Virus record (IMG/VR): IMGVR_UViG_3300037245_001394
Coordinates: 1-50,079 of that record
Reading direction: 5' to 3' (one strand)
Source of the DNA: a virus
DNA length: 50,079 nucleotides
The number at the start of each line of letters is the position of its first letter. Positions within the stretch are counted from its first letter, which is position 1. The notes beneath the pieces are model-generated. The model searched no databases. It had not been told where the DNA came from and saw nothing but the letters and a program-made list of their open reading frames with translations. Below are positions 1 through 50,079 of this stretch, in pieces. The position numbers and the translations under genes are program-made.

Positions 1-18
1 CTTAATAGAGAAAAGACC

Positions 19-56
19 ACACACTATATCCCCGCGGGAACACCAATTTAATACAA
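19..56. repeat. Left copy of 38-bp inverted terminal repeat
   Basis: Positions 19-56 are the exact reverse complement of 49990-50027. The arm contains CCCCGCGGGG-like sequence and an AT-rich flank (TTTAATAC). Sequence outside the arms differs: 18 bases here and 52 bases at the right end. If the molecule is circular or permuted, the two arms form a palindrome around a 70-bp AT-rich spacer. Confidence 0.9.
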
Positions 57-72
57 CCACCCTCATCGGAGA

Positions 73-411
73 TCACAGGATCGCCGTTTTCATCATCTCA
101 CACCAATTCTCGTCGAAATCACGCATCGCCTCGGCCTCGCTCATTCCCAGACCTGTGACCTCCACCTGCGGATCGCTCGACTCACAGCGGAACTCGGACG
201 CCGACTCCTTCACCCGCTCCACCTTCACGCCAATCAGATGACACGGACGTATCGGCTTGCCTTCGTCATCACCCTTCAACATCTTGACAGCCAACGTGGC
301 GAGATAAAACTCCCTCGCCAGCTGCGACATCGCCCGACCGAGCCGACTCATCAGCACGTCGAACTCCGCCTTCCGCTTGTCCAGTTCCCGTGTCGTCATC
401 GATCCGATCAT
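73..411 (-). CDS. Hypothetical protein (112 aa)
   Basis: I do not recognise this last gene of the leftward set. The product is charged, with a helical N-terminal half (TTRELDKRKAEFDVLMSR) and a C-terminal part that resembles small phage proteins made of a beta region followed by a short helix (SEAEAMRDFDENW). I chose the start at 411 because GGAG lies six bases upstream. The frame is open back to 477 with a weaker GTG and another ATG at 423. A 7-bp hairpin lies just upstream. No function is proposed. Confidence 0.7.
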   Translation of the reverse strand: MIGSMTTRELDKRKAEFDVLMSRLGRAMSQLAREFYLATLAVKMLKGDDEGKPIRPCHLIGVKVERVKESASEFRCESSDPQVEVTGLGMSEAEAMRDFDENWCEMMKTAIL

Positions 412-426
412 CACACTCTCCATTCT

Positions 427-443
427 TCCCGAACAATTCGGGA
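427..443 (-). promoter_or_regulatory. Short hairpin between two genes
   Basis: TCCCGAA and TTCGGGA form a perfect 7-bp stem with a 3-base loop. It lies between the stop of the MazG-like gene and the start of the next gene. No U-tract follows, so it is more likely an mRNA structure near the ribosome binding site than an intrinsic terminator. Confidence 0.45.
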
Positions 444-485
444 GCTCTAAACCCTTCGACCTTTCAAATAAACCCACTCCCTACG

Positions 486-902
486 CTAAAACTTCTTCCC
501 GCCGTGCATCTTCGACCGTCCGATGTTGAAGACCATCTTCTCGATGACCAGCCTCCCCACGTCCAACTCAAACGCTGCCGACATGTCCATGATCCGAATA
601 ATCACGTCGGCCAACTCCACCGCAAACCCGCGCTCCTCCAAGAGATGGTCATCCGCAGTGTCGCACCGGTACGCCTCAAACGCCTCTGACAGTTCGGAGT
701 GCAGCAGTGCGATGCGTAGCGGGATGTCTGCCACCCGAATACCACCATCCCAGAAACCCTTGTCCGCAGCGTTTTCGTGACAAAGACGCGCAATTTCGCG
801 AAACGCATCACGGAAAATCGTCGCCTGTCGTTGTGATGGTTCGAGCTCCTTCATCCGTTGAAACCTTGCCTCGTCCACTGGATCTCTCTCATTCTCTGGC
901 AT
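486..902 (-). CDS. MazG-like nucleotide pyrophosphohydrolase
   Basis: The 138-residue product resembles the MazG/all-alpha NTP pyrophosphatase family, which hydrolyses (d)NTPs to the monophosphate and PPi. The metal-binding pattern is visible: an ExxE in LLHSELSEAF near residues 68-77 and an ExxD in AVELADVIIRI near residues 93-103. Phage members are thought to adjust nucleotide or alarmone pools; that role is inferred here. The start at 902 has AAAGGGAG eight bases upstream. The open frame extends to 995 but without a better site. It is placed with other nucleotide-metabolism genes of the leftward operon. Confidence 0.75.
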   Translation of the reverse strand: MPENERDPVDEARFQRMKELEPSQRQATIFRDAFREIARLCHENAADKGFWDGGIRVADIPLRIALLHSELSEAFEAYRCDTADDHLLEERGFAVELADVIIRIMDMSAAFELDVGRLVIEKMVFNIGRSKMHGGKKF

Positions 903-996
903 CTCGTCGTCTCCCTTTCTGTTCCATCGTTGTTTTCGGGATGTTCCTACCCTTTGGGCTTCAAACCACCCCAGCAACTCGTTCCGTGCCCCCACG

Positions 997-1221
997 CTAT
1001 CTCTCTTTTATTTTCTTCATCACCACAGCAGCCAACGTGCTGAACACCACAGACGCCACCAACGTCTTGACCGGCTGCCGGTAGATATTGAAACCGGCCA
1101 TCACCAACATCACTCCCACAAGCACGCCGACCACAAACTCACTCTTGGACGTTCGGACGAATCTGACTGTATAGCCGGTCCACCAACCGATCCGTCGCGT
1201 CCAACTTTCGACGTTGTTCAT
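997..1221 (-). CDS. Small membrane protein, two predicted TM segments
   Basis: This 74-residue protein has two hydrophobic stretches, EFVVGVLVGVMLVMAGF near residues 28-44 and TLVASVVFSTLAAVVM near 53-68, followed by a basic tail (KKIKER). It probably sits in the inner membrane. The start at 1221 follows GAGGAG at good spacing. It overlaps the end of the preceding gene by about 80 bases in another frame. I assign no function; a role in host takeover or lysis control is possible but not shown. Confidence 0.65.
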   Translation of the reverse strand: MNNVESWTRRIGWWTGYTVRFVRTSKSEFVVGVLVGVMLVMAGFNIYRQPVKTLVASVVFSTLAAVVMKKIKER

Positions 1222-1408
1222 CCAACTTCTCCTCAAGTGACCGAAACTGCGTCTCGTACAACACCACCACGCGGCGATCGTGCCACGGCACTACCGAAAA
1301 ACACCGCGCATACGGCTTGCGTCGCGTACCCGGAGGATCCATACCCGGCCACTCACCCATCCCAGTCAACTGTCCCATTTTACCTAGAAAAATAGGCGTA
1401 ACCATCAT
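1139..1408 (-). CDS. Hypothetical protein with C-terminal coiled coil (89 aa)
   Basis: The start ATGATG overlaps the stop of the upstream methyltransferase (GGATGATGG), the usual coupling in this phage. The N-terminal half is short and Gly/Pro-rich. The C-terminal half (ETQFRSLEEKLDEQRRKL and on) is a charged heptad-like helix. The family is not recognised. The 3' end overlaps the next gene by about 80 bases, a little longer than typical, so the exact boundaries are less certain than the existence of the gene. Confidence 0.6.
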   Translation of the reverse strand: MMVTPIFLGKMGQLTGMGEWPGMDPPGTRRKPYARCFSVVPWHDRRVVVLYETQFRSLEEKLDEQRRKLDATDRLVDRLYSQIRPNVQE

Positions 1409-2346
1409 CCCATTTCCTTTCGAATGCGCTCACTGGCCAACGCCAGGTACTCTCGGTTCAGGTCAATCCCGACACACTTCCTACCCAACCTCCGACAAAC
1501 GACCGCCGTCGTCCCTGACCCGACGAACGGGTCCAACACCACACCACCCTTCGGACAACCGGCCAGCACACACGGTTCGACGAGCTTCTCTGGGAAGACA
1601 GCGAAGTGCGCTCCATGATACGACCTCGTCGGTATCGTCCAGACCGTCCGCCTATTTCGCGTCTTGTAGTCCGGCCGGTCATACGTCCGAGACTGAGCCT
1701 TCGTGCCCTTCGACGAAACAGACTGTTTCCCAAACGAGCTACCGCCCCGCGTGCCGACCGCCTCCTCGCGTATCGCCGACATGTCGCAGTGGTACTTCGG
1801 AGACTTCGTCAGGAGGAAGAGGTACTCGTGCGACCTCGTGCATCGATCCTTGACAGAATCCGGCATGACGTTCGGCTTCTGCCAGATGATGTCGTTGCGC
1901 AAAATCCATCCAGCTGTCTGCAGAGCGAACGCGGTTCGCCAAGGAATCCCGACGAGGTTCTTCGACCGTAGTCCAGTGACCCGTGTAGCCGCAGGCCGTG
2001 ACATCGTGTCTTGCCGTGCCGGGTTCGTTGGCGAGGAAGTCAAACAATCACCTGGTTTGTCTCCTCGTGGAGACGCCGCATACGTATCTCCCAAGTTCAA
2101 CCACACCGTCCCATCACCCCGCAACACCCGCTTCACTTCCAGAAAAATCTTGACGAGCCGCTCGACGTATTCCTCCGGCGTCTTCTCCGCGCCAAGCTGA
2201 CCCTCCACTCCGTAATCACGAAGCCCCCAATACGGCGGTGACGTGACGACGCACTGCACGCTGTCCTCGTCCAAGCAGCGCAGTACTCGTTTCGCGTCAC
2301 CACCGTAGAGGGTGACACCCCGACACGGCTTTCGTCGTACAATCAT
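1405..2346 (-). CDS. DNA N4-cytosine/N6-adenine methyltransferase
   Basis: This 313-residue enzyme belongs to the beta-class amino-methyltransferases. The catalytic motif TSPPYWGLRDYG is at residues 35-46 and the AdoMet-binding motif DPFVGSGTT is at about 272-280, so the order is catalytic motif first. The family methylates the exocyclic amino group of cytosine (N4) or adenine (N6); the SPPY form is common to both, so the base cannot be fixed. No restriction nuclease lies next to it, so it is probably a solitary phage methylase protecting phage DNA. It overlaps both neighbours by ATGA junctions. Confidence 0.9.
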   Translation of the reverse strand: MIVRRKPCRGVTLYGGDAKRVLRCLDEDSVQCVVTSPPYWGLRDYGVEGQLGAEKTPEEYVERLVKIFLEVKRVLRGDGTVWLNLGDTYAASPRGDKPGDCLTSSPTNPARQDTMSRPAATRVTGLRSKNLVGIPWRTAFALQTAGWILRNDIIWQKPNVMPDSVKDRCTRSHEYLFLLTKSPKYHCDMSAIREEAVGTRGGSSFGKQSVSSKGTKAQSRTYDRPDYKTRNRRTVWTIPTRSYHGAHFAVFPEKLVEPCVLAGCPKGGVVLDPFVGSGTTAVVCRRLGRKCVGIDLNREYLALASERIRKEMG

Positions 2347-2576
2347 GGCCCGCTACTCCCAGAAGGCTGGATGCTGATGCCGTAGTTCATCTCACACCGT
2401 GGACACGCTGCGATTGCGCAATACGCGTAGCCACGCGGCGTATTCTGTCCTCGTGTAACAGTCAGCAGCACCGGATCCGCACCACACCTGGGACACTTCG
2501 CAGTCGCTAGGTCCGTACGAATGACAGACATCACGTCGCTCGGAACGTGCGCAAATCTCGCGTTGAATGCTACCAT
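2343..2576 (-). CDS. Small zinc-ribbon protein (77 aa)
   Basis: Two Cys pairs, CPRCG near residues 28-32 and CPRC near 58-61, are separated by about 26 residues and form a zinc-ribbon pattern. A GGAG site precedes the ATG at 2576. The stop overlaps the methyltransferase start. Several other small zinc proteins occur in this genome (12217-12429, 14612-14827). The role is unknown; nucleic-acid binding is the common function of such ribbons. Confidence 0.7.
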   Translation of the reverse strand: MVAFNARFAHVPSDVMSVIRTDLATAKCPRCGADPVLLTVTRGQNTPRGYAYCAIAACPRCEMNYGISIQPSGSSGP

Positions 2577-2579
2577 GGT

Positions 2580-2972
2580 CTACTCCCCCATCAGTTCGTG
2601 TGCCACAGCCTTCGCCTCCACCGCTGCGTCAAAGAGGGTCCGCTCACTCTCCTCCGGAATTGACCCGTCAGGCGCGTACTTCTTCATCGGCCGCGAGTGA
2701 ACCCAGCCCGTGATCCACTCAAAGATGGACGCCTCGACGTGCAACAGGCCCCGTATCTCACTCGGCGTCGGTGTGTTCAAGCTGAAGCTGGCCTCCTGGT
2801 GACGTTTCTGAACGTAGCCGCCAAAGACGTGCAACGCGAGGTACAATTCGTTGATGCACTCGAAGCAGAACAACCCTACGTAGGCGTCTGCCGCGCAGTA
2901 CTTACTCAAGTTCCACGCCTCCATCGCACCACACGCCACACACGTAGGACACTGTCGCAAAATTACCGCCAT
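2580..2972 (-). CDS. Cys-rich hypothetical protein (130 aa)
   Basis: The N-terminal part holds a cluster of cysteines (CPTCVAC near residues 8-14, a further C near 26, CFEC near 36-39) suggestive of a zinc site. The rest is mixed and acidic at the C-terminus. Two tandem ATGs at 2975 and 2972 follow GGGAG; the second has the better spacing. The start overlaps the stop of the primase-helicase, indicating coupled translation. The family is not recognised. Confidence 0.65.
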   Translation of the reverse strand: MAVILRQCPTCVACGAMEAWNLSKYCAADAYVGLFCFECINELYLALHVFGGYVQKRHQEASFSLNTPTPSEIRGLLHVEASIFEWITGWVHSRPMKKYAPDGSIPEESERTLFDAAVEAKAVAHELMGE

Positions 2973-5095
2973 CATTTTCTCCCAAATTTCGGCCGCACAC
3001 CGATGCGGGCCTTCGTCCACAGTTCTCGTATCTCTTCACTCACCATCACGGCGTCACTGGGTCGCCCGAGTCGTTTCATCCGCTTCTTGCCCACCACCTG
3101 CACCATTCCCAGAAGTTCGAGATCCTCCAGAATCCTCGCGCAGGTGTACCTATGAAGAATGGATGCCGCTGCGATTTCATCTCGCGTTGCTTCACCCCGC
3201 TTCGCAATAAGCATCCGGATCACGTCTGTGTGAAACGGCGCTCCGGTATCGAGTGCCACGCGCTCGACCATTTGATACTGTCGCCAACCGATTGTCTTTA
3301 CGCCATCTACCAACGTCACCGCCACCGCTAGCTTTGCCAACTGCTTCGCCAGCCGTGTGCCGTACTCTGCCTCTGGCTTGTACAGTAGGCGAGCATCTCG
3401 GTCTCGCTCAACCACCGTCCGCAAACGACCAACGAGGACGCACAGGTTCTCCAACCGGCGTATGACCCACTCGGGCAGCCGAGGAACGGCCGATCCACCG
3501 TCACCACCCACCGTCACCGCCAGGAAGTCCGCTACCGTGTCAGCAATCTCACTCTCGTAGTCCGCCGCTGCTGTTACGTTGTGGATGGCGGCCGTGACGC
3601 GAGCACGGTCGGCGTCCAGTCCACCGGTGCGACGCATCTGCAGCTTCACGAGTCGATCGCCCATCGTTGCCTTTGAGTAGGCGTGGATCACCGGTGTTAC
3701 GTTCGCGAGTAGCGTGAACCGCAACTGGTAGAAGCGAGTCACCTGGTTGCCGAAGTTTCGACGCACCTCACCGTCGAACGCACCTCGCAACATACTCATC
3801 ATACTGTCTCGCACCGGCTCCGGCAACTCCAGAGACTCCGTAAAGTCCTTCGCCACCAGGATCATCCCGTCGACCTTCGATAGTAAAGACGGATCCTTCC
3901 CCCCACCCTGCCATCCGCTAATCAGTGATTGTGGAGTCATGTTCGAGCGCATCATCGCTCGGTCTGACGTTTTTAGTGTATTCGTAATCAGCGTCTTGCC
4001 ACCACTCGGAGCAGCGACAAGATACCCCCACAATGGATCGTCTGGGAGTTGCTGTGACATGCACACTGCGAGCACGTATCTCGTAGCAAGACACATTTCA
4101 GAGTCCATCTGGTAGTGCTCTCGCATCTTCGCCAATACGTCCCGTATTGAAGGTCTCTCATGCGAGCTCACTACGCGGAATGAGCGAGCACCGTCTGCAA
4201 GGATGTGTGATTCCGTAGCGTCTCCATCCTCCACACCGCCGGTATCCATGGAATCCTGACGGCGGTGCGTCGGCTTCAGCAATGTGCAGAGGTCGTTCCA
4301 TGACTGCTTCGGATCGAGTTCACTCTCCACCGCGGCCAGGAAGTAGTCCCGTACGTCGTAGCCGTTGGCCAAATCCTCCGGCCAGTTTAGGAAGTTGATA
4401 CTCTTCGCCACGCCGCGCAGTAGTTTCGCGGCCTTCGCTGACCCTCGGTCACCCGCCTCATCACTGTCGTAGCAGATGTTGACGTGCTTTCCTTCAAAGT
4501 GTTTCAACCACTCCTTCTTGAAACAGTCAGCACCCGGAACGCCAAGCACGGCGTCTCCCTTGTAGCCCGCACGCCGCATCATCTCGGACATGGCAATGAC
4601 GTCCCACTCACCCTCACAAAGCCACATCGCATGAACCTGTCCGCGCTTGTACTCCTTCAATCGTTGGAGTCCGAAGAGTTGCGTCTTGCAGCCCGTGGTG
4701 GACATGAGACGACGCCCTCCCTCCTTCCAACGACGGATGTCCATGATCGTCTGCCGCTCAGAGAAGCACGGAACGAGCCAGACGCCGTCTCCATTGTTTG
4801 CTATCCAGAAACGCTTCAGGGCGCGCACGGGCAGCCCCCGCGAGCGGGCGAGCCGTCTGTATTGCGTCTTCCCCGTGTCGTCCCACGCTTGCTTCCAGAC
4901 ATGCTTGAGGAACGTCTGTACGTTGCCGGTCTCGGTACACTTCTTGCAGCTGTACTGACCCGTTAGCTTGTTGGCGTAGAAGTGCCCGCTCTTGTCGCAG
5001 AACGGACACACGCCTACGAACTCGTTGGCTCCGGCTCGTTCGATAAACTCGACGCCGTGGCAAGCATATGGTGTAAGAATCGCTGGTACTTCCAC
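2972..5095 (-). CDS. Bifunctional DNA primase-helicase
   Basis: This 707-residue replication protein has three recognisable parts. A CHC2-like zinc finger uses C30, C33, C50 and C53. A Toprim domain follows, with the glutamate in LCEGEWDVIAM near residue 160 and the acidic motif CYDSDEAGD near 210. An ATPase domain has a Walker A loop, APSGGKT, near residue 365. The C-terminus looks like a winged helix (RDEIAAASILHRYTCARIL). It should make RNA primers and unwind the fork. The start is GTG with GGAAGG eight bases upstream, overlapping the previous stop as TAGTG. It works with the polymerase at 5624-7744. Confidence 0.88.
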   Translation of the reverse strand: MEVPAILTPYACHGVEFIERAGANEFVGVCPFCDKSGHFYANKLTGQYSCKKCTETGNVQTFLKHVWKQAWDDTGKTQYRRLARSRGLPVRALKRFWIANNGDGVWLVPCFSERQTIMDIRRWKEGGRRLMSTTGCKTQLFGLQRLKEYKRGQVHAMWLCEGEWDVIAMSEMMRRAGYKGDAVLGVPGADCFKKEWLKHFEGKHVNICYDSDEAGDRGSAKAAKLLRGVAKSINFLNWPEDLANGYDVRDYFLAAVESELDPKQSWNDLCTLLKPTHRRQDSMDTGGVEDGDATESHILADGARSFRVVSSHERPSIRDVLAKMREHYQMDSEMCLATRYVLAVCMSQQLPDDPLWGYLVAAPSGGKTLITNTLKTSDRAMMRSNMTPQSLISGWQGGGKDPSLLSKVDGMILVAKDFTESLELPEPVRDSMMSMLRGAFDGEVRRNFGNQVTRFYQLRFTLLANVTPVIHAYSKATMGDRLVKLQMRRTGGLDADRARVTAAIHNVTAAADYESEIADTVADFLAVTVGGDGGSAVPRLPEWVIRRLENLCVLVGRLRTVVERDRDARLLYKPEAEYGTRLAKQLAKLAVAVTLVDGVKTIGWRQYQMVERVALDTGAPFHTDVIRMLIAKRGEATRDEIAAASILHRYTCARILEDLELLGMVQVVGKKRMKRLGRPSDAVMVSEEIRELWTKARIGVRPKFGRK

Positions 5096-5286
5096 TACGA
5101 AAACCTTCCCGCGCAGCAGACGCTACACCGTGTTCGACAGAACTTACATCGCTCTGAGAGTAGCCAGCGGTAGTCATTGGGGTATAGTCGCCGAACAATG
5201 CGCCAGTATACGATGTCCCACGCCCTGCCCACCACCCACACGACCCCAAGCATCGCCGATATCCTCACGACCAGTGACTCATCCAT
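5095..5286 (-). CDS. Small membrane protein with Cys-rich tail (63 aa)
   Basis: The start at 5286 follows AGGAG eight bases upstream. A hydrophobic segment, AMLGVVWVVGRAWDIVYW, covers residues 12-29. The C-terminal end carries four cysteines in two C-x2-C pairs (CKFC and CSVC). The frame is open upstream to 5412 but without a good ribosome site. Function unknown; the position between polymerase and primase is the only context. Confidence 0.55.
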   Translation of the reverse strand: MDESLVVRISAMLGVVWVVGRAWDIVYWRIVRRLYPNDYRWLLSERCKFCRTRCSVCCAGRFS

Positions 5287-5317
5287 CACACACTCTCCTA
5301 GCTGTAGTCCCACCCCT

Positions 5318-5608
5318 TCATTTTTCGATTCCGTCCACCACATCGAGTACGACACGATCACCGACATGGACGCGTATGAGGCCGTCATGAACCATCGCGT
5401 GTGCAACCGCATCGAGTGCGGTGGGGTGTGTGGTCGTCGTGGCTCTCACATGGAATGGCGTTGGACGTAGATACCACTTGCCGCTACCAGGACCACTGTG
5501 TAGTTGAAAAAATTGCATCAGTCGTCTGTTCCAGAAAATAGCACCGTCGTTGAGTGTCTTCGCAACGTGTCCGTCTGCTATCGATACGTTGACTTCTATG
5601 TGTGGCAT
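5318..5608 (-). CDS. Hypothetical protein (96 aa)
   Basis: ATG at 5608 follows AAAGGAG. The product is a soluble, mixed alpha/beta protein with a His/Thr-rich middle (VRATTTTHPTALDAVAHAM). No motif is recognised. It sits immediately downstream of the DNA polymerase gene with a 15-base gap and probably shares its mRNA. Confidence 0.6.
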   Translation of the reverse strand: MPHIEVNVSIADGHVAKTLNDGAIFWNRRLMQFFQLHSGPGSGKWYLRPTPFHVRATTTTHPTALDAVAHAMVHDGLIRVHVGDRVVLDVVDGIEK

Positions 5609-5623
5609 AGCGTCTATTCTCCT

Positions 5624-7744
5624 TTATCTGTAGTCCCATCCCCTAATTTTTCGTTTACGATCCCAGGTGGTGAACGTCACCTCCGGATCAACGGGCATCG
5701 GCACGGTCAGATGACCTTCCATGTCTTCCATGATCTTCTTCAATTCCGTCACCACCCGCCACGTCAACTCCTTAATCCGTACCTCGTAGATGTTCTCGTC
5801 GTGGATGGTTAGTACGAGGTGTCCATCGACGTGGTTCTTCTTAAACCAGCAAACCGTGCGACGCATTGCACTTTTGAGAATGTCTGCTGCCGTTCCTTGG
5901 ATCGTGTAGTTGACTCCTCGGTAAGCCATGTCGCGGTCAACGTAGAGCTTTCGACCCCACGCTGTCTCGATGTAGCCACACTGACGGACGGACATCACCA
6001 CCTCCCGCTGGAATTCGTTGATCCGAGGGAACGCATCATCGTACGCCGCAATCTGCTCGATGGCCTCGTCCATCTCGCACCCGATGATGTCGCACGCCGC
6101 TTTTACACCACCACCGTACATCTTGAGGAACGTGAGCTCCTTCGCTTTGCTCTTCGTATTCTTCTTGCCGAGTGCTGCCTGTGACCTGACGATGTCCCAG
6201 CCGTACTTGTCGAGAAAATCGATGCAGATGCGGCGTACCTCCACCGAGCTAACATGGTCTGGATCCTTGACGCCGTAGTGTCTGTGTGCGGCTTCGACTT
6301 TTTCGTTACCTCCAGCGCCGTTACCATCGATCTCAAGTGACCGACTGATCTGGTCGATCGCTCGTTCGTTTCCCTTGCCACCCCAGACTCGGTTCGTAAT
6401 CTCAGTGTGGATCACGCGACCTTTACGAATCGCCTCCAGCATGTGCGGCTCTTGTGCGATCTCCGCGAAGATTCTCACTTCCATACCTCGGTAGTCCAGA
6501 CACAGCCAGGCGTATCCCGGTCGCGGCCCGAACGGCGTACGGGCGTGGATCGGTTCGTGCGAGCGCGTGGCTTCTGGGCTTGGAGGGTTCTGGAGGTTAG
6601 GCTCTGAACAGCTGTAGCGTCCCGTGCGTCCACCCAACTGACGAAAGCTCGGATGCAGGCAGCGTCCACCAGGGTTCAGCGGGTCCGGTATGGACATCTT
6701 CTTGTAGATGGCGAACCACGTAGCGTATCCCTTTGCGACTGAACGGTGTTTGAGAAGATTGTGAACCACCTCGTTATCTTCGTAGAACTGGAGCGCTTTC
6801 CACCCTACACTCGGCTCTCCCGTTGGTGTCATCTTTGTCGGCTTAATTCCAAGGTCGCCGAACAAGAGCTTCTTCATCTGCTTGGTCGAGTTGACGTTGA
6901 TCGAGGCCCACGACAGCCGCTTGACCTCGTTCATGTGGTGCGTGGCAGCCTTCTTGTATTGCTTGATTCGCATCGCCACGTTGTCTGCGCTACACGCGAC
7001 GCCGCGACTCTCCATGTCGTAGGTAACGTGGTGAAGCTCCATCTCGTTGTCGTAGATCGTCTGCATCCCGTTTGTCTCAAGGAGTCCGCGGTACATCATG
7101 AACAGGAGGAGTGTGTACTCACAGTCCATGAGACAATACTTCCGACACAGCTTCGGCCAGCACTGCCGTTGCGACACCGTCAGCAGCTTCCGATGCGTCT
7201 TGACCAGAGCGCGCAACATCCAGTAGTCAGCAGGCACGGCCGCCTTACGCTTCACGGTCCCGTCGATCTGCTCCGTCTCGTCGTACTTCAGGCTCCATCC
7301 CAGCGGACGAGCGAGTCTCCTTGCCTTGCCCGCTGCTTCCAGAATACGCTCGTGTTCCAGCGTGGGATCGTCTGCATATTTCGCGATGAGATTCTTCAGT
7401 GCGAAACTTGGCTCGTTGCTGTTGCAGACGTGGGCCATAAACATCGTGTCGTCGATGAGTCCGAGGGTGTCGATGCCGAGACCTTCGTCAAACATACGCT
7501 GGTCGAACTTCGCATTGTGGAACACCTTGCGCAGACGTGGGTTCTCCATGATCTCCCGCATTTTGCGACGATCGCGGCGGCTGACCTTCGGTTTGCGTGT
7601 GAAGGGGTCCACATCCCACTCGTAGTAAAGACGAGGACCACTCGCGAACACAAAGCCGAAGCCGAAGGCACGGTCGCCCAGCCAAGGATGAACGCCCGTT
7701 GTCTCTGTGTCAACCGCCACGATGTCATCGCACTTCGTTGTCAT
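5624..7744 (-). CDS. DNA polymerase I family with 3'-5' exonuclease
   Basis: This 706-residue enzyme replicates the phage DNA. The N-terminal proofreading domain shows Exo I (VAVDTETTG, D12 and E14), Exo II (HNAKFDQRMF) and Exo III (YCLMDCEY). The polymerase domain shows motif A as DYRGMEVR, closer to the T7-type D-x-x-G-x-E than to DYSQIELR. Motif B is around AKELTFLKMYGGG and motif C is HDE in TIHDENIYE. An insertion of about 60 residues rich in Gly, Asn and acidic residues separates A from B. There is no 5'-3' exonuclease domain. The start at 7744 overlaps the ThyX stop as ATGA. Confidence 0.92.
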   Translation of the reverse strand: MTTKCDDIVAVDTETTGVHPWLGDRAFGFGFVFASGPRLYYEWDVDPFTRKPKVSRRDRRKMREIMENPRLRKVFHNAKFDQRMFDEGLGIDTLGLIDDTMFMAHVCNSNEPSFALKNLIAKYADDPTLEHERILEAAGKARRLARPLGWSLKYDETEQIDGTVKRKAAVPADYWMLRALVKTHRKLLTVSQRQCWPKLCRKYCLMDCEYTLLLFMMYRGLLETNGMQTIYDNEMELHHVTYDMESRGVACSADNVAMRIKQYKKAATHHMNEVKRLSWASINVNSTKQMKKLLFGDLGIKPTKMTPTGEPSVGWKALQFYEDNEVVHNLLKHRSVAKGYATWFAIYKKMSIPDPLNPGGRCLHPSFRQLGGRTGRYSCSEPNLQNPPSPEATRSHEPIHARTPFGPRPGYAWLCLDYRGMEVRIFAEIAQEPHMLEAIRKGRVIHTEITNRVWGGKGNERAIDQISRSLEIDGNGAGGNEKVEAAHRHYGVKDPDHVSSVEVRRICIDFLDKYGWDIVRSQAALGKKNTKSKAKELTFLKMYGGGVKAACDIIGCEMDEAIEQIAAYDDAFPRINEFQREVVMSVRQCGYIETAWGRKLYVDRDMAYRGVNYTIQGTAADILKSAMRRTVCWFKKNHVDGHLVLTIHDENIYEVRIKELTWRVVTELKKIMEDMEGHLTVPMPVDPEVTFTTWDRKRKIRGWDYR

Positions 7745-8823
7745 CGTACGACCACTGATGGCATTTCGAAATGCCACTTCCACCGTTCGTGCATGCACGG
7801 ACGCAACAATTCGATAAACTCTGCTGACAGCCGCTTGAACTCCTGTAGCTGACGTGGTGGTATGGTCCATTCAGCGTCGTCGGTGTCGTACTTCCACAGG
7901 TCAGGAACTGTACCACCACACGCAGACAGCGTGTCTCTCGCCTCCGTGAGTGCGAGGCAGGCGTCCTTCCGGTGGTTTTTCAGGTAGAGCGGACACGGTA
8001 CTCCGACGTCGCCGGTGTTCAGCCGTGTCTGATTGTCAATCTTGTACGGACAGTCTGCGAAGCGCGAGTCCTTGATGCACGGTGGCAGCAGTGCCTGTGT
8101 GACGATTTCACCACAGCTTTCACCGACCGCCTGGACCATGTCCTTCAGAATCCACTTCCACATGCCCAGCTGTGCCAACCAGCATGACCGCTTGGAGATC
8201 AGACCCAGCAATGCTTGTAGGTTGACCGTCCATGTTATCCGGTGCGTGGCACACAGGGGCATGACTTGCCGTGCAATCTCGGGAGCAACGCCACGTCTGG
8301 TGAGTCGTTTGTAGACTTCACCACTTGAGACGACTGCGTTTTTGAAAATCTGGCGCGGCGAGATTTTGGTGTCAGCTATTTCGTCATCAAGTTCTTCTGG
8401 GATGTAGTACCTTCCTTCATCCGCGAACGTGGACAGGTCCATCGTGCGTGACGATTGTGAGAAGAATCCCGCGCTCGACAGTTCGGGGATGATGTCGATG
8501 CCCGTCCGGTCCCCGAACTTGTGACCTACTCGGTGTCGCACGATCTGCTCGCGTAGTGAGATCGGGATGTTCTCAAGTAGGAATGTGAAATGAATTGACT
8601 CAAGGATGGGTGCTCTCATGTCGATAACACCTGCGACGATGCCGTCTACGCGCTTTCTGTAAGCGTCGTCATCGTGCATTCTGTACCTTACGTCGCGTGG
8701 GTGAGCGACGGATTCACTGGCCTCCATCCGGGCGGCGATCCACTGGCAGTACATCGTCTCCACCGGCCAGCGGGTGTATGACAGCAGCGCGGCTGACGGG
8801 TTCGCGTTTTGTTCCGTCGTCAT
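7741..8823 (-). CDS. thyX: Flavin-dependent thymidylate synthase ThyX
   Basis: ThyX makes dTMP from dUMP using FAD, NADPH and methylene-tetrahydrofolate. The diagnostic region begins with REQIVRHRVGHKFGD and continues to SQSSRTMDLS, a stretched version of the RHRxxSxNExSxR signature with an insertion of about 12 residues. The second half keeps the ThyX helix pattern GVAPEIARQVMPL followed by a WTVNLQALLGL region. At 360 residues it is longer than the usual 220-260. The start at 8823 has GGAG nearby but overlaps the preceding gene by 110 bases, so a later start is possible. It supplies thymidylate for replication. Confidence 0.85.
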   Translation of the reverse strand: MTTEQNANPSAALLSYTRWPVETMYCQWIAARMEASESVAHPRDVRYRMHDDDAYRKRVDGIVAGVIDMRAPILESIHFTFLLENIPISLREQIVRHRVGHKFGDRTGIDIIPELSSAGFFSQSSRTMDLSTFADEGRYYIPEELDDEIADTKISPRQIFKNAVVSSGEVYKRLTRRGVAPEIARQVMPLCATHRITWTVNLQALLGLISKRSCWLAQLGMWKWILKDMVQAVGESCGEIVTQALLPPCIKDSRFADCPYKIDNQTRLNTGDVGVPCPLYLKNHRKDACLALTEARDTLSACGGTVPDLWKYDTDDAEWTIPPRQLQEFKRLSAEFIELLRPCMHERWKWHFEMPSVVVR

Positions 8824-9118
8824 GTCTTGGCTCCATTCGTTTGTCGAGATCGTGTGCGACGTTGACGTAGTTTAGTGCGTCAACGTAGCTATCCTCTTTT
8901 TTGTTCACGCACAGTCTGGCGTCCTTTGCGACAGACATCATCAGCGGTACGAGCCAGCTTGGAATGCGCAGGTCTCTAACAACGGTGTCTGGTTTGTTGT
9001 GTAGTCGGATCATTGACGCCCACATACGACCCGTCTCACCGTTGATGGCCTCTTGATCTCCGTAGTCAATCTTGCGCTGGTCTCGCACTTTCTCCGCATC
9101 GTCGAAGTTGATTGTCAC
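8714..9118 (-). CDS. DUF6378-like phage protein
   Basis: The product resembles a widespread small phage family with the pattern RKIDYGDQEAINGETGRMWA and, further on, KEDSYVDALNYVNVAHDL, which I know as DUF6378; its biochemical role is not established. GTG at 9118 is chosen because GGAGGAG lies eight bases upstream; the frame is open to 9154. The C-terminal 37 residues overlap the ThyX gene. It lies among nucleotide-metabolism genes. Confidence 0.65.
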   Translation of the reverse strand: MTINFDDAEKVRDQRKIDYGDQEAINGETGRMWASMIRLHNKPDTVVRDLRIPSWLVPLMMSVAKDARLCVNKKEDSYVDALNYVNVAHDLDKRMEPRHDDGTKREPVSRAAVIHPLAGGDDVLPVDRRPDGGQ

Positions 9119-9752
9119 GGAATAGCTCCTCCATGATGTTGTCCACCTCGTCAACCAAAGGACGAATGAAGTCGTAGTTGTCCACCTTGAACGTACTGTA
9201 GTACGCCGCCATGAGTCCCGCGTGCTCCATCACACCCCAATTGCCTGCGCGAAATTCGTACAGGAAGTAGGACAGCACAGAAAGGAAGTCTGCGAACTCC
9301 ACCACTCGACCCTCCAGAGTCACTGGGTCCTTGGCAGCAGACCACCGCGCTGCCAGCACGTCGCGGTAGGTCTCGTCGTCTGTCAGTGTATCGACCAGTT
9401 GACGCATTCCTTCCGCCGCGGCCACTGTGAGGTGTCTACGCAGTTCGGGTGTCGAGTGTTTGAAGTGTCGTGGAAAGTCACCCGTTTTCGCTTCCTCCAG
9501 ATCGTGCATCAATGCTTTCTCAAGAGCGCAGGTCTTGTTGATGCCCAGCGTACCGTGTGGTGCGCATCGGTTGATCCAATCGCAGATGAACATCACATAG
9601 AGAGCAACGTAGTAGCTGTGCTCTGCCACGGATTCCCGGTTCTGAACCGGGAATGTGTTGTAGCGCGTGGTGAAACGCAGGCGTCCTACGTCGCCAAGCA
9701 GTAGGTTCTTCATGTGTAGTAGGTTCTTCATGTGCGGTAGTTTTGCGGTCAT
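9066..9752 (-). CDS. HD-domain (YfbR-like) deoxynucleotide phosphohydrolase
   Basis: The 228-residue product has the HD-superfamily metal ligands: H in SVAEHSYYVALY near residue 47, HD in ALMHDLEEAKTGD near residue 84, and a later D in VVEFADFLS near residue 150. YfbR-like enzymes dephosphorylate dNMPs; phage members often act in dUMP or modified-nucleotide supply. The N-terminus carries an exact repeat, MKNLL twice, from an 18-bp duplication that gives two start-like ATGs (9734 and 9716) besides the coupled ATG at 9752. It lies between the deoxyribosyltransferase and ThyX genes, consistent with a shared pathway. Confidence 0.8.
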   Translation of the reverse strand: MTAKLPHMKNLLHMKNLLLGDVGRLRFTTRYNTFPVQNRESVAEHSYYVALYVMFICDWINRCAPHGTLGINKTCALEKALMHDLEEAKTGDFPRHFKHSTPELRRHLTVAAAEGMRQLVDTLTDDETYRDVLAARWSAAKDPVTLEGRVVEFADFLSVLSYFLYEFRAGNWGVMEHAGLMAAYYSTFKVDNYDFIRPLVDEVDNIMEELFRDNQLRRCGESARPAQD

Positions 9753-10282
9753 GTTTGTTCACCCTTCCAGTCTGACAGTTCTCGCCAGTTTAGTTCACCC
9801 ACTACGCGCGGTCGGATGAATTTCCACAATTGTTTGAGTCCGTACGCCGTACCCACCGCTGACTGCGACAGCATAAGATTTACTTTTCGATCCTGTGAGG
9901 CGCTGAACAGCGCTACGAGTGCGCCTGCCGCCCACGCCGCGCCAATTTCCCACACAGTGCCCGCGTCTGGGACGTTGATCCGTTCTTGAAAGTGACCATT
10001 CTTCATGCGCACGATGTACTCGTCTTTTGGAAGCTCCCAATCAACGATGGCAATCATGGCGTGGCTTCGTGCGACCATGTCTGCGTTTTGTTGGAACACC
10101 CTCACGGCCTCCGCAGGGTCGCTGATCGTCACCTTGGGATTGGCTTCGTACGGCCAGAAGACGGAGAATTCCGTGTTTCTGTCGAGTACGTCCTTGACCT
10201 GCCGACACAGTTCGATCTGTGCTACGTTGAAAAAGGGACCGGCCAAGTAGATTATTGGTCGCCCGTCCGTTGACTCCTTCAT
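9749..10282 (-). CDS. Nucleoside 2-deoxyribosyltransferase-like protein
   Basis: The start IIYLAGPFF at residues 10-18 is the hallmark of the nucleoside 2-deoxyribosyltransferase fold. The family's middle segment with acidic residue is seen in AMIAIVDWELPKDEY, and the GTVWEIGAAWAAG helix carries the expected catalytic Glu near residue 113. The enzyme family transfers deoxyribose between bases or hydrolyses deoxynucleoside monophosphates. With 177 residues it is of usual length. GGAG precedes the ATG at 10282, and the stop overlaps the HD gene as ATGA. Salvage or making an unusual nucleotide are both possible. Confidence 0.82.
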   Translation of the reverse strand: MKESTDGRPIIYLAGPFFNVAQIELCRQVKDVLDRNTEFSVFWPYEANPKVTISDPAEAVRVFQQNADMVARSHAMIAIVDWELPKDEYIVRMKNGHFQERINVPDAGTVWEIGAAWAAGALVALFSASQDRKVNLMLSQSAVGTAYGLKQLWKFIRPRVVGELNWRELSDWKGEQT

Positions 10283-10297
10283 TCGTTTCTCCTTCCT

Positions 10298-10334
10298 GAC
10301 ACCGGGTGGTGCCGTGAATGGTCCACCCGGTGTC
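10298..10334 (-). terminator. 12-bp stem hairpin between SSB-like gene and deoxyribosyltransferase
   Basis: GACACCGGGTGG pairs perfectly with CCACCCGGTGTC across a 13-base loop. It follows the stop of the acidic ssDNA-binding protein gene and precedes the next ribosome binding site. There is no U-tract on the minus-strand transcript, so it may be a partial terminator, a processing site or an mRNA stabiliser rather than a strong intrinsic terminator. Confidence 0.6.
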
Positions 10335-10366
10335 CGTTGAGGGCCGTATCACGCAAGACCGGTTGG

Positions 10367-11134
10367 TTAGTCGTCGTCGTCCTCTTCGACCATGAGGATC
10401 TCGAGCTTGTCCCACGCGACTTTGATCACCTCCTTGAACTTCTTGACCTTGACTTTCACAGTCTCCTTCTTTTTCTGTACGGACTTGACGACACCCTCCA
10501 CCGTCTTTCTCTTGTGCTTGAACTTGACAGTGTCGCCCTTCTCCGGGTCGCGATCGTCGTCATCATCGTCGTCCGAGTCGTCATCGTCGTCCGAGTCGTC
10601 ATCGTCATCGTCATCATCGTCGTCCGAGTCGTCATCATCGTCGTCCGAGTCGTCATCGTCATCGTCGTCGGGCTGGTCGTCCTCAAGCAGCTTGAGCAGA
10701 CGCAGATTCTGGTACTCGCCCGCTGTCTTCAACCGGATCAGCGCGGTGGGCTTGAGCTTGCACAGATCCTTGCAGACGTCCTCCAGGTCGCCGATGTCGA
10801 GCTCGTCTGCGTTGTCAACTCCGAGCTTCACCAGGTACATAAAGAACCACTTGAGGCTCTCTGGTCGCTCAATCTGAGCGTAGTCACGGGTGGACGAGCC
10901 CTTGCTCTCACCCTCGATGACCGTCCACTCTGACATCACTTGGAGATTGCCGCTACTGAGCGACTCCTGCACCTCCATCGCAGTCAGTCGCGCTTTGTAG
11001 CTGCCATCTTCCAGATCGATCAGGCCACTCTCCTTGCCTTCCTCCACGGCGGCAGCCCAAGTCTTTTGCAGCTTCTTCAGCCGTGCTGCGTAGCTCTTGT
11101 CCTTGCTTTTGCTTTTGCCTTTCTTGGCCAACAT
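10367..11134 (-). CDS. Probable ssDNA-binding protein with long acidic Asp/Ser tract
   Basis: The 255-residue protein has a lysine-rich N-terminus, a central region that resembles phage ssDNA-binding proteins of the DUF669 type (LEDGSYKARLTAMEVQES near residues 37-54), an Asp/Ser run of about 42 residues near 160-203, then a basic segment that looks like a small beta domain (GDTVKFKHKRKTVEGVVKSV). It ends in EEDDDD, the acidic tip by which SSBs recruit partners. Upstream AGGAG supports ATG at 11134. It lies beside the RecA-like ATPase and the nuclease. The SSB assignment is an inference from domain look and context. Confidence 0.65.
   Translation of the reverse strand: MLAKKGKSKSKDKSYAARLKKLQKTWAAAVEEGKESGLIDLEDGSYKARLTAMEVQESLSSGNLQVMSEWTVIEGESKGSSTRDYAQIERPESLKWFFMYLVKLGVDNADELDIGDLEDVCKDLCKLKPTALIRLKTAGEYQNLRLLKLLEDDQPDDDDDDDSDDDDDDSDDDDDDDDDDSDDDDDSDDDDDDDRDPEKGDTVKFKHKRKTVEGVVKSVQKKKETVKVKVKKFKEVIKVAWDKLEILMVEEDDDD
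10553..10674. repeat. Tandem repeat coding an Asp/Ser tract
   Basis: Blocks of GTCATCGTC with GTCCGAGTC interruptions recur with units of 9-24 bp. They encode SDDDDDD-like blocks in the ssDNA-binding protein. Length variation among relatives would be expected from slippage. Confidence 0.8.
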
Positions 11135-11171
11135 TCTACTCCTAACTGAAATTTCCAACAATCGAAAACAC

Positions 11172-11366
11172 CTACCCACTCGAGTCTGTGTCCGGCACCT
11201 CCAATTCTTCCGGTACGTCCATCGCGGCCGTCTCCGTAATAATCCTACGTCCTTCTTCTGGTCCGTGCAATACGCGCAACTCGTGGCGGAAGACCATCGT
11301 ATTGTCGAATTTCACCTGCAACCACGAGCGCGACAACTCACATCGATACGTTCCGGGTGTCATCAT
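11172..11366 (-). CDS. Hypothetical protein (64 aa)
   Basis: ATG at 11366 overlaps the stop of the RecA-like ATPase gene (ATGA), with GGAAGAAG upstream. The protein is beta-rich at the N-terminus (TYRCELSRSWLQVKFD) with an acidic C-terminus. It is not recognised; it may be an accessory of the neighbouring recombination proteins. Confidence 0.6.
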   Translation of the reverse strand: MMTPGTYRCELSRSWLQVKFDNTMVFRHELRVLHGPEEGRRIITETAAMDVPEELEVPDTDSSG

Positions 11367-12217
11367 GTCTTCTTCCTCTTCCTGCGATACTTCGCCTTGT
11401 CGATCTTGTTATTGAACGCTCGCTCCAACTGCCGGAAGGCAGCCTTCGCGCTGCCCTTCGCGTGTAACGTGCGGATTGGTTTGCCGTCCGTGGTGAGGAA
11501 GTGTCCGTCCAGTCGGTGTCCTGCTCCGATGCGGTCCGAGCCCTGGAGACAGAGGACACGCTCCGAGCCGGAGTAGTCGTAGGCGATCCAAGCGTCCACC
11601 AGACCACTCAACGTCTCCTCCGCCGTACGGGTCAGTGCTGGACTGAGCTTCGTCACCGTCTCACCGTCTCGCGTCTCCACTTCCTTCCAGACACTGTGGC
11701 AGATGAACCAGGTCGCGTTCGGTAAGTCGAGAAGTAGTTTCACACCGCGAGCGAACTCCGTACGCAGCGCTGACCACGCCTCACCCCACGCCACCTCCTG
11801 GGGGTGTGCGATACCGAACTTCTGGCAGATGTACGCCTGACAGTTGTGGAACCAGATGTCTACCCTGTCCACCACCACGCGATCGTACGGGAACCGACCC
11901 TTCGCTACCATCTTGTGGAGCCTCTTCAGCACGTCGAGGTAGGTCAGCCAGTCGGGGACGAGGTACTCTAGTCGCTTGAGCGTACGTTGCTCTGGATCAT
12001 GCTGGATGAAGAACACCATCTCCTCACCCTGGTTAGCGAGAGAGGTCTTGCCGACCTTCTTCTCACCGTGTAGCAGCACGCTGAAGTCTCGCAACGAGCC
12101 ACCCGGTGGCGTGTGCTTCAGCGGTAGCGACACGTCCGGTCTCTTCTGTCGTTTCTTGAGGAGCGACGGACGCAGCTTTAGCTTGCCCGTCGCTCGTGTC
12201 GAAGATACCTTCGCCAT
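11363..12217 (-). CDS. RecA-like phage ATPase (Sak4-type single-strand annealing/recombination protein)
   Basis: The 284-residue protein has a Walker A loop GEKKVGKTSL at residues 51-60, a hydrophobic strand ending in DRVD near 120 (Walker B-like), and the sensor-like strand ATWFICHSVW. This is the arrangement of phage RecA-like core NTPases (Sak4/AAA_24), which act in homologous recombination with a cognate SSB. The N-terminus and C-terminus are strongly basic. ATG at 12217 overlaps the preceding stop as TAATG. Its neighbours, a RecB-like nuclease and an SSB-like protein, fit this role. Confidence 0.8.
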   Translation of the reverse strand: MAKVSSTRATGKLKLRPSLLKKRQKRPDVSLPLKHTPPGGSLRDFSVLLHGEKKVGKTSLANQGEEMVFFIQHDPEQRTLKRLEYLVPDWLTYLDVLKRLHKMVAKGRFPYDRVVVDRVDIWFHNCQAYICQKFGIAHPQEVAWGEAWSALRTEFARGVKLLLDLPNATWFICHSVWKEVETRDGETVTKLSPALTRTAEETLSGLVDAWIAYDYSGSERVLCLQGSDRIGAGHRLDGHFLTTDGKPIRTLHAKGSAKAAFRQLERAFNNKIDKAKYRRKRKKT

Positions 12218-12429
12218 TATGACGTCCCTTTCCTTTTCCGAATTGGTAGTGGTTCCGCACACTGGTCGCAGAGGACTACCTGCGTCCGTGATTGTCCTTG
12301 CGTGAACTCCCAATCATTCTCGAACGCAGCGAGCATCGCGTCTGCGCGTGTCCCGCGCGTAACACTCACCTTGGAACACCAGTCACACTTTGCGACGTAG
12401 CTACACGTTACCGTTCGTTCGATTACCAT
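12217..12429 (-). CDS. Small zinc-binding protein (70 aa)
   Basis: Two C-x2-C pairs, CDWC near residues 15-18 and CDQC near 54-57, surround a helix (RADAMLAAFENDWEF). The pattern matches the small protein at 14612-14827 (CDDC and CRAC, with a similar Trp-containing middle), so the two are probably paralogues. Stop and next start overlap as TAATG. Function unknown. Confidence 0.7.
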   Translation of the reverse strand: MVIERTVTCSYVAKCDWCSKVSVTRGTRADAMLAAFENDWEFTQGQSRTQVVLCDQCAEPLPIRKRKGTS

Positions 12430-12439
12430 AGTATTCTCT

Positions 12440-13549
12440 CTACGCCAGTTTGTTTTGGTAGTCCATAACGGACTTCTGCTTCATCAGAGCGTCCGTGTTC
12501 CCGTACACAATCGCATCGAACACGTCACTACGCCCATACTTCGTCAGCAGCGTCAGCGGGTTCGCGTACGTTGGACGACTTCCCTCCCACCACAGCCGCA
12601 GATCCAGCATGAGCGGATCCAACCACTTCTTCCGCCATTCCTCCACTTCCCACCTACTGATCTTCAGCTGGTATCTCTGGAAGTAGTGATCCCACTTCTT
12701 CGGATTCTGTACGTCCTTCGCCACGCGCTTGAGGTAGGCGGTCAGTGTCTCTGACGAGTTGCGAATCTGACCAGGGCGACGGATGATGTTCTTGACGATC
12801 CCACACGGAACGAACTCACCTTCGAGGTACAGACTCAAAACGTAGAACATCATCTGCAAGTCTACCGGCATCGTGTCCGTGATGTCTTCTGGTTTGATGA
12901 TCTTGAGGCACTTGTTGTCGAAACCCCACGGCTCCCCGCGTCGCGTCAAGAACAGCCCATCCCGTGTACCGTTGAGCCACGTCTGCGCACCATCTGGGAA
13001 CGTGTACGGCACACGGAACCGCGTTTCCAACGACACCCAGGCGTGTGGTTTCGCAACTGCGGTCTTGACCGGGTACTTCCCGCCCTTGAAGTCACCCTCC
13101 CAGCGCTGACAGTACGCGGGTAAGACGACACTCGCCAAGCCTCGCACAAGCTCCTGCTGCTGCGTTTGGTGCATCGTCGGACGCGGGCAGTCCTTACTCC
13201 ACGCCTCTCCGTACTTTCGTAACAGACGCTTGATCTGCTTCAGCGTCGGCACCTCACCACGCTTGTAGAGCTTCTCCAACATCCAATGGATGCACGTTCC
13301 AAACGCGAAGTAGATCGGCTCCCCACGACTGCGGAAACCACACACGAGCTTCAGCCGCGCTTCTTCGAGGCTGTTCAAAAAGATGTAGAGGAGTGACGAC
13401 GACACCCCATCATCCCAGAAATTCCAAACTGAGCTATGCTTTCCTTGAAAGAGGTCTGGGTTTGGCGACGTACGCATTGCGCCTTGCGCCGTAGGGCGCT
13501 TTACTGTCGTATTCGAGGACCGCTTTCGGATTCGTGTGACCTTGGACAT
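12440..13549 (-). CDS. RecB-like PD-(D/E)XK nuclease
   Basis: The 369-residue protein shows the RecB/Cas4-type nuclease pattern: FGTCIHWMLEKLYKRG near residue 80 supplies the helix with the conserved His. GTRDGLFLT followed by GFDNKC near residues 195-215 gives the D...D-x-K catalytic set. Such phage enzymes are exonucleases working with a RecA-like or annealing protein, and that partner lies just downstream at 11363-12217. ATG at 13549 has GGAG seven bases upstream; the 5' end overlaps the UDG gene by 116 bases. Confidence 0.78.
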   Translation of the reverse strand: MSKVTRIRKRSSNTTVKRPTAQGAMRTSPNPDLFQGKHSSVWNFWDDGVSSSLLYIFLNSLEEARLKLVCGFRSRGEPIYFAFGTCIHWMLEKLYKRGEVPTLKQIKRLLRKYGEAWSKDCPRPTMHQTQQQELVRGLASVVLPAYCQRWEGDFKGGKYPVKTAVAKPHAWVSLETRFRVPYTFPDGAQTWLNGTRDGLFLTRRGEPWGFDNKCLKIIKPEDITDTMPVDLQMMFYVLSLYLEGEFVPCGIVKNIIRRPGQIRNSSETLTAYLKRVAKDVQNPKKWDHYFQRYQLKISRWEVEEWRKKWLDPLMLDLRLWWEGSRPTYANPLTLLTKYGRSDVFDAIVYGNTDALMKQKSVMDYQNKLA

Positions 13550-14111
13550 GAGCGCTCTCCAGGTGTGTGCGCGTTCCCGCCAGTAGAGTTTCTACAGTTC
13601 CCTTGTTCACAGCCGACGTGACGCCACCCTGCCGTAAGATGTAGGAGGGGTGATAAAGGGACAGCGTCGGTGTGTTCCAGTTTTCGGGATCGTAGTGAAT
13701 GCTCGCCGTGCGACCCAGCAGCACCACGAGTCGTGGCTGTACCAACGATTGCATTCTCCGTACTCGATCGCGGCACTGCCCTGCTTCGAAGGTCGTAGGT
13801 GCGCGGTTGGGAGCACCGTGTTGATCGCACGCGCGGCACGCCACGAGGTTCGTCAGGCACCATGAGTATTTCCCGCCGAGTTCGCGCAGCCAGCTATCCA
13901 ACACCTTACCGCTCTTGCCGAGGAACGGCTTACCGAGGACGTCCTCTGTCTTACCTGGACCCTCACCGATGAAGAGAATGTCAGCGGGGAGCGAACCTCG
14001 CCCGAATACGCGTAGTGTGGCGGTGTTGGCCAGCACGCATCGGTGACACTTCTTCCAGCGTTTGCGGTGCTTGTTCCACTTCTCCTGAAGTTTACGACTT
14101 GCACACTTCAT
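13434..14111 (-). CDS. Uracil-DNA glycosylase, family 4/5 type with Fe-S cysteines
   Basis: Motif 1 is GEGPGKTEDVLGKPFLG near residues 49-65 and motif 2 is YHPSYILRQGG near 154-164, both diagnostic for the family 4/5 UDGs. Cysteines in KKCHRC, and in CRAC plus a Cys 16-17 residues later, match the 4Fe-4S cluster ligands. The enzyme removes uracil (and in some relatives hypoxanthine) from DNA. The start at 14111 has GGAG. The C-terminal 40 residues beyond motif 2 are extra and overlap the nuclease gene. Its presence beside recombination genes suggests phage DNA repair. Confidence 0.85.
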   Translation of the reverse strand: MKCASRKLQEKWNKHRKRWKKCHRCVLANTATLRVFGRGSLPADILFIGEGPGKTEDVLGKPFLGKSGKVLDSWLRELGGKYSWCLTNLVACRACDQHGAPNRAPTTFEAGQCRDRVRRMQSLVQPRLVVLLGRTASIHYDPENWNTPTLSLYHPSYILRQGGVTSAVNKGTVETLLAGTRTHLESAHVQGHTNPKAVLEYDSKAPYGARRNAYVAKPRPLSRKA

Positions 14112-14631
14112 CGAGCGCTCCTTTGTTGCGTTGCAGAAACAAACCGATACCGAGTGCGTCGATGACGTCCGGCTGTTTCTTCACGCGATGGATCCAACCG
14201 TTCTGCGACGCGACACGACTAACCCGCTTCTGCGTGTGTTGCTTCGTGAGTGTCCCCTTCCAAAGTCGCACAGGTACGCGGTAGAAGCGTATTCTCTGGG
14301 AGTAGCACATACCCGCAAGTTGGCCGACCCAATACATCAGCTTGAGAATGGAACCGGACGCCTCCGCTGCTGCTGCTCGGCGTCCCTCGAAACGAGCCGG
14401 TAGTTCACAGAAAACAGTGCCGACGTCGTAGTTTGCGAATAACACCATGAGGCTGTTCAGCTGGTCATCGAGTGCGAGGTGGTAGTGGCGCTCGCGCGTC
14501 GGACCTCGCACACGCATCTGAACATTCGGACATTGATTTTTGCACTTCCACGCACGGCTGGTCCAGATGACGAGTCCCGCGCTGCGCCCCGGATCGACAC
14601 ACGCGACCGACCTACCTACCAGGTTTAGCAT
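14092..14631 (-). CDS. RuvC-like Holliday junction resolvase
   Basis: This 179-residue protein has the RNase H-fold resolvase acidic residues: D13 in VACVDPGRSAGLVIW, E near 76 in VFCELPAR, and D near 157 in QPDVIDALGIGLF. RuvC-type enzymes cut four-way junctions, here likely before packaging or during recombination. The start at 14631 has GGAGAG. It overlaps both neighbours by about 20 bases. The length is typical for the family. Confidence 0.82.
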   Translation of the reverse strand: MLNLVGRSVACVDPGRSAGLVIWTSRAWKCKNQCPNVQMRVRGPTRERHYHLALDDQLNSLMVLFANYDVGTVFCELPARFEGRRAAAAEASGSILKLMYWVGQLAGMCYSQRIRFYRVPVRLWKGTLTKQHTQKRVSRVASQNGWIHRVKKQPDVIDALGIGLFLQRNKGALDEVCKS

Positions 14632-14827
14632 CGCCGCTCTCCGCTCTGCGCGCTGCTTGCGCGCACGCTCGGCAACAGAGCACTGCTCGGAAGTCGTCGC
14701 GTAGTATGAGTGTCCAGCGATTCGTCTGTAAATACTCTACGAGCTCCGCTCGACTCTCAAAAACGGGGCCACACGCTGATGAACAGTCATCACACTCCGC
14801 GGTGAAACCGACTCCGACCTTAATCAT
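14612..14827 (-). CDS. Small zinc-binding protein (71 aa), paralogue of 12217-12429
   Basis: CDDC near residues 12-15 and CRAC near 53-56 form two zinc-knuckle pairs with NRWTLILRDDFRAVLCC between them. The layout parallels the 12217-12429 product. The ATG at 14827 overlaps the helicase stop and follows GGAG. Role unknown. Confidence 0.7.
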   Translation of the reverse strand: MIKVGVGFTAECDDCSSACGPVFESRAELVEYLQTNRWTLILRDDFRAVLCCRACAQAARRAESGDAKPGR

Positions 14828-16157
14828 GACATTCTCTCCTTCTTTTGTGGAAGTTCTCCACGATTCGCGAGGTGAACGAGCGGCTTTTCGCCCGCTTGTC
14901 TCGCAGCGCGTTTAGGATATCTTCGTCGATCGTGTCGCGAGCGACGAGGTCGATCGTCAACAGCGCGTCAGTCTTGGAAGGATGCGCGATTCGTTCCACG
15001 CTCTGCGCACGGTCTTCGAAGCTGAAGCCGTTGCCGAAGTAGATCGCGGTGGACGACACCGACAGGTTCAATCCGTACTTGCCACATTTCAGCTGCATGA
15101 GCAGCACGTCGCACTTTCGAGTCTTGAACCGGAACAGGCGGAGGTTCGCCATCGTGCGTTTTGTTCTTCCAGTCACCGCTACGCAGGAGATGTGATGTTC
15201 GTGGAGCAATTGCTCGACACCGTAGAGCTCGCGGTTGAATCGGAACCAGACGATCACCGGCTGTCCGCGCAGTTCACCCTCAAGTAGCTCCAGCAGTACG
15301 TCTGTCTTCGCGGTGTGGTGGTAGTCGCGTCCGTCCTTCTCGTAGAAGCCACCGGTTAGTTGCGCGAGCCAGGTGTCGCGGACGATGTGCAGGTTCGTCT
15401 CCGCTCCGTCCATCGTGAGCTCGTCCTCCGCCTCGTCGTAGGAACGTCGAATCTTCGGAGGTAGTGTGACGTGCCGCGTGGTAGTGAGTCGTTCGTTGTG
15501 GAGTCCGGCGCTTTTCCGGTTCAACACAAAGGCAGCGTCGTGGACTGCCTTCTTGATCCAGCGTGAAACACCCTTGTTAGGATACCAGTCGTAGCCCTGG
15601 AGTTGGTAGTAGTGCTCGTTACGGAATTGCCACCAGTTCCTTTCTCCCAGAAAGCTACCGTAAAGAAAACGGAACTGCTCGAAGAAGTCAAGCTCGCTCT
15701 CCGGGTTCGGGAGACCGGAAAGGATCGCCTTGCGTCGGACGTAGTAGAACTCACGAATGGTGGCTTTGGTGGTTTTGTTGCCTGGGTTCCTCAGTCTTGA
15801 CGATTCGTCGAGGATGACCACGTCCCAGCGTTTGTCGAAAACGACGGGCTCCTTTGTAACGAGGTGCTCGTAATTGACGATGAACCAGTCGGCCGTACTT
15901 TTCGAATAAAGCGAAGCTCGTTGCTTCGCGGTTCCTACAAGAAGGGTCGAGGAGAGTCCCTCCATAGCCAACTCCTCGACCCACACCTCCGCCACGGCAA
16001 GCGGGAGGACAACCAGCTTGCGTCCTCGTTGCCGTTCTGCCCAGCGGATGGCGACGAGAGTTTTGCCGAGCCGCATCTCCATGAACAGCGCGATTTTGTC
16101 GCGAGGCCATGCGTACTCCATTGCGGTGCGTTGATGGGAGAAGGGCTTCCGCTTCAT
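14820..16157 (-). CDS. SNF2-like DEAD/DEAH-box helicase
   Basis: The 445-residue helicase has the Q-like start KPFSHQRTAMEY, Walker A MRLGKT at residues 28-33, motif II DESS in VVILDESSRLRNP near 125, motif III-like AILSGLPNP, and C-terminal motifs in KYGLNLSVS and ERIAHPSKT. This is the compact SNF2-type helicase found in many phages beside recombination genes. It probably remodels replication or recombination intermediates. The frame is open to 16253 but ATG at 16157 begins the conserved part. Confidence 0.88.
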   Translation of the reverse strand: MKRKPFSHQRTAMEYAWPRDKIALFMEMRLGKTLVAIRWAERQRGRKLVVLPLAVAEVWVEELAMEGLSSTLLVGTAKQRASLYSKSTADWFIVNYEHLVTKEPVVFDKRWDVVILDESSRLRNPGNKTTKATIREFYYVRRKAILSGLPNPESELDFFEQFRFLYGSFLGERNWWQFRNEHYYQLQGYDWYPNKGVSRWIKKAVHDAAFVLNRKSAGLHNERLTTTRHVTLPPKIRRSYDEAEDELTMDGAETNLHIVRDTWLAQLTGGFYEKDGRDYHHTAKTDVLLELLEGELRGQPVIVWFRFNRELYGVEQLLHEHHISCVAVTGRTKRTMANLRLFRFKTRKCDVLLMQLKCGKYGLNLSVSSTAIYFGNGFSFEDRAQSVERIAHPSKTDALLTIDLVARDTIDEDILNALRDKRAKSRSFTSRIVENFHKRRRECHD

Positions 16158-16498
16158 CAGATCTCTCGTATCGTGTGTGCGCGTGTCCGGGGGGCAGACC
16201 CAGACGACCCGTACCGTAAGCGCAGTCAACTGCGCGCAGGGTCGGTTCTTCAAATTTTTTCCCGCTCGTCTGCAAAGTTGTTGACGGCACCGGCGTTCCG
16301 TCTGTGTGCCGTAACTGAGGTTTCGCCCGTTGCGCTCGCTACGCTCGAAGTCTGGTGGTGTCAGCGGGCGGCTGGCGGAGTGTGATGGCAGTCACTCGGT
16401 CTCTACAACGGGCGGCGGCCCGTGCCGGTGAGACACGAGCCGCCTGGTGGAAGGGGAAACGGAAGTCTGGTCAGCCTGCTCTACGGTGAGTGCGTCTT
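16158..16498. other. Intergenic region with near-palindromes
   Basis: I see no gene here. The stretch holds GCGCAGTCAACTGCGC at 16220-16235, which can fold with 7-bp arms, and a run of GC-rich inverted segments around 16330-16440. It separates the zinc-ribbon frameshift reading frame from the helicase gene and probably acts as a leader or partial terminator on the minus-strand transcript. Confidence 0.5.
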
Positions 16499-16879
16499 TC
16501 AGCTGTGGTAGCGGAGCCGCAGTGGATACGTCCTACCCCCTCGGCACTTCCGGCATGGACGCTGGAAAAGCCAGTCCATGCCGGACACAACACCACCACA
16601 CTTCGGACAGGTGTGCTCGCATCGACGGTGAAATTCATCGATGCAGATCGGTACGCGCCCATAGCTGCGTGTGTCGGCCACGGTGGTAAAGTATGCGCCG
16701 CGGCATCCTGGGCGGAAGCAGGATTGTCCTGCGAAAGATCCGATTGTGGGTGGATGTACATAGCGGTCTCCTGGGATATTGTTCGGACACGGGTCGCAGT
16801 CGATCTGTGGTACTACCGTGTTGCGCTGCCCTTCTTGCCCTTCTTGCCCTTCTTGCTCTTCATCGGAGGAAACCTCGTT
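16499..16879 (-). CDS. Zinc-ribbon domain reached by probable -1 frameshift
   Basis: This frame codes 126 residues with Cys pairs (CDPC, CFRPGC, CEHTCPKC, CRKC) that look like two zinc ribbons. It has no ATG or TTG and its only GTG (16681) is internal to the Cys pattern and lacks a ribosome site. The frame is entered exactly by a -1 slip at G-GGA-AAA (16885-16879) inside the upstream gene, so the likely product is a 287-residue fusion. The linker contains QEG three times, read from the same DNA that gives KKG repeats in the zero frame. Confidence 0.6.
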   Translation of the reverse strand, partial: NEVSSDEEQEGQEGQEGQRNTVVPQIDCDPCPNNIPGDRYVHPPTIGSFAGQSCFRPGCRGAYFTTVADTRSYGRVPICIDEFHRRCEHTCPKCGGVVSGMDWLFQRPCRKCRGGRTYPLRLRYHS

Positions 16880-17361
16880 TTTCCCCGCGTTCCTACCTTC
16901 TTCGCCGTGCCACTCTTCGATTTCGCGGTGGTCGTCACACCGGCCTTGCGTCCGCGAGTCACCTCAAGCCGACTTCCGTTGCTTGAGTAGGGGTGAGACT
17001 GCGTCTTCGGGCGTGCGCCACCGTTGAACTTCCCGCGGTTGTAGGCGCTGCGGTAGGCCTGAAGGCCGCCGAGTGAGGTGAAGGCGAGCGTCTTTCTGGT
17101 GGGGAAGTCGGCCTGCATCTTCTGAAGCATCTGCTCATCCGTCCACTTGCGCTTCCTACCTTCGTTCTCTACGAAGACGCCGCAGTACGCCACATTCACC
17201 TTCGCACCACTCTTCACGCCGACGTTCTCTCCGCTAGATCCCAGCCCCTTCTTCAACGTCGCCGACTTTTTCGGCTTCTTGGATTTGGCCTTGCGTGCGG
17301 ACGTGCCCACAGTGCGAGCAGCGGATTTCGTTTTCTTGCCTGTTCTGACTACTCTCGACAT
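16813..17361 (-). CDS. Basic protein with paralogous AYRSAYNRG domain (zero-frame product)
   Basis: The 182-residue zero-frame product is Lys/Arg-rich at both ends, with a central domain near residues 75-140 (TDEQMLQKMQADFP, then AYRSAYNRG). The same domain occurs in the preceding gene (17234-17716), so they are tandem paralogues. The C-terminal KKG repeats resemble nucleic-acid-binding tails. AGGGAGA precedes the ATG at 17361. A slippery heptamer near codon 160 offers a longer zinc-ribbon form. Function is not known; DNA binding is the plausible guess. Confidence 0.7.
   Translation of the reverse strand: MSRVVRTGKKTKSAARTVGTSARKAKSKKPKKSATLKKGLGSSGENVGVKSGAKVNVAYCGVFVENEGRKRKWTDEQMLQKMQADFPTRKTLAFTSLGGLQAYRSAYNRGKFNGGARPKTQSHPYSSNGSRLEVTRGRKAGVTTTAKSKSGTAKKVGTRGKTRFPPMKSKKGKKGKKGSATR
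16879..16885 (-). promoter_or_regulatory. Candidate -1 ribosomal frameshift site G-GGA-AAA
   Basis: On the coding strand the heptamer reads G GGA AAA in the zero frame of the gene that starts at 17361. It fits the X-XXY-YYZ rule and differs only in the last base from the heptamers used in lambda (GGGAAAG) and in this phage's tail chaperone (GGGAAAC). Confidence 0.6.
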
Positions 17362-17716
17362 TGATGGTCTCCCTTTTTACTAGTCGTTTGACAACACGAC
17401 CGCGTGCCGTCATTCTAAATACTCCTGAATCAGTCCGCACGTAGCGCCAGCTACGAAGTCGCGGCTTGATGCTGTTCGTTAGCAGCCCACGATTGTAAGC
17501 GCTGCGAGTACTGACTACTCTCCTTTCGACTGCGAATACACGATTCGGAAACATCGCCTGAAACTCCTCCAGGAGTTCCTCGTTCATTCGCACCTTCTCG
17601 GGTTCCCCCCGAAACACGAAGACTTCGTTGCGCTTGAGTAGATACTCCCACGCTTCGTTTATTCCGCGTCCGTCGCTGTGTGAGGTATCCACCTGCTGTC
17701 CGCGAAGGTTCACCAC
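17234..17716 (-). CDS. Hypothetical protein with AYNRG domain, tandem paralogue
   Basis: The 160-residue product aligns with the downstream gene product in NEELLEEFQAMFPNR and RSAYNRG, then in a beta-like basic segment (GVFRMTARGRVVKR). It overlaps the downstream gene by 128 bases, so its last 42 residues are read in a second frame over the paralogue's start. Those residues look less conserved and include a CSHC pair. GGGAGG lies just upstream of tandem GTG codons at 17716 and 17713. Function unknown. Confidence 0.65.
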   Translation of the reverse strand: MVNLRGQQVDTSHSDGRGINEAWEYLLKRNEVFVFRGEPEKVRMNEELLEEFQAMFPNRVFAVERRVVSTRSAYNRGLLTNSIKPRLRSWRYVRTDSGVFRMTARGRVVKRLVKRETINVESSQNRQENEIRCSHCGHVRTQGQIQEAEKVGDVEEGAGI

Positions 17717-17740
17717 CGGTCCTCCCTTTGTCGTGCAGAC

Positions 17741-17884
17741 TTAACTCGACGCCCACCTCACCACCAGAACGGCAATGACCGCCCAGAAACTAATCACTCC
17801 GACTATTGCCAATACAACAATCATGTGGCTGGCAGACGGACCCTCCGGAGCAGTGGAATTGGAATCTCTCAAATGCGTGTTCAT
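17741..17884 (-). CDS. Small single-pass membrane protein (47 aa)
   Basis: This short gene begins with ATG at 17884 behind GGAGG and ends with TAA at 17741. It has a polar N-terminus of about 20 residues and one membrane segment, MIVVLAIVGVISFWAVIAVL, then VVRWASS. It is the first gene after a good promoter and precedes the tandem paralogue pair. Function unknown. Confidence 0.7.
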   Translation of the reverse strand: MNTHLRDSNSTAPEGPSASHMIVVLAIVGVISFWAVIAVLVVRWASS

Positions 17885-17930
17885 GTGCTACCTCCTTGTT
17901 TTTGTTCCGTTTTCCGTATTCGACATCCGT

Positions 17931-17959
17931 ATTGTACGCGAAACTCGCGCCGATGTCAC
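17931..17959 (-). promoter_or_regulatory. Sigma70-like promoter
   Basis: On the minus strand GTGACA (17959-17954) and TACAAT (17936-17931) are separated by 17 bases, five of six matches to each consensus. It lies in the gap after the large tail gene and upstream of the small membrane protein gene, so it probably starts the replication-region transcript. Confidence 0.65.
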
Positions 17960-18015
17960 GCGAAATCCCTACGAAAAATCAAATTTTTTATTCCCCTTTG
18001 ACGTATGTACTTGCG

Positions 18016-21000
18016 TCATCCCGCTCCGAGTCCCAGCCCGTTCAGACCGCCAGCGGGTGACGCTTCCCACCACCCACCCGGTGTCCACACTGCCAGATTG
18101 GGCGTCAACACCGTGTCGTGTACTCCGTTGGGATCCGTGATTGAAGGAAAGCCCCCAAGCAAGTACACCTGTCCATTGAAGTGATGCACCGCGTAAGCAT
18201 TTCCCGGTACTGGGGACCCGGTGACGCTGCCTAGTTGTGTCCAGCCCGTTCCATCCCACTTCGCCATCGAACACTCCACACCACCTACGATGAGATGGCC
18301 GCAGATAATAATACACGGAGACGTGTCGTCTGGAACGTAAGTCATCCAGTTCGCGGATCCGGTACAGCCAGCGGCTACGTCAACGAACGCGCCACCGGTC
18401 CAGCGTCGAATCGGTGTGCCGTCCCACATTTGACCGCAGCAGTACAACTCTTCGCCGTTGTCGAACTCCGCCAGAACGAATCGCCGTATATCAATAGCCG
18501 CGTACGGTGACACGTCCGTAATCGTGGTGCCGTCATAGGTGACGATCTGCTGATTCCCCGATGGTGCTACGAACATGTTGCCCCCAATAAAGAGGAGCTC
18601 TTCGAAAACCTGCATGCACCAATGCTCTCCACCACCTCCGAAATCCGCATCGACGACTGACCAGGTGTCCGTCTCAGCGTCTACAGACTTCATCGGTACA
18701 AACCCGATGATACCACAAACGTAGTACTCGTCTTTATACTTCACGACCGCTGACGGAACGGTATTGAGTCCGGTCGCAGCCGCAACCCAGTACTTCCCGT
18801 CCCACCACGCGGCGTAGTAACTCACCTCGGTAGGTTCGACCACGCCCACGTCATCCGGTGCGATGAGGTCGTTATAACACGCCGTGAAGTTTCCTACGAC
18901 TAGAACACGGACACCCTCTCGCAGAAAATCTTTTGCTCCAAGAACAAAATCGCTTCGCCCGTCATCAAACCCTCCCTGAAGCGGAACAAGTCCGCGAGTA
19001 CTCAAACCACACATTCCGCGCGCGGGTTTGTTGGATCGCAGCGAGATTGCGCCACCCACGAACAGCGTAGAACATCGCCTCCCCGGTTCCTGGAGTGAGC
19101 GGACGCTGTACACCTCTCCACTATCCAGCCCAACCGGACCACCAATCGGATCGACTCCTACACCACCACCAATTGATCGCATTCCGGTCTTGTCCAACTG
19201 TGCGAGCAGCACCATGGCTTTCTCGTGATCACTCTGGGGTGTGAACTTACCGCAGATGATGGCGTTCCCACCACCCGTGTCGAGGATGTCAAGGATATCG
19301 TTTGAGAAGCGGCCACCTGCACCCGCCACCGTTGACCAATTCGGGTCATCATAGCGACGCACGACGTAAAACACGCCGCCGGTAGCATCCCAGAGAGTGC
19401 CAGCCCACAGCTTCGAGTCCACGAGCCGCAGTGCGGACACCGGACTGAGAAAGCTGGCGGCGTTGAATGTTGACGCTGCCTCCCACGCGCTGCCCGTCCA
19501 GCGAGCAATGTAGGCACTCGCGGTGCCACCATCGATGGAGGTGAACTCACCACCGAAATACCACTTTCCACTGTATTTCTCAATCGACAGCGCTTCTGCG
19601 TCCACGCCACCGCCGAGTGCGTGCCAGGTTCCGTCGTAGCGGGCGACGTTGATGGCTGCCACACCGTCGATGGACGTAAAACGACCGGCTACATACAAAT
19701 CTTCAGAAACCACATCGAAGTACGCCGCTCGCAATCGTGGGAATCCCGTAGGTGTGTCAACGATGGCGGAGCATATGGTATTCCATACGGAACCGTCCCA
19801 CTCAACGACACACAGATTGCCCGCTGCTCCTCCAGCAATATCGAACTGTCCCACAGGGTAAAGCTTACCGCCGACTGGATCGACTGCCATCCCATAGATC
19901 GGGCCATTGAAATCTCCCACTGCGGACCATTCACCGTCGTACTTGGCGAGCCGCTTCGCCTGGATGGACCCTTCTCCGTCCGGTAAGTCTAGACGCAGGA
20001 AGTCACCACCAACAAAAGTGTCACCACCCAGCGTAGCAATCGCGAACACCGGACCACTGATCGTGTTTTCTCCCATCTGAATCCAAGATGTTCCGTTCCA
20101 TTGCGCTGCGTGTTGTCGTTCGTTTGTTCCACTGTGTAAGAACCTCCCTACAGCCACTGGTTCTGTTGCAGACGTCCCCAGGGCGTACGCTGTGTCGTCG
20201 AAACCGTCGCTCATCTCTTCGTAGAGTCCGCTTGCGTCGTCGTACTTCGCGACGCGCAAAAACGGCGGACCGTTCGGTATTCCTCCTGTTCTGTGAAAGT
20301 GTCCTCCGATGATCAGCCTGCCGACGTAAACATCCATCGAGTAGATGATGACGTCACCAACGACGACCGTTAGGAGCTCACCCGCTGGAATCCACGCCTG
20401 ACCCGTCCACGCGAGTAGCGTCCACTGTGAGAGCGCTTGACCACCAGCGTAGAGCAGTGAGCCATCACCGTCATCGTAAGACCGCAGTGCGTACACACCA
20501 CCGACACCCGTGAACGCGATGCCGCCACCAGGGTTAGACCACGTCGAGCCGTCCCACGCCGCGATGTTCTGGACGGACAACGCAGCGCCGTTGGCTTGAT
20601 CGAAGTCGCCACCTACGTAGAGTTTCTCACCACTACCGTCATCGTGGACTTCAAGACACAAGGCGAAACAGCCACCGAACTCGTCACCGAGACCAGATCC
20701 GAGTGTTGACCACGTCGTGTCGATGAGTCGAGCCGCTCCCTTGGTGAAGCCACCCGTTGCCATGATTCCACAGGCGTAGATTTCGTCGTTCCACACCAAC
20801 ATCTGCTGACAGTCGAACGCACCAGACGCCGCCGGAAACGTAAGGATGGTCCAAGTCTCACCATTGAAACGCTGGACCGATTTGAGTCCATTCCCAGACG
20901 TGGCGATACCGCCAACGTACAAATGATCGTCTTTGACGAGCATCGTATGGATCGTCGCAATTTCGGGGATTTCACTCCCCTCCCACATCTCAGAATCGTC

Positions 21001-21921
21001 GTTCCACCAGGCAATGTTGACGCGATCTCCATCGAAGGTGGCATCGATCGCAGCGTAGAGCTTATTCTGGAAGATAGCGTGATCTCGAACGATAGCGCCA
21101 GCGTCTCTTGACAACTCTTCCAGCCGACCTTCACTGCTACCCGCGTAGAAGGATGCGTGCCCGTCCGTGGGTTGTGATGCGCACGCGCTGCCCGCGTATC
21201 CGATGTAAACCGCCATCGCCAGGGGCAGTAGCGTGAAGAAGCTACGTCGCCTTGGAGGCTCGGTGAGGTCTGTGATGGTGGAGACCTCCACCGGCTGACC
21301 CACGGGTAGTAAGTGAGTGCCGATGTTCTCGCCGATGTTCGTGGCGAGGAATAGATCACTACTAGTCATGTCAGTCGGGTACGCATAGCCTCCGTCACCG
21401 GTGATGGAGATGGTCGCAGACACGATGAAGTCGCCGTCCGTACGACGCACAAGGAACAGGTCATTGTCGTGGTCGTCTTCGTCGAGGAACACACCCTCGA
21501 CCGTTCCCGTAGCGGTTCCGGAGACGGCCGCCTGTGTCACCTCGTCACCGATTACGAACTCACCCTCGATCTTCCCAGTCACTTCCAGAAGGATATCCAC
21601 GCGAGTTAGCGTCATCGGCACTGCGTAGTTGGTGTCTTCACATGTCGCGGATTCCACCCAGTAGGTGTTGTCCGTGGGGTTCGGATTGTGGTCTTCTCCA
21701 CCAGGACCTGCGCATACGATGACGCCGACTACGGCGGTGGCGTCATCCGGTTGCATTGTGACGAGGATACCGTCGTGGTTGATGATGAGGTTCGCCTCTC
21801 CCGCCATGCTGAAGAGTCTCTTCAGCCGTGCGAGGTTGTCCACGATGGAGTTCATCTCGAGCGCTGATAGTTGCTTTTGTCCGTCCTCAAACTTAATCAG
21901 TTCGAGAGGTGTCTGTCCCAC
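18016..21921 (-). CDS. Very large virion protein with beta-propeller-like repeats, probable tail adhesin
   Basis: The 1301-residue protein starts with GTG at 21921 behind AGGAG. The N-terminal 230 residues look like a virion-attachment part (helical start, then beta segments around TMQPDDATAVVGVIV). The remainder is built of many repeats of about 45-60 residues with patterns such as LYVGGDF, VAEWDG-W and YDDGDGSLLYAGG, as in kelch/delta-60-like propeller proteins. A hydrophobic segment, RRRSFFTLLPLAMAVYIGYAG, lies near 240-260, followed by a Cys, and could be an internal signal or membrane-active element. Last of the tail genes, it is the best candidate for host recognition. Confidence 0.7.
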   Translation of the reverse strand: MGQTPLELIKFEDGQKQLSALEMNSIVDNLARLKRLFSMAGEANLIINHDGILVTMQPDDATAVVGVIVCAGPGGEDHNPNPTDNTYWVESATCEDTNYAVPMTLTRVDILLEVTGKIEGEFVIGDEVTQAAVSGTATGTVEGVFLDEDDHDNDLFLVRRTDGDFIVSATISITGDGGYAYPTDMTSSDLFLATNIGENIGTHLLPVGQPVEVSTITDLTEPPRRRSFFTLLPLAMAVYIGYAGSACASQPTDGHASFYAGSSEGRLEELSRDAGAIVRDHAIFQNKLYAAIDATFDGDRVNIAWWNDDSEMWEGSEIPEIATIHTMLVKDDHLYVGGIATSGNGLKSVQRFNGETWTILTFPAASGAFDCQQMLVWNDEIYACGIMATGGFTKGAARLIDTTWSTLGSGLGDEFGGCFALCLEVHDDGSGEKLYVGGDFDQANGAALSVQNIAAWDGSTWSNPGGGIAFTGVGGVYALRSYDDGDGSLLYAGGQALSQWTLLAWTGQAWIPAGELLTVVVGDVIIYSMDVYVGRLIIGGHFHRTGGIPNGPPFLRVAKYDDASGLYEEMSDGFDDTAYALGTSATEPVAVGRFLHSGTNERQHAAQWNGTSWIQMGENTISGPVFAIATLGGDTFVGGDFLRLDLPDGEGSIQAKRLAKYDGEWSAVGDFNGPIYGMAVDPVGGKLYPVGQFDIAGGAAGNLCVVEWDGSVWNTICSAIVDTPTGFPRLRAAYFDVVSEDLYVAGRFTSIDGVAAINVARYDGTWHALGGGVDAEALSIEKYSGKWYFGGEFTSIDGGTASAYIARWTGSAWEAASTFNAASFLSPVSALRLVDSKLWAGTLWDATGGVFYVVRRYDDPNWSTVAGAGGRFSNDILDILDTGGGNAIICGKFTPQSDHEKAMVLLAQLDKTGMRSIGGGVGVDPIGGPVGLDSGEVYSVRSLQEPGRRCSTLFVGGAISLRSNKPARGMCGLSTRGLVPLQGGFDDGRSDFVLGAKDFLREGVRVLVVGNFTACYNDLIAPDDVGVVEPTEVSYYAAWWDGKYWVAAATGLNTVPSAVVKYKDEYYVCGIIGFVPMKSVDAETDTWSVVDADFGGGGEHWCMQVFEELLFIGGNMFVAPSGNQQIVTYDGTTITDVSPYAAIDIRRFVLAEFDNGEELYCCGQMWDGTPIRRWTGGAFVDVAAGCTGSANWMTYVPDDTSPCIIICGHLIVGGVECSMAKWDGTGWTQLGSVTGSPVPGNAYAVHHFNGQVYLLGGFPSITDPNGVHDTVLTPNLAVWTPGGWWEASPAGGLNGLGLGAG

Positions 21922-21931
21922 GTCATTACTC

Positions 21932-22723
21932 CTACACGATGAAGACAAAAATTTGTCTGAAGTCAACGTAGCTGTAAATCAGAGGCGATACCTCTTCGAA
22001 TCCTCTACCTGGTCTGTACAGGTGGTTGTGATCATGATCAAGCTCTGACAACCGTAGAGTTACCTCTATCGGTTGGAATGATGGTCCAATGTTTCGTTTC
22101 GTACTGATTGACGAGAAGAGCATTTGCCCTCTCGGCACACCGCGCCACTCACGATCGTTCAGATGGTTGAGCGCGAGTTTAATGCTAGGCCAGTTGATCG
22201 ATGTTACACGCCGTAGTGTGTAAACCCTGTCCCAGCCGTACGTCTTGACACCGACCCTGGTCTCTAGCTTTCCGTGTCCTGCTGCCCAGCGGTACACGTT
22301 TGGTCCAGCGGTGTCTACGTAGGCCGTAGATTCGAAGTGTTCTTCTGCGTAGTTGGGGAGGTCTTCCTGTTTGGTGGCTGGTCCCGTGGTGTAGTTCGGG
22401 ACTCCGTACTTCACCTTGATGAGTGCCTGTGGGTAGGCGAGTGCGTTCAACGCCGGATCAAGAAACGACTTTCCCACACCCTCCCAGTCTGCTTCCAGGG
22501 CTACGAGCGCTGGAAGACCGGGGTATCTGTGTGGGTCTCTTGACACACCGAGGTAGGTCGGTCCTGGAGGATAGCCCAGCAGGAAGGCTAACACGTCAAA
22601 CCTCGCGCCCCACTCGCAACGGTATGCTTGTTGCATGTCCGCCTGTCCCCAGGCATCCATGCTGCCGCCCGCGTTGTTTGTCAGGGCGACCACTTCCACC
22701 TGGTGTCCGTCCATTATGATCAT
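21932..22723 (-). CDS. Putative tail/baseplate protein
   Basis: The 263-residue product is Trp- and Tyr-rich, with no motif I recognise. It sits directly after the tape measure gene, where siphophages encode the distal tail protein and tail-associated lysin parts, so a distal tail protein role is plausible by position. The start at 22723 lies two bases past the tape measure stop. Confidence 0.6.
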   Translation of the reverse strand: MIIMDGHQVEVVALTNNAGGSMDAWGQADMQQAYRCEWGARFDVLAFLLGYPPGPTYLGVSRDPHRYPGLPALVALEADWEGVGKSFLDPALNALAYPQALIKVKYGVPNYTTGPATKQEDLPNYAEEHFESTAYVDTAGPNVYRWAAGHGKLETRVGVKTYGWDRVYTLRRVTSINWPSIKLALNHLNDREWRGVPRGQMLFSSISTKRNIGPSFQPIEVTLRLSELDHDHNHLYRPGRGFEEVSPLIYSYVDFRQIFVFIV

Positions 22724-22724
22724 G

Positions 22725-25082
22725 CTAGGGTCCTACAACTGGTTTGTCCTTCTCCACGGCGTTCATAATACGAAGCATGCGCTTGTCGTTCCGCTGAAAA
22801 ATCGTGAACGACTGCCTCGCCTGTCGGATCTGTTCCTCCAGCAGTGCGATTTCTCTGTGTGCTTTTCCGTCAGCACCCGCTTGGATCGCCGCTGACAGAC
22901 CGGATAGCGACATCCTGCTAATGCCCATGAAGCTGTCTCTGATCGACTCAATCCGTTTGCGCAGTGGTTTGATGAAATCTTTGAAAATCTTTTTTCCTGC
23001 CGCTGCATAAGCCTTTGCCAGACCCACCGGAACCGTGTCGAGCTTCTTCGCCGCCGCGCGGATCTCCTCGAACCACTTTTTCAGCTGACGTAGTGAATGC
23101 ACCAGCGCTGACGAGGTGCTTTGAGAGTGTACGCGCGCAATCTTCTCGTTCAGCTTTGCGACTTGTTTGGTACGTTCCTCCGCAGCGTCGTTGGCCGCCT
23201 GCTGTTCTCTATCTCGCAGTCGTTGTTCTTCTCGTCGTTCCTTCCAGATTTCAGATTCCTTCTTCGCCCGCGCCAGCATAATCTGGACGATGGCTCGTGC
23301 GGCTCGCCTGTAGGTGACTGCCTCGCGCCAGAGTGCGGATTCGACCTCTGCCAGACGTTCGCGCATTTCGTCTCGGATGATCTTGAGTCGTTTTTCCGAC
23401 TCGGACAGGCGGTCGTGACGCGCTTTGCGCTCCAATTCGTCAAGTGACGCACCGATTTGCTTCCGCCGTTCAGCGTCTTCTTTTTCGAGTGCTGCTTTCG
23501 TTTTTCCTGGTGCTTCAGCCTGCTTTTCTCGGTGTTTTTCAAGTGCGACCATCCGCTTCAGTAGCGCGTCGAGTTTGTCTGTGAGAGATACGACATCACG
23601 AGCATCCAACCACGGCACGAGAGTGCCGGGTTCATTTTGCACGGCATCTCGCAATTCGTCGAGCTTCTCCTGTGTTTCTTCTATTTCACGACGTACGCTT
23701 TTCAGTTCTCTCGTCGTGTCTTTTATTGTAGAGGGCATCTCAAGTGGGAATGTCACCCCGCTTATCTTATCCCTGAATTGCGTGTACGCCAGAATCACCG
23801 CCGCCAGTGCGGCCGCAGCGAGTATGACAGGTGTGTGTAACGCCGCGATCATCGCGATTCTAATTTTCGCGAGCACGACTATTAGTCCGTTCGACACAAG
23901 GATCAACCCTGAGATTGCTGCGGTACTCGCGATGATTCCTATTGTCCAGTCGTGTGTGGTTTTCGACATGTCCTTGATGGAAATCGCAGTCTGCTGACCC
24001 GCGATGAAAATTGCGCGTATTGCAGGTGCGAGTCGCTGACCCATCGTAATGGCAAGGTCCGTTATCGCCGAATACAGCAATTTCCAGTCACCGAATACGG
24101 TGTCGAGTCGAATCTCCGTCATTCTACTCGCAGAACCAGCGGCTTCTTCTTGTTCCTTCGTCCACTCACGGAGTCTATCAGCACCCAGATCGAGCAGTGC
24201 ATTGAACGCGGCGGTAGCTCGCAATCCAGCGATCTGTGACGCTGCTGCGTTTCGCTGGATAGCCGTGTAGTGTTCCATCTTGGTGTTGATTTCTTCGACT
24301 ATGTCCGCGAAGCCCTTCATCTTCCCGGTGCCGTCGTCAACCACGATGTTCAGCCTACGGAGTTCCTTCGCGACGTCGGACGGCTGCGCTTGTAGGCGGA
24401 TGAGAATGTTCCGCATCGCCGTTCCAGCAACGGCACCACGGATCATGACGTTGGCGAGTCCGCGAATTGCGGCCATCACCTCTTCGATCTGTACACCCGT
24501 CGCAGCGGCAACCGGACCCAGTGCTCGCAACGCCTCGCCAAGGTCTGGAAGCGTCGTGGCTGAGTTTGCTGCCGCGCGGGCGAGGTTGTCCACCACACGA
24601 CCGAGATCCTTTGCTTCCAGTTTCATTCCGCGCATGACACCAGCCGTGATGGTAGCTGCGTGTGCCATGCTCAGGTCGGCCGCCGCTGCGAGGTTCAGTG
24701 TGGCTGGTAGGGCCTCGATGATCTCGCGCGCCTTGAACCCCTGCAACGCGAACATGGCCATCGCCTCTGCGGCCTGCTTTGCGGTGAAGACGGTCGTCAG
24801 CCCCATTGTGCGTGCTACAGCGGTGAGGTGCTTAAACTCGTTGGCGGTCGCACCAGACAGCGCCAAGACCTTCGCCATGGATTTTTCGAAGGTAGTAAAC
24901 GCCAACATCGACGCGGACACGGCACCCGCCGAAACGAGAAATACCCGTCTTGCATTCTGTGCCATGCTATCGAGTGTCGCAGCCATGCGCTGTGCGCGGA
25001 CCTGCACCCGACCCATCGCAGCGGTGAATTTGCCGTCTCGTACCGTAAGCTCTGCGAAAAGTTCAAGAAGCTTAAATGCCAC
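22725..25082 (-). CDS. Tail tape measure protein
   Basis: The 785-residue protein has the TP901-type tape measure core near residues 60-230 (FEKSMAKVLALSGATANEF, then TTVFTAKQAAEAMAMFALQG and NILIRLQAQ). Two hydrophobic segments lie around 370-430 and long charged coiled coils (ETQEKLDELRDAVQN and on) fill the C-terminal half. It sets tail length and helps DNA ejection. The GTG at 25082 follows GGAG and overlaps the chaperone frameshift product by 11 bases. The modest length predicts a tail of roughly 110-120 nm by the usual rule of about 0.15 nm per residue. Confidence 0.92.
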   Translation of the reverse strand: MAFKLLELFAELTVRDGKFTAAMGRVQVRAQRMAATLDSMAQNARRVFLVSAGAVSASMLAFTTFEKSMAKVLALSGATANEFKHLTAVARTMGLTTVFTAKQAAEAMAMFALQGFKAREIIEALPATLNLAAAADLSMAHAATITAGVMRGMKLEAKDLGRVVDNLARAAANSATTLPDLGEALRALGPVAAATGVQIEEVMAAIRGLANVMIRGAVAGTAMRNILIRLQAQPSDVAKELRRLNIVVDDGTGKMKGFADIVEEINTKMEHYTAIQRNAAASQIAGLRATAAFNALLDLGADRLREWTKEQEEAAGSASRMTEIRLDTVFGDWKLLYSAITDLAITMGQRLAPAIRAIFIAGQQTAISIKDMSKTTHDWTIGIIASTAAISGLILVSNGLIVVLAKIRIAMIAALHTPVILAAAALAAVILAYTQFRDKISGVTFPLEMPSTIKDTTRELKSVRREIEETQEKLDELRDAVQNEPGTLVPWLDARDVVSLTDKLDALLKRMVALEKHREKQAEAPGKTKAALEKEDAERRKQIGASLDELERKARHDRLSESEKRLKIIRDEMRERLAEVESALWREAVTYRRAARAIVQIMLARAKKESEIWKERREEQRLRDREQQAANDAAEERTKQVAKLNEKIARVHSQSTSSALVHSLRQLKKWFEEIRAAAKKLDTVPVGLAKAYAAAGKKIFKDFIKPLRKRIESIRDSFMGISRMSLSGLSAAIQAGADGKAHREIALLEEQIRQARQSFTIFQRNDKRMLRIMNAVEKDKPVVGP

Positions 25083-25317
25083 GGTGTAGTCTCCGTAGTT
25101 CCGTTCTCTTCTTATCTGCCAGCGCTACTATTCCTTCGTAGCTCATCGGAGTGCCTCGCAATTGACCACCGTCTCCCTCCGCCTCACTCAGTCGGACGTA
25201 GTACTCCACGAATTGACGAACAGTCAACCGGAGTATCTCTTCCGGATGGAAGCCGTATTGCAGCGTAAGCGTGGTGAAGACTAATCCCCAATCGATGGAT
25301 CCTCCGTTCTCGTCTCG
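25072..25317 (-). CDS. Tail assembly chaperone frameshift extension (gpGT-like)
   Basis: This 81-residue frame has no start of its own and is joined to the gpG-like gene by a -1 slip at GGGAAAC. It contains the typical second-chaperone pattern WGLVFTTLTLQYGFHPEEIL and ends just inside the tape measure gene. The fusion would be 234 residues. It recruits tail tube subunits to the tape measure during assembly. Confidence 0.88.
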   Translation of the reverse strand, partial: RDENGGSIDWGLVFTTLTLQYGFHPEEILRLTVRQFVEYYVRLSEAEGDGGQLRGTPMSYEGIVALADKKRTELRRLHRGI

Positions 25318-25775
25318 TTTCCCACCGTTGCCGTGTCACCCAAACCGGCCACGGCATCCACTACGCGAGTCACCTCTTCCAAGTTGCCGGGTGTGATGAG
25401 TCCGAGGACTTCCTCCAATGTGACACTCGGAGTCAAACGGCGAATACACAGAAACAACAGCTGCGCCGTACCTCGGAGACTCTCCGTCAATCGTAATCCC
25501 TCGGGCGTGGTCAGCGAGATTTTTTTCGACTCTTCGAATACGTCAGACAGAATTGTCGCCCGGTCCTGTGCACTCAACACGTCACCCGCCCGTGAGATGA
25601 ATTTCTTCGCGTGCTCAACACACTCGGCGCCCAACCACTCCTCATACTCCATAAGCTGCTGGATCTGCAATGATCCCACTGCGTAGGATTTTCCTGTTTC
25701 AGGATGCTTGATCGACAGCGTCCGATCTCCCATATTACGCAGGGACGCCGGATTTTCGCTCGAAGGCTTACTCAT
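25281..25775 (-). CDS. Tail assembly chaperone (gpG-like, zero frame)
   Basis: The 164-residue protein resembles siphophage tail chaperones: an N-terminal beta part (RTLSIKHPETGKSYAVG) and a helical body. AAGGAG supports ATG at 25775. It lies between the major tail protein and tape measure genes, the invariant position for this function. A slippery heptamer near its end yields the longer form. Confidence 0.88.
   Translation of the reverse strand: MSKPSSENPASLRNMGDRTLSIKHPETGKSYAVGSLQIQQLMEYEEWLGAECVEHAKKFISRAGDVLSAQDRATILSDVFEESKKISLTTPEGLRLTESLRGTAQLLFLCIRRLTPSVTLEEVLGLITPGNLEEVTRVVDAVAGLGDTATVGNETRTEDPSIGD
25317..25323 (-). promoter_or_regulatory. -1 ribosomal frameshift site G-GGA-AAC
   Basis: In the zero frame the codons are GTG GGA AAC, giving the heptamer G GGA AAC. 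The -1 frame continues for 81 codons into the conserved second chaperone domain. This matches the lambda G/GT arrangement. Confidence 0.88.
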
Positions 25776-25805
25776 GGTCAATCTCCTTTTTTCAAGTTCC
25801 ACATC

Positions 25806-26195
25806 CTACGTTGGATACGTGATTAGTCCCGTACTCTGGAAGGTGAAGTTGTAGCCGATTGCCACAGCAACTCCACTCTCGATAGACAGTTCCTCTACGA
25901 TCGCACTGAACGTGAAGAACTTCCCGTCAGCCACGGCTCCCAGGTGGAGTTTCAGCACCACCTCGTTACCCGGCTGTAGGTTGGGTGGGGTGTCCGTGGG
26001 GTGAGCCGTTACATCCCAGAAGGATGACACCGTCCCAGAGCCCTCAAGCAGCCCGCCGATTTTCTCTTTTGCTCCGTCTCCTTCGGTGGTCGTCACATCG
26101 TGGATGTCAGTCTTGAGTGAGAGACTCCAGTCTGACACCTTCAGCTGTGAACCATCGACGTAAACGGATCCATCCTTACCCGTCTGTTTGGCCAT
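25806..26195 (-). CDS. Major tail (tube) protein
   Basis: The 129-residue protein has the immunoglobulin-like/tube fold signature of siphophage tail tubes: a start with SVYVDGSQLKVSDWSLSL, a loop around DVTTTEGDG and the final strand NFTFQSTGL. It lies just upstream of the tail chaperone. The start at 26195 follows GAGGTGA. It polymerises to form the tail tube. Confidence 0.82.
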   Translation of the reverse strand: MAKQTGKDGSVYVDGSQLKVSDWSLSLKTDIHDVTTTEGDGAKEKIGGLLEGSGTVSSFWDVTAHPTDTPPNLQPGNEVVLKLHLGAVADGKFFTFSAIVEELSIESGVAVAIGYNFTFQSTGLITYPT

Positions 26196-26212
26196 GTGAT
26201 CTCACCTCGTTT

Positions 26213-26710
26213 CTATACCTTTCGTCCAAAGATTACCAAGTCGTAGATGCCGTCATTGCCGCCAGGGTTGCTGATCCGTACCTCTGCGGCACCCGTAATT
26301 GAACCAGGACCGACTGCGACAGGCGCACTCCACGCGCACACGCCTCCGTCTGGAACAATAAGGATAGCCGTCGTTGGGTCGTCGAAGATGTCAGCGTTCG
26401 TTACGGCAAGACGTAACGCTGCACCGTTACCTGAGATGTTCGCTAGGTAGAGTCCCTTGATGCGGGTCATCACCACCGCTTCACCCATCACGTTGGTCAG
26501 TCCAGACACGACGTCGAAGCTTTCGGTTGAACTCGCTGAAATCGCGTTGTCCCTGCTCATCAGGAGTTCGTCCATCTGCTCCGCACCACGACCGTAGGCA
26601 AACGTCTGCGACTTCGATATCGGCACCGGAAACGTACCGACTACGTCACCCTCGACGGTTTTCTGCGCGATCAGGTTGATGAACGCGGTTAAGCTACCAT
26701 GTACGATCAT
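26213..26710 (-). CDS. Virion protein, tandem paralogue of 26720-27232
   Basis: The 165-residue product shares with the next upstream gene the pattern LTNV-GEA, then IKGLYLANISGNGAALRL, IVPDGGVCAWSAPV and a final YDLVIFG. The two are tandem duplicates. It lies between the tail tube and tail completion genes, so a structural role is likely, but I cannot name the family. AGGAG supports ATG at 26710. Confidence 0.65.
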   Translation of the reverse strand: MIVHGSLTAFINLIAQKTVEGDVVGTFPVPISKSQTFAYGRGAEQMDELLMSRDNAISASSTESFDVVSGLTNVMGEAVVMTRIKGLYLANISGNGAALRLAVTNADIFDDPTTAILIVPDGGVCAWSAPVAVGPGSITGAAEVRISNPGGNDGIYDLVIFGRKV

Positions 26711-26719
26711 GACGCTCTC

Positions 26720-27232
26720 CTACGACAGCACGCCAGCGACCAACAGATCATACGTAGCCGCCTGTGCGGCCGTTTCGGTGATGGTGATGATATCACCCGT
26801 TCCGGCAGTTACCGCGATAGCGGATGCATTGAGGCTGACAGCCCACGCGAAGAAGCCACCATCCGGGATGATGATTTTGTCGCTCGCAGGGTCAGACATG
26901 AACGGCACCTGGTTTGCGGCACCGCCCAACGTCAACACAGCACCGTTTCCGGAGTTGTTGATGAGGATGAGTGCCTTCATCAAGATAGGCGTGTGCGCAT
27001 CTCCGAAAACATTCGTTAGCGCAGCCTGCAGGTCATAGGTGTCTGTGCCTGATCCGGCGAGAGATTTCGCCTTCTCAATGTAGTGTGTGTCCAGCTGTCC
27101 GTCGCCCACGCCACCCGTGTAGGTGATAGCCGACTGCAACGTGTCGCTGAACGTCCCAGGGATTGTTTCGACGGTCTTGGTCGCCACCCAGGAGGCGGTG
27201 ATCTTGAACGTCCCAGCCACTCCGTCTGACAT
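26720..27232 (-). CDS. Virion protein, tandem paralogue of 26213-26710
   Basis: The 170-residue product shares LTNVFGDAH, ILINNSGNGAVLTLGGA, IIPDGGFFAWAVS and the ending YDLLVAG with its downstream neighbour. A beta-rich virion protein is likely. GGAG lies upstream of ATG at 27232. The duplication probably arose by unequal recombination. It could be a tube-associated or decoration protein; the function is unknown. Confidence 0.65.
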   Translation of the reverse strand: MSDGVAGTFKITASWVATKTVETIPGTFSDTLQSAITYTGGVGDGQLDTHYIEKAKSLAGSGTDTYDLQAALTNVFGDAHTPILMKALILINNSGNGAVLTLGGAANQVPFMSDPASDKIIIPDGGFFAWAVSLNASAIAVTAGTGDIITITETAAQAATYDLLVAGVLS

Positions 27233-27235
27233 GAT

Positions 27236-27688
27236 TTAGGTCTCCTCAAGTGTAACTGTGAATTCCAGTACTAGGATAGCGTGCCATACAACATTGCCAT
27301 CCTCCAAACGGTCAGGATCCTCCGATAGATCACCTCCAGTCTTCTGTGTGCGGGTTACAGCACCACCCGTCCATGTCATCAGTGGCTGTTCGTTCACAAA
27401 AACATCACGGATCCATTCCAGCGCTTCGTCCGCCAGCTGGTCTCCGCCGAAGTTTTCACTGCTTACTGCGTAGGCGTGAAACGCAATAGCGAGCGTTTCG
27501 AGTACGCCAGTCCCTGTGTCTTCCGCATCGATTCCCACATCCGACAACACCTCGTAGTAGCCGTAGGGCATCGTCGGGTTCGCGTCAGGGCGTCCGTGTG
27601 ACAGTCCACCCGGTAATCTCCCAGCGAACTCCGGCTGTGAGGTCAGAACATCGTAAACCGCTTTCAGCAGTGGCGTCTTGAATTTCAC
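27236..27688 (-). CDS. Tail completion/terminator protein
   Basis: The 150-residue product has the tail terminator pattern (LLKAVYDVLTSQPEFAGRL at the start, a middle with AIAFHAYAVSSE and the ending HAILVLEFTVTLEE), as in gpU-like and HK97 gp10-neighbour proteins. GTG at 27688 is chosen because AGGGA lies upstream and homologues begin here. It overlaps the gp10-like gene by four bases. Confidence 0.75.
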   Translation of the reverse strand: MKFKTPLLKAVYDVLTSQPEFAGRLPGGLSHGRPDANPTMPYGYYEVLSDVGIDAEDTGTGVLETLAIAFHAYAVSSENFGGDQLADEALEWIRDVFVNEQPLMTWTGGAVTRTQKTGGDLSEDPDRLEDGNVVWHAILVLEFTVTLEET

Positions 27689-28152
27689 GAGATCTTCCCT
27701 CGCTTCATCACGCCGACCATCTTCGACCACGCCTGAAGAACACCCAGCGTAAGCCACGGTCGGCGTACCATCCTGAACGTGCCTAGCTGGAGATGCTTGC
27801 CGTATGGGACATCCGTTCCGACGAGTACCGACTTGCGCGCTCGGTTGTATACGTCTTGGATTCCTCTTCGTAGATGTCCAGTCCGTCGTCTCGGCCAGCC
27901 ACGCTCTAATCCCGACGTTCCCCTGTATGGCTTGCTCAGACCTGCCTTGATCTCGTTCTTTAGAACCTTCCCAGCCGCGCGTAGCCGACGCTGTACGCGG
28001 CTGTCGATCTGCTCCATCGTACTCCCGCCGAACCACCGAAGAACGACAGACCCGACTTTCATCGTCTTGTCGCCCAACTTGATCCCCGGCTTGCCCATCG
28101 CAAGCCGTGATCCAATACCAGGTGAACTCGTAATTTTCGGTAGTCTAGCCAT
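27685..28152 (-). CDS. HK97 gp10-like minor tail/neck protein
   Basis: The 155-residue basic protein fits the HK97-gp10-like family: QIDSRVQRRLRAAGKVLKNEI helix, then TGHLRRGIQDV and the VGTDVPYGKHLQLGT segment seen in these proteins, ending with a WLTLGVLQAW helix. It works at the head-tail joint or in tail completion. The ATG at 28152 overlaps the preceding stop; the frame is open to 28188. Confidence 0.8.
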   Translation of the reverse strand: MARLPKITSSPGIGSRLAMGKPGIKLGDKTMKVGSVVLRWFGGSTMEQIDSRVQRRLRAAGKVLKNEIKAGLSKPYRGTSGLERGWPRRRTGHLRRGIQDVYNRARKSVLVGTDVPYGKHLQLGTFRMVRRPWLTLGVLQAWSKMVGVMKRGKIS

Positions 28153-28498
28153 CGCTTTGTAAATCCACTCGCCATACCTGACCGACACCGGCCTGATCGT
28201 GTGCGCTTGTTATCACGTTGTATACTCTCCCAGAAATTGTCACGCGATCTCCCTCCTGTACGTTCGGGTTGGAATGCAGGTAGAGTTTGTGTGTCGCATC
28301 GAAGGACCGGTTGCCGTGCTTCTCGAAGACCACCTCAAAGCCAGTTCCTGGGAACATAGCGGGCTGTAACCAACCTGTCAGCGCAGTTCCGTGGTTCGCC
28401 CACGTCCGCTTCTTGGCGCCCGTGGGTGAGTCGGATGTGGTCGCCCGCTCGAACTGGACGCTCACGCCGTGACGGTTGATTATTGCTTTCACAGACAT
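28145..28498 (-). CDS. Head-tail joining protein (head closure)
   Basis: The 117-residue beta-barrel protein resembles phage head-tail joining proteins: VSVQFERATTSDSPTGAKKR at the start, GWLQPA in the middle and EGDRVTISGRVYNVITSA at the end. It closes the head after packaging. The start overlaps the connector stop as TGATG. Confidence 0.8.
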   Translation of the reverse strand: MSVKAIINRHGVSVQFERATTSDSPTGAKKRTWANHGTALTGWLQPAMFPGTGFEVVFEKHGNRSFDATHKLYLHSNPNVQEGDRVTISGRVYNVITSAHDQAGVGQVWRVDLQSDG

Positions 28499-29109
28499 CA
28501 GAGGACCCAGAGGTTAGCGTGATCCATGTACCGAGACAACACACTCACCACCTGTCCAGGCCATTCAGCCGCAAGACCTTGACCGGTGACAGATTGGAAC
28601 GTCGCCTGATAATCGCCGAGACGTTCCGACTTCAAACCCAAATCTGACTCATCTTGCGCCGCGAGGTGTTCGATCATCTGGATGATAGCGTACTGGAGAT
28701 CAGACGGAATAGGATCGAAGCCACCTTCATAAGTGACGGCTATGTTTTTCACACCCCTCGGAAAGCGAGTGACGTTCGATCCGGGTCTGAATCGTAGAAT
28801 GCCGGTATCCACTTCGTAAACGAATACCTCCGCTGCCGTTGGGTCGGTCGCTGCTCCGTAAGTGGTCGTCGATCCCAGACTACCGGTAAAGACGACGGTT
28901 GTCAGTGATTGAACCGGAAACGCTTGAAGGACGATCTGCCGCTGGTTGTCGCCATCATAGTTCTCCGTGAGACTCTTGCGCTTGAACTCACGATGGCACA
29001 GCCGCTCGGCAGCGTCGCTCGCTGCGTCGATGAGAAGCTCAAGTAGGCCAGTGTCTACGTTTGCCAGCTTGCTTGAGCGTAGTACGAGACTTATCGCGAC
29101 GAGTGCCAT
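28498..29109 (-). CDS. Head-tail connector protein (gp6-like adaptor)
   Basis: The 203-residue protein has the adaptor pattern: LLELLIDAASDAAERLCHREF helix pair near residues 22-42, IVLQAFPVQSLTTV, and VTYEGGFDPIPSDLQYAIIQM near 150, typical of HK97 gp6-like proteins that dock on the portal. GGGAG precedes ATG at 29109. Confidence 0.85.
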   Translation of the reverse strand: MALVAISLVLRSSKLANVDTGLLELLIDAASDAAERLCHREFKRKSLTENYDGDNQRQIVLQAFPVQSLTTVVFTGSLGSTTTYGAATDPTAAEVFVYEVDTGILRFRPGSNVTRFPRGVKNIAVTYEGGFDPIPSDLQYAIIQMIEHLAAQDESDLGLKSERLGDYQATFQSVTGQGLAAEWPGQVVSVLSRYMDHANLWVL

Positions 29110-29131
29110 TGTTCAGTCTCCCATAAATGGT

Positions 29132-29210
29132 GTGCGGGCGACCTGCCAGCCAGAAAGGAGGAGCAAAACTGGCCAGGCCACGGAAAAACAGCCCTGCAGG
29201 CCGCCCGCAC
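29132..29210 (-). terminator. Large inverted repeat between capsid-decoration and connector genes
   Basis: GTGCGGGCGGCCTGC (minus strand, from 29210) pairs with GCAGGTCGCCCGCAC (to 29132) across a 49-base loop that holds a further inner stem. The single difference is a G-U pair in the minus-strand RNA but an A-C mismatch in the plus strand, which argues for a role in the transcript. It may be a partial terminator or mRNA stabiliser that sets the ratio of capsid to connector. Confidence 0.55.
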
Positions 29211-29234
29211 TTCCGAGACGCACACACAGAGATC

Positions 29235-29750
29235 CTACCGCATGAGCATGACGATGTTCGCGTCGTCATCGGCACGGTTCTGGTACAGTGCCGTGGTGTT
29301 CAGCGCGTTCTGCGCCCACACAGGGGTCGCCCTGTGGTTCACGCCGAGTATCGTGACACACAGATCGGTTCCCGTGGTGCTGCTTGTCAACAGCTTCACG
29401 ACGAGGTAATCCAGCGATGTTTCTTGCTGCCAGAGCACGTCATCGATTCCGATAACGATGACCTTACCGTCGTTGTTGGTCGCATGCGCTGCGAGTGTGT
29501 AGGTCTGACTCTCGGTGATTGGACTCTTGAGAGCGACGAAGCCCGTACCGTCAGCAGCACTCCCCTTTCCGACCTGGACGGTGAAGGTTTCCGCGTCAGT
29601 CGGCGCAAGGAGCGTGACGATCACCATGTACTTCTTGAAGTTTCCCAGAAGATGTCCCACGTAGAGGATGTCGTCTGACGCGACCAGCAGCTGAACGACG
29701 GAATCGACTACGCAGATCTCTTCTGCAAGAGAACGATTGTTCGGAACCAT
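29235..29750 (-). CDS. Putative virion protein downstream of the capsid gene
   Basis: The 171-residue beta-rich product (YMVIVTLLAPTDAETFTVQV, then SLDYLVVKLLTSSTTGT) lies directly after the major capsid gene where head decoration or similar proteins are often coded. It weakly recalls the paralogue pair at 26.2-27.2 kb in length and style. AGGAAAG precedes ATG at 29750. The role is inferred from place only. Confidence 0.6.
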   Translation of the reverse strand: MVPNNRSLAEEICVVDSVVQLLVASDDILYVGHLLGNFKKYMVIVTLLAPTDAETFTVQVGKGSAADGTGFVALKSPITESQTYTLAAHATNNDGKVIVIGIDDVLWQQETSLDYLVVKLLTSSTTGTDLCVTILGVNHRATPVWAQNALNTTALYQNRADDDANIVMLMR

Positions 29751-29789
29751 TGAACTTTCCTTTCTTTTCTTCGCGAAGACCTGCGTAGT

Positions 29790-31193
29790 CTACGCGCGGA
29801 CTGCGATCGTCAAAAACGGCGACAGTGTATCCGTCCCCTTGTAGGGAGTCAGCGGAGCGTTCCACCACGGCTCACCGTCGATGCGGTACATGAACTTCAT
29901 CACCTGCTCGTCGTAGTCGAAGCGCAGGTGAATGGACATGGCCGACGTGATACCGCCCTTCGTCAGCATGAGGTACTCGTCGAGGTTCGCGAGAATCAGG
30001 TCTCCAGCCGTTCCGAGTGTCTCACAGAACTCAGACACGATGACCGGGCGACCCTTCAACACACCAGACGGATTGTTGGAGATTCCACCGGGCGGAATGT
30101 ACAGCGGGAAACCGTACCCGCCGACGTTCGCAGCGGACTCGATGACGAGGAACTCGTAGTGCAACTTGTTCAGCGCTGCTTCGGCATCCTGGTTGATCAG
30201 CCAGATGGCGTTCTTGCGCAGATAAGCGGGCATCCGCTGCCACATCTTGTCGATGTTCTCCGCCACGATCGTCTTCGCGACTTGGCTAGTCTCTTTCGTG
30301 ATCTCGATCTTCGACTTATTGCCCGCGTCGAGGATCCCCAGGGGTTTCGCGATTCCGTTGCCACGGATAATCGCGTCGCCAATCATGAACGCCATCTCCT
30401 TCGAGACCATGTCGGACAGGAAGGCCGTCAGTGCGAAGGGAGAGTCACTCAAGAGCTCATCGGTCATGTAAACCAGCGAGCCGAGCTTGTGCAGCTTCAT
30501 GGACAGCGTGCCGAACTTCACCTTGCTTGAGGTGTATTGTTCAGCCTCATCCATCCAGTAGCTACGAATTGCCCCGTGTCGTGAACCGGTCGCCCGCGAA
30601 GTCTCGATGACCGTCTTGAAGTCAAGCGAGTTGTGCTTCGTGGGGAACTTCTTGACACGACTGAGCAGGTCGTTCTCGTCGAACGTCTTACGGAGAAGTT
30701 CGTTCGAGAAGTCGTCCGGTACGAGGATACCACCATCCTCACCGATTGACTCACTCTGACCACTGGGACTCCCCGCCTTTGTGGCGAGGTCGGTCAGGCG
30801 AGCGAGCTTCCGGTCCATGTAACTCTTCAGTCGTTCGTTCGGCGTCGTCCCGTTCTTGCTGTGAAACACATCCTGCACGAACGATCCTGAGCAGTCGTAC
30901 CCCTCCTTCGGGTCGAGCAACTCGCGCTCCTGCCCGACGTGGAGCTTGATCTTCGCATCTCCTGGCGTGTCGATGACCAGTTCGGACATGACACTCTTTA
31001 TGGAATCTGTCACCATCGTCTTGATCGACGTGGTGAACTCCTTCATCACTACGTCCTTCGCGGCTTTCTCAGGATTCACCTCTTCGATGAGGTCGAGTTC
31101 GAGGAGAGGCTTCGCCTCTTCCTCGGAGAGCTCCAACACCTCACCCGGTGTGTGATCCTTGAAAGTCGAGAGGACTTTGAACTTCGCTTTCAT
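29790..31193 (-). CDS. Major capsid protein, HK97 fold
   Basis: The 467-residue protein has an N-terminal scaffold-like delta region (about residues 1-150, with acidic and helical stretches), then the HK97 pattern: DGGILVPDDFSNELLRK near 152, the E-loop region KVKFGTLSMKLHKLGSLVYM, MIGDAIIRGNG and IDGEPWWNAP near the C-terminus. The protease gene just upstream would remove the delta region. AGAGGAG supports ATG at 31193. It forms the icosahedral shell. Confidence 0.92.
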   Translation of the reverse strand: MKAKFKVLSTFKDHTPGEVLELSEEEAKPLLELDLIEEVNPEKAAKDVVMKEFTTSIKTMVTDSIKSVMSELVIDTPGDAKIKLHVGQERELLDPKEGYDCSGSFVQDVFHSKNGTTPNERLKSYMDRKLARLTDLATKAGSPSGQSESIGEDGGILVPDDFSNELLRKTFDENDLLSRVKKFPTKHNSLDFKTVIETSRATGSRHGAIRSYWMDEAEQYTSSKVKFGTLSMKLHKLGSLVYMTDELLSDSPFALTAFLSDMVSKEMAFMIGDAIIRGNGIAKPLGILDAGNKSKIEITKETSQVAKTIVAENIDKMWQRMPAYLRKNAIWLINQDAEAALNKLHYEFLVIESAANVGGYGFPLYIPPGGISNNPSGVLKGRPVIVSEFCETLGTAGDLILANLDEYLMLTKGGITSAMSIHLRFDYDEQVMKFMYRIDGEPWWNAPLTPYKGTDTLSPFLTIAVRA

Positions 31194-31291
31194 CGTCTTC
31201 TCCTCTGAGACACCGTTTCAATCCTGTGAAGTCACCGCGTCAAGGCCTGCTTACGCTCCAGCCTTCGGCATCGTGCTACACTCTAGACGAC

Positions 31292-32233
31292 CTAGTATCT
31301 TCCAAGAAACCGTAGAACTTCATCTCTGACCACCGTAGTCAGATTGACACTTCGTAAACTCTTCCTATAACAGGTCAAAGCCTTTGCGAATCGCACATCG
31401 TAGGATTCCACTTCCTCAACTGTCCTAGCGTCGTCGTCTTCAGGCGTGGGGTTCGTGACAAGGCCGGGAATGAACAGTCCCATCTTTTCCAGAAGACCCA
31501 CATCGAATCCCATACCCGCGTCGAAGCACTTCCTCACTGCCGTCACCACGGCATCAGGGTTAGCCTGTACCGGTGTGACGGAGTACTCCACCGCGTGCCA
31601 CTTGGTGACGATGAAGTGCGCTTTGGCGAGCTCTGGCCGTGCTCGTAAATCCTTTTCTTCTGGACGCCGTCCCTCAAGAGGCAAGAATCCCAGCGACTTC
31701 CCTTTCAAACCACCCGACTGTAGCATGTGGAAAATGGCGTCTGGTAGCCAGTCTCCCTTCCAGCTATCTGGCCGCGTGTGGTAGATTGTCTTGGCCGACC
31801 ATCCATCCTTGTGTGGATTGGTGCTCTTCGAGCGCGTAACCCAAGCAGCGCGACCCACAGGTAGCTGGTTGTGCTGGTGGTTGAACGCCACCACACCTCC
31901 GCCCTTCAGATACGCTCTAAAGTCTCCACCACCAGCCAACACCACCTCACCATCTCGATCAAGCGCGGAGGTGGTAATCATTGACACGTCCCAGTTCTCG
32001 GACTCGTTACCGCTGACTTCCTTGACTTCGATGTTTTCTGGAGTGAAGTCGCGTCGGCAATACCCCTCGACTGTCTGACCGTTGATGTCACAGTGGAATG
32101 CTGATCGCAGTTCCTGCGGCTGGTCCTTCATCAGCCTGTCCAGTTCCTTGGCGTGGGCATCCTTCATCGTGATTCCCAGTGGACCCTCAGTAGTCCCGAA
32201 GGCCCTGTCGATTCGCTTTTGTCTGTTCTTCAT
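31292..32233 (-). CDS. HK97-family prohead protease
   Basis: The 313-residue enzyme is an S78-type protease. The catalytic His lies in VVAFNHQHNQLPVGRA near residue 115 and the Ser in LKGKSLGFLPL near 180, with the later HAVEYSVTPVQANPDA strand typical of the family. It matures the capsid by cutting the delta domain. It is placed between portal and capsid as expected. A C-terminal extension of about 80 residues is not recognised. GGAG supports ATG at 32233. Confidence 0.88.
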   Translation of the reverse strand: MKNRQKRIDRAFGTTEGPLGITMKDAHAKELDRLMKDQPQELRSAFHCDINGQTVEGYCRRDFTPENIEVKEVSGNESENWDVSMITTSALDRDGEVVLAGGGDFRAYLKGGGVVAFNHQHNQLPVGRAAWVTRSKSTNPHKDGWSAKTIYHTRPDSWKGDWLPDAIFHMLQSGGLKGKSLGFLPLEGRRPEEKDLRARPELAKAHFIVTKWHAVEYSVTPVQANPDAVVTAVRKCFDAGMGFDVGLLEKMGLFIPGLVTNPTPEDDDARTVEEVESYDVRFAKALTCYRKSLRSVNLTTVVRDEVLRFLGRY

Positions 32234-32248
32234 TTCTGGTCTCCGAGG

Positions 32249-34639
32249 CTACAGTTTCGACTCGTCGATCGTCTCTAGCAATGCGCAGCGGCAGTTCGGG
32301 TGCGCTGGAGGGTGTGGGATCTCGTTGTACGCGGCGCTTTTCTTGGCGTCACCTCGTGCGGCATAGCTGTCCACGTCTCCAAACGTCTCCTCAAGCTTGA
32401 TGCCGTTCGGGTGTCGTTTCAGAATGGCCTGACACAGATCGCAGGCGTCGTCGGACAATAGCCACTTGAAACCGATGACGACTCCACTATTCTTGGCAGC
32501 CAGTGCCTGGCCGGTGTGAGTAGCACGACTTGACTCCGTTAGTGCAATTCGCTTCGCACGCCACGTTTCTGCGTCCTTGAAAACGCGACCCACAGCCTTC
32601 GTCAGCAGTGCTGGAGTGTTCGCGTCAGTGCCGAGTGCTTCAGCAAGCGACTGGCGTAACTCCTTGATCTGTCCTCGCAATGCGCGCTCCGTCGTCCTGT
32701 TCGTTTCTGCAGATAACCGCAGGACCGCACGTTTGACGGCGGTCTTCGCCTCCGGCTGGAAGATACTAAACTGGGGACCGTCCACGAGTCCGAGTCGTGC
32801 GACGACCTCCTTCATACCATTCGCCATCGCCAGCTGGATTGCCGGTGTCGCTCGTTTGGCGAGAATTGGGTCCCACTTACTCAGGTCGATGTCGTCCCAC
32901 GCAGCCTTGGACCACTCCAGCTTAAATGACTTGAGTGTCTCCGTGCGCTGTTCTCGGAACACGCCTCGCAGCACGTCAGCCAGATCGCTACCAAGGGGTA
33001 GCGGTCGCCCGTGTCCTTCCGCCTTCTCGTGGCAGTGTACGAGCTCCAACGGCTCACGGCTGTGCTGCGTTACGCTCAACGACTGTTCCAGCGTCATTCC
33101 CAGATGAACGAGTCGCTTGACCGTCGTGTGGTCGTCGGCTACCCCGGCCCAGTACATCGCCGTCGCATCGTATACCTGCTCCGGGTCGGGTAGTGATTTC
33201 TTCCTGTCTGGAAACTCTGACGGTTTCTCCGGTGGACGTCCTGCAGGTCCACCCGTGCCAGTGCTTGGTGGTGGCGTCTTCTGCCGCGAGTTTGCCGCGT
33301 CATCGTCGCTCGGCTGTGAAAGTGTGGCCGGCAGCCAGGCCTTCTTGCCCCACGCCACCTCGGCCTTTCCAGTCTCTGCACGGGCTTCGTTGATCGAGAT
33401 CTCACCGCTCTTTAGACGAATTGAGCGAACTTCAGCTTTCGCTTTTTCATCTTCCGGTATCGGATTGGTGAACCCGAAAAAGAAACTCCCGGACTGATCG
33501 TAGCGAGGCAGCAGTTGTTGCGTCAGCGTTTGGCAGTATCGCGTCATTCTGGGAATGACCGCGAGCGTTGCGTGCTGAATCAACGCTGCCTTCAGGTTGG
33601 CGAGGTTCGTGCGTTCGTTCATTAGCGGCAGTGGTACGCCGAAGGCGTTGCAGACCTCGTCTCGACTGACCTTTCGGCGAGCAAGTCCTTCCATATCTCT
33701 AGAACTACGTGTGAGTTCCTTCACGTCCATCGCCGATTCAGTGATGATCGTACCACCGGCGTTGTGAGTCGAGAACGCTTCCAGTAGCTGGGCCTTCAGT
33801 CGCCGAGATTCGTGCTTACCCATACCCTGCTGCTTGGGAGTAATCCACAGTTCTGGTCGCGCTCGATTGTTGATGAACGCTGTCTGGAAGGCGTCGTCCG
33901 CCCGCACGTTGTCAATCGTCTCCACGAGCGCCTTTGTGGGGCTGCAGCCTTCGTAGTTCGGATCAGTGAGGCTGGGAAAGCGGAATGGAATTACCATGTC
34001 CACCGGAATGTCTTGCGTTTGTCCTCGTACTCGGAACTCATACTTGGCGAGTTCGCGGTTGTCGTTGAACTTTGGAAACAAGAACTGGGGTGGTATGATC
34101 CACAGCCGCTCGGGCCGTCCGAACGCCCCCGATTCCACCAACCAGTATGCGAGTCCGGTGACTTCCTGGTAAAGATGCGTCAGTTCAGCGAGTGAGAACC
34201 CGTCGATGAGGTGATTGACGTTCTCCAGTAGGGATAGCACTGGGTGATCCAGCACCTCCACCATTCCTGACGTGGCGTTCAGGCCCTTGCACACACCTGA
34301 TCGCTTCAACCAGTCTCTCTCGGCCATCTCCACGCGACGGTGCAGATGCCGGGTTTGGATCCCGTTGGGCTGTGACCTCGCGTAGAGTGTCAGTGACACG
34401 CGCGCACACGTCGATGCGTTCAGTGACGAGCAGGTGAAGACGACACCAGTGTAGTAGTCGATGAGCTCTTGTGTGGTCGGTGTCCGGCGACGCTTGAAGA
34501 TGTCCGCCCACTGCGAAATAACGCCAACCGACGATCCCACGAGAGGCGTAGAATCGGATCGACGGCGACCTCCGCTGGGGCGTATCGCTCTCTTCACCCG
34601 TAGAAGAAGTTCACCGGTGTCTTGTATGATGCTCAGCAT
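32249..34639 (-). CDS. Portal protein fused to MuF-like minor head protein
   Basis: The 796-residue product joins two normally separate genes. Residues 1-430 are an HK97-like portal (VVFTCSSLNASTCARV near 68, TGLAYWLVESGAFGRPERLW near 155, AFGVPLPLMNERTNLANLKA near 330). A Pro/Gly-rich linker follows near 445-480 (TPPPSTGTGGPAGRPPEKP). The last part is MuF-like, with SRATHTGQALAAKNSG and the terminal HPPAHPNCRCAL motif. The portal is the packaging channel; MuF proteins enter the head and can carry effector domains. The ATG directly follows the previous TAG. Confidence 0.88.
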   Translation of the reverse strand: MLSIIQDTGELLLRVKRAIRPSGGRRRSDSTPLVGSSVGVISQWADIFKRRRTPTTQELIDYYTGVVFTCSSLNASTCARVSLTLYARSQPNGIQTRHLHRRVEMAERDWLKRSGVCKGLNATSGMVEVLDHPVLSLLENVNHLIDGFSLAELTHLYQEVTGLAYWLVESGAFGRPERLWIIPPQFLFPKFNDNRELAKYEFRVRGQTQDIPVDMVIPFRFPSLTDPNYEGCSPTKALVETIDNVRADDAFQTAFINNRARPELWITPKQQGMGKHESRRLKAQLLEAFSTHNAGGTIITESAMDVKELTRSSRDMEGLARRKVSRDEVCNAFGVPLPLMNERTNLANLKAALIQHATLAVIPRMTRYCQTLTQQLLPRYDQSGSFFFGFTNPIPEDEKAKAEVRSIRLKSGEISINEARAETGKAEVAWGKKAWLPATLSQPSDDDAANSRQKTPPPSTGTGGPAGRPPEKPSEFPDRKKSLPDPEQVYDATAMYWAGVADDHTTVKRLVHLGMTLEQSLSVTQHSREPLELVHCHEKAEGHGRPLPLGSDLADVLRGVFREQRTETLKSFKLEWSKAAWDDIDLSKWDPILAKRATPAIQLAMANGMKEVVARLGLVDGPQFSIFQPEAKTAVKRAVLRLSAETNRTTERALRGQIKELRQSLAEALGTDANTPALLTKAVGRVFKDAETWRAKRIALTESSRATHTGQALAAKNSGVVIGFKWLLSDDACDLCQAILKRHPNGIKLEETFGDVDSYAARGDAKKSAAYNEIPHPPAHPNCRCALLETIDESKL

Positions 34640-34948
34640 CTACAGGTCTCCTAGGATAGTGACACTCGGCCCGAAGGTCGGCCGCCGGTCTTCAAGTTCG
34701 CCACCCTCCCAGATGGCAGGGTTGTCCTCGTGCAACCACGGCTGGTCAGGCGCGATGTTCACGTCCTCCTTCCAGCCTCGGCGTCGCTGCTGCGTTGCCG
34801 TCGGCGCACGTCGTACAGCGTCCGGCAGACTCAAGTCAGCGGGCATCGCCGCAGAGCGCTCCGTCACCTCCTCATTGGTGTCGCAGTCTTCTTTTCCGAA
34901 CAAGTCGAGCTCATCGTCGCTCAGCGTGTCCAGGTCCGGTTCGGGCAT
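34640..34948 (-). CDS. Hypothetical acidic protein between terminase and portal
   Basis: The 102-residue product starts at ATG 34948, overlapping the terminase stop as TAATG. It is acidic and probably disordered (LDTLSDDELDLFGKEDCD), with Trp/Pro motifs at the C-terminus. Its place suggests a portal-associated or packaging accessory; no family is recognised. Confidence 0.6.
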   Translation of the reverse strand: MPEPDLDTLSDDELDLFGKEDCDTNEEVTERSAAMPADLSLPDAVRRAPTATQQRRRGWKEDVNIAPDQPWLHEDNPAIWEGGELEDRRPTFGPSVTILGDL

Positions 34949-36177
34949 TACGCCACCTCCGCAAAGCTGAGCGAGTCGATTGAAGAAATCATGTATCGAA
35001 GGCTGTCGATACTGTGGTGTTCTCCAATCGGCTCCTTCGCCTTGACTTCGTCGTCCTCTTCTGGGTAACGGTAAGCGGACAATTCTTTCAGCAGTGCTCG
35101 ACACTTCGGATGTATGATAAGTCGTCCCGTAGCCATACGGGCATACACAGCGTCGAGTCCGATGATCTTGCTCTTCACGCGGGCCGCCTCGACCGTGTGA
35201 CCTGCCCGCCGTAGTGTCTCTATTCCCTCTGGGTTGGCAGGGTCGAAGAAATAGTGTACTCCTACCGGCAGTTTCTTCGCGTGGTCAACGACGCTGACAT
35301 TCCTAACGCTGCGGTTGTACCAGACATAGAGGCGGTCTTCACTATCCAACACGGCTGCCAACGCTGCGAACGGTGAAGGACTCCACCCCCAGTCACCACC
35401 TCCGTAGTTGGTGCCTTGCGGAACCTCGATGAATTGTTTGACACAGCTTCGCCAGTTGGGGAACACCAGCCCCGCCATCCGGATGAACTCACCGTCGTAC
35501 CGCATTGAGAACCGTTGCGGAGACATTTCCCTGCGTGCTCTCTCGTACTCCTCCTGCGGATAGACTGGATTCGCAATGCTGGAAAACGTGACTACCCGGT
35601 AGTTTGGATCCTTCTGCTTCCATTTCTTCCAGAAACGATGGAAGAGCCAGTTTTCTCCGTAGGGTGTCGTGGTGATTAGCGCACGCCCCTGCTTCGCTCC
35701 TAGTCTACCTTGCAGAGCAATCCAAGCCGTGTAAGTGATCTGACCACCCTCGTCAATCCACACACTGTCAATCTGGCCACCTTCAAGACCCTGCGGATTA
35801 TCCGCCGACAGAGTATAAATAAGCCCCATCTCGTTCGGCAGAATGTAGACATTTCGGGATTCAATGTATTTTCCCTCCAGCGCTGTTCCTCTGAAACTCC
35901 GAACCAACTCAGGAGCCGTCGCTCTGGAAAGGATGGGATACGTCGGAGCGACAACCATACACTTATACGGCTGTGTCTCAAGATCTCGCTCCTGCCCGAT
36001 ACGCGCAATCTCTCTCGCGAGCCAGAGCGGACCTGTGACAGTCTTGCCGCCACCCGTTCCCGCAATCGCAGCGGTGAACCTCTCCGTAGCAGTGAGCACC
36101 TCCCACTGAAATCTGTGGCAGGGGTAGTGCTTCCTGCGAACTCCATTCTCTTCGACTGTTTCGCCCCACTCGGGCAT
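34948..36177 (-). CDS. Terminase large subunit
   Basis: The 409-residue packaging motor has Walker A AGTGGGKTVTG at residues 39-49, Walker B VWIDEGGQI near 142-150, the coupling motif ITTTPYGENW near 165-174 and nuclease-domain acidic residues in GGGDWGWSPSPFAA near 275-288 and near HHSIDSLRYM at the C-terminus. It translocates DNA into the prohead and makes the terminal cuts. ATG at 36177 overlaps the preceding stop as TAATG. Confidence 0.92.
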   Translation of the reverse strand: MPEWGETVEENGVRRKHYPCHRFQWEVLTATERFTAAIAGTGGGKTVTGPLWLAREIARIGQERDLETQPYKCMVVAPTYPILSRATAPELVRSFRGTALEGKYIESRNVYILPNEMGLIYTLSADNPQGLEGGQIDSVWIDEGGQITYTAWIALQGRLGAKQGRALITTTPYGENWLFHRFWKKWKQKDPNYRVVTFSSIANPVYPQEEYERARREMSPQRFSMRYDGEFIRMAGLVFPNWRSCVKQFIEVPQGTNYGGGDWGWSPSPFAALAAVLDSEDRLYVWYNRSVRNVSVVDHAKKLPVGVHYFFDPANPEGIETLRRAGHTVEAARVKSKIIGLDAVYARMATGRLIIHPKCRALLKELSAYRYPEEDDEVKAKEPIGEHHSIDSLRYMISSIDSLSFAEVA

Positions 36178-36881
36178 TACACCGTCGCCGTTAGCACAGT
36201 TTGATACACGGACCAGATCCCCTGTGCAAGCAGGTAGTTGTCCGTGACGTTCCACAGGTCATACTTCCTCTCGACGATTGCCGGAACGTCGCTGGCCGCG
36301 TGGTCGAGAGTTACTTGGTTATTGTCGTCACCACCGATGGAGAGCTTGTCTGCCGTGGTGAACGTCTGCTCCGCGAGTGCCTCAGTCCCATCGTTGGGGT
36401 TCCACACGTTCAACCGTAGCGCCTTACCGGAAAGGTTGATGGCCGTTCCAGAGGCGTCCGTGATGATGAGAATTGGGTGCGGTTCCGAACTATCCTTCGC
36501 CAGTGAAATCGCGGGTGCGTCGGTGGTGGACACCGTACTGACGGCTACTGCGTTCAAGTACACTCCTACAGCGGGAGACACCACCTGGAACGTGATCGAA
36601 GTTGTTACGGTCGTCCCATCGATGACTGCCTCGATGTAGATGAGGTACGTTCTGCCAACTTCGTAGACTGCGGATGCCAGTGTGATTGTCTCGCTGTAAA
36701 ATCCGGTGGTTCCGCCACCGTGTGAGCCCATCACCCCCGTCTGTATGAAGGCGGAGGTGTGCCACTTGAACACCGTGTAGGTGGGTGCGGAGTCTGCGTC
36801 TGTTGCAGCGCCCGTGGTGAGGCTGTGTGTGTTGATCGCAAACGTCAGCGCGCTGTCGATGTTCCATACGTTAGCTAACAT
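36177..36881 (-). CDS. Putative virion protein (BppU-like domain)
   Basis: The 234-residue product is beta-rich. The second half (SGKALRLNVWNPNDGTEAL to the end) recalls baseplate upper-protein domains that start with a strand pair and a DGT loop. It lies upstream of the terminase with other non-packaging virion proteins, an unusual but not unique order. GGAG supports ATG at 36881. Confidence 0.55.
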   Translation of the reverse strand: MLANVWNIDSALTFAINTHSLTTGAATDADSAPTYTVFKWHTSAFIQTGVMGSHGGGTTGFYSETITLASAVYEVGRTYLIYIEAVIDGTTVTTSITFQVVSPAVGVYLNAVAVSTVSTTDAPAISLAKDSSEPHPILIITDASGTAINLSGKALRLNVWNPNDGTEALAEQTFTTADKLSIGGDDNNQVTLDHAASDVPAIVERKYDLWNVTDNYLLAQGIWSVYQTVLTATV

Positions 36882-37134
36882 CGTGACTCACTCCACTGCC
36901 TCGCGTGGCGTTCAGCGTGTGCTTAATACCGGTCTGACCGATTCCTCTGAACTTGAATGTACTTGGCCCTGGCCCTGGGTCGATGTCGATCCCGGCATAC
37001 GTCCAGAGACTTCTACGGCGGATCGCATCGATGGATCCACCACTTCTGGGAAAGTGCGGACGGGCGGCGCAGAAGATACCGACTACCGTCGATACTTTAC
37101 TTTCGATGTCGTCCGGTAGGTCGTCGATGGCCAT
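36871..37134 (-). CDS. Hypothetical protein (87 aa)
   Basis: The start at 37134 follows AGGA and nearly touches the previous stop. The product has a short helical N-terminus and a Gly/Pro-rich centre (AGIDIDPGPGPSTFKFRG). No family is recognised. It overlaps the next gene by 11 bases. Confidence 0.5.
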   Translation of the reverse strand: MAIDDLPDDIESKVSTVVGIFCAARPHFPRSGGSIDAIRRRSLWTYAGIDIDPGPGPSTFKFRGIGQTGIKHTLNATRGSGVSHDVS

Positions 37135-37136
37135 GG

Positions 37137-38765
37137 CTACGGTCCTGACTCGAGTTGCCCTGCGTTGTAAACATTCGCCGCTTCAGTGTGTGACGCCTTC
37201 GCGATGACGTCTCCGGCGTCGTTGCGGATCTTGCGGAGCGATACCGTCGATTCAGAGTTATTGCGAATCCCCATATACGGTAGCATGATCGCTTGTCCGA
37301 TTGTCGGTGTGGCGGGTGGCACTCCCTGCGCATTCTCCGTGAGGGTGTCAACCAGCAGTACGTCCACCATCTCGGCGTTGACGGCGGCGGCGTCGATGTC
37401 GTTCAATCCTGCAATCGCGGTCGTCAGAGCGTCGAGTATGGTGTCGAGTCGTCCCGCATCGATCCAGTCGTCGATTGCCTGCGCTCTCGCTGCCGTCAGC
37501 CGAACGGCCGCCGTGTTGAGTGCGTCCATGTCCAACTCACCTGTGTCACTGATGGGCAAGCCACCAGCGGCGTCAGCGACCGCAGCGGGCAGTGCCGTAC
37601 CGGAGAGACCTCGCTCGGCGGAGTAGGCGTCGCATGCGGCTTTCAGGTTGGCGGCTGACGCAGTGTCTTCATTGATCGTGTGAAGGTCTGCTGACGCCGA
37701 GCCAGCGAGTACGTAGTCACTGTCATTCGCGGGGTTGACTGCCCAGGCTTCGCTAACGGTCGCTACCTTGGACGCACCGTCATACGCGATAACAGCACGA
37801 ATCTGACCAGCACCCGTTCCAGAAAGAATCGACACGTAGGCGTCATGGAACAGGTCATCCGTCGCGCTTTCCCCAGCCGCGAGCGTGATCGTCGTGGCCC
37901 CGCCAGCCTGTGCAGTTCCCTCCGCCAACACTACGAGGGAGTCACTCACCTGGCGCAGCCGCCGTCCCGCAGTGGTCGGACTATTGTGCGCCGCACCTGT
38001 GAGCACTTCGTCCCAGACGTCGTCCACAAGCTCCTCGGCGTTCTTACCTGCCGTGCCACCCGTGGCGAGGATCTCAACCGGATCGGTCGTTTCATCGAAG
38101 TCACTTCTGGAAGAAACTGTAGCGTCCAGGTTAGACAGTCGCCCTTCCGTACAGACGCTGGCGAGTGCGACCGCCGCCGTCACTCGATCCACGAGCGTAT
38201 CCAAGTGACTCGCCCCGTTCTCCTCCATCTCGGTCTGAATCTGCGACGGTGTCGGGATCGAGGAACCATCGACGTTCGCCACGTCACCCGCGACGGTCGC
38301 GAGGTCAGTCCCAGAGAGTCCCTTCGCAGACGTGTACGCGGAGCACACGGCTTCGAGGTTGGCTGCCTCCGTCTCTTGTGTGTCCGTGCGATTAATGGTC
38401 TTCAGATTGACATCCATGAAGCCAGCGTCCTTTGGCAGATACTTGCTGTCGTAGGCTGCTGCTGACAGGACCATGTATTCTTGCTTGACGGGGAGCATGT
38501 CAGAATCGTCTTGGACAATGACGACCAACAGGCCCTCTTCTTCCGTGTCACCCGTAGTGAGCGTGAGAGAGTAGTATCCCCGACAGTTGGCGACGGCGAC
38601 CCAGGTTCTACCGCTGATGTCCACCACGGTATCTGAGCCGTGCTTGATGAGCTCGGCCTCGTCGCCGCCAAGAGTAATATCGGTTTGCGGTGTAAACCCA
38701 TCGCCCACATCCACGCAAGGCCCCACCGTTACGACTACCTGTGTGTTTGCCCGTAAGTGTTGCAT
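37137..38765 (-). CDS. Large virion protein with repeated VWDE-type segments
   Basis: The 542-residue product contains the segment ELVDDVWDEVLTGAAH followed by TTAGRRLRQ, seen in many phage structural proteins that follow the tail or neck genes, plus two copies of a short pattern around SAYTSAKGLSGT and DAYSAERGLSGTALP. The N-terminal 110 residues form a beta domain. It is probably a tail appendage or head fibre. GGGAG supports ATG at 38765, coupled by TGATG. Confidence 0.65.
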   Translation of the reverse strand: MQHLRANTQVVVTVGPCVDVGDGFTPQTDITLGGDEAELIKHGSDTVVDISGRTWVAVANCRGYYSLTLTTGDTEEEGLLVVIVQDDSDMLPVKQEYMVLSAAAYDSKYLPKDAGFMDVNLKTINRTDTQETEAANLEAVCSAYTSAKGLSGTDLATVAGDVANVDGSSIPTPSQIQTEMEENGASHLDTLVDRVTAAVALASVCTEGRLSNLDATVSSRSDFDETTDPVEILATGGTAGKNAEELVDDVWDEVLTGAAHNSPTTAGRRLRQVSDSLVVLAEGTAQAGGATTITLAAGESATDDLFHDAYVSILSGTGAGQIRAVIAYDGASKVATVSEAWAVNPANDSDYVLAGSASADLHTINEDTASAANLKAACDAYSAERGLSGTALPAAVADAAGGLPISDTGELDMDALNTAAVRLTAARAQAIDDWIDAGRLDTILDALTTAIAGLNDIDAAAVNAEMVDVLLVDTLTENAQGVPPATPTIGQAIMLPYMGIRNNSESTVSLRKIRNDAGDVIAKASHTEAANVYNAGQLESGP

Positions 38766-39550
38766 CAGTTCACTCCCATGAGTTGTTTATAGTGGTGCAT
38801 GGCGACGGGAATACTGAGTCCACCAGGGGGTGCGGCAGCCACGAATCCGAGTGTTCGGTGAGGTCTCAACATGGCATACGGGTCCGCATGCAGTTCGGCC
38901 ACCTCGTTTGACTTCAAGGCCCGGTTGTAGATGTAGAAGTGGTACACCTCACCATCAAACCCGGACCCCCCAATACCAGTACCCTCACCAATAGTCCATT
39001 CGGTGGTGTTGTTGATCCACTCTAAGTTGGGGTCCGGTGCGGCAGGCGAGTTCGAGTCTAACACGGTGCCGTTCTTGTAAATGTACGCGGTCGCCCCGTT
39101 CCAGGTGATGGCCACATTGAGGGGTACGCCAATCACATACGATGAGGCAGGAGTGGTCTCCGTAACATTATCACCGTCCGTGGCTATTTGAAGTTTGAAC
39201 GCTTCGTTGTTTTGCACAGAGAAGTTTATGGGCCTGACAAACGGTGACCTACTGAACACGAACTTGCCGTTGACTGTGGTTCTTACCACGAGCCTGAAAA
39301 CTATTGAGAAGGACGTGGTTATGCCAAATCGTGATGTACCTAACTCGACCTTGTCGGTGTCGTTTGCGAGGTCCACTCCATACGGAAGCCAAGTAGCATC
39401 AAACACCCCAATGTGATCGAGGTTGCGTCCCGACACATCCCGTGTAGCAGTGCCACCCCGCTCCCACAAGGGCCAGCACCCGGTAAGCCCCACGGCCAAT
39501 GGGTGGCTAGTGTCGAGTACCGGCAGGTGTGGTTTGGCAACCTGGTTCAC
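38765..39550 (-). CDS. LamG/concanavalin-like lectin domain protein
   Basis: The 261-residue product has the LamG pattern: HPLAVGLTGCWPLWE at the start, FSIVFRLVVRT and KFVFSR strands, VPLNVAITWNGATAYIYKNG in the middle, and GFDGEVYHFYIYNRALKSNEVAELHADP at the end (the last as consecutive strands and helix). Such domains bind carbohydrate on phage virions. GTG at 39550 overlaps the preceding stop as TAGTG. Confidence 0.82.
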   Translation of the reverse strand: MNQVAKPHLPVLDTSHPLAVGLTGCWPLWERGGTATRDVSGRNLDHIGVFDATWLPYGVDLANDTDKVELGTSRFGITTSFSIVFRLVVRTTVNGKFVFSRSPFVRPINFSVQNNEAFKLQIATDGDNVTETTPASSYVIGVPLNVAITWNGATAYIYKNGTVLDSNSPAAPDPNLEWINNTTEWTIGEGTGIGGSGFDGEVYHFYIYNRALKSNEVAELHADPYAMLRPHRTLGFVAAAPPGGLSIPVAMHHYKQLMGVN

Positions 39551-40038
39551 TACTGGACCTCTGGCGGAATCGGCGTCAGGGTGAATACGCTGGCATCATT
39601 GTCCGCCCGGAAGTTGTCCGCCGTGGCGTTGTGAATGACGGGGGAAACATACCGCGTGGCGATGCGGACAATACCACTGGTCGTCATGGGATGGTCGGCG
39701 TCAGTGCTTGTGACAACGAGGTTACGAATGAAGTGCATGTTCAAAAGCGAGTTGTTGTCCGCTATGTTAGCATTCACCGCACCCTCTTGGCCGTCCTCTT
39801 CAGTCCCGTCACTTGTAGAGAGGTAGATACCAACCACTTCGTTCACAACTGGAGCTGTCTCAAATTGGACTGTCAGTCGCCATGTGTACCACTCGGAGGT
39901 TGACCCGGCACCGAAGTCCTTTTGTGCCCCTATCCGGGCAACCGTTGTAGCCAGGTTGTTCAGCGTTATCACTAGGTCGCCACCGGCATCAGTCCAGACA
40001 ATCGGTGTCTCGCGTGCGACGTATATCTTGTTCGCCAT
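39550..40038 (-). CDS. Virion-associated protein (162 aa)
   Basis: This beta-rich product has the pattern IVWTDAGGDLVITLNNLAT at the start and EWYTWRLTVQFETAPVVNE in the middle, seen in small phage proteins that sit beside LamG proteins. GGGAG supports ATG at 40038. A structural role is likely but the family is not named. Confidence 0.6.
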   Translation of the reverse strand: MANKIYVARETPIVWTDAGGDLVITLNNLATTVARIGAQKDFGAGSTSEWYTWRLTVQFETAPVVNEVVGIYLSTSDGTEEDGQEGAVNANIADNNSLLNMHFIRNLVVTSTDADHPMTTSGIVRIATRYVSPVIHNATADNFRADNDASVFTLTPIPPEVQ

Positions 40039-40040
40039 TG

Positions 40041-40343
40041 CTAACTCCCTGCGAAGAGGTCAACTGCGTCGTCAACCGCCGTTTGGATGGCCGCATCGGT
40101 GGCCCCGGTGATTTGTGCCACCGTATTGTCCTTGTTCGCTGCAAGCACAGCCCACAGCATTCGTGCAGCCTCGGTCTTTGGGTTCTGCATGACCGCGGCA
40201 GCCCACGCGAGCCGTTGGACCTGATTCGCAGGCCCCGGTACATCGGTGCGGATCGTGTCGGCCGCTACCACGACGGCAACAGCGACCTTGTCTTGCAGGT
40301 CCGAGTCTTCCTTGGTTGCAAATAGTTCCATGTACGTCGCCAT
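40041..40343 (-). CDS. Small helical phage protein (100 aa)
   Basis: GAGGAG precedes ATG at 40343. The protein is helical (DLQDKVAVAVVVAADTIRTD, then WAAAVMQNPKTEAARMLWAVL) and resembles small phage proteins of virion gene clusters of unknown role. It ends three bases before the next start. Confidence 0.65.
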   Translation of the reverse strand: MATYMELFATKEDSDLQDKVAVAVVVAADTIRTDVPGPANQVQRLAWAAAVMQNPKTEAARMLWAVLAANKDNTVAQITGATDAAIQTAVDDAVDLFAGS

Positions 40344-40363
40344 ATCATTCTCCTCAATTAGTG

Positions 40364-40483
40364 TCAGTCGTTCTCCGTAAGGAGAAACAGTATACCCACG
40401 GCCGCACAGATAACGAGAATAAAGGCGAGCTCCCAATTGTGCGAGACCCAGCTACGTAGTCGTGCGCTGTACGGTGTCTTCAT
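40364..40483 (-). CDS. Small membrane protein (39 aa)
   Basis: This short gene begins with ATG at 40483 and ends with TGA at 40364. It has a basic N-terminus and a single membrane span, WELAFILVICAAVGILFLL, then TEND. A GGAAGG sequence lies upstream. Size, topology and place beside other membrane proteins fit a small holin or lysis regulator. Confidence 0.6.
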   Translation of the reverse strand: MKTPYSARLRSWVSHNWELAFILVICAAVGILFLLTEND

Positions 40484-40488
40484 AGCAT

Positions 40489-40995
40489 TCACGCCTTCCC
40501 GCAGCGGTAGCGTTCTACTGCTCCGAACTTCTTCGCTTCTGCCTTCATGATCTTGTCCTTCAGTAGCCGTATTGCGCCGTGGTGTTCCTCGGCGAGATCG
40601 TCGATTGACTCGTAGCAGTGCTTTAGCCCGTAGCGGGCTCGGCGGAGCGCTACTCTCTGGGAGTATGCAACTCCGCCGAGTACCACAGTCAGGACCCAGC
40701 CCGTAGTAGAACCTGTCGATGGAACAGATACGTTTATGATGCCTTCCTGACGGGTGTCGCCCACCTTGTCCTTCTTGACGCCGACGTCAGGGGAGAGGGT
40801 TCGGTCGTCGTGGTCTGACTGTTCGTGGGTGTCCTGAGTCTTCGTGTTGACAGGGATGCACGCCCACCAGGTGATCGCTGCGGCTGCGAAGACTGTCCAG
40901 GCGATGTTTCGAAGGGTGAAGAGTGTCAGCACACGGTAAAGAGCCGTTGGTCTTGTTCCCGTGTCGTTACTTGAAATTGGCAGCGTTTTGTTCAT
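40489..40995 (-). CDS. Two-TM membrane protein (168 aa)
   Basis: Membrane spans are NIAWTVFAAAAITWWACIPV near residues 29-48 and TTGWVLTVVLGGVAYSQRV near 98-116, with a polar periplasmic-type loop of about 50 residues between them and a helical charged C-terminus. AGAGGA lies upstream of ATG at 40995. It could be a holin or spanin component; the family is not recognised. Confidence 0.6.
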   Translation of the reverse strand: MNKTLPISSNDTGTRPTALYRVLTLFTLRNIAWTVFAAAAITWWACIPVNTKTQDTHEQSDHDDRTLSPDVGVKKDKVGDTRQEGIINVSVPSTGSTTGWVLTVVLGGVAYSQRVALRRARYGLKHCYESIDDLAEEHHGAIRLLKDKIMKAEAKKFGAVERYRCGKA

Positions 40996-41070
40996 ATTGC
41001 AAGCATTCCTCTCACCAAGGACGACCATCGTGCGTTGTGCGCTGACACTCTTCTCGCCGAGCCGTCTGAG

Positions 41071-41409
41071 CTATTCAATCGGAGGGTCCGGCGTTCGACC
41101 AGCAGCCGCGTTTCCGTGTGCGATCATCTCCAGAGAGACGTCGGTGTCCAGCTTGAACTTGAGTTCTTGAGAGACGGAGGGTTCGCCACCGATGTCGAAT
41201 TTTATAACGTAGCTGAACCCGTGCTTCTGCGCAAGCTCGGAGAACATGTCGATGTACTTCGCCTTGACTTCGACGTCCTTGTCAACTTGCGCGTCGGTCA
41301 TCTTCGTCACGTCACCACAGCCTGCGCTCGCGAGAAGCAAGACAACGAGAACAAGGACGGCGACTTTGAACACAGTCCTGATCAGAATCGTCTTCAGGGA
41401 CGTACTCAC
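41071..41409 (-). CDS. Lipoprotein (possible spanin)
   Basis: The 112-residue product has a signal sequence, VAVLVLVVLLLASAGCGD, with a lipobox (L-A-S-A-G-C) at residue 31. After cleavage the Cys would be lipidated. The mature part is short, acidic and contains a helical EVKAKYIDMFSELAQKH segment. Outer-membrane spanins are small lipoproteins in lysis cassettes, which fits, and would imply a Gram-negative host. GTG at 41409 overlaps the previous stop as GTGA. Confidence 0.65.
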   Translation of the reverse strand: MSTSLKTILIRTVFKVAVLVLVVLLLASAGCGDVTKMTDAQVDKDVEVKAKYIDMFSELAQKHGFSYVIKFDIGGEPSVSQELKFKLDTDVSLEMIAHGNAAAGRTPDPPIE

Positions 41410-41516
41410 AGGAGGTTCACTCCCTTCAGCAGATCGAGCAGAGGCACCAGCCAGAACACCAGCTGCTCCAGGATGGCCAGGAAGGCCGCGAGGAATTCAA
41501 GACCACTTGTGATCAT
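41406..41516 (-). CDS. Short hydrophobic protein (36 aa), possible holin-like peptide
   Basis: ATG at 41516 follows AAAAGGAG at ideal spacing, and the stop overlaps the lipoprotein start. The peptide is almost one hydrophobic helix (FLAAFLAILEQLVFWLVPLL). It is a candidate holin-type or anti-holin peptide. Confidence 0.65.
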   Translation of the reverse strand: MITSGLEFLAAFLAILEQLVFWLVPLLDLLKGVNLL

Positions 41517-41529
41517 CGTGTTCTCCTTT

Positions 41530-41862
41530 TCAGTCCGTGCCTACGTCCGCCCGTGATTGCCCGTCCACGCGACGGTGAGGCGGACACATGAGACCATTGA
41601 TGGTGGAATACTCGTGCATGAAGTCGGCGTCGTCCCGCTGATCCCAGTCGTTCTGGGAGTGAAACTCGAACCTCGTAGTGGACTTCGCAAAGTCACTCTT
41701 CAGGTCGTGCCAGCCAGCGACGAGAACGGCCACAACGACGGCAATCTGGACGACGGTCGCCAGGTTGAACTGCAGCTTCCAGACGCTGAAGTGCCCGTTA
41801 GCTGACGGGTGTGGCGTCGGTTGTGTCGGTTGCGTGTTGCGCGGCGTCGCCGAGTTGGTCAT
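41530..41862 (-). CDS. Single-TM membrane protein, possible holin (110 aa)
   Basis: A polar N-terminus of 30 residues precedes a membrane span, NLATVVQIAVVVAVLVAGW near 33-51, then a charged soluble region. GAGGA lies upstream of ATG at 41862. The gene overlaps the zinc-finger gene by 65 bases. The first of a run of small membrane proteins, it is placed where a holin would be expected. Confidence 0.6.
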   Translation of the reverse strand: MTNSATPRNTQPTQPTPHPSANGHFSVWKLQFNLATVVQIAVVVAVLVAGWHDLKSDFAKSTTRFEFHSQNDWDQRDDADFMHEYSTINGLMCPPHRRVDGQSRADVGTD

Positions 41863-42421
41863 CGCTGATGATCCTCGCTTCTACGTCGATCGATCTCGTC
41901 GTCGGTCTCGTCGTCGGTCTCGTCGTTAGTTCGCTGCCGTTGCCGTTGTCTTTGCTTGTGGGCGCTTCCTGATGGAAGATGTGGAGCAGGCTGGCTTCTC
42001 GCATCGTTCCTTCCATGCGGACGAGGGACTCCTTCGGCACGAGAGGCATGATGATCTGCTTGAAAAAGCCTACTGGGTTCTTGAGAAGCTCCTTACGGAG
42101 TCCCGTTTTCAGCTTCTCTTGGCACTTCGCCTCCTTCAGCATGCTGTCCAGAACCCGCAGCGCGTCAGTCCGACCGGAGTAACGGTTGCCACCCTTGTTT
42201 CCTTCGGCGAGTGCTTTGGAGCTAGCGCGTGTGATTGTGCCGTCTGGATTGCGTTCGAGTCGCTTTGCGGCGTGGGAGGCGTGCTCGTTCTTGCCCGTTA
42301 TGCCGCTTTTCTTGTCGAGTCTGGCGTGCCAGACCTTGTGCTGGCGGAGTCCGCAGGCGGTCTCGAACTTCCGCTGGCAGCGTAGGCAGCGGTGTAGCTT
42401 TTTGATTGTCTTCTTGGCCAT
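41798..42421 (-). CDS. C2H2 zinc-finger protein, candidate small terminase subunit
   Basis: The 207-residue product begins with a classical C2H2-like finger: C12-x2-C15, then H27 and H32 (in LHRCLRCQRKFETACGLRQH and VWH). A basic helical region follows near residues 60-130, with ALAEGNKGGNRYSGRTDALR resembling the start of phage small-terminase proteins. The C-terminal tail has TTRP repeats. DNA binding is strongly suggested; the terminase role is an inference from the GN-GG motif and from its place at the head of the late genes. AGGA precedes ATG at 42421, just outside the dinucleotide-free island. Confidence 0.6.
   Translation of the reverse strand: MAKKTIKKLHRCLRCQRKFETACGLRQHKVWHARLDKKSGITGKNEHASHAAKRLERNPDGTITRASSKALAEGNKGGNRYSGRTDALRVLDSMLKEAKCQEKLKTGLRKELLKNPVGFFKQIIMPLVPKESLVRMEGTMREASLLHIFHQEAPTSKDNGNGSELTTRPTTRPTTRSIDVEARIISDDQLGDAAQHATDTTDATPVS
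41880..41931. repeat. 12-bp tandem repeat coding TTRP units
   Basis: GTCGTCGGTCTC recurs about three times and encodes TTRPTTRPTTRS in the zinc-finger protein. Confidence 0.75.
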
Positions 42422-43102
42422 CGTGGGAGTTCCTATTCGGGAGCTTCAATTTCATCTTTCGTTGCGGGAAGCGCAAGAACCCGACAGGGGGGGTCCGAAG
42501 AAACCGGGCGAAACCCCCCACCCCCAACCGGGCAAACCACCCCAACAACCGGGGGAAACCCCCCGTTCAACCGGGTGGAACGCCGCGTTGGGAACCGGGT
42601 GGTTTGCCGCGTTGTGTTTGTGGAACGTTTGTTTCGGTGGGTGCGGGCGTCGCGCCCGTGTTTCGGTTGTCCACACGTTGTCCACACGTTGTCCACAACC
42701 GGACCGTACGGACCCGAACGACCGTTCGCAACCCGAACACACCGCAACACACGGCGTACAAACGTGCGCCCGAACGTGCGCACGCCCACACGGCCCCCAC
42801 ACGGCCCCCGTTGCGTCCAAACGGTGTTTCGGTGCGTCCCCCCACCCCCAACGTCGTCACGGTCAACACACGGCCGCACGCGGGCAACCGTGACCACCCC
42901 ACCCCACGCCCCCACACACCCGTAACCGAACGCGCGTTCGGGTTTCGCCGCCACCGTCCACCCGTCCCAACGGGCGGTCAACCCGGCCGCGTCCGGCACA
43001 CGTCACCCCACGGCCCCACGCGGCCGACCACGACCACACCGCGCACGGAAACGGCCGCCCGTGTGTGGCGGCCGTCCCGTCGTCCCGTGTTGTCGTGGTC
43101 GG
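42422..43102. other. Island segment without a confident gene
   Basis: The minus strand is rich in G-runs here, and several frames are open because TAG is absent. The frame 42999-42433 is the only one that leaves the island and ends just before the ribosome site of the next gene (ending TKDEIEAPE), so it may be a real 188-residue protein, but its low-complexity middle and doubtful start do not allow a firm call. Three DnaA-like boxes lie inside at 42667-42697. Confidence 0.5.
42667..42697 (+). promoter_or_regulatory. Three tandem DnaA-like boxes
   Basis: TTGTCCACA occurs at 42667-42675, 42678-42686 and 42689-42697, exactly 11 bp apart, so all three face the same side of the helix. It equals the DnaA box form used in some GC-rich bacteria and is the TTATCCACA box with its ApT removed. 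The boxes may mark a replication origin or a DnaA titration site. Confidence 0.55.
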
Positions 43103-44014
43103 TCAACGCACGTCACCACGTTGGCGTTTCACGTCGGCCAACGCCGACACCACGGCCGCCACGGCGTCGGCCACGGCGTCGCGTGCCACACCACAAACGT
43201 CCGCGTTACGTCGGTCCGTTCCGTCCGCGCCGACGGCGTCCGCCGCCGCGTCCGCGTCCGCCAACGAAAACGCCGCGTCCGACACCGTGGCGTTTGCGGC
43301 CGTGTTCCAACGCGACGCGCACCGCCACGCGGCGTCGGCCGTCACACCGCCACGTCCAACCACGGCGGCCGCCCGTTCGGTGGCGTCCGCCAACGCGCGA
43401 ACAAACGCGACGCGCAACGTGTCCACCAACGCCCACGCGGCCGCGTGTCCGCCGTCGTCCGGCGAAAACCCGGACGCGAACACCGACACCGCGTCCAACG
43501 CCGCGCCCGCACGTTTCACGTCACACGCCAACACACACAACAAACCGACGCCGTGTTTCCGTGTTCGTTTGTCCGCGCGTGGTTTCGGCCCACCAAACGT
43601 CGGCGCGTTGCGCGTCGTCCGTTTGCGTTTGTGCGTTTTTTCCGTTTTCGGTTGTACGGTTTTCCACCACACGGCGGCCGCCGTTTCGTCGTCGGACGAC
43701 ACACCGCACGCGTCGGCAAACGCCACGGACGCCACCACGGCGTCCGTTTCGGCCGCGTTCCACACACCCGCCACGGCCGCCGCCGCGTCCACGGCGTGTG
43801 TGTCGGCCGCGTTGTAACGTTGCGCGTCGCCGTCCAACGCGGCCGCCGCGTGTCGTTTGTCGGCCACGACGTGTGCGTTTGCACACGCCCGCGCGGCCGC
43901 CGCCGCCCGTTCCCACGCCAACGCCACACGCACAAACGCGGCCGTTTCCGGTTCGACGTCGTGCGTCAACCACGTCGGCGCCCGTTCCGTTTTCGTTTTC
44001 CGTTTCGTTTTCAC
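43103..44014 (-). CDS. Island protein E: Ala-rich, Ile/Met-free protein (303 aa)
   Basis: GTG at 44014 follows the repeated leader. The protein starts with a basic MKT-type stretch, then long Ala/Val/Asp-rich helices (WERAAAAARACANAHVVADK near 34-53; DAAAAVAGVW), a basic linker near 135-160 and a second helical half. There are no Ile and no internal Met. The composition is forced by the dinucleotide rule, so resemblance to Ala-rich proteins is not evidence of family. Stable amphipathic helices and a clear start argue that it is a real gene. Function unknown. Confidence 0.6.
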   Translation of the reverse strand: MKTKRKTKTERAPTWLTHDVEPETAAFVRVALAWERAAAAARACANAHVVADKRHAAAALDGDAQRYNAADTHAVDAAAAVAGVWNAAETDAVVASVAFADACGVSSDDETAAAVWWKTVQPKTEKTHKRKRTTRNAPTFGGPKPRADKRTRKHGVGLLCVLACDVKRAGAALDAVSVFASGFSPDDGGHAAAWALVDTLRVAFVRALADATERAAAVVGRGGVTADAAWRCASRWNTAANATVSDAAFSLADADAAADAVGADGTDRRNADVCGVARDAVADAVAAVVSALADVKRQRGDVR

Positions 44015-44055
44015 GTTACACCGTCCGTTTCCGTTTGTTGTTTTTTACCCGTTAC
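44012..44055 (-). repeat. Island leader copy 6
   Basis: On the minus strand AAACGGAAACGGACGGTG precedes the GTG at 44014. This copy has lost one G of the core and has no clear hairpin. Confidence 0.65.
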
Positions 44056-44270
44056 CCGTAAAACCCCGGCCGACACCCAACCGAACAAAACGCCCGTTCG
44101 TCCCACAACGGCGACGTACCCACACCGTCCGCCCACGTTCCGTACCGAAACAACCGTCCGCGCGTGTTTTGCCCACACCACGGACACGGGTCGTTCGTCC
44201 GTTCAACCCGTCGTACCGTGTCCACCCGCGCGAACGGGTCGCGCGACAACACGACCACGTTACCCGTCAC
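44052..44270 (-). CDS. Island protein D: zinc-knuckle protein homologous to 48357-48734
   Basis: The 72-residue product ends with CPWCGQN, GRLFRYG and FCSVGC. The gene at 48357-48734, which has ordinary composition, codes CSWCGEN, DRLFRYG and FCSVVC at the same spacing, preceded in both by TVR-V. The two are clear homologues. Leu in LFRYG is TTG here but CTT there, as the missing CpT requires. GTG at 44270 overlaps the preceding stop as GTGA. This is the best proof that island frames are translated. The four Cys probably bind zinc. Confidence 0.8.
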   Translation of the reverse strand: MTGNVVVLSRDPFARVDTVRRVERTNDPCPWCGQNTRGRLFRYGTWADGVGTSPLWDERAFCSVGCRPGFYG

Positions 44271-44479
44271 GACGCACCCCGCAAACCGCGGCACACGTCC
44301 GCCAACGCCGCCGCGGCCGTGTCAAAACGCCGCCGACGTTCGGTCGCCAACAACCGCCGCGCCCGCGTCGCCGCGTCACCCGTGGCGACCGCCGCGACCG
44401 CCGCGACGTCCCGCCAAACCAACGCGACCGCGTCCGGCCGACGCCCCGTCCGTTTCGTTTTCCGTTTGTTCGTTTTCAC
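44267..44479 (-). CDS. Island protein C: basic helical protein (70 aa)
   Basis: GTG at 44479 follows a leader copy. The sequence begins with MKTNKRKTKRTGRRP and continues with Ala/Arg helices (VWRDVAAVAAVATGDAATRA). Its stop overlaps the next GTG. A small DNA-binding protein is possible from the charge; no family is recognised. Confidence 0.6.
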   Translation of the reverse strand: MKTNKRKTKRTGRRPDAVALVWRDVAAVAAVATGDAATRARRLLATERRRRFDTAAAALADVCRGLRGAS

Positions 44480-44524
44480 GTTCCACCGTCCGTTTCCCGT
44501 TTGTCGTTTTTTGCCCGTTTTTGG
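44477..44524 (-). repeat. Island leader copy 5
   Basis: On the minus strand AAACGGGAAACGGACGGTG lies four bases before the GTG of the 70-residue protein. No perfect hairpin is seen upstream in this copy, although GGGC and a run of A resemble the loop of the other copies. Confidence 0.7.
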
Positions 44525-44926
44525 TTACGCCGACCACGCGTCGGGAACCAAACGCGACAACGCGGCGCGTCCCGCGTCCGTGTCCACGTCAAAACACGCC
44601 GCGACGTGAAACGCGACCGCCCGTTCAACGTCGCCCGTTTCGTCGCGCACGTTTTCCGCCGCGTCGCGTAACCGTTCGTCGTCCGGGTTGTCCAACCCGC
44701 ACAAAAACCCGACCACGTTTTCGGCGTTTCGTTCCGCCCGTGCCACGTTGTTGCAAACCAAACCCGCGTCGCGCAACAACGCGTCGTTGCCGTACGCACC
44801 GTCGCCGTGTTCGCACAACGCGACCAAACCGGCAACCGCCGCGTCCAACGCAACGACCGCACGTTGTTGTGCGCGTCGCGCGTCCGTTCGTTTTTCGTCG
44901 TTCGTTTGTTTTCCGTTTTTTACCAC
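44525..44926 (-). CDS. Island protein B: helical protein (133 aa)
   Basis: GTG at 44926 follows a leader copy. After a polar start the protein forms helices (QQRAVVALDAAVAGLVALCE near 26-45; NVARAERNAENVVGFLCGLD near 67-86) and ends with an acidic helical part. It reads like a folded protein in spite of its restricted amino acids. No Ile or internal Met. Function unknown. Confidence 0.6.
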   Translation of the reverse strand: MVKNGKQTNDEKRTDARRAQQRAVVALDAAVAGLVALCEHGDGAYGNDALLRDAGLVCNNVARAERNAENVVGFLCGLDNPDDERLRDAAENVRDETGDVERAVAFHVAACFDVDTDAGRAALSRLVPDAWSA

Positions 44927-44971
44927 GTCACACCGTCCGTTTCCCGTTTCCACGTTTGGGGCGTTTTGCCC
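44924..44971 (-). repeat. Island leader copy 4 with GGGC-AAAAC-GCCC hairpin
   Basis: The hairpin (44971-44959 on the minus strand) is followed by the AAACGGGAAACGGACGGTG-type core and then the GTG at 44926. Confidence 0.7.
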
Positions 44972-45080
44972 GTTCCGTTTTTCGTTCCCACCACGCCCGC
45001 ACGGCCGAACGTACACCCGGCGGTCGCCAACCGCGTCGCGTTTCCGTCCACCCGTACCGGCGTACCCGTTCCGTTTTCAC
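44928..45080 (-). CDS. Possible small basic island protein (50 aa)
   Basis: GTG at 45080 overlaps the preceding stop as GTGA and the frame begins MKTE, like several other island genes. The product is Arg/Trp-rich. Its 3' third runs through the next leader and hairpin, which suggests that it could be spurious. It is kept with low confidence. Confidence 0.3.
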   Translation of the reverse strand: MKTERVRRYGWTETRRGWRPPGVRSAVRAWWERKTERAKRPKRGNGKRTV

Positions 45081-46660
45081 CGTTTGTCCACCGGCACAAA
45101 CGACACCGGCCCGTCACCGTCGTCGGCGTGGTCAACCAAACCGCACACCACGTCACACAACGACGCCCAAACCGCCCGTACCCGTTTTTCGGCCGCGCGG
45201 TTTTCCGACAACACACACGACGCGACCCACGCGGTTTTACCCGCCGTCGCCGTTTTTGTGTCCAACGCGTCAAACGCCGCCGTTGCGTCCGTGTACGTTT
45301 TGTCCGCCGTCGCCACGTCCGCCGTCGCCACGTCAACGTCCGCGTCAACGTGTGTCAAAACGTCGCGCAACGTCACCGTGTCGGACGCGCACGCCGCCAA
45401 CGCCACGGCGACACACCGCGCGTCGTGGGCGCGTTTGTCCGCCGCACGCGCACGCAACGCCAACGCCGTGTTCGGTCGTTCGGACCACGGACAAACCGCG
45501 TCGTTGGCGTGGTGTGACGCGACACACGCACGGTCCGTCGTCCACGCCAACCGTTGCAACACGTTCCGACCACGGACGTCGAAAAACGCGCCCGAACACG
45601 CCGCCGCCGCCGTTTCCGCGTCCGCCGCCGCGTTTTCGGCCAACACGGTCGCGCGTACGGCCACGTTGTCAACGGTCGGCGGCGTGTCGTGTTCGTCCAC
45701 CGGTACACCCACCACGTCGGCCGCGTTGTTCACGGTCACACGGTTGTTTGCGACGACCAACGCGTACACCGCGTCCACACGCCGCGACGCGTTCCGTACC
45801 GCGTTGCGGGCGTCGTACCGTTTCGGGTACGTTCCCGCGTACACGCCCGCGAACGCGTCCGTGTGTTGTTCGGCCGCGTCACAACACCGCGTGGCGTTCC
45901 GGCGTGCCGTCAACACGTTGGCGTACGCCGTCGTAAACCGTTCGCGGTTTGACGGTGACGTGTCGGACGGGTCCAACAACCCCGCACAAACCGCCGTCGT
46001 CAACGCCACGGTGTCAAACGCGCACGCCGCGTCACACAACGCGACAACAACGGCAACGTGGGCCGGTCCGTCGTCCGGTTCACCGTCCGGCCCGGCGGTT
46101 GGACCGAAACCACCACCCGGCGCACGCGGCGACCCGTCCACGTTGCGCGGCGTGTCGTCGTCGTCCGGTGGTTCGTCCGCCCGTTCGGACGCGTCGTCCG
46201 CCGTCACGTCCAACGGCCCGTTGTCGTCGTCCAACGCCAACAACGCGTCGGCCACGGCGTCGTCGTGTTCGTCCGACGCGTCCGCGCAACCGTCCGCCAA
46301 CCGTTCCGGTGCGGGTGCGTCGGCGTCACAACCACAACCACAACGACACAAACCCACGTCCGCCCGTTCGGCGTCCGCGTTCGGCGCGGCGTTACACGCG
46401 ACGTGCAAACACGCCGCACACACGCAACGCACGGCGTGTCCGTCCGTGTCACCGTCAAACGCACACGCGCCGCCCGTGCCGTGTGCGTCGCAACCACACG
46501 GACACACGCCGCCGTCGTCCGTGTGTGCGCCACAACCACACGGACACCACGGCGCGTCACCAAACGCGGCCGCCCGTTCGTCCGACGTTTGGAAAACCGC
46601 ACGCCCGCGCGGTTTCGCCAACGGTTTCCCGTCGTCCGTTTTTCCGTTTTCCGTTTCCAC
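45077..46660 (-). CDS. Island protein A: large Cys-rich, Ile/Met-free protein (527 aa)
   Basis: GTG at 46660 follows a leader copy. Residues 35-130 are Cys/Gly/Asp-rich with repeated CPCGC-type motifs (APWCPCGCGAH, VCPCGCDAH, LCRCGCGCD), likely metal-binding. An acidic linker (DDAVADALLALDDDNG, then DEPPDDDD) follows. The last 300 residues are helical (AYANVLTARRNATRCC; ADVATADKTYTDATAAFDAL). No Ile or internal Met occurs. The frame is open to 46735 but the leader supports the later start. Function unknown; it is the largest gene of the island. Confidence 0.6.
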   Translation of the reverse strand: METENGKTDDGKPLAKPRGRAVFQTSDERAAAFGDAPWCPCGCGAHTDDGGVCPCGCDAHGTGGACAFDGDTDGHAVRCVCAACLHVACNAAPNADAERADVGLCRCGCGCDADAPAPERLADGCADASDEHDDAVADALLALDDDNGPLDVTADDASERADEPPDDDDTPRNVDGSPRAPGGGFGPTAGPDGEPDDGPAHVAVVVALCDAACAFDTVALTTAVCAGLLDPSDTSPSNRERFTTAYANVLTARRNATRCCDAAEQHTDAFAGVYAGTYPKRYDARNAVRNASRRVDAVYALVVANNRVTVNNAADVVGVPVDEHDTPPTVDNVAVRATVLAENAAADAETAAAACSGAFFDVRGRNVLQRLAWTTDRACVASHHANDAVCPWSERPNTALALRARAADKRAHDARCVAVALAACASDTVTLRDVLTHVDADVDVATADVATADKTYTDATAAFDALDTKTATAGKTAWVASCVLSENRAAEKRVRAVWASLCDVVCGLVDHADDGDGPVSFVPVDKR

Positions 46661-46694
46661 GTTTTCACCGTTTCCCGTTGTGGGCGTTTCGCCC
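46658..46694 (-). repeat. Island leader copy 3 with GGGCG-AAA-CGCCC hairpin
   Basis: The hairpin at 46694-46682 is a perfect 5-bp stem with an AAA loop, followed by CAACGGGAAACGGTG and the GTG at 46660. The core is shortened compared with other copies. Confidence 0.7.
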
Positions 46695-46706
46695 GTTTTC
46701 GTTTCG

Positions 46707-46826
46707 TCACACCCCAAACACGTCCCGCCAAACAAACACGACGTGCGCCAAAACGTACGCCGTCACCACAACGACCAACACCACGACCGACCAAACCAAC
46801 GCCACACGTCCGTTTTCCGTTTTCAC
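46707..46826 (-). CDS. Island single-TM protein (39 aa)
   Basis: GTG at 46826 follows a full leader copy and the gene ends with TGA at 46707. The product begins MKTENGR and contains one membrane span made almost only of Val, Leu and Ala (VALVWSVVVLVVVVTAYVLA). Within the dinucleotide rule Ile is impossible, so Val-rich spans are the expected way to build a membrane helix. That such a helix is kept argues for selection on the protein. Confidence 0.65.
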   Translation of the reverse strand: MKTENGRVALVWSVVVLVVVVTAYVLAHVVFVWRDVFGV

Positions 46827-46862
46827 GTTTCACCGTCCGTTTCCCGTTTGGGGTTTTCACCC
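46824..46862 (-). repeat. Island leader copy 2 with GGGT-GAAA-ACCC hairpin
   Basis: The hairpin (46862-46851) includes the stop codon of the upstream island gene. The full core AAACGGGAAACGGACGGTG follows and then the GTG at 46826. Confidence 0.7.
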
Positions 46863-47645
46863 GGTTTTCGTTTCGTTCACCCGTGCCACGGCCGCGTCCG
46901 CACGTTTCACGGCGTCCCGTGCCGTGGTTTGTGCGAACGCCGTCGCGTTCGTTGCGCCGTCGCGTGCGGCCAACGCGTCAAACGCCGCGGTGACGCGGTC
47001 CAACACGGCGTGCGCGTCGCGCGCAAAAACCACCGTTGAAACGGCGTTGCCGTCGTTCGCAAACCGTTCGGCGTCGTCCGCACACCGTTTGACAACGCGC
47101 GCGTCAACGTCCGCGGCGACCGTGCGGAAACGCGGTCCGACGTCCACACCACCGAAACCGCGTGGGTCCGCCGTCGCCACCCCACCCGCGTACCGCAACG
47201 CACCGACCACACCCGCAACCGCGCGCGGGTCGCCACACGTCACGACCGAAAACACGGCGTCACGCGCACGACAAAACGCACCCGACGCGCGTTCGGTCGC
47301 GCGTTCCGACGCAACCGACGCGTCCGTTTGTGCACACGACCACACGTTACGACGTTCGTTCCGTCGCCGTTGCGCGTTGTGTTCGGCGACGTCCGCCGTG
47401 TCCGTCCAAACCAAACACCGCGCCAACGCCAACGCGGCACCCGTCACGTCCCCGCGCCCCAACGCCAACCGCACACCGCGCGACCGTACCAACGCCGCAC
47501 GCGACGCCGCCGCGACGGCGTTTTCCCACGCGTGAACCAACGCGTCCGCCACGCCGCAACCGTGGTAACGTTCGTCCGTGTCCCACGCGTTGTCCCACGC
47601 CGTCCGCGCCGCCCGTTCCGTTGTGTTCCCGTTTTTGTTTCCCAC
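46857..47645 (-). CDS. First island protein: helical, Ile/Met-free (262 aa)
   Basis: GTG at 47645 follows a full leader copy. The protein is built of helices with Trp and His residues (ARTAWDNAWDTDERYHGCG near 14-32; ALVHAWENAVAAASRAALV) and a middle with CGDPRAVAGVVGALRYAGG. The codons are limited by the island rule and no Ile or internal Met is present. The frame upstream to 47891 is open only because stops are rare. It is the promoter-proximal gene of the island, downstream of the 17-bp repeats. Function unknown. Confidence 0.6.
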   Translation of the reverse strand: MGNKNGNTTERAARTAWDNAWDTDERYHGCGVADALVHAWENAVAAASRAALVRSRGVRLALGRGDVTGAALALARCLVWTDTADVAEHNAQRRRNERRNVWSCAQTDASVASERATERASGAFCRARDAVFSVVTCGDPRAVAGVVGALRYAGGVATADPRGFGGVDVGPRFRTVAADVDARVVKRCADDAERFANDGNAVSTVVFARDAHAVLDRVTAAFDALAARDGATNATAFAQTTARDAVKRADAAVARVNETKTG

Positions 47646-47682
47646 GTTCCACCGTCCGTTTCCCGTTTGGGGTCGTTTGACC
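47643..47682 (-). repeat. Island leader copy 1 with GGTC-AAAC-GACC hairpin
   Basis: The hairpin (47682-47671) has a stem different from the other copies but the same A-rich loop, then the full core and the GTG at 47645. Confidence 0.7.
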
Positions 47683-48105
47683 GGTTTTTTTTTCGTCCAC
47701 ACAAACCGTACAACGGGAACACGGGAACGCCAACGAAAAACCGTTTTTTTTTTGTGTTTTTTTCGGGAGGGTTTGGCACGCAACGTGCAACGAACACCGG
47801 CGACCACCCCACACGACAACACGGGAAAACACAACAACGGAAAACCACCGACCCCACACGTCCGAAACCGCACAACCGACCACACCCACACCGCACCGTT
47901 TCGGACCCCTCAGGTCGGTTTCCGGCCGGTTTCGTCGTCGTTTTTTCCCCACCGAAAAACCAGGACCCGCAATAAAGACGAGCTTGTAACAAAGACGAGC
48001 TTGTAACAAAGACGTGATCGTAACAAAGACGTGACGAAAACAAAAATCGCCTCCATTCGACCACAAAGCCAAACGAAGACGACAGCCCACCACAAAGTCA
48101 GCCGG
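47646..48105. other. Non-coding island boundary region
   Basis: I see no convincing gene. The stretch holds leader copy 1, long T-runs at 47685-47763 on the plus strand, the first ordinary dinucleotides after 47768, and the 17-bp repeats at 47974-48036. It is the likely control region for the island genes. Confidence 0.6.
47974..48036. repeat. 17-bp tandem repeats (iteron-like)
   Basis: AAAGACGAGCTTGTAAC occurs at 47974-47990 and 47991-48007, a variant AAAGACGTGATCGTAAC at 48008-48024, and a partial unit at 48025-48036. The core GTAACAAAG recurs at 49412-49420 and 49480-49488. Such arrays bind replication initiators or repressors. Confidence 0.8.
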
Positions 48106-48363
48106 TCAGTTTTCTGGAAGTAGAATACCGTCAGCGGTCAACACACGCTCAATCTCGTACGACCGGACCCGCCGACCGCGTTCGGCGTGGTCATACAGGC
48201 GGATCCTCACCGTCACACCCATGGTCCGTCGATACTCCTTAACGTGTTCCACGGCTATCCCGAAGTGCTTGCGCAACCACGAGGAGAACGCGACCACGCG
48301 ACCGTCAGAACCCGTCACCACAACAGCCATGTGTCGGTATTTCGCACTCCTTTTCTTCAGCAC
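48106..48363 (-). CDS. Hypothetical protein (85 aa)
   Basis: The product has a basic, beta-rich body (MAVVVTGSDGRVVAFSSWL, then MGVTVRIRLYDHAERGRR) and could bind nucleic acid. GTG at 48363 with AGAGG upstream is chosen; ATG at 48330 is the alternative. It is the last normal-composition gene before the island. No family is recognised. Confidence 0.6.
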   Translation of the reverse strand: MLKKRSAKYRHMAVVVTGSDGRVVAFSSWLRKHFGIAVEHVKEYRRTMGVTVRIRLYDHAERGRRVRSYEIERVLTADGILLPEN

Positions 48364-48734
48364 CTTCCACGCCTCTCGACGACCACACACACACGCCAAC
48401 AGACCACACTGCAGAAAAACCCGTCACTCCACGCGATCCTACCCAAGACGGAGTCCGGTTCCACCCCGTAGCGGAAAAGTCGGTCGTGTGGATTCTCACC
48501 ACACCACGAGCAGCCAAGCTCCGTAACTATCACCTCTCTCACCGTGGTCTCTCCCGCGAACGAATCACGGCAGACCTGCACCCTACGCGACATCTCCAAA
48601 TCCTCCTCGGTGATGTCCGCCAACACCTGCGCTTGTTCAAGTGGACGGTTGTACGTCCCATCCTCCCGATGCTGCTTTCGCCACCACCACGCCCGCTCGC
48701 GCGAACGCCGTAGCTCTGCGTCAGCCGTCTTCAC
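48357..48734 (-). CDS. Zinc-knuckle protein, normal-composition homologue of an island gene
   Basis: The 125-residue product has a basic helical N-terminus (ELRRSRERAWWWRKQHRED) and a C-terminal zinc module with CSWCGEN, RLFRYG and FCSVVC. The module is shared with the island gene at 44052-44270. GTG at 48734 overlaps the preceding stop as GTGA. The pair makes it possible to compare the same protein family under ordinary and restricted DNA composition. Function unknown. Confidence 0.75.
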   Translation of the reverse strand: MKTADAELRRSRERAWWWRKQHREDGTYNRPLEQAQVLADITEEDLEMSRRVQVCRDSFAGETTVREVIVTELGCSWCGENPHDRLFRYGVEPDSVLGRIAWSDGFFCSVVCWRVCVVVERRGRC

Positions 48735-49117
48735 GACACACCACCAGTCTCTGCGAACCAGTCTTCCACAGTAGCCGCCAACGATTCTGCGTGGTCGTCG
48801 CAGTACTGCCGCTGTGCGTCCGTGTAGCTGTCAAAGTACTCCGCATCGGTGTCACCAGGACGGAGTGTGAGAAACGACATCAACGCTTCAACTGTCGCAT
48901 CCGCGTCATCCGCGTGGCAGGGCGACGCAAGAAAGTCATCCCCCTTAAAGACAATCACCAACCGCTCACCGTTCTTCTGAACCAACCGGTATCCTATTTT
49001 AGTACGGCCTTCCGCACCACATCGCCCTGTATCCCACATCAGCAACGTAAAGCAGGGACCACAACCCTCTCGGTATGGTCTGAAAATGACCGTCCTTAAG
49101 AACCTTAAGAAATCCAT
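48731..49117 (-). CDS. Hypothetical protein (128 aa)
   Basis: ATG at 49117 follows GGGAG and is the first gene after the promoter at 49163-49190. The protein has a basic start, a beta part (RTKIGYRLVQKNGERLVIVF) and an acidic helical end (DAQRQYCDDHAESLAATVED). The CHADDADATVEALMSFL segment recalls the GEANTVIEALVAWL segment of the 49461-49871 product, hinting at distant kinship. No function is proposed. Confidence 0.7.
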   Translation of the reverse strand: MDFLRFLRTVIFRPYREGCGPCFTLLMWDTGRCGAEGRTKIGYRLVQKNGERLVIVFKGDDFLASPCHADDADATVEALMSFLTLRPGDTDAEYFDSYTDAQRQYCDDHAESLAATVEDWFAETGGVS

Positions 49118-49162
49118 CGCTCACTCCCTTCAACCATCGGACCGTGTGTCGGTCACACCCTA

Positions 49163-49190
49163 ACAATACCACACGCCACGCCGTTGTCAA
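49163..49190 (-). promoter_or_regulatory. Sigma70-like promoter
   Basis: The minus strand has a perfect TTGACA (49190-49185), a 16-base spacer and TATTGT (49168-49163), with an AT-rich stretch (AAATTTTTTTCG) near the -35 upstream side. It lies in the gap before the gene at 48731-49117. Confidence 0.7.
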
Positions 49191-49223
49191 ACGAAATCCC
49201 AAATTTTTTTCGTTCCGTATCCG

Positions 49224-49448
49224 TCAGTCCCCACCCACCGTGAGCCGCACCGTGTGCTGGTCTCCTACGAGCTCGTCAATACAAGTCCCATCGACACGGC
49301 GTATCACACCGTAGAGCAGCCGCGGGCGCTTTTCTGGGAGTAAGCGGAGTACCACCCGCTCGTCCGCCACTTCACCGCCGACCCGGATCTCGATCTCCGC
49401 CCTGTCTCCTTGTAACAAAGACACCGTTAGCTTCGTGTTTGCGCACAT
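49224..49448 (-). CDS. Small beta-rich hypothetical protein (74 aa)
   Basis: ATG at 49448 follows GGGAG. The protein is made of short strands (TKLTVSLLQGDRAEIEIRVG; ERVVLRLLPEKRPRL) and looks like a small beta-barrel. One GTAACAAAG core of the repeat family lies inside it (coding SLLQ). Function unknown. Confidence 0.65.
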   Translation of the reverse strand: MCANTKLTVSLLQGDRAEIEIRVGGEVADERVVLRLLPEKRPRLLYGVIRRVDGTCIDELVGDQHTVRLTVGGD

Positions 49449-49460
49449 CACGGACTCCCT

Positions 49461-49871
49461 TCATCGCCACAGTAGGCTCGTAACAAAGTGGTGAGCTTCC
49501 ACGTCTTTCAGCCACGCCACGAGCGCTTCGATCACCGTATTGGCCTCACCACACCCACCCTGCTCACACGTCACACGGTAATGGTTCCCCGACATGCCCA
49601 CCGCCACACCCAGCCGGTCTCCCATCAACCGTCCCTCACCACAGGTCATGTGACACGCTGACAGAAACGGTGACACGTCCACACCGCTCGCCGCCAGCGT
49701 TGTCGCCAACCGCCACAGATGCGCACGGTTCGACACGTTGACTTCCCAACGAAACCGAGACACCTCACCGCCACCCTTCAGTGGCTTGTCACTTTTTTGC
49801 TGTTTTTCGGGTGGCGGGAACCCATAATTCAGCCGTCCACCGCTCACAAAAGCACACTTACCTACCGACAT
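49461..49871 (-). CDS. Hypothetical protein (136 aa), first gene of the leftward set
   Basis: ATG at 49871 follows GGGAG. The central part (RFRWEVNVSNRAHLWRLATT) and the Cys-containing CHMTCGEG and CEQGGCGEANTVIEALVAWL segments suggest a small folded domain, perhaps with a metal site. As the first gene after the presumed control region, it is likely an early protein. No family is recognised. Confidence 0.65.
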   Translation of the reverse strand: MSVGKCAFVSGGRLNYGFPPPEKQQKSDKPLKGGGEVSRFRWEVNVSNRAHLWRLATTLAASGVDVSPFLSACHMTCGEGRLMGDRLGVAVGMSGNHYRVTCEQGGCGEANTVIEALVAWLKDVEAHHFVTSLLWR

Positions 49872-49989
49872 CGCCCTACTCCCACAATGGCGTTTTTCGC
49901 CGTTTCACATTAATCACCCGAACGCGCGCCCTACCCCGCTTCCTGCCCTCTCGTCATCCAGTCCGCGTTTCACCTACAATTTCGGCCGT
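49872..49989. other. Leader region between the terminal repeat and the first gene
   Basis: I see no gene here. On the minus strand it contains a short hairpin, AACGGCGAAAAACGCC, just before the first ribosome site. Together with the terminal repeat it is the likely promoter and operator region of the early genes, but no clear -35/-10 pair is visible. Confidence 0.4.
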
Positions 49990-50027
49990 TTGTATTAAAT
50001 TGGTGTTCCCGCGGGGATATAGTGTGT
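49990..50027. repeat. Right copy of 38-bp inverted terminal repeat
   Basis: Exact reverse complement of 19-56. Beyond it lie 52 bases, first a GGGGGCGCGCGCG run and then AT-rich DNA (GGATATATTGTATTATTTC). Confidence 0.9.
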
Positions 50028-50079
50028 AGGGGGCGCGCGCGTATTGTTATCAATCAGAGGATATATTGTATTATTTCTT

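Follow-up and report, generated by a model that had tools for sequence, protein, structure and literature searches.

The question raised by this locus is how one block of a single DNA molecule can obey a strict sequence rule that its neighbours do not obey. The molecule comes from a virus of bacteria or archaea that is ordinary in other respects, and the window, i.e. the whole stretch of 50,079 nucleotides that was analysed, is a catalogued virus record of IMG/VR. An earlier note had described in it an island, 42501-47767, without a single ApG, CpT or ApT between flanks that use the three pairs freely. Direct dinucleotide counts bear out both statements: none of the three occurs between these positions, and in the flanks AG, CT and AT together make up 15.7% of the steps. 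The maximal run without them is 5,269 bp long (42500-47768), where about 826 would be expected at the flank rate (log10 P ~ −390 if the steps are taken as independent), a value that rules out chance or low complexity as the cause. The longest pair-free run elsewhere in the window measures 51 bp when the run directly adjoining the island is set aside. With that adjoining run the right edge moves from 47767 to 47909, and the constrained unit, from here on called the element, extends from about 42490 to 47909; its 5,420 bp contain two forbidden pairs, AG at 42499 and AG at 47768.

Form of the Rule

The three missing pairs amount to one rule: A never stands before G or T (ApK), plus the reverse complement (MpT). 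On double-stranded DNA this means that an A:T pair is tolerated only with A or C 3′ of its A; in equivalent forms, CpG is the sole amino-to-keto (MpK) step used in the island, and each letter is followed by one at most one step up in the order A<C<G<T. All allowed trinucleotides and 120 of the 121 allowed tetranucleotides are present in the island (TTAA, with 3.2 expected, is the one at zero), which indicates that the absolute rule operates on two bases.

The counts agree with the further claims that the missing set is closed under reverse complement, a property that 28 of 560 sets of three pairs (5%) have by chance, and that it is absent from non-coding DNA too. A constraint on codons or mRNA was rejected since non-coding DNA obeys the rule, as do the steps from one codon to the next. 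Because the constraint is local and absolute, closed under reverse complement and obeyed by non-coding DNA, a rule acting on double-stranded DNA, as the earlier note had held, is the natural reading, if not strictly the only one.

The element also differs from its flanks in GC content (66% vs about 57%) and has a milder additional bias: it contains 2 TCGA sites vs 7.2 expected and no GTCGAC vs 3.6 expected, both from codon-preserving shuffles, and the TCGA ratio of the flanks is 0.97, i.e. there is no under-use. The under-use in the element hints modestly that its restriction history was a different one.

Ends and Layout of the Element

A 23-nt imperfect inverted repeat with the core GGGGTCCGAA lies at both edges of the island and coincides with the edges of the rule (Table 1); among 1500 random pairs of 40 × 40-nt edges none reached the 19 matches of the two copies. 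The repeat core is flanked on both sides by CAGG, which could be a 4-bp target duplication, and outside CAGG stand the bases GAACCCGA and TCGGTTTC, which are near-palindromic themselves. With inverted repeats at the edges and subterminal repeats at the left end, the island looks like a discrete, insertion-like unit. The layout first drawn from the sequence had given the run without the three pairs and had missed the inverted repeats, the six genes, the adapted ribosome-binding site and the cluster of DnaA boxes.

Table 1. Features of the element and its ends (positions are those of the window; a point stands for no strand).
Feature	Position	Strand	Basis or remark
Constrained element	42490..47909	.	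5,420 bp; direct counts
Left inverted repeat GAACCCGACAGGGGGGGTCCGAA, core GGGGTCCGAA	42477..42499	+	19/23 match to right copy
CAGG, candidate target-site duplication, left copy	42485..42488	.	sequence reading; weak, 4 bp only
Subterminal repeats of ~22 nt (AACCGGG..), ~5 copies, inside left end	42502..42614	+	
Three tandem TTGTCCACA at 42667, 42678 and 42689	42666..42697	+	11-bp spacing
g6, 303 aa, without homolog	43103..44014	-	shared leader; periodicity, G1 57% / C2 39%
g5, 70 aa	44267..44479	-	shared leader
g4, 133 aa, amphipathic-helix signal (z = 2.7)	44525..44926	-	leader, periodicity
g3, 527 aa, without homolog	45077..46660	-	periodicity
g2, 39 aa, single likely membrane helix (VKTENGRVALVWSVVVLVVVVTAYVLAHVVFVWRDVFGV)	46707..46826	-	shared leader; helix read from sequence
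g1, 262 aa, GTG start, without homolog	46857..47645	-	shared leader, three-base periodicity
Leader ACGGACGGTGNNACGTG, first copy	47643..47659	-	
Further leader copies	starts at 46840, 44940, 44493, 44028	-	variant before g3
Stretch without the three pairs	47769..47909	.	141 bp, beyond the edge first given; direct counts
Right inverted repeat GAAACCGACCTGAGGGGTCCGAA	47900..47922	-	19/23 match to left copy

Genes and Ribosome-Binding Sites

The element carries six minus-strand frames with GTG starts and a common ribosome-binding leader, GGACGGTGNNACGTG (in full AAACGGGAAACGGACGGTGNNACGTG), of which the copy ahead of g3 is degenerate. Three-base periodicity is strong in the four longest, g1, g3, g4 and g6, and all six genes are apparently real. 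The long plus-strand frames, which exist because stop codons are few, were rejected as genes, and a paralogy of g1, g3 and g6 was not convincing after shuffling. The first third of the g3 protein is rich in Cys (CPCGC-type) and the remainder in Ala; the g2 peptide is likely a membrane helix built on Val. Structure prediction gave a pLDDT of 39 for g3, too low to interpret or to search with, and of 50 for g4, too poor for a structure search.

The leader avoids AG yet keeps the canonical Shine-Dalgarno spacing to the GTG start, and its GGACGGTG may be read as the Shine-Dalgarno sequence GGAGGTG in which the forbidden AG is split by C. Most flank genes have AG-containing sites of the GGAG/AGGA type, mostly with an ATG start. 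Ile and internal Met are avoided in the element proteins because the rule makes their codons unavailable; Leu is kept at 5% via TTG, where simple base conversion predicts about 1%. The codon, start and leader usage shows that the genes and ribosome-binding sites of the element are adapted to the rule.

Origin-Like Sites

The sequence TTGTCCACA occurs in the window in the three island copies only. It is listed as a high-affinity DnaA box for Streptomyces coelicolor and Mycobacterium tuberculosis (PMC4285127), i.e. it is a DnaA-box sequence of high-GC bacteria. The rule makes the TTATCCACA form of the DnaA box impossible in the element. Neither an initiator gene nor a replication protein is recognizable among the element genes.

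Selection or Mutation

Two kinds of model were compared with the composition of the element, a Markov chain of the flanks in which the three pairs are forbidden and flank DNA from which the forbidden pairs had been removed by A>C or by A>G conversion. Over the whole element the L1 misfit was 0.125 for the forbidden chain, 0.285 for A>C and 0.381 for A>G; in the 1,267 non-coding bases it was 0.138 vs 0.425 and 0.328, respectively. Ordinary DNA that had simply undergone A>C or A>G conversion thus fits poorly, both in coding and in non-coding parts, and was rejected; the context-specific mutator that had been put forward as one possible cause is weakened in this simple form. Coding and non-coding DNA both have a composition that fits exclusion of the pairs over a long time.

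Random repair of the forbidden pairs gave a misfit of 0.126, about equal to that of forbidding them, so that the composition argues against a mutator working in one direction, not against every mutational route. Six genes in frame, with leaders to match, would not arise from random repair alone. Exclusion over a long time, with selection, is favoured by the adapted leader and by the retention of Leu.

The Phage Around the Element

The contig is that of a tailed phage, with a minor-tail/tape-measure protein, an HK97-type capsid, a terminase and a primase, and the element sits in an intergenic region of it; minus-strand genes in both flanks are in line with one phage genome. The phage has a family A polymerase that is related to DpoZ and scores below the NCBIfam cut-off (156 vs 500 bits), an HD protein whose best PHROG is dATP triphosphohydrolase, and also ThyX, a nucleoside deoxyribosyltransferase, a MazG-like pyrophosphatase, UDG and an N6/N4 methyltransferase. 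PurZ (adenylosuccinate synthetase, PF00709) had no match in the window, no hypermodification enzyme was recognized among the flank genes scanned and no reverse transcriptase family among the window proteins scanned. A fragment, L001, matches the contig at the terminase region with 79% identity across 7 kb, and a second, L004, has a polymerase with 37% identity; both fall short of the island position. The latter contains an ApK-free run of 112 nt, which is a simple GC repeat.

Search for Relatives and Precedent

For g1 to g6 there was no convincing match in Pfam, PHROGs, PADLOC, PDB sequences and annotated phages and plasmids where these were searched, and scans with Pfam, PHROGs and PADLOC recognized no transposase, recombinase or nuclease in the element. 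In IMG/VR the exact leader had 0 matches, a looser leader pattern 6, the inverted-repeat pattern 2 and the tandem DnaA boxes 48, none of them ApK-free; no relatives of g3 were confirmed there, and none were found for the flank gene at 41798-42421. The leader had 6 matches in 84,980 genomes, again none ApK-free, and blastn and tblastn against phages and plasmids returned neither an island homolog nor an ApK-free stretch. Thus a second copy or a relative of the island was not found in the IMG/VR records, genomes, phages and plasmids searched, and the lowest count of forbidden pairs per kb among all loci compared outside its own record was 72. Relatives were sought by the island sequence, not by the dinucleotide property, so that finding none does not mean that no such class exists.

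The earlier note knew of no described precedent, and none came to light in papers, phages, plasmids or IMG/VR. Among described natural coding DNAs of several kilobases we know of none, and found none, from which a whole class of dinucleotides is missing; nor do we know of an enzyme with such a two-base target.

Comparison with Known Systems

In restriction-site avoidance by double-stranded DNA phages short recognition sites are likewise lost, as an anti-restriction strategy; the known cases mostly concern orthodox type II sites over whole genomes, whereas here two-base steps are missing from one block of 5.4 kb. TIR-bounded transposons and insertion sequences share with the island the inverted ends, a possible short target duplication and discrete edges. 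Unlike them, the island has no recognizable transposase or recombinase, and no second copy was found. Diversity-generating retroelements center their mutagenesis on adenines, but they mutate a short variable region and exclude no dinucleotides, and no reverse transcriptase was recognized among the window proteins scanned. The first-step transfer of T5 was considered as an analogy and is not counted as evidence.

What May Have Kept the Element Free of ApK

For a block that obeys the rule on a molecule that otherwise does not, there are three options: a separate life of the block, its exemption from a base modification of the flanks, and a mutator targeted to it. We put most weight on the first, which is supported by the element's own ends, composition, leader and DnaA boxes. 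We propose, with a probability of roughly 0.4, that the element is a mobile-element-like unit that has stayed without the target sites of a DNA enzyme of two-base specificity, which it meets in a state that the flanks lack. The unit of about 5.42 kb, with inverted-repeat ends, six genes and a cluster of DnaA boxes, sits in the intergenic region of the tailed phage, and its DNA would long have been held under a near-absolute exclusion of A:T pairs of the ApG/ApT type. The selective agent would be an enzyme acting on double-stranded DNA at ApK = MpT, either cleaving it or modifying a base, and would meet the element in an excised or separately replicating form or in a previous host. Against this proposal speaks that element and flanks are on one molecule, so that an enzyme at work in this cell would encounter the one as well as the other. 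The candidate target-site duplication of 4 bp only and the modest TCGA signal also tell against it, as do the lack of a recognizable transposase, recombinase, nuclease or replication protein in the element, the failure of the searches to find a second copy or a relative, and the fact that we know of no enzyme with such a target. For the broader statement that the whole element, with genes, ribosome sites and origin-like region, evolved free of ApK under a hitherto unknown two-base-specific system that modifies or destroys DNA, the odds appear to be a little below even.

The confinement of the constraint to one part of the molecule would be explained if phage or host modified A or T in ApK/MpT throughout the genome and the island had lost every such target, so as to remain unmodified and usable by the host DnaA and RNA polymerase. 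The DnaA-box-like sites inside the island would suit such an exempt zone, as would the DpoZ-related polymerase, the HD protein, the deoxyribosyltransferase, ThyX, the MazG-like pyrophosphatase and the N6/N4 methyltransferase of the phage. There is a precedent in the thymidine hypermodification directed by dinucleotides (TpG/TpC) that is reported for the phages M6, ViI and W-14 (PMC6449724), where the target also has two bases including T and the enzyme reads one neighbour of T; there, however, T is modified before C or G (3′ neighbour), whereas the island rule concerns T after A or C (5′ neighbour). Since PurZ is missing, no hypermodification enzyme was recognized among the flank genes scanned, and an origin and promoters need a few hundred exempt bases rather than 5.4 kb with reading frames, we consider this explanation unlikely. 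A local context-specific mutator resembling RIP, which destroys every ApK in the element while genes persist by selection among the remainder, is rather improbable. Its action would be self-erasing, which explains how hundreds of sites could be lost without each loss being lethal, and the sharp edges at the element ends resemble RIP, which changes CpA dinucleotides and is confined to repeated elements. According to its description RIP is specific to fungi and inactivates genes (PMC2621366). It works by one transition, whereas the context here is a phage, the frames are open and a conversion in one direction, whether A>G or A>C, fails to give the composition of non-coding and of coding DNA. In neither are the product dinucleotides enriched in the way that such a conversion predicts, in place of disrupted frames there are six open ones with leaders and with periodicity in the four longest, and the leader (GGA-C-GGTG) resembles an insertion, not a substitution.

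The rule is unnaturally clean and homologs are lacking altogether, as would be the case if a phage contig had been joined to DNA that is synthetic, recoded, contaminant or an artefact of another kind. Both edges, however, are joined to one phage genome by inverted repeats that match each other, the rule is broken twice and continues beyond its obvious edge, and the 50,079 bases are a catalogued virus record; the element also has ribosome-binding sites with natural-looking spacing, DnaA boxes, codon periodicity and a membrane peptide. A purpose for which it might have been designed is not apparent, and an artefact is improbable. There is, finally, a slight chance that the constraint acts on RNA, through an endoribonuclease cutting ApG, ApU and CpU in a minus-strand transcript. 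The element could be one transcription unit, from which the same three pairs would be excluded, but the closure under reverse complement would then be a coincidence with a chance of 5%, and the rule also covers the non-coding DNA at the two ends.

Significance

If the whole element did evolve free of ApK under such a hitherto unknown two-base-specific system, it would be, to our knowledge, the first replicating sequence that lives without three of the sixteen dinucleotides. If real, the element points to an enzyme that targets two bases of DNA, or else to phage DNA being locally in a state with a chemistry of its own. It is also a natural test of how genes adapt to life without Ile, internal Met, CTN-Leu, ATG starts and the canonical Shine-Dalgarno sequence.

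Repeats and genome ends

Immediately beyond the right end of the element, the block free of AG, CT and AT save two AG, and upstream of the element genes lie the iteron-like direct repeats. TCGA and GTCGAC are both under-used in this island, where TCGA occurs at two sites only, while in the flanking sequence of the window TCGA is at a normal level. A perfect inverted repeat near both contig ends suggests that the genome is linear and ends in terminal inverted repeats, or else that the junction forms a hairpin.

Features of the window and of the related phage fragment L004
Sequence	Position	Feature
Window	19-56 and 49990-50027	Perfect 38-bp inverted repeat
Window	5624-10282	DpoZ-related polymerase, dATPase-like HD protein, nucleoside deoxyribosyltransferase, ThyX
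Window	10367-11179	Protein in which GTC/ATC tandem repeats encode a long poly-Asp tract
Window	43953 and 45579	TCGA in island
Window	47971-48038	Direct repeat of 17 bp in four copies, AACAAAGACGAGCTTGT type
L004	326-437	Array of G and C only (112 nt), GGGGCGGC type
L004	5813-6850	Lys/Glu/Asp-rich stretch resembling the poly-Asp protein

Nucleotide metabolism and possible base modification

The GC-only array of L004, a phage contig of 48% GC, is a potential G-quadruplex region. L004, a distant relative, apparently retains HD-, ThyX- and polymerase-like genes (read by eye, except the polymerase). The nucleotide-metabolism set of the window is not accompanied by PurZ, the adenylosuccinate synthetase homolog of diaminopurine phages; this combination could mean that the genome is base-modified in a different way.
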